From assembly GCA_016283985.1 (NCBI GenBank), contig JAEENZ010000088.1:1-5014 (forward strand): a stretch of 5,014 nt of DNA, read 5' to 3'. The notes under the pieces are model-generated. The model saw only the letters and a list, made by a program, of their open reading frames with translations, made no database searches and was not told the origin of the DNA. Every line of letters starts with the position of its first letter. The stretch's first letter is position 1. The position numbers were made by a program, and so were the translations under genes. The DNA comes from Bacteroidales bacterium (GTDB lineage: Bacteria; Bacteroidota; Bacteroidia; Bacteroidales; UBA932). Below, piece by piece: positions 1 to 5,014 of this stretch.

Positions 1-501
1 GCCACCTCCCGCCAGATCACCCTGGTCCCGGACCTGAAGACCGGCTGCGCCACGGTGGTGGACGCCCACATCGGCACGGAGCACTCCAACATCGACGTGG
101 ACCGGGATTTCTACTTCGGCCGCCTGGAGGGGGACTATGCCGGGGGCGAAGCGCACGGCTTCACCACGGAGCTGGTGGGCAAGTCCATCATCTGGGAATA
201 CAGCCCCAAGATCATCAAGATCAAGCATATCTACAACTGCGACATCTACTATACCTATAAGAATCTGACGGAGTTCGGCACCTGGATGGCCTGCAACCCG
301 GCGGACTATGTGAAGATCCGGGACGGCCTGTTCCTGTTCAGCTTCGTGGAGGAGCGGCAGGTGGGCGTCCAGGCCATCTTCCTCATCGACCTTGGGCGGA
401 TGCACGACATCGGCTGCTTCTACGGCGTCTCCAGCGGCCACCTCACCAGCGCCTGCATCGGCGCCGTCGGGGAAATGGCGGACCCCAACACCATCGCCTG
501 A
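1..501 (+). CDS. MoaF-like protein, C-terminal part (5' end outside window)
   Basis: The reading frame is open from base 1 to the TGA at 499-501, so the gene starts to the left; 166 residues are visible. A GTG at 55 could serve as a start on paper, but the upstream codons continue the same fold-like pattern and no ribosome binding site precedes it. The closing half resembles the MoaF C-terminal domain as I recall it: WEYS at about residues 65-68, then KHIYN, then an ADYVKIRDGLFLFSF strand pair, then GVQAIFLIDLGRMHDIGCFYG. MoaF-type proteins adopt a small beta-barrel (lipocalin-like) fold and are named from molybdenum cofactor loci, but their biochemical role is unsettled and many homologues lie outside such loci. 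No molybdopterin gene is visible here, so I claim family resemblance only. The codons are GC-rich like those of the lipoprotein and MATE genes, so this looks like core chromosome. Confidence 0.6.
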   Translation, partial: ATSRQITLVPDLKTGCATVVDAHIGTEHSNIDVDRDFYFGRLEGDYAGGEAHGFTTELVGKSIIWEYSPKIIKIKHIYNCDIYYTYKNLTEFGTWMACNPADYVKIRDGLFLFSFVEERQVGVQAIFLIDLGRMHDIGCFYGVSSGHLTSACIGAVGEMADPNTIA

Positions 502-535
502 GCGCCCGTTTCGCAGCGGGAGCCCTCCATGGACC

Positions 536-566
536 GCGGGCCCGGCGCCTTATGCGCCGGGCCCGC
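536..566 (+). terminator. GC-rich hairpin after the MoaF-like gene
   Basis: A perfect 13-bp inverted repeat (536-548 GCGGGCCCGGCGC against 554-566) encloses a 5-nt loop, CTTAT, 34 nt after the stop codon. The position fits a transcription terminator or an mRNA 3'-end stabiliser. No U-tract follows, so classical intrinsic termination is uncertain. Confidence 0.45.
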
Positions 567-570
567 AGAG

Positions 571-643
571 TGTCAAAGGGGGCGGTTCTGATTGACACAT
601 TCGGTAATAAGAGGCGTGTCAACGGGAACCGTCCCCAGTGACA
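571..643. repeat. Intact 73-bp palindromic repeat (REP-like), copy 1
   Basis: The arms 571-598 and 616-643 are 28 nt each and match as inverted repeats at 22 of 28 positions, around a 17-nt loop (599-615). The inner 7 bp (TTGACAC/GTGTCAA) and the CGGTTC/GAACCG block pair perfectly. Positions 573-629 recur as a direct repeat at 2847-2903 with only three mismatches, and 591-629 is identical over 39 nt. GGGGACGGTTC/GAACCGTCCCC palindromes bounded by TGTCA/TGACA are, to my recollection, a common intergenic repeat style in Clostridia and relatives. The right arm contains GGGAACCGTCCCC (624-636), an unoccupied version of the site used by the IS110 element downstream. Confidence 0.85.
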
Positions 644-686
644 GCGTGCCGGATTGGCAAAATTTCCCGGAACTTTTTTCAAACAG

Positions 687-728
687 CCGCGTCTAAGCAA
701 GGGAACGCGGAGCCCTCTGGGGCTTCGC
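687..728 (+). promoter_or_regulatory. Two mutually exclusive leader hairpins before the lipoprotein gene
   Basis: CCGCGT (687-692) can pair with ACGCGG (705-710). Alternatively 707-715 (GCGGAGCCC) pairs with 720-728 (GGGCTTCGC) as a 9-bp stem with one G-U pair and a 4-nt loop. The two stems share bases 707-710, so they cannot form together. They lie 20-60 nt before the ribosome binding site. A switch is only a possibility: there is no U-tract and no recognised ligand fold. Confidence 0.25.
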
Positions 729-747
729 TTCAAAATGAGCAAATATG

Positions 748-752
748 AGGAG
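748..752 (+). promoter_or_regulatory. Ribosome binding site fixing the lipoprotein start at 762
   Basis: AGGAG lies nine bases before ATG 762. The in-frame ATG at 654 has no such site, and its product would place 36 non-secretory residues, encoded across the leader hairpins, ahead of the signal peptide. Confidence 0.75.
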
Positions 753-761
753 ATTGTCAAC

Positions 762-1667
762 ATGAAAAACCAGCGTTGGATCTGCCTGATCCTTTCCCTT
801 CTGATGGTGTGCTCCCTGGCAGCCTGCGGGACTGCGCCCGCCCCCGCCCAGAACGGGGACAGCACCCCCGCGCCCACGCCCGCGGAGTCCGTGCCTGCTG
901 CTTCCGCCGAGCCGGAAAGCACGTCCCAACCCGGCGGCGAGGAGGATGGTCAGAATCCCATCATGAATTTCATCGGCAGCTACGCCTGCGGCCGCGCCAA
1001 TATCGATGTGACGCCCGACGGCATGGACGGCGCGAAGTTCCTGGTCCACTGGGGTTCCAGCGCCTGGGAGAGCGCCAACTGGGAGATGAGCGGCAAGCTG
1101 GATCCGGAAACTCTTGTCCTCTCCTATTCCGACTGCAAAAAGTATATCCTCACCTTCTCGGAGGACGGGGAGAGCTCCACAGAAACGGTGGAGTATGAAA
1201 ACGGCACCGGCGCCTTCACCTTCAATGTCGAGGATTGTTCCCTGACCTGGCAGGACGACCAGGAGAACGCGGCAGAGGATCTGGTCTTTACCTACGCCTC
1301 CGCAGCGCCGGAGGATGCAGACTTCTACTCCGTGGCCACTTCCTTTGAGAAGGTGGTGGTGGAGGGCTTTGCCGCCGATGTGCGCCGGGCAGTGCTGGAT
1401 GAGGACTGGGAGACCCTTTCCCATATGATCGCCTACCCCCTGACCGCCGCCGACGGCACCGAGCTCAAGAGCGCCGAGGAATTCACGGCCTTCATGGCGG
1501 GCAAATCGCTGGATGCCGATGACCGGGCCGCCTTTGAGGCGGAAACCTGCCTGGATATGTTCGCCAACTATCAGGGCGTGTCCATGGCCGAAGGCCGGCT
1601 CTGGTTTGCCGAGGTGATCCTGGATGACGGCTCCCTGCTGAAGGTCATCTCCTTCAGCGTTGCGTGA
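762..1667 (+). CDS. Secreted lipoprotein with NTF2-like C-terminal region, function unknown
   Basis: The product has 301 residues. It opens with a lipoprotein signal peptide: MKNQR, a hydrophobic stretch at about 7-18, and the lipobox L19-A-A-C22, so Cys22 would be lipidated and the protein anchored on the outer face of the membrane. Residues of about 23-65 form a low-complexity linker rich in Ala, Pro, Ser, Thr and Glu. A beta-rich middle part follows at about 70-190. The last 90 or so residues (ADVRRAVLDEDWETLSHMI, then YPL, then EEFTAFM, and a closing LLKVISFSV strand) look like an NTF2/SnoaL-type domain, a fold often found in clostridial lipoproteins with unknown ligands. The start is chosen from AGGAG and the signal peptide. 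The gene stands alone and is closed by the terminator at 1682-1716. Lipoprotein status is clear; the domain call is moderate and the function unknown. Confidence 0.85.
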   Translation: MKNQRWICLILSLLMVCSLAACGTAPAPAQNGDSTPAPTPAESVPAASAEPESTSQPGGEEDGQNPIMNFIGSYACGRANIDVTPDGMDGAKFLVHWGSSAWESANWEMSGKLDPETLVLSYSDCKKYILTFSEDGESSTETVEYENGTGAFTFNVEDCSLTWQDDQENAAEDLVFTYASAAPEDADFYSVATSFEKVVVEGFAADVRRAVLDEDWETLSHMIAYPLTAADGTELKSAEEFTAFMAGKSLDADDRAAFEAETCLDMFANYQGVSMAEGRLWFAEVILDDGSLLKVISFSVA

Positions 1668-1681
1668 TCCGGCAATATGTT

Positions 1682-1716
1682 TGCGGAGGCGGGCATACGT
1701 CCGCCTCCGCATTTTT
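1682..1716 (+). terminator. Intrinsic terminator of the lipoprotein gene
   Basis: An 11-bp perfect stem (1682-1692 TGCGGAGGCGG against 1701-1711) has an 8-nt loop and is followed at once by TTTTT (1712-1716). It begins 15 nt after the TGA. This is the clearest rho-independent terminator in the window. Confidence 0.9.
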
Positions 1717-1916
1717 CCGCGTCCGGGCTATGAGGGCATCAGCACCCACAGCTTCCGCAAGTGGTACGCCACCGAGATTTACAGGGCGAATGGGTTTATA
1801 TCGCCCTTGTCCAGCGGCTCTTGCAGCACAGCTCCGCCGCTGTGACGCAGCGATACATCGGCATGGAGCCGCAGCGGATCGAAAAGGCGATTGAGGGACA
1901 CGCGAAGCTGATTTGA
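1717..1916 (+). pseudogene. Remnant of tyrosine recombinase (phage integrase family), C-terminal end
   Basis: Starting right after the terminator, one frame reads GYEGISTHSFRKWYATEIYRANG, holding the H-x-x-R catalytic block (HSFR) of tyrosine recombinases. At about 1792-1797 the frame breaks. The sequence resumes in another frame as YIALVQRLLQHSSAAVTQRY and runs to TGA 1914-1916; this part carries the LLQHSS block with the second conserved His, and the nucleophile Tyr in TQRYIG. Joined, the parts give about 65 residues matching the closing end of an integrase of roughly 300-400 residues. The N-terminal DNA-binding part and the first catalytic Arg region are absent. The gene is thus both 5'-truncated and frameshifted by about one lost base and cannot encode an active enzyme. 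It is a likely scar of an integrated element, and the AT-rich gene beside it may be cargo of that element. Confidence 0.85.
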
Positions 1917-2025
1917 GAACAACGCTTTGAGCGAGGCTTTTCTTCAAATGGCGGGGGTATTCGGTATTTATAGGACTACTTCGTATAAGAATTTCGAACT
2001 TTTAGAGGGGTACTAAGATTAAGAT
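1917..2025. other. Intergenic stretch at a composition boundary
   Basis: This 109-bp interval lies between the convergent integrase remnant and the minus-strand gene. It is where GC-rich sequence gives way to AT-rich sequence, at about 1950. I see no convincing terminator for the minus-strand gene, no tRNA and no attachment-site repeat. Confidence 0.5.
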
Positions 2026-2652
2026 TTAGTGGAGTATCTCATGACGGCGATATTGTTTAACAGAGGTCTTTATTGAGAACGCTTTTGTTTCAACGGCAAT
2101 CTCAAAGACTGTTTTATTAGTTTCAATTAGAAGAGGAATTGTATCACTTTTTATGCTGGCACGTTTAAACTGTAATGTATGCGTTCCAACAGGAACTTTA
2201 ATCCGGACGCTACTGTTAGGCGAGATGTAATCAAGTTTTTTACCATCCAAAATGATTGAAACACGTCCTTCTCCTGTTGAAAGGGGTTTTCCCCGTTGAA
2301 TGAGAACATTGTCCTGTATTATTATAGACTGAACACGACGAAGGCCTACTTTCGCCTCTTGTAATGATACATCTGCGTCCAAGGCTCTGTTATAGTAATA
2401 CTCCGCTTCTTCAAATTGTTCATTTCTTTCAAATGAAAGCGCTCTAATATAAAAATTCTCTGCCTCTGCGGATTTGTCCGCTACAAGATTTTGGGGTGTG
2501 TTAATTGTTATATTGAAATTCGGCATATTATTAGGAGTTCCGACCTCTGAATATACCTTCGTTCCACAGTAAGGGCAAAAGCAAAAGCCCTTTTGGGTAT
2601 CAATACTTATAGATGCTGAACAATTAGGACAATTATATGTTATTCCATTCAT
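2026..2652 (-). CDS. Zinc-ribbon / TPR protein of unknown function
   Basis: The product has 208 residues. The N-terminus is a zinc ribbon, with C8-P-N-C11 and C26-P-Y-C29-G as the two metal-binding knuckles. A linker rich in Asn, Pro and Thr follows at about 36-57. Residues of about 62-95 form one tetratricopeptide-like helical pair (AENFYIRALSFERNEQFEEA then YYYNRALDAD). The C-terminal 80 residues alternate beta strands (GRVSIILDGK, VRIKVPVGTHTLQFKR) in the manner of PEGA or carbohydrate-module-like surface domains. No signal peptide or membrane segment is seen, so it is probably cytoplasmic. GGAGGG (2659-2664) sits six bases before the ATG. The gene is much more AT-rich than its neighbours and lies alone between an integrase remnant and a repeat/IS cluster, which suggests horizontal acquisition. 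The domain layout is visible; no specific function can be given. Confidence 0.85.
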   Translation of the reverse strand: MNGITYNCPNCSASISIDTQKGFCFCPYCGTKVYSEVGTPNNMPNFNITINTPQNLVADKSAEAENFYIRALSFERNEQFEEAEYYYNRALDADVSLQEAKVGLRRVQSIIIQDNVLIQRGKPLSTGEGRVSIILDGKKLDYISPNSSVRIKVPVGTHTLQFKRASIKSDTIPLLIETNKTVFEIAVETKAFSIKTSVKQYRRHEILH

Positions 2653-2658
2653 TGTTAG

Positions 2659-2664
2659 CCCTCC
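2659..2664 (-). promoter_or_regulatory. Ribosome binding site of the zinc-ribbon gene
   Basis: Read on the minus strand, this is GGAGGG with a six-base spacer to ATG 2652. It supports the full-length start that retains the first zinc knuckle. Confidence 0.8.
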
Positions 2665-2702
2665 AAAGCACCAAATAGGATTATTCGGTTCAGTATATAC
2701 TT

Positions 2703-2713
2703 ATAACCGTTAT
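2703..2713. promoter_or_regulatory. Small inverted repeat in the promoter region of the zinc-ribbon gene
   Basis: ATAAC-C-GTTAT is a 5-1-5 palindrome about 50 bp before the minus-strand start codon. It is next to AT-rich, TATA-like sequence (TATAAG and TATACT on the minus strand) where a promoter would be expected. It could be an operator half-pair. I found no convincing -35 box, so the promoter itself is not called. Confidence 0.2.
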
Positions 2714-2786
2714 CGATGTTATTTTACCATGCTTTCCAGCACCTAGCAACTTAAACTAGGTAAACAATTGATTATTACCGTCTTTC

Positions 2787-2863
2787 CGGAACTGTCCCCC
2801 TGTCAACGGGGACTGTCAATGGGGACGGTTCTGTCAACGGGGACGGTCAACGGGGACGGTTCT
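2787..2863. repeat. Tandem cluster of TGTCAACGGGGACGG units
   Basis: Four successive units, starting near 2801, 2814, 2832 and 2846, read (T)GTCAA[C/T]GGGGAC with variable GGTTCT tails and a spacing of 13-18 bp. An inverted partner, GGAACTGTCCCC, lies at 2788-2799. The last unit is also the left arm of palindrome copy 2. The cluster looks like serial partial duplication of the repeat arm. It lies between the minus-strand gene and the IS. Confidence 0.8.
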
Positions 2864-2903
2864 AATTGACACATTCGGTAATAAGAGGCGTGTCAACGGG
2901 AAC
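2845..2903. repeat. Palindromic repeat copy 2, left part, split by the IS
   Basis: This aligns base for base with 571-629 of copy 1: left arm 2845-2872, the same 17-nt loop, then GTGTCAACGGGAAC (2890-2903). Identity stops abruptly after 2903, where copy 1 continues CGTCCCC. That break marks the left end of the IS110 element. The rest of the arm is found at 4377. Confidence 0.85.
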
Positions 2904-2927
2904 ACCGCACGAAGCGGCAAAAAAGCC

Positions 2928-3125
2928 ACGCACACAATGGATGAAAAGGTGGTAGACTGGCGCTGCGGAGCAAGGCCGGGGGACGGTTTGCCACCAAGAG
3001 TGTGCGTCTGTTATAGAACATGGTTAAAGGTCGCCTTTGAGTACACAGAATTGCAAGGATGGATTGCGTGCATTAAACTCTCTTTGTCAGGCGACCGGCT
3101 CCGCATTTACTTAAATTGTGCGGAG
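2928..3125 (+). ncRNA. Candidate IS110 bridge (guide) RNA
   Basis: In IS110 elements such as IS621, the left-end leader encodes a bridge RNA whose two loops pair with target and donor DNA. Here a basal stem pairs 2928-2935 (ACGCACAC) with 3000-3007 exactly. Inside it 2948-2954 pairs with 2989-2995 (GGTGG/CCACC core). The enclosed loop ends in GGGGACGGTT (2979-2988), the reverse complement of AACCGTCCCC. That sequence occurs whole in palindrome copy 1 (627-636) and as AACCGTCCC across the occupied site, so it fits a right target guide. The 5' side of the loop, ACTGGCGC (2956-2963), matches left target ACGGGAAC at five positions plus one wobble. Downstream, 3053-3059 can pair with 3081-3087. 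GCATTAA (3070-3076) in that loop equals the IS right end (4369-4375), fitting a left donor guide. GTGCGG (3118-3123) complements CCGCAC at the left end (2905-2910). The RNA ends and promoter are not determined. Confidence 0.7.
3099..3125 (+). promoter_or_regulatory. Hairpin covering the transposase ribosome binding site
   Basis: CTCCGCA (3099-3105) pairs perfectly with TGCGGAG (3119-3125), around a 13-nt AT-rich loop. The 3' arm includes the start of the GGAGGTGG ribosome binding site. The stem could limit transposase translation, form the 3' stem of the guide RNA, or do both. Confidence 0.5.
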
Positions 3126-3129
3126 GTGG
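3121..3129 (+). promoter_or_regulatory. Ribosome binding site fixing the transposase start at 3132
   Basis: GGAGGTGG lies just before ATG 3132. The frame is open back to an ATG at 2937, but the 65 extra codons run through the guide-RNA structure and resemble no part of the IS110 family. The family's N-terminus begins right at YCCCGLDVH. Confidence 0.85.
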
Positions 3130-3131
3130 GT

Positions 3132-4286
3132 ATGGACGTATTACTGTACTGCTGCTGCGGATTGGATGTTCACCGGGACATGATCGAAGCCTGCATCCAG
3201 CGCGGCATTGACGGGGAACCGGAGATTATTCGGCGCACCTTCGGGACGAGAAAGGCGGAACTGCAAAATCTCACGAAATGGCTTGAGGAGTATGACTGTT
3301 TCACGGTAGCGATGGAAAGCACGGGAGTCTATTGGATGCCCGTCTATGAGACGCTAGAAACGAAGACAAGATACCTGGAGAATCTCTGGGTGGTGAACGC
3401 AAACCACATGCGAAATCTGCCCGGACGGAAGAGCGATGTGGCCGATGCGGAATGGATAGCAACCTTGCTTCGGCATGGACTTTTGGAGAAGAGCTTTGTC
3501 CCACCGATTGCAATCCGGGATCTGCGGGAATGTTCACGGCTGCATCGGATCTTCGTCCAGGAGCGGGCCCGGTATGTGAACCGCCTGGAGAAGTTTCTTC
3601 AGGCGCACGGCTTTAAGTTTTCCTCCGTTATGTCGGACATTCTCTCGGTCACGGGCAGAAAGTTCCTGGAGGTACTGAAGGACACCGGTGAGTTGACGAT
3701 GCAGGATGTGGAGAGGAACGGGCGCAGATTGAAGAAGTCTGCGGAAGAGGTTGCCTCTGCGGTCTGTGGAAGCCTGACAAAAGCGGAGCAGCGCCTGCTA
3801 GGGCAACTGCTCCGCAAGGTGGACTCCTGTCAAGAAGATGTTCGCAGCATCCTCGAAGACATGCGCTTGCTTTCCTCCCACTACCAAGAAGAGTTAGCAA
3901 TCATCGACTCCGTTCCCGGCTTCGATGAAGAGTCCGCTATGGAGATTATAGCAGAAATCAGTGCCGAACCGCCAGAGTATTTTTCGTCTGCGGAAAGATT
4001 GTGTTCTTGGGCAGGCGTTGTGCCGCGCAATGATGAGAGCGCCGGAAAGGTCAAATCCAGAAAGACCATGCATGGGAATCGGTTTGTGAAAGCTATTTTG
4101 TGTCAGGCAGCTTGGGCTGCGGTGAGAACACGTCATTCACCGTTTCATGAATGGTTCTGGAGTCATCGTCCTAAGCTCGGTCAGAAAAAGGCTATCATTG
4201 CAGTTGCCCGGAAGCTCCTGAAGCTCATTTATCACTTATTGAACACGAGGCAGAGATACCGGCCTCCGTTGGTTGCCGCTGTCTAG
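3132..4286 (+). CDS. IS110-family transposase (DEDD RuvC-like plus serine domain)
   Basis: The product has 384 residues, close to the usual 330-420 of the family. The N-terminal DEDD (RuvC-like) domain shows G10-L-D12-V-H, then M61-E62-S-T-G-V-Y-W, then K100-S-D102-V-A-D105, supplying D12, E62, D102 and D105 in family order. A helical, Arg/Lys-rich linker follows at about 125-265. The C-terminal Transposase_20-type domain opens with DSVPGFDEESAMEI, then CSWAGVVPRNDESAGKVKSR, where Ser303 of ESAGK is the expected nucleophile, then HGNRFVKAILCQAAW. Enzymes of this class recombine an excised circular element into target DNA using a bridge RNA encoded by the same IS, cutting through a covalent serine-DNA link with RuvC-domain assistance. 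The frame is unbroken and no key residue is missing. The start at 3132 is set by GGAGGTGG; translation may be held down by the hairpin over that site. Confidence 0.95.
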   Translation: MDVLLYCCCGLDVHRDMIEACIQRGIDGEPEIIRRTFGTRKAELQNLTKWLEEYDCFTVAMESTGVYWMPVYETLETKTRYLENLWVVNANHMRNLPGRKSDVADAEWIATLLRHGLLEKSFVPPIAIRDLRECSRLHRIFVQERARYVNRLEKFLQAHGFKFSSVMSDILSVTGRKFLEVLKDTGELTMQDVERNGRRLKKSAEEVASAVCGSLTKAEQRLLGQLLRKVDSCQEDVRSILEDMRLLSSHYQEELAIIDSVPGFDEESAMEIIAEISAEPPEYFSSAERLCSWAGVVPRNDESAGKVKSRKTMHGNRFVKAILCQAAWAAVRTRHSPFHEWFWSHRPKLGQKKAIIAVARKLLKLIYHLLNTRQRYRPPLVAAV

Positions 4287-4306
4287 CTTTCATCTTCTTT
4301 TGCTTT

Positions 4307-4324
4307 GCCCCGCTGAGTCGGGGC
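4307..4324 (+). terminator. Hairpin after the transposase gene
   Basis: GCCCCG (4307-4312) and CGGGGC (4319-4324) form a 6-bp stem with a 6-nt loop, 20 nt after the TAG. No U-tract follows, so this could be a weak terminator or a structural element of the IS right end. Confidence 0.4.
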
Positions 4325-4376
4325 TGGATAAATGCGCCTTGCGGACAAACCATCCTGCTTTACTTTTCGCATTAAC

Positions 4377-4390
4377 CGTCCCTCATTACT
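4377..4390. repeat. Palindromic repeat copy 2, right part beyond the IS
   Basis: CGTCCC, then TCATTACT, continues the arm that breaks off at 2903. Joined, the two parts give GTGTCAACGGGAAC+CGTCCC, matching copy 1 (616-635) base for base, after which the sequences diverge. This is the reconstructed empty site of the IS. Confidence 0.75.
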
Positions 4391-4397
4391 TGCCCAT

Positions 4398-4403
4398 AAG
4401 GAG
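4398..4403 (+). promoter_or_regulatory. Ribosome binding site of the MATE gene
   Basis: AAGGAG with a five-base spacer to ATG 4409. It lies outside the IS, so translation signals survived the insertion even if the promoter did not. Confidence 0.85.
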
Positions 4404-4408
4404 CCTTT

Positions 4409-5014
4409 ATGATCTCACAAACCTTTGATTGGCGAGACTTTCTGCGCCGGGTGGCCGTCATCGCCATCCCGGTGGCCCTGCAGAACCTGCTGACCACCAC
4501 CGGCAGCATGGTGGACACCATGATGATCGCCTCCCTGGGCCAGACCCAGCTGGGGGCCGTGGGCCTCTGCGCCCAGTTCTCCTCCCTGATGTTCAGCTGC
4601 TACTGGGGCTTCATCGGCGGGGGCATGCTCTTCATCTCCCAATACTGGGGGGCCAAGGACCACGACGGCATCAACCGTTCCTACGGCCTGACCCTCAGCT
4701 GCATGATGACCGTGGCCGTCGTTTTCTGCTGCCTGGCCACCCTCTGCCCGAGGGCGGTGATGCGCCTGTATACGGATAAAGAGGCCCTGCAGGAGGTAGG
4801 CGAACAGTATCTGCGCATCGTGGGCTTCAACTATCCCCTCATGGTGCTGAGCATGGCCATGGCGACCCTGCTGCGCTGCACGGAGCGGGTGCGCATCCCC
4901 CTCTATGGCTCCATCGTCTCCGTCTTTGTCAATGTGGGCCTCAACTATGTGCTGATCTTCGGGCATCTGGGCCTCCCCGCCATGGGCGTGCGGGGCGCGG
5001 CCTTGGCCACGGTG
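4409..5014 (+). CDS. MATE-family efflux transporter, N-terminal part (3' end outside window)
   Basis: The first 202 residues are visible and the frame is open to the window end; MATE proteins usually have about 450 residues with 12 membrane helices. The start of the family is well preserved: AVIAIPVALQNLLTTTGSMVD at about 16-36, with Pro21 and Asp36, then the glycine-rich LGQTQLGAVG turn. Hydrophobic helices follow at roughly 14-34, 48-75, 93-115, 130-155 and 163-185, with basic inter-helix residues, for example RCTERVRIP. MATE exporters expel cationic drugs, toxins or metabolites across the cytoplasmic membrane in exchange for Na+ or H+; the substrate cannot be told from this half. AAGGAG sets the start. 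The IS ends only 32 bp before the ATG, so any original promoter further up now lies on the far side of a 1.47-kb insertion. The gene was missed by closed-ORF logic because no stop lies in the window. Confidence 0.92.
   Translation, partial: MISQTFDWRDFLRRVAVIAIPVALQNLLTTTGSMVDTMMIASLGQTQLGAVGLCAQFSSLMFSCYWGFIGGGMLFISQYWGAKDHDGINRSYGLTLSCMMTVAVVFCCLATLCPRAVMRLYTDKEALQEVGEQYLRIVGFNYPLMVLSMAMATLLRCTERVRIPLYGSIVSVFVNVGLNYVLIFGHLGLPAMGVRGAALATV

Follow-up and report, generated by a model that had tools for sequence, protein, structure and literature searches.

An IS110-type element inserted at a palindromic repeat in a Bacteroidales genome, and a predicted bridge RNA in which the right target guide precedes the left

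The stretch of DNA analysed here (the window; 5,014 nucleotides of contig JAEENZ010000088.1, from a Bacteroidales bacterium) carries an IS110-type insertion sequence to the right of an array of repeats, a second copy of which lies uninterrupted elsewhere in the window. The neighbours of the element, at 4409-5014 and 1-501, encode a MATE family transporter (PF01554) and a MoaF C-terminal domain protein (PF17409). A frame-broken remnant at 1725-1916 (HSFRKWYATE...) looks by eye like a tyrosine recombinase C-terminus and adjoins an AT-rich stretch with a gene at 2026-2652, on the minus strand, that has weak zinc-ribbon and TPR matches. The element, its ends and its surroundings comprise the following features.

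572..642, no strand: second repeat copy, with the uninterrupted site GGGAACCGTCCCC
2800..2872, no strand: repeat (REP) array with GGGGACGGTTCT units, left of the element
up to 2900: left target, ...CAACGGG, the left flank of the element
2901..2902, plus strand: core dinucleotide AA at the left junction (register taken from relatives; junction sequence)
2903..4375, plus strand: IS110-type insertion sequence, 1473 bp, with one core copy at its end; L001 is the same element with other flanks
2953..2958, plus strand: possible -10 promoter element TAGACT, picked by eye in the alignment and TATACT/TATAAT-like in relatives
3132..4286, plus strand: IS110 DEDD transposase, 384 aa, with D12, E62, D102, D105 and S303
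4369..4375, plus strand: right end GCATTAA (left donor), with the core AA at 4374-4375
4376..4382, plus strand: right target CCGTCCC

The transposase matches PF01548 (1.9e-25) and PF02371 (1.7e-17) and combines a DEDD RuvC domain with a Transposase_20 domain bearing the catalytic serine. Among 42 aligned proteins D12, E62 and D105 are present in all 42, S303 in 41 and D102 in 40. The G--P----SG motif of the IS621/ISEc21 type is not found in the window protein, position 304 being A in 40 of the 42 and G in ISEc21 and L088, and its identity to the ISEc21 protein is 18%. Of 8000 proteins scored in a protein search, 5589 reached E 1e-60. The non-coding stretch is longer upstream of the transposase (229 nt) than downstream (89 nt), as is characteristic of IS110 elements with a bridge RNA, and a sigma-70 scan of 2850-4420 found no promoter. 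The longest repeat shared by the outer 60 nt of the two ends measures 6 bp, its copies lying 41 and 8 nt in from the termini, and the right end obeys a rule seen across relatives, namely TTTTC (or TTTC) followed by 7 nt of which the core comes last. The closest match to the window, L001, comes from an Oscillospiraceae MAG of sheep rumen; 1463 of 1473 aligned columns are identical between the two elements, while the flanking DNA differs. Since the left flank (...CAACGGG-AA) and the right flank (AA-CCGTCCC) both carry the AA core, the occupied site reads GGGAACCGTCCC.

The repeat copy around 627 contains the occupied-site sequence in one unbroken piece. Counts of AGAACCGTCCCC, the site spelled by both of the guides described below, came to 13 in G001, 6 in G002, 7 in G004, 103 exact sites in the 1.8-Mb genome G005, 5 in G007 and 11 in G008; it was found in none of G003, G006 and G009, and the reversed pattern in none of the nine genomes. 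Palindromic repeats with GAACCGTCCCC lie beside Y1_Tnp genes with frames of 252-265 aa, on both sides in L110 and L112 and on one side in L111. Shorter Y1_Tnp frames occur at five loci, and the three of these that were scanned (L105, L107, L109) showed no such repeats. The long Y1_Tnp proteins, for which the analysis itself gives a Pfam match and a length, we take to be RAYTs. The target repeats are accordingly read, from their sequence and setting, as REPs of the RAYT type with variable arms and GAACCGTCCCC in common; a segment common to RAYT-associated REPs would explain a guide that stays fixed while transposases diverge to 51% identity. Insertion into repetitive palindromes is a trait shared with the REP-targeting IS110 elements ISPa11, ISPpu9, ISPpu10 and IS621 (PMC1525189, in part), and the available text of PMC1525189 contains no mention of GAACCGTCCCC.

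Taken as a whole, the explanation that best fits the leader, and one we regard as highly probable, is that it encodes a bridge RNA extending over about 2963-3105, whose predicted parts are listed here.

2964..2971, plus strand: outer stem P1, 5' strand TGCGGAGC, forming 8 pairs in the window with 3098-3105
2974..2977, plus strand: closing helix of the target loop, 5' strand GGCC
2979..2988, plus strand: right target guide (RTG) GGGGACGG with the core complement TT at 2987-2988 (covariation, 25 loci, p=2e-5)
about 3011..3018, plus strand: left target guide (LTG) TTATAG with core AA at 3017-3018, reading in the sense of the left target and placed by comparison of 30 loci
3022..3025, plus strand: closing helix of the target loop, 3' strand GGTT
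3029..3035, plus strand: closing helix of the donor loop, 5' strand GGTCGCC, with 7 of 7 pairs in seven leaders and compensatory changes
3070..3076, plus strand: left donor guide (LDG) GCATTAA, the same 7-mer as at the right end (4369-4375)
3090..3096, plus strand: closing helix of the donor loop, 3' strand GGCGACC
3098..3105, plus strand: outer stem P1, 3' strand GCTCCGCA

The closing helix of the target loop (2974-2977/3022-3025) has 4 of 4 pairs in all seven leaders that share the window's guide, with compensatory changes. A consensus fold of 20 leaders (RNAalifold) contains this helix, the hairpin belonging to it and the helix of the donor loop; each of the 16 consensus pairs has changed on both sides in one or more of the 20 sequences, and the leader thus has the target and donor loops of an IS110 bridge RNA. 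P1 is absent from this consensus; pairing of the P1 type is the best run in 10 of the 20 sequences, the others having a longer run elsewhere, and its counterpart in L007 is TGCAGGG/CCCTGCA. Rfam holds no family for the leader, the best match (E=1) falling below the gathering score. The 3' strand of P1 (CTCCGCA) could pair instead with TGCGGAG at 3118-3124, in the ribosome-binding region of the transposase; a similar alternative is visible by eye in L002, L003 and L004 and is not obvious in L006 and L007. Such pairing might serve as a switch, with guide RNA on one side and translation of the transposase on the other.

The ten leader bases at 2979-2988, GGGGACGGTT, complement the right target over nine bases, after which G2979 may form a G-T wobble with the T at 4383 in the flank. 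The complementary sequence spans the right junction as AACCGTCCC at 4374-4382 and stands in the second repeat copy as AACCGTCCCC at 627-636, so that the exact complementarity to both places, already reported in an initial annotation of this DNA, was recovered. Scored against 25 right targets, the window guide matches its own at 7 of 7 positions, a value reached by none of the 24 others. The sequence GGGACGG / GGGACGGTTTG occupies one place in the leaders of the window, L001, L002, L004, L005, L006 and L007, the bases next to GGGACGGTTTG differing and the transposases being 51-99% identical. Right flanks were read where the contig reaches, and CCGTCCCC follows the same right end in L002, L008 and L020, as well as in L003 with one extra A before it; the guide is absent from the fetched stretch of L003, L008 and L020. 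The initial annotation had named an identical loop in an unrelated target as evidence that would count against a guide. A search for such a case yielded one copy, L001, whose other site is near-cognate: its sequence AACCGGCCCC is one mismatch from the guide, and its right target CCGGCCCC has one mismatch in 8.

The comparison proposed at that time, of loop bases with the target of each copy, was carried out on a wider set of relatives. The 103 stretches collected for it, several of them covering the same place twice, gave 68 distinct leaders with the window included; one large set of these has in common, as judged by eye, the pattern GGTCG-[8-10 nt]-TTGG-hairpin-CCCGT-[6-10 nt]-GACC. For the right target, 25 of the 32 rows anchored on the TTTTC/TTTC + 7 nt rule were used (L001 and L002 were dropped as members of the window's target group, L037 for want of a right flank, L026 for a flank of 2 nt, and L066, L076 and L098 for a poor end match). 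Loop bases and targets covary across these 25 loci, the window and 24 relatives: the complement of the 5' guide scores 4.08 of 7 against its own right target and 3.08 against those of others (p=2e-5), and shuffled own targets score 3.42, the observed value being reached by 1 of 5000 shuffles, or 0 of 5000 without the window. The match is exact over GAGTCTC in L038, and in 7 of the 25 loci (L009, L036, L044, L070, L071, L097, L102) the own score does not exceed the row average. The right-target signal is significant only after anchoring by a rule found in the same loci, the anchorless longest-match test giving p=0.16 (51 of 200 shuffles). In members on viral contigs (IMG/VR; L022, L023, L024, L025, L032) the guide is consistent with the left flank (A)GTGAT, while the right flank TAATGTAG, common to L023 and L024, matches it poorly.

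The longest-match tests used 32 loci with anchors picked by eye, of which 30 served for the left flank (L039 and L042, with short upstream sequence, were left out) and 27 for the right (L026, L027, L037, L041 and L046, short downstream, were left out). The 3' half of the loop shares with its own left flank a longest match of 8.03 nt, compared with 6.18 for the flanks of others (p=5e-5) and 6.15 for shuffled own flanks (reached by 0 of 200); matches of at least 7 nt were found in 25 of 30 loci and in 30% of cross pairs. Some of the longest matches lie off the junction, for example in L026, L029, L045, L070 and L071, and in the window the left-target pairing amounts to GAA, one base past the core, the nearby repeat reading TAGAA. 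The combinations expected from the IS621 order were not significant (5' half with left flank, p=0.12; complement of the 3' half with right flank, p=0.90). The left target guide does not stand 5' of the right target guide; it is the reverse order that finds support, at 5e-5 for the left and, anchored, 2e-5 for the right.

The donor loop carries a repeat of the right-end 7-mer on its 3' side, exact in 21 of 25 loci (17 different 7-mers) where the ends had been selected for the match; with unselected ends, which give the fairer figure, it is exact in 14 of 25, against 1.7% of cross pairs (p=2e-5). The search for a right donor guide gave no significant match (p=0.074). Three further combinations also came out above chance. 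The 3' half in the same sense matched downstream sequence with p=0.00085, or 0.02 without L097, and the 5' half in the same sense with p=0.008, or 0.21 without L097. The complement of the 5' half scored 6.07 against upstream sequence, with 5.58-5.59 for the controls (p=0.008; 0.011 without L097), an effect that is small and unexplained. L097, on a Variovorax plasmid, has a second leader copy about 200 nt downstream of the transposase match of the first, its right end and the next left end lying about 15 bp apart. Comparison between loci thus shows conserved paired loops, three guide segments covarying with target or donor, and the order of the guides, the roles of these segments being predicted from the alignments.

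Which role 2979-2988 plays was weighed against other readings. The same bases occur in host DNA close by: the 9-mer AACCGTCCC or its complement is found five times in the window, guide and target included, two of them within the array of repeats immediately to the left of the element, where GGGGACGGTTCT units lie about 120-160 bp left of the guide segment. The match alone therefore cannot separate a guide from a piece of host repeat captured in the leader with no guide role, a doubt the initial annotation had itself raised and one that the comparison of relatives settles. The resemblance to the repeat stands; against capture, the segment is flanked by conserved bases and keeps its position in the RNA of elements whose transposases are only 51% identical, and relatives with other targets carry other sequence there, which tends to match their own right target. 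We consider captured repeat DNA the least probable of the alternatives, and extremely so. A choice of repeat by the DNA-binding part of the transposase, with the RNA match a by-product of insertion history, is marginally less improbable. The transposase itself is thought to pick the target in REP-targeting elements of the IS3 family (PMC1525189, in part), but guide and right target vary together between loci, and both IS621 and ISEc21 have been shown to be RNA-guided (PMC11208160, PMC11187229, each in part).

The remaining alternative concerns geometry and, though very unlikely, is the least so of the three. In the initial annotation the segment formed the 3' side of a loop with 2948-2954/2989-2995 as its closing stem, inside an outer stem 2928-2935/3000-3007, which would leave the left guide on the 5' side as in IS621. 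Both stems can form in the window, whose minimum-energy fold comes close to them and pairs these regions, and the inner stem is also complete in L001. Neither is conserved. The inner stem keeps 7 of 7 pairs only in the window and L001, falling to 5 in L002, 4 in L004, L005 and L007 and 2 in L006; the outer stem has 8 of 8 pairs in the window, 6 in L001 and L004, 5 in L002, 4 in L005 and L006 and 2 in L007. Covariation favours the other helices listed above, and the left flank is matched by the 3' half (p=5e-5, 30 loci) and not by the 5' half (p=0.12). Because its loop is not conserved, the argument from a position on the 3' side fails; the covarying target loop opens at 2974, so the segment is the first (5') guide, with its partner downstream. 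The central proposal, a target guide in an IS110 leader, held, the position being kept in relatives and the own right target matched better than others. By this comparison of leaders and flanks, 2979-2988 is the predicted bridge-RNA target guide for the right half-site rather than captured repeat DNA.

The element resembles IS621 in having its RNA in the left end, in the sense of the transposase and with a target and a donor loop, in a core dinucleotide within the guides, in its DEDD and serine residues and in its REP targets (PMC11208160, PMC11208158, each in part). IS621 has its left guide at nt 50-58, ahead of the right guide at nt 77-80 (PMC11208158, in part), a CT core and a G after the serine, whereas in the window the right guide comes first, the core is AA and an A follows the serine; the donor guide lies on the other side of its loop, and the transposase has 384 aa compared with 328 aa in the solved IS621 chain. 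With ISEc21 the element shares an upstream non-coding region holding two target-complementary segments, but in the opposite order, the ISEc21 seekRNA having its bottom-strand match 5' and its top-strand match 3' (PMC11187229, in part). As a control, ISEc21 was run through another pipeline (matches of at least 6 nt), which returned the top-strand match CCCTGG at 128, another top-strand match at 83 and, in the same sense, only GGAAGC at 148. For the left guide of ISEc21, inspection by eye gave AGCGA, 5 nt long and situated upstream of 128, in agreement with the available text of PMC11187229. This control being only partly clear, the comparison rests on the published order.

In its order the element is instead like the IS1111 seekRNAs of ISEc11, ISPa11 and ISKpn4, in which the top-strand complement precedes the bottom-strand match, an order taken solely from print (PMC11187229, in part). 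It is unlike IS1111 elements in its location of the RNA and in its ends: as a rule these have the RNA downstream of the transposase and subterminal inverted repeats of 7-17 bp (PMC11208160, in part), whereas the window RNA would lie upstream and the longest end repeat is 6 bp. By sequence comparison, then, the right guide is first in an RNA placed upstream of the transposase, and the predicted donor guide is also on the opposite side of its loop relative to IS621. In a literature survey on guide order that covered text, we did not find the IS110 location combined with right-guide-first order; Extended Data Fig. 10c of PMC11208160 presents the guides of six further elements, and priority is uncertain.

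A second set of leaders (25 distinct), whose left flank ends in CAT, forms a sister branch with loci within L019 and L047-L095 (for example L073, L089 and L093; L075, L090, L094 and L095; L056-L059). There the 3' half again matches its own left flank better than others (8.92 vs 6.99, p=5e-5), much of this match falling inside the left end according to multi-copy families, and the 5' half does not (p=0.47, n=24); right-target (p=0.56) and donor (p=0.24) signals were not significant. Many of these copies are interrelated, so the following counts do not represent independent events. The left end was located by motif in 27 of 38 copies, and a leftward frame of at least 50 codons starts exactly at CAT in 16 of 26 copies, compared with 5 of 52 control frames (17 of 27 with L081, which reaches the contig end after one codon). 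At the right end a complement of the ribosome-binding site (Shine-Dalgarno) of at least 5 nt is present in the first 20 nt in 26 of 35 copies, against 22% of shuffles, and 31 of 38 copies have GGAGG where the first guide lies, a motif absent from this zone in all 24 loci of the first set. Read leftward, the left end has GGAG 4-10 nt before ATG in 15 of 27 copies and AGGA within 13 nt in 11 of 27. These sequences suggest that the sister branch inserts in the gap that separates a ribosome-binding site from the start codon, its left end supplying a substitute site. A narrow literature search found no start-codon targeting by IS110 elements in print.

In the mechanism that we envisage, the RNA would be made and bound by the transposase, the 3' guide of the donor loop (3070-3076) would pair with the element's own right end, and the circular element would be guided to GAACCGTCCC sites within the repeats, where it would recombine at AA in the manner of IS621. 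Since both loops are reversed with respect to IS621, the most economical arrangement would be an unchanged synaptic complex in which the DNA is rotated by 180 degrees against the RNA; strand exchange would then begin on the bottom strand of the element.

Guide order has been tied to family, and it has been suggested that IS110 and IS1111 families may work differently (PMC11187229, in part). An IS110 location with the IS1111 order uncouples the two traits, so that experiments could ask which of the two determines the polarity of strand exchange. The window group would pair mainly through its long right guide. Our broadest reading, to which we give an even chance, is that a wide IS110 branch with an upstream bridge RNA and both loops reversed relative to IS621 represents a third arrangement with reversed strand polarity and specialised guides, the sub-branch of the window being directed to the conserved heart of RAYT-associated REPs, and its sister sub-branch mimicking a ribosome-binding site and inserting before the start codons of many genes. 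With a transposase far from those tested so far (18% identity to ISEc21), these elements may provide a separate starting point for programmable recombinases.
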